A stretch of DNA of 5,279 nucleotides, taken from an uncultured Candidatus Saccharibacteria bacterium. Its GTDB lineage: Bacteria > Patescibacteriota > Saccharimonadia > Saccharimonadales > Saccharimonadaceae. The position numbers and the translations under genes were made by a program. Below are positions 1 to 5,279 of this stretch, piece after piece (within the stretch, counting starts at the first letter, position 1; the number at the start of each line of letters is the position of its first letter). The stretch spans positions 1 to 5,279 of the forward strand of contig CALEKV010000170.1 of the NCBI GenBank assembly GCA_937902525.1, in the 5' to 3' direction. Under the pieces are notes generated by a model. The model saw only the letters and a program-made list of their open reading frames with translations. It was not told the origin of the DNA and searched no databases.

Positions 1-29
1 GTCCGCTGGGAGCCTGGCTGCAATCTATT

Positions 30-255
30 TCGAGCACTCCCTGAACGACGGCGAACCGTAGTTCGAGTTGACGTTGTCAGACCAGTTGGCGTTGAAGTTC
101 ACCTGACGGTTGTCATCCCAGCGGCTCAGGTACAACGAGTTCGACCAGTCGGAAAAGCGCAATCTGCCCTCTATGATCACCGAATCCAGGCGCATCCAGA
201 TTCTGTAGTTTATACGAAACCTATACGTTTCCAGCAGATCGCACGGAGTGCTCGA
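30..255. repeat. 11-bp inverted repeat bracketing the TR
   Basis: TCGAGCACTCC at 30-40 is the exact reverse complement of GGAGTGCTCGA at 245-255. The left arm overlaps the first seven bases of the TR (its IMH end); the right arm lies about 90 bp beyond the other TR end. In a minus-strand transcript the two arms would pair and present the TR as a closed loop of about 200 nt. A role in TR RNA folding or cDNA priming is inference. Confidence 0.7.
34..154 (-). repeat. DGR template repeat (TR)
   Basis: This 121-bp stretch aligns without gaps to 530-650. In coding sense (minus strand) it has 26 adenines, 16 of which are substituted in the VR; none of the other 95 positions differs. Eight AAC codons are present (61-63, 67-69, 73-75, 85-87, 91-93, 97-99, 109-111, 139-141), the codon typical of DGR templates because mutating its two adenines can reach many residues without making a stop. 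The 27 bases at the 3' end (34-60) are identical in both copies and are the candidate initiation-of-mutagenic-homology (IMH) segment. Homology stops abruptly at 33/34 and 154/155. It is read as the RNA template rather than as protein. Confidence 0.96.
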
Positions 256-374
256 TATTTTGCCTGCGCGCTTAATTCATTCGTAAACAAACTAATTCAG
301 TCAGTTTCAAAACACGGGATAAACGACATAGATCCGTAAACCTATATACACGAGCTTATCCACATTAATTTTAG

Positions 375-407
375 CAAAAAATTAAAACGCCTCTGCTAAA
401 GCAGAGG
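375..407 (-). terminator. Rho-independent terminator downstream of DGR target
   Basis: A perfect 7-bp stem (CCTCTGC 390-396, GCAGAGG 401-407) encloses a 4-nt loop. Read on the minus strand it is followed by a T-rich stretch (387-375), the arrangement of an intrinsic terminator. It lies about 115 bases past the target stop and would separate the target mRNA from the TR. A 7-bp stem with a 4-nt loop near the VR also resembles hairpins that some DGRs need for target recognition, so a double role is possible. Confidence 0.72.
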
Positions 408-441
408 AACGGCTAAGGGACAGATCAAAAAGTGAGTGCGA

Positions 442-506
442 GGTATCCGGAAGGGTAAAAGGTTTCAAGGACAAAAGTCCAAGAATCCAATACCCCTCCG
501 GATACC
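442..506 (-). repeat. Nested inverted repeat just downstream of the VR
   Basis: Bases 442-457 pair with 491-506 as a 16-bp stem with one mismatch (452/496). Inside it a second hairpin, GGAC-AAAA-GTCC at 469-480, forms the tip. The structure begins 15 bp after the target stop codon and 24 bp from the IMH end of the VR, on the side where DGRs such as that of Bordetella phage BPP-1 carry a hairpin or cruciform that helps target recognition. That role here is inference. The long stem has no T-tract after it, so it is a poor terminator. Confidence 0.65.
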
Positions 507-520
507 AAGGAACCAAGGTT

Positions 521-1234
521 CTAGTTCTTGCACTCCCTGAACGACGGCGAACCGTAGCGCGAGTAGACGCGGCCAGACCAGCTGGCGAGGAAGAGCACCA
601 GACGGTAGACATCCCAGCGGCCCAGGTACAACGAGTGCGACCAGTCGGAATCGTACTTGAACTGCAGGCCACCGAGCCACGGGTAGAGGCTCTGCTTGCC
701 ATCCCAGCTGGTTGCCCAGGTCGGGAACAGCAGGTTGGCCACCAGGCCTTCGACACCAGCAAGCCGAACGTTGTCCTGCTTAGCCAACTCGAGCGCCTGT
801 TCCGGGGACTTGCCCTGGTAGGCGTTCGGGTTGAACACCACCCAGCGGATGCCGGGGGTGTAGGTGCAGCCGGACGCCTGACGGATCAGCTTGGGCTGCG
901 CCTTGAGCTCGTCCCAGCGCCACTTAGTGTAGCCGGTCGGGGCCTGCGAGCAGTTCCACAGCTCGTCAATGGTGCGGTACAGTCCACGCTTCCTACCCTG
1001 ATCGGGGAGGTAGACGCAGAGCAAGAGCACCTCACCATCACGCAGGTTGACGTTCGTCGGCGCGGACGGAAAGTCCGAGTCCTCGAAACCCCAGTTGCGC
1101 TGGTCATTGAGCTGGTGGACGCGCTCGAGCTGCTGCCTGGGCGAGACGTACCACGCGGGCTGGTATTCCTGGTGGGAGGTAGCGAGCTGATCACTCAACT
1201 GGCCCTTGAGGGTGTTGTCCAACTTGGTAGCCAT
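521..1234 (-). CDS. DGR target protein with C-terminal variable domain
   Basis: This 237-residue protein is not one I recognise by name. Residues 196-235 are the DGR variable repeat. Twelve positions differ from the template (200, 205, 209, 210, 212, 214, 216, 218, 221, 222, 224, 226), interleaved with an invariant aromatic scaffold (W198, Y203, W207, F215, W219, Y227) and an invariant end GSPSFREC. Known DGR targets usually carry variable residues on a C-type-lectin-like fold; that fold is inferred here. The N-terminal half is hydrophilic; residues about 60-80 include a hydrophobic strand (DGEVLLLCVYLP). No signal peptide or membrane segment is visible, so its location is unclear. I chose ATG at 1232-1234 because a purine-rich AGAAGAGAG precedes it at suitable spacing; the frame stays open to 1354, but the extra 40 residues look like leader. 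GC content is much higher than in neighbours, with G/C-ending codons. Confidence 0.9.
   Translation of the reverse strand: MATKLDNTLKGQLSDQLATSHQEYQPAWYVSPRQQLERVHQLNDQRNWGFEDSDFPSAPTNVNLRDGEVLLLCVYLPDQGRKRGLYRTIDELWNCSQAPTGYTKWRWDELKAQPKLIRQASGCTYTPGIRWVVFNPNAYQGKSPEQALELAKQDNVRLAGVEGLVANLLFPTWATSWDGKQSLYPWLGGLQFKYDSDWSHSLYLGRWDVYRLVLFLASWSGRVYSRYGSPSFRECKN
530..650 (-). repeat. DGR variable repeat (VR)
   Basis: The 3' end of the target gene is identical to the TR at 105 of 121 positions. All 16 differences fall where the coding-sense TR has A, changed to G five times, C five times and T six times. The resulting replacements are Asn to His, Tyr (twice), Leu (twice), Ser and Arg (twice), plus Ser to Gly, Asp to Val, Gln to Leu and Asp to Gly. 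None is silent and none makes a stop. The segment 530-556 is unchanged and is the candidate IMH. Two codons (Lys, Asn) and TAG follow the VR outside the homology. Confidence 0.96.
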
Positions 1235-1381
1235 GATGAGGCTCTCTTCTGCCGCTGTTTGTCCATACTCTGCACGATGCAGGCGTGGTCTCACGTATCG
1301 TGAGGACGGCACACTGGATACAACAGGTCGTTCTATCCAAAATGCTATCCTCACTAGGGAGTGCTAAACTGTTAAGGTTCG
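1235..1381 (-). promoter_or_regulatory. Long 5' leader of DGR target mRNA
   Basis: From the predicted transcription start near 1381 to the chosen ATG the leader is about 147 nt. It contains a perfect hairpin, CTCACG-TAT-CGTGAG (1290-1304). It also contains, in the transcript, a 10-nt stretch (1365 to 1356) exactly complementary to the IMH end of the TR (33-42) and, over 9 nt, to that of the VR (530-538). A regulatory function is inference. No riboswitch class is recognised. Confidence 0.4.
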
Positions 1382-1387
1382 GAATTT

Positions 1388-1416
1388 ATTATACCACAGT
1401 ATAGTATATTTTGCAA
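1388..1416 (-). promoter_or_regulatory. Strong sigma70-type promoter for DGR target
   Basis: On the minus strand TTGCAA (1416-1411) is followed by a 17-bp spacer and a perfect TATAAT (1393-1388), with a TGG directly before the -10 box giving an extended -10. Transcription would start near 1381. It lies just downstream of the replication-relaxation gene, so the DGR target has its own promoter. Its near-consensus form suggests continuous expression. Confidence 0.85.
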
Positions 1417-1421
1417 TCATG

Positions 1422-1438
1422 GCCACTGCTGAAGTGGC
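1422..1438 (-). terminator. Weak hairpin at end of replication-relaxation gene
   Basis: GCCACT (1422-1427) and AGTGGC (1433-1438) form a 6-bp stem with a 5-nt loop directly after the stop codon at 1439-1441. No T-tract follows on the minus strand, so termination is uncertain. The hairpin abuts the -35 box of the DGR target promoter. Confidence 0.3.
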
Positions 1439-2242
1439 TTATAGCCCCGCCATCACTCCGTCATCCTCAAAGTCATCCCAATACTGCACCCATACTTTCT
1501 TTTTGCCAGTATTGAGGCGTTCTCGTGTAGTTGTGAATGTCTTAAAATCCATATATTTGCCGCCAACAAGGCGGTGTATTCGCTTCTCGGTACTCTTGTT
1601 GTCACAAACGAGCAGTAGTGTCGGATAGTTATCCTCAAAGCCCCAGTCTTCGTCGTTATTCTCATCAAACCATTCTTGGTGAGCGTTAATACGTTTCTTA
1701 ATCATCCATGTAAAGGTGCCTGCTGCAATGACCTCCAGCTGGAAGTGTATGGGCTGTCCATTTTCGTCTTTACGATTTGTCCGTATATATAGGTCGGGAA
1801 GCGGGCGTATGAACTCCTCAAATTGGTCTATCTCTGATTTTGCGAAGATAGCGTACCTACCGTCGTATTGTTTGTGAAGCTGCAAACATAGTTTGGCTAC
1901 GTCCAAACTATGGTCTACCAGCTGTAAGCTGGAAGATCTATTTTTGTATTGGTTCCGAATCACTGCATCGGTAAAGTAGCCTGGACTGTGATCGCGAACA
2001 ACACGGAGTCCTTTACCGGTCAGTGAGTAAACTGCTTGGCGTCCGAGTAACTTCCATCTTTTCTCGTAGCGTTTCTGGAGATAGCCTTGATCCTCTAAAA
2101 TGGCCAACCGTTCATACATCGTTGCTTTACTTTTATCTCGCCACTGACTGAGTAATTCTACTGTTGCAAATCTAAACTTAGCCAGTAGACTCAATAACTT
2201 AATCTGACCTACACTTAGTTGCTTTCTATGCTTGCTATCCAT
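1439..2242 (-). CDS. Replication-relaxation family-like protein
   Basis: This 267-residue protein has an N-terminal winged helix (about residues 10-85) with the pattern of an R-x-L-x-x-L-x-x-x-GYL recognition region and a following LTxxG turn. A middle segment HSLDVAKLCLQL (111-122) and a core with RPLPDLYIR (146-154) and HFQLEV (166-171) come next. The spacing of PD (149-150) and E170 recalls a PD-(D/E)xK-like fold, which is inference. This layout fits the replication-relaxation family (Pfam Replic_Relax), DNA-binding proteins first tied to plasmid replication or relaxation and common in small-genome bacteria; the precise role is unknown. ATG at 2240-2242 is preceded by GGTGA with a 9-nt gap, which supports this start. 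The C-terminus is acidic. It could instead be another winged-helix regulator. Confidence 0.68.
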   Translation of the reverse strand: MDSKHRKQLSVGQIKLLSLLAKFRFATVELLSQWRDKSKATMYERLAILEDQGYLQKRYEKRWKLLGRQAVYSLTGKGLRVVRDHSPGYFTDAVIRNQYKNRSSSLQLVDHSLDVAKLCLQLHKQYDGRYAIFAKSEIDQFEEFIRPLPDLYIRTNRKDENGQPIHFQLEVIAAGTFTWMIKKRINAHQEWFDENNDEDWGFEDNYPTLLLVCDNKSTEKRIHRLVGGKYMDFKTFTTTRERLNTGKKKVWVQYWDDFEDDGVMAGL

Positions 2243-2433
2243 ATAGTCATATCACCATCTCCCACACCCCTATCGCTACTCACTTTTACCCCTATATATT
2301 TATATATAAAAAAAGAGAGAAGAAAAAGAAAGAGTAAACAGAGGTAAAACAGATATAGTAACCCGTTTAGCGGTGAATGGGATTATATTTACCCCTTAAG
2401 GCGCTAGGTTGTGGCTTGCGGTATACTAGATAC
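2243..2433. promoter_or_regulatory. Divergent AT-rich intergenic region with repeated ACCCCT motifs
   Basis: This stretch separates the minus-strand replication-relaxation gene from the plus-strand small gene. ACCCCTAT occurs at 2266-2273 and 2288-2295, exactly 22 bp apart (about two helical turns). TTTACCCCT occurs at 2285-2293 and again at 2388-2396, near the small gene's start. Bases 2309-2336 are almost wholly purine on the plus strand, next to an alternating TATATA segment. The repeats could be an operator for one or both genes, perhaps for the adjacent winged-helix protein; that is inference. No RNA gene is seen. Confidence 0.4.
2422..2427 (+). promoter_or_regulatory. -10 box of a probable leaderless promoter
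   Basis: TATACT ends six bases before the ATG at 2434, so transcription would begin at or next to the A of the start codon, and no Shine-Dalgarno sequence precedes it. No good -35 box is found at 16-18 bp spacing, so the call rests on the -10 and on the identical spacing at the transposase gene. Confidence 0.45.
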
Positions 2434-2649
2434 ATGTCAAAAGACCCACTTAGCGACGAAGAGCGCCAAGCATTTATAGATAACCTGCCGGACGATCAAA
2501 AGAACGAAAACGCCGAGCAGATATTTAGTGATGCTATTGCACGCGCCGCGCAGCCGAAGCAATCAGCTCAGGAAAAATCGACAGAAGCTGACGACGGTTA
2601 TACCGATACACAAACTCATTCAGGTACAACTGAAGATACTTCGCGCTAA
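2434..2649 (+). CDS. Small hydrophilic acidic protein, function unknown
   Basis: The 71-residue product begins MSKDPLSDEERQAFID and is rich in Asp, Glu, Gln, Ser and Thr. It has no membrane segment or recognisable domain; residues about 5-45 could be helical and the tail looks disordered. I prefer ATG 2434 over the in-frame ATG at 2377 because a -10 box sits six bases upstream of it and the extra 19 residues look like translated promoter. Its last 116 bp overlap the end of the convergent transposase gene in a different frame. The C-terminal half may therefore be antisense sequence from the insertion sequence, making this a truncated or chimeric gene. I do not recognise a family. Confidence 0.5.
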   Translation: MSKDPLSDEERQAFIDNLPDDQKNENAEQIFSDAIARAAQPKQSAQEKSTEADDGYTDTQTHSGTTEDTSR

Positions 2650-3397
2650 CACAGTGATACGTGCCATCAACTGAGCGTTTCAGTTGCGACCAAAAGCCTT
2701 CAATCGTATTCGTATGCACGATGCCGCGGCCGTATTCGCCGACACTGTGATTAACCGAATCATGATAATAGCCAATCCGGTGTAGTGTGCGATAGACCTG
2801 TGCTTGATCGCTGTATATGACTGTGCCGGGTGCGATGCTGTCGCGCAAACGTGGCAGTAATATTCGGGCTCCAGCACTTTTAACGTGCTCCGCCTCAACG
2901 CGGCCACCACGCTCAACCATGCCGAAAACAACTTCCTTGTTAACAAAGCCTTTGCCGGCACCCTTATTACGACCACCGACATAGGTTTCATCCGTTTCAA
3001 CCACGCCAGAGAGCGGGCCGTTGCCACCGTGCACCATGAGTGCACGGACTTGCTTGGCAATGCGCCAGGCCGTTTTGTACGTTACGCCTAGGTGGCGCTC
3101 AACTTCTTTCGCAGATACACCGTTCTTGGATACCGAGAAGAGGTAGATGATATAGTACCAGTCACGGAGTGAGGTAGATGACTTATGAAAGATAGTGCCG
3201 CCGAGCGGGTGTATCTGATTACCGCAGTCTTTGCACTCGAAACATTTACGGCTACGAACGCGGTAGTAACTGGGTTCTACAACGCCACACTTCGGACAGG
3301 CAGGCATGGTGCCATAGGCTTGCTGGAATATATAGTCGAGACAGGTAGTATCGTCTGGGAACAATTCATTGAAGCGTTTGACGGTTACCTTTTCCAT
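2534..3397 (-). CDS. IS1595/ISXO2-type transposase
   Basis: This 287-residue protein catalyses DNA-strand transfer for an insertion sequence. An N-terminal zinc ribbon has C34-x2-C37 and C55-x2-C58. A helix-turn-helix follows (about 92-115, GVSAKEVERHLGVTYKTAWR). The ISXO2-type catalytic domain shows ETDETYVGG with D136, IYSDQ with D197, and HTNTIEGFW with N230 and E233, followed by K240. The end, YRYNRR and a short helix, is usual for the family, as is the length, so the enzyme looks intact. The ATG at 3395-3397 has a consensus promoter and no ribosome binding site, so it is probably leaderless. No terminal inverted repeats or target duplication could be found by eye, so element borders are not given; it may be degenerate or domesticated. 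Confidence 0.9.
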   Translation of the reverse strand: MEKVTVKRFNELFPDDTTCLDYIFQQAYGTMPACPKCGVVEPSYYRVRSRKCFECKDCGNQIHPLGGTIFHKSSTSLRDWYYIIYLFSVSKNGVSAKEVERHLGVTYKTAWRIAKQVRALMVHGGNGPLSGVVETDETYVGGRNKGAGKGFVNKEVVFGMVERGGRVEAEHVKSAGARILLPRLRDSIAPGTVIYSDQAQVYRTLHRIGYYHDSVNHSVGEYGRGIVHTNTIEGFWSQLKRSVDGTYHCVSAKYLQLYLNEFVYRYNRRQLLSIFPELIASAARRVQ

Positions 3398-3403
3398 ACT
3401 TTT

Positions 3404-3432
3404 AGTGTATTACAGAGGTTACATGTTGTCAA
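3404..3432 (-). promoter_or_regulatory. Consensus leaderless promoter of the transposase
   Basis: On the minus strand a perfect TTGACA (3432-3427) is followed by a 17-bp spacer and TACACT (3409-3404). The -10 ends six bases before the ATG, so the transcript should start at the start codon itself. No Shine-Dalgarno sequence is present. Confidence 0.78.
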
Positions 3433-3454
3433 GGGATAATCGGCTAGTTTAGGC

Positions 3455-3476
3455 TGCCCGGTTTACAAGCCGGGCA
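3455..3476 (-). terminator. GC-rich hairpin after RNase J gene
   Basis: TGCCCGG (3455-3461) and CCGGGCA (3470-3476) form a perfect 7-bp stem with an 8-nt loop, 26 bp past the RNase J stop codon. No T-tract follows on the minus strand (a short TTT follows on the plus strand), so it may act as an mRNA 3'-end stabiliser or a weak terminator. It insulates RNase J from the transposase promoter. Confidence 0.45.
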
Positions 3477-3502
3477 TTTCCTACCCAACTTATTTGCGTG
3501 CT

Positions 3503-5279
3503 CTAGTAGCTGGTGTCGCGGTGGTTGAAGTGAGGCTCGACTGTTTCGGTATCAGGCACTTGTTTTGGCGGAAACTTGATGTTAGTCGGTTTTAGCGGCA
3601 ACAACGGCTTATTAAAATGTTGCGGCCTTGGCTGCGTGGTGGGCTGGTTGGCCTGCGTATTTGGTTTTTGAGCTCCACCGACTTCGTTCACTACCGGAAT
3701 GACAATTGGCGTGCGGCGCGTTTGGTCGAACAAAATGTGCGTGATTTCGTCTTTTAGTTCTTTTTTAACGACATCTAAATCATACTTGCCGCTAAAGCTG
3801 CGGGCGGCTTTTTGCTTTAGGTAAGCCCTAATCATACCCATCAGTTCTTCGCTATCACGCAGGTAAATAAAACCGCGACTAATGATGTCAGGACTAGTTA
3901 GCAAGCGCCCAGTGCCACGCTGGATAGTCAGCACCACCACAAACATACCTTCTTGGCTCATGTGGATACGGTCTTTTAGCACCACCTCGCTCACCACGGC
4001 GCCAGCATCGTCATACATAATACCGCCAACTTGCACGCGACCAACTTTTTTAGCGCCATTGTGGTCGATTTCAATCACATCACCAGCATCGCAGACAAAA
4101 ATATTTTTCTGCGGGATGCCACATTCTTTTTCGGCAAGTTCGGCATTGTGGACTAACATGTGAAACTCACCGTGGTTTGGCAAATAGTATGTTGGGTGTA
4201 CAGCATTGATAACTCGGACGTGGTCTTCATAGTAACCGTGGCCGCTTAAGTGCAGCGGGCCAATGCCGGTCAAGTGGGTTTTGCCGTTTTGTATAACACT
4301 ACTGCCTTCGCGCATTAGACCATCAACAGTACGCACGACATACTTTTCGTTACCTGGAATTGGGTTACTGCTAAACACCACCACGTCAGTATTTTTAATT
4401 TTGATATATTTATGAGCACCCGTGGCCATGCGATTAAGCACAGCACTAAACTCGCCCTGACTGCCCGTACAGACAATCGTTACCTGACTATCAGGCAGCT
4501 TGATGATATCTTCCATTTTTACCACGGTGTCTTTAGGGACTTTAATGGTGCCCGTGCGGAGCGCCACCTCAAGGTTTTGAATCATGCTAAAGCCGGCAAA
4601 CGCCACCTTACGACCGTGCCGGTGGGCCTCTTCCAAGATTAACTGCATGCGGAGTAGCTGGCTGCTAAAGCTACTGATAATGACGCGGCCGTTAGAGCAC
4701 TTGTCCATCACCTCGCCCATGCTGTGCTGGATGTCGAATTCACCGTGCGAATGCGTGCCCTCCGACTCACAGTTGGTGCTTTCGTTTAGGAACATCAAAA
4801 AACCTTCTTTTTGCTGGATTTCAGTAATGCGATTAAAGTCGAACTTTTTGCCGTCAATCGGGGTGTCTTCGATACGCCAGTCGCCACTGAACAATAAGTT
4901 TCCTACCGGTGTGCGTATAACCACGGCGGCGGCATCGGGAATACTGTGATTAACCCTTATAAACTCAGCGCTAAAGCTATCGCATAGCTGCACTTGGTCG
5001 TGATTTTCCGGGTTCATTTCGTGGTAATCGGGTTCGATTGTACTGTCACCTTCTTCATATGTGCGCTGCAACATACCGATGGTAAACTTGGTGGCAAACA
5101 CTGGCGCCGGGATTTGTGGGAACAGGTGACGGAACGCTCCAATGTGGTCAAGGTGTCCGTGCGTAAACAAGTGAGCACGAATTTTATGGCGGTTTTCAAA
5201 CAAATATGTGATATCTGGCGTAATGTAGTTAATTCCCGGGTAGTCACCGCCTGGGAACAAAAAGCCCATGTCAACAATA
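3503..5279 (-). CDS. rnj: Ribonuclease J (5'-truncated by window edge)
   Basis: RNase J is a zinc-dependent metallo-beta-lactamase/beta-CASP ribonuclease with endonuclease and 5'-3' exonuclease activity in mRNA turnover and rRNA processing. About 591 residues are visible; the frame stays open through the edge (IVDMGFLFPG), so the ATG at 5267-5269 is internal and the first tens of residues are missing. Counting from that Met: the metal-binding HGHLDH motif is at 37-42, a later histidine in VNHSIPDA and the aspartate in FSGDWRIE complete metallo-beta-lactamase motifs, and the beta-CASP part has CTGSQGE, LSGHGYYEDH and PNHGEFHM. A C-terminal domain of about 100 residues follows. The last ~55 residues are rich in Pro, Gln, Asn and Thr and look disordered, longer than the core needs. 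A TAG ends the gene; the promoter lies outside the window. Confidence 0.95.
   Translation of the reverse strand, partial: IVDMGFLFPGGDYPGINYITPDITYLFENRHKIRAHLFTHGHLDHIGAFRHLFPQIPAPVFATKFTIGMLQRTYEEGDSTIEPDYHEMNPENHDQVQLCDSFSAEFIRVNHSIPDAAAVVIRTPVGNLLFSGDWRIEDTPIDGKKFDFNRITEIQQKEGFLMFLNESTNCESEGTHSHGEFDIQHSMGEVMDKCSNGRVIISSFSSQLLRMQLILEEAHRHGRKVAFAGFSMIQNLEVALRTGTIKVPKDTVVKMEDIIKLPDSQVTIVCTGSQGEFSAVLNRMATGAHKYIKIKNTDVVVFSSNPIPGNEKYVVRTVDGLMREGSSVIQNGKTHLTGIGPLHLSGHGYYEDHVRVINAVHPTYYLPNHGEFHMLVHNAELAEKECGIPQKNIFVCDAGDVIEIDHNGAKKVGRVQVGGIMYDDAGAVVSEVVLKDRIHMSQEGMFVVVLTIQRGTGRLLTSPDIISRGFIYLRDSEELMGMIRAYLKQKAARSFSGKYDLDVVKKELKDEITHILFDQTRRTPIVIPVVNEVGGAQKPNTQANQPTTQPRPQHFNKPLLPLKPTNIKFPPKQVPDTETVEPHFNHRDTSY

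Follow-up and report, generated by a model that had tools for sequence, protein, structure and literature searches.

In diversity-generating retroelements (DGRs), the variable region (VR) forms the last part of a protein gene and frequently falls within a C-type lectin fold. In the DGR of Bordetella phage BPP-1, the VR lies at the 3' end and is followed by a stem-loop. The 3' ends of the VR and of the template repeat (TR) differ in some DGRs (IMH versus IMH*), a feature that membership does not require; in the work on BPP-1 this difference reportedly guards the TR against overwriting. The accessory protein Avd is missing from some DGRs. DGRs alter proteins, and none is known to be mobile by itself. 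Transposons of the IS1595 family that carry passenger genes are known, with an ISXO2-like transposase bearing a zinc ribbon and with short terminal inverted repeats (TIRs), and an 8-bp target-site duplication (TSD) is a feature of this family.

The locus described here can be compared with both systems; by the window we mean the whole stretch of 5,279 nucleotides that was analysed. It resembles the BPP-1 DGR in its 3'-terminal VR followed by a stem-loop and in the family of the reverse transcriptase (RT), the RT of the related locus L001 having its best match in 8ub7, which we take to be the BPP-1 DGR RT. Unlike in BPP-1, the vehicle is another one, an avd gene was recognised neither in the window nor in the interval between TR and RT of L001, and pairing is predicted between a template leader and the 3' end of the TR. 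The features in common with the IS1595 family are 8-bp TSDs on nine elements (one of them matching at 7/8), short TIRs, and an ISXO2-like transposase with a zinc ribbon; unlike the known passengers of this family, the cargo here is a whole DGR together with a Replic_Relax winged-helix gene.

DGRs of Patescibacteria have already been published (PMC8144416, PMC10221324). They are enriched in CPR/Patescibacteria (PMC8144416), and the available part of that paper raises their spread on mobile elements as a hypothesis alone. The Patescibacteria DGRs reported there (clade 2, Roux et al. 2021, PMC8144416) are like the window in their gene-end VR, nearby TR, and adenine bias, and like L001 in their DGR-type RT and host group; unlike the DGRs in the available part of that text, the cassette here appears to travel within a transposon that TIRs and TSDs delimit. 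In 2012, the DiGReF paper (PMC3521204) had proposed that DGRs hitchhike on phages, plasmids, and transposons, one example being a Vibrio DGR near Tn7-type sequences. That proposal, in the part of the text at hand, was made from vicinity, whereas here relatives supply both delimited ends and the target duplications, the transposons belong to the IS1595 family, and the RTs come from three lineages. Among the matches listed, as judged by title and the start of the abstract, none was a published DGR delimited inside an IS1595-type transposon. On this limited basis, the new aspect would be a DGR whose IS1595-type carrier has been delimited; the occurrence of DGRs in Patescibacteria and their proximity to transposons were already known.

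We read the window as holding the target gene, VR, and TR of a DGR that is likely the cargo of an IS1595-family transposon, with the RT and the far transposon end predicted to the left of base 1, and we give this reading a probability of roughly 0.86. The features are as follows.

27-43, minus strand: arm at the TR 3' end, predicted to pair with the leader element 242-258
34-154, minus strand: TR, with 16/16 differences from the VR at TR adenines; collinear with the L001 TR at 11018-11137
242-258, minus strand: leader element 5' of the TR, conserved, 88% complementary to the TR 3' end (27-43)
390-407, minus strand: terminator-like hairpin in the gap between target gene and TR; stem sequence also in L001 and L030
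442-506, minus strand: stem-loop directly downstream of the VR (DNA fold z -7.16)
521-1234, minus strand: target gene, 237 aa, predicted C-type-lectin-like fold
530-650, minus strand: VR, the 3' end of the target gene
1439-2242, minus strand: Replic_Relax winged-helix protein, a transposon accessory gene (PF13814, E 6.1e-8)
2534-3397, minus strand: IS1595-family (ISXO2-like) transposase, 287 aa (PF12762, 3.3e-41; PF12760, 2.1e-10; NF033547, 1.2e-57)
3422-3444, minus strand: transposon end on the transposase side (TIR), at the edge of homology with L001
3445-3452, no strand: expected copy of the 8-bp TSD, placed according to where the TSD lies in L001 and in seven further elements; its partner copy would fall outside the window
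3503-5279, minus strand: flanking host gene, ribonuclease J (PF22505, PF17770, TIGR00649)

Repeats, RNA signals, and the target gene

The TR and the VR were recomputed from the window. They aligned over 121 bases without gaps, with 16 differences, all of them at TR adenines in the coding (minus) sense, as a sequence-only reading of this DNA had claimed for the copy at 34-154. The TR contains 26 A, 35 C, 33 G, and 27 T, and none of its 95 non-A positions differed from the VR. Opposite the changed adenines, the VR had T six times, C five times, and G five times, the same 5/5/6 spread over G, C, and T as given earlier; the counts of altered in-frame AAC codons (8/8) and of nonsynonymous changes among the changed codons (12/12) were likewise reproduced. 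For 16 positions drawn from 121 without replacement, the exact odds of hitting adenines alone are 1.5e-13. The earlier figure of about 2e-11 equals (26/121)^16 and is conservative compared with the exact one. An independent repeat search recovered the same pair in a slightly wider frame (24-154 and 520-650). The VR ends the open reading frame at 521-1234 and the TR sits downstream of this gene, in agreement with the coordinates and the direction, with 34-154 as the template, that the sequence-only reading had assigned. Its interpretation as a DGR also stood, supported by adenine-restricted TR/VR pairs in five relatives and by the RT that follows the TR in L001. That the window holds part of a DGR is therefore supported.

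Several signals around the repeats were examined. The stem-loop at 442-506 was matched by none of 200 shuffles, and a stem-loop after the VR was predicted in all six loci compared, including the window. A hairpin or cruciform just after the VR is required in a subset of DGRs (PMC3521204). The TR and VR of the window share the 3' end GAGTGC and are without the 3'-end difference of IMH versus IMH*; near this end, L001 and L030 have C in the TR and G in the VR, and the window has G in both. Since the window TR does not differ from the VR in this way, the TR itself might be open to overwriting; the stem-loop after the VR alone may be able to protect it. For terminator-like hairpins the signal was weak by itself, with one found in the window and 1.3 expected in shuffles. 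The leader element lies about 90 bases upstream of the TR, and its core, CGAGCACTCC, was the same in five of six loci; in L027 one base had changed, and the TR arm carried the corresponding change. The pairing of leader and TR arm contains one C-C mismatch in five relatives and a C-G pair in the window. The single compensatory change suggests that the leader element and the TR 3' end could form the closing stem of the template RNA. No Rfam match at gathering thresholds and no tRNA were found in the window.

The target protein had no match in Pfam, NCBIfam, PHROGs, or PADLOC at the cut-offs used and no significant Foldseek match in the PDB, and no relative of the target gene was found in viral contigs, searched as a single protein and as an alignment. 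Of 392 genomes searched from the same class, 25 contained relatives of the target. Between the window protein and its near-identical homologue P0001, 11 differences fell among the 42 residues that run from the VR to the C terminus, and 2 among the 195 aligned residues that precede the VR (Fisher p 9.7e-8). One of the 11 VR differences (S/P) fell outside the codons with an A in the window TR, and one in-frame 40-residue stretch of P0001 was absent from the window target. The N terminus of the window target was missing much of a region present in other homologues.

L001 and other DGR relatives

A contig scan with the homologue alignment gave two loci, one of them L001; all relatives come from draft genomes or MAG contigs, and they suggest that the host of the window is a patescibacterium. 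L002, a distant homologue with no DGR-like repeat pair, was rejected as a related DGR. L001, from a Patescibacteria MAG, was the closest fetched locus and is collinear with the window, in the order IS1595 transposase (7669-8529), Replic_Relax gene (8821-9624), target (9824-10636), TR (11018-11137), and RT. The RT is an open frame at 11448-12509 and starts 310 bases beyond the TR. It had the motifs GxxxSQ and YCDD, a match to RVT_1 (9.4e-23), and, when compared by sequence with solved structures, a best match to 8ub7 (E 1.3e-43), against 9.9e-23 for a group II intron RT. The SQ dipeptide is characteristic of DGR RTs (PMC3521204). Window bases 1-33 aligned with the stretch of L001 past its TR, and the window stops 33 bases beyond the TR. 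Because the collinear L001 has its RT after the TR, the RT of the window itself would lie left of base 1.

The adenine bias was found again in relatives. Differences between TR and VR were at TR adenines in 10 of 11 cases in L001 (the 11th being the C in the TR and G in the VR near the 3' end), 11/12 in L027, 16/16 in L029, 14/15 in L030, and 19/19 in L040; no adenine-restricted TR/VR pair was found in L034. The closest RTs were those of L027, L029, L030, and L034, at 68 to 72% identity. Avd-like genes below curated cut-offs were seen in L090 and near a second RT in the genome of L001. This second RT, at L004, has the GxxxSQ motif, and its neighbouring Avd-like gene might supply Avd in trans. 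At L040 (10560-11647) and L099 (14103-15121), the RT match was split over two frames, either recently broken or a sequencing error, and the TR/VR differences were all at adenines despite the split (19/19 and 14/14). One genome, G311, had three RT copies (L100, L101, and L134) that were 80 to 84% identical to the RT of L087, each with its own TR/VR pair (15/16, 23/25, and 23/24 differences at A); all three lie near contig starts and perhaps reflect multiplication within one genome. When tried as transposons, these three loci gave no convincing ends.

IS1595-type transposons and their cargo

Going upstream from the DGR in the window, the Replic_Relax gene is followed by the IS1595 transposase and then by an end at 3444-3422 beside the RNase J gene. 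The transposase frame is intact, and its product is ISXO2-like with a zinc ribbon. DNA similarity between the window and L001 set in abruptly at 3444, the transposase beginning 47 bases further on, and extended, interrupted by gaps, past the TR as far as the window's edge; the flanks on the far side of 3444 differed. The left-type end at 3422-3444 scored 24.8, and the next best place in the window scored 6.0. No right-type end scoring above 6.0 was found in the window; therefore, the element should run past base 1. A similar end 39 to 51 bases before the transposase was present in 16 of 23 distinct loci, including the window, and missing from the other seven. The Replic_Relax gene followed the IS1595 transposase in the window, L001, L086, L087, L088, L089, and L090. 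A small open reading frame at 2434-2649 (plus strand) overlaps the last part of the transposase gene in antisense, and the DNA of its first part was more than 90% identical with that of L001. Searches against phage records (window bases 1-1400) and plasmid records (the whole window) gave no match. An empty site was not found downstream of RNase J in four relatives, where the intergenic sequence is not conserved.

Candidates for the opposite end were scored together with the flanking 8-mers in 12 loci, eight of which gave delimited elements; a left end was missing from L092, and in L091, L051, and L052 none of the right ends was convincing. The TSD was 8/8 in L086, L087, L088, L089, L093, L094, and L095 and also in L090, and it was 7/8, with one mismatch, in L001. 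Between its matched TIRs, the L001 element (7622-12540) holds the transposase and the winged-helix gene together with the target, TR, and RT. Its right end, at 12516, starts six bases past the RT stop codon and scored 29.3 with a model made without L001, the runner-up in the locus scoring 9.4. As background for this score, the best value over 546,590 positions of 16 other loci was 13.4 (model without L087). The end scores and the TSD of L001 thus indicate that the DGR, the winged-helix gene, and the transposase are one element.

Two further examples carry a DGR. In L087, where the element lies at 3768-9556 (reverse-complement coordinates) within a perfect TSD, the Fib_succ_major (FISUMP) target is accompanied by a DGR-type RT and by a TR, and 19 of 20 TR/VR differences were at A. 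In L090, the element at 3568-11732 (reverse complement) has ends aligning at 18, the next unrelated candidate being at 4, and besides the transposase and the winged-helix gene it encodes the RT, a target of 667 aa, a sortase-like protein, and an Avd-like one (NF033474, E 3.6e-11, below its cut-off); 23 of 24 TR/VR differences were at A. The L090 element is flanked by what we take to be der and pth. In 15 of 19 other genomes der lay within about 1.1 kb upstream of pth (about 25 bases in five), and in 4 of 19 no der adjoined; the adjacency elsewhere is gene-order evidence for an insertion in L090. No IS1595 transposase was found at the pth locus in any of the 19 genomes fetched, out of 56 others with a match. 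The transposases of L001, L087, and L090 were 91%, 61%, and 40% identical to that of the window.

Other cargo was also seen. In L086 (9889-12531), the cargo includes an oligonucleotide cyclase that is CBASS-like, along with a 2TM effector; the L093 transposon carries a serpin gene (6878-8275; E 2.9e-109), and that of L088 a CdiA_C-domain protein. The L094 element is 1.4 kb long and that of L095 has no RT among its open reading frames; IS1595-type transposons therefore exist without a DGR. L096 had a left-type end scoring 20.1 and a right-type end scoring just 13.5, and it was not counted as a transposon.

RT lineages, alternatives, and significance

Forty regions were chosen by hand from 77 listed RT rows and added to 11 earlier loci. 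An RT match was present in 40 of these 51 stretches, and three of the 40 had an IS1595 transposase; none was found in the fetched stretches of L027, L029, L030, L034, and L040. L027, L029, L030, and L034 are the four DGR loci whose RTs are closest, and since none of them showed the transposase, the vehicle is not obligatory. In six other stretches, the winged-helix family occurred together with an RT, and all four that were checked adjoin a large serine recombinase. Two kinds of mobile element near DGRs thus seem to have the winged-helix family in common. At L030, L096, L097, and L099, a large serine recombinase and a Replic_Relax gene share the stretch with the DGR, perhaps as a second type of mobile element that carries DGRs in this group.

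An RT tree was built from 29 rows, namely, 28 of the 40 plus L004; L040 and L099, with their broken frames, and ten others were left out. The RTs of L001, L087, and L090 fell on three separate supported branches, with three label changes that were all forced by supported branches; DGRs were thus seemingly captured more than once. In a shuffle control of the tree, equal scatter was usual for three rows, and the label count taken alone is compatible with one gain and two losses. With that reservation, the tree supports a repeated capture of DGRs by IS1595-type transposons.

Could the DGR be a resident chromosomal cassette, with the IS1595 transposase and the winged-helix gene as an unrelated adjoining insertion? 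Most of the fetched DGR loci with related targets (L027, L029, L030, L034, and L040) lack the transposase in their stretches, L094 and L095 are such transposons free of a DGR or RT, and the far end falls outside the window, all of which suits this explanation. However, the interval between transposase and DGR in the window has no right-type end (best 6.0), the sole strong right end of L001 lies just past the RT, and the same arrangement is bounded by TSDs in L087 and L090; we consider a resident cassette quite improbable. An orphan DGR that kept its TR and VR, with the RT lost or broken and diversification stopped, is also unlikely. It would fit an RT outside the window, the split RT matches of L040 and L099, and the window TR without the single 3' base difference from the VR seen in L001 and L030, but a stopped system sits poorly with the complete lack of differences at the 95 non-adenine positions and with the VR of P0001, which was diversified differently while the rest of the protein remained near-identical.

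A third possibility is that a segment was simply duplicated and then changed by drift or positive selection; the window does contain two imperfect direct repeats. With 16/16 changes at TR adenines, at odds of 1.5e-13, and the same bias in five relatives, this explanation is refuted in practice and hardly deserves credence; the sequence-only reading had likewise judged ordinary duplication and drift unsuited. The reading of a DGR carried by an IS1595-family transposon is the one that we retain.

According to this reading, the TR would be transcribed and copied by the RT with random bases placed opposite adenines, and the cDNA would replace the VR, the stem-loop after the VR marking the recipient. 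The C terminus of the predicted C-type-lectin-like protein, in which 12 codons differ so far, would thus be varied, giving a receptor of changeable specificity. The whole unit, from the transposase through the winged-helix gene, target, and TR to the RT, would use its inverted repeats to move, leaving 8-bp target duplications, and would thereby take the cassette from one bacterial genome to another. In the window, adenine-only differences, the transposase, the winged-helix gene, and the near end were observed, and L001 provided both ends, the RT, and the TSD, with L087 and L090 as two more examples; for the window itself we infer the RT, the far end, activity, a ligand, and continued mobility of the unit.

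Published accounts, in the parts available, put the spread of DGRs down to nearby phages, plasmids, and transposons. An element that is short, has defined ends, and combines an uninterrupted transposase with a DGR is a concrete, testable vehicle. If the reading is true, three RT lineages on one transposon family imply recurrent capture. We lean, with fair but clearly lesser assurance than for the window itself, towards the view that IS1595-type elements with a Replic_Relax gene are a general vehicle in Patescibacteria, which would have captured complete DGRs at least three separate times, have sister elements with CBASS, serpin, or CdiA_C cargo, and spread self-diversifying receptors. A transposon vehicle of this kind may help to explain the enrichment of DGRs in CPR/Patescibacteria.
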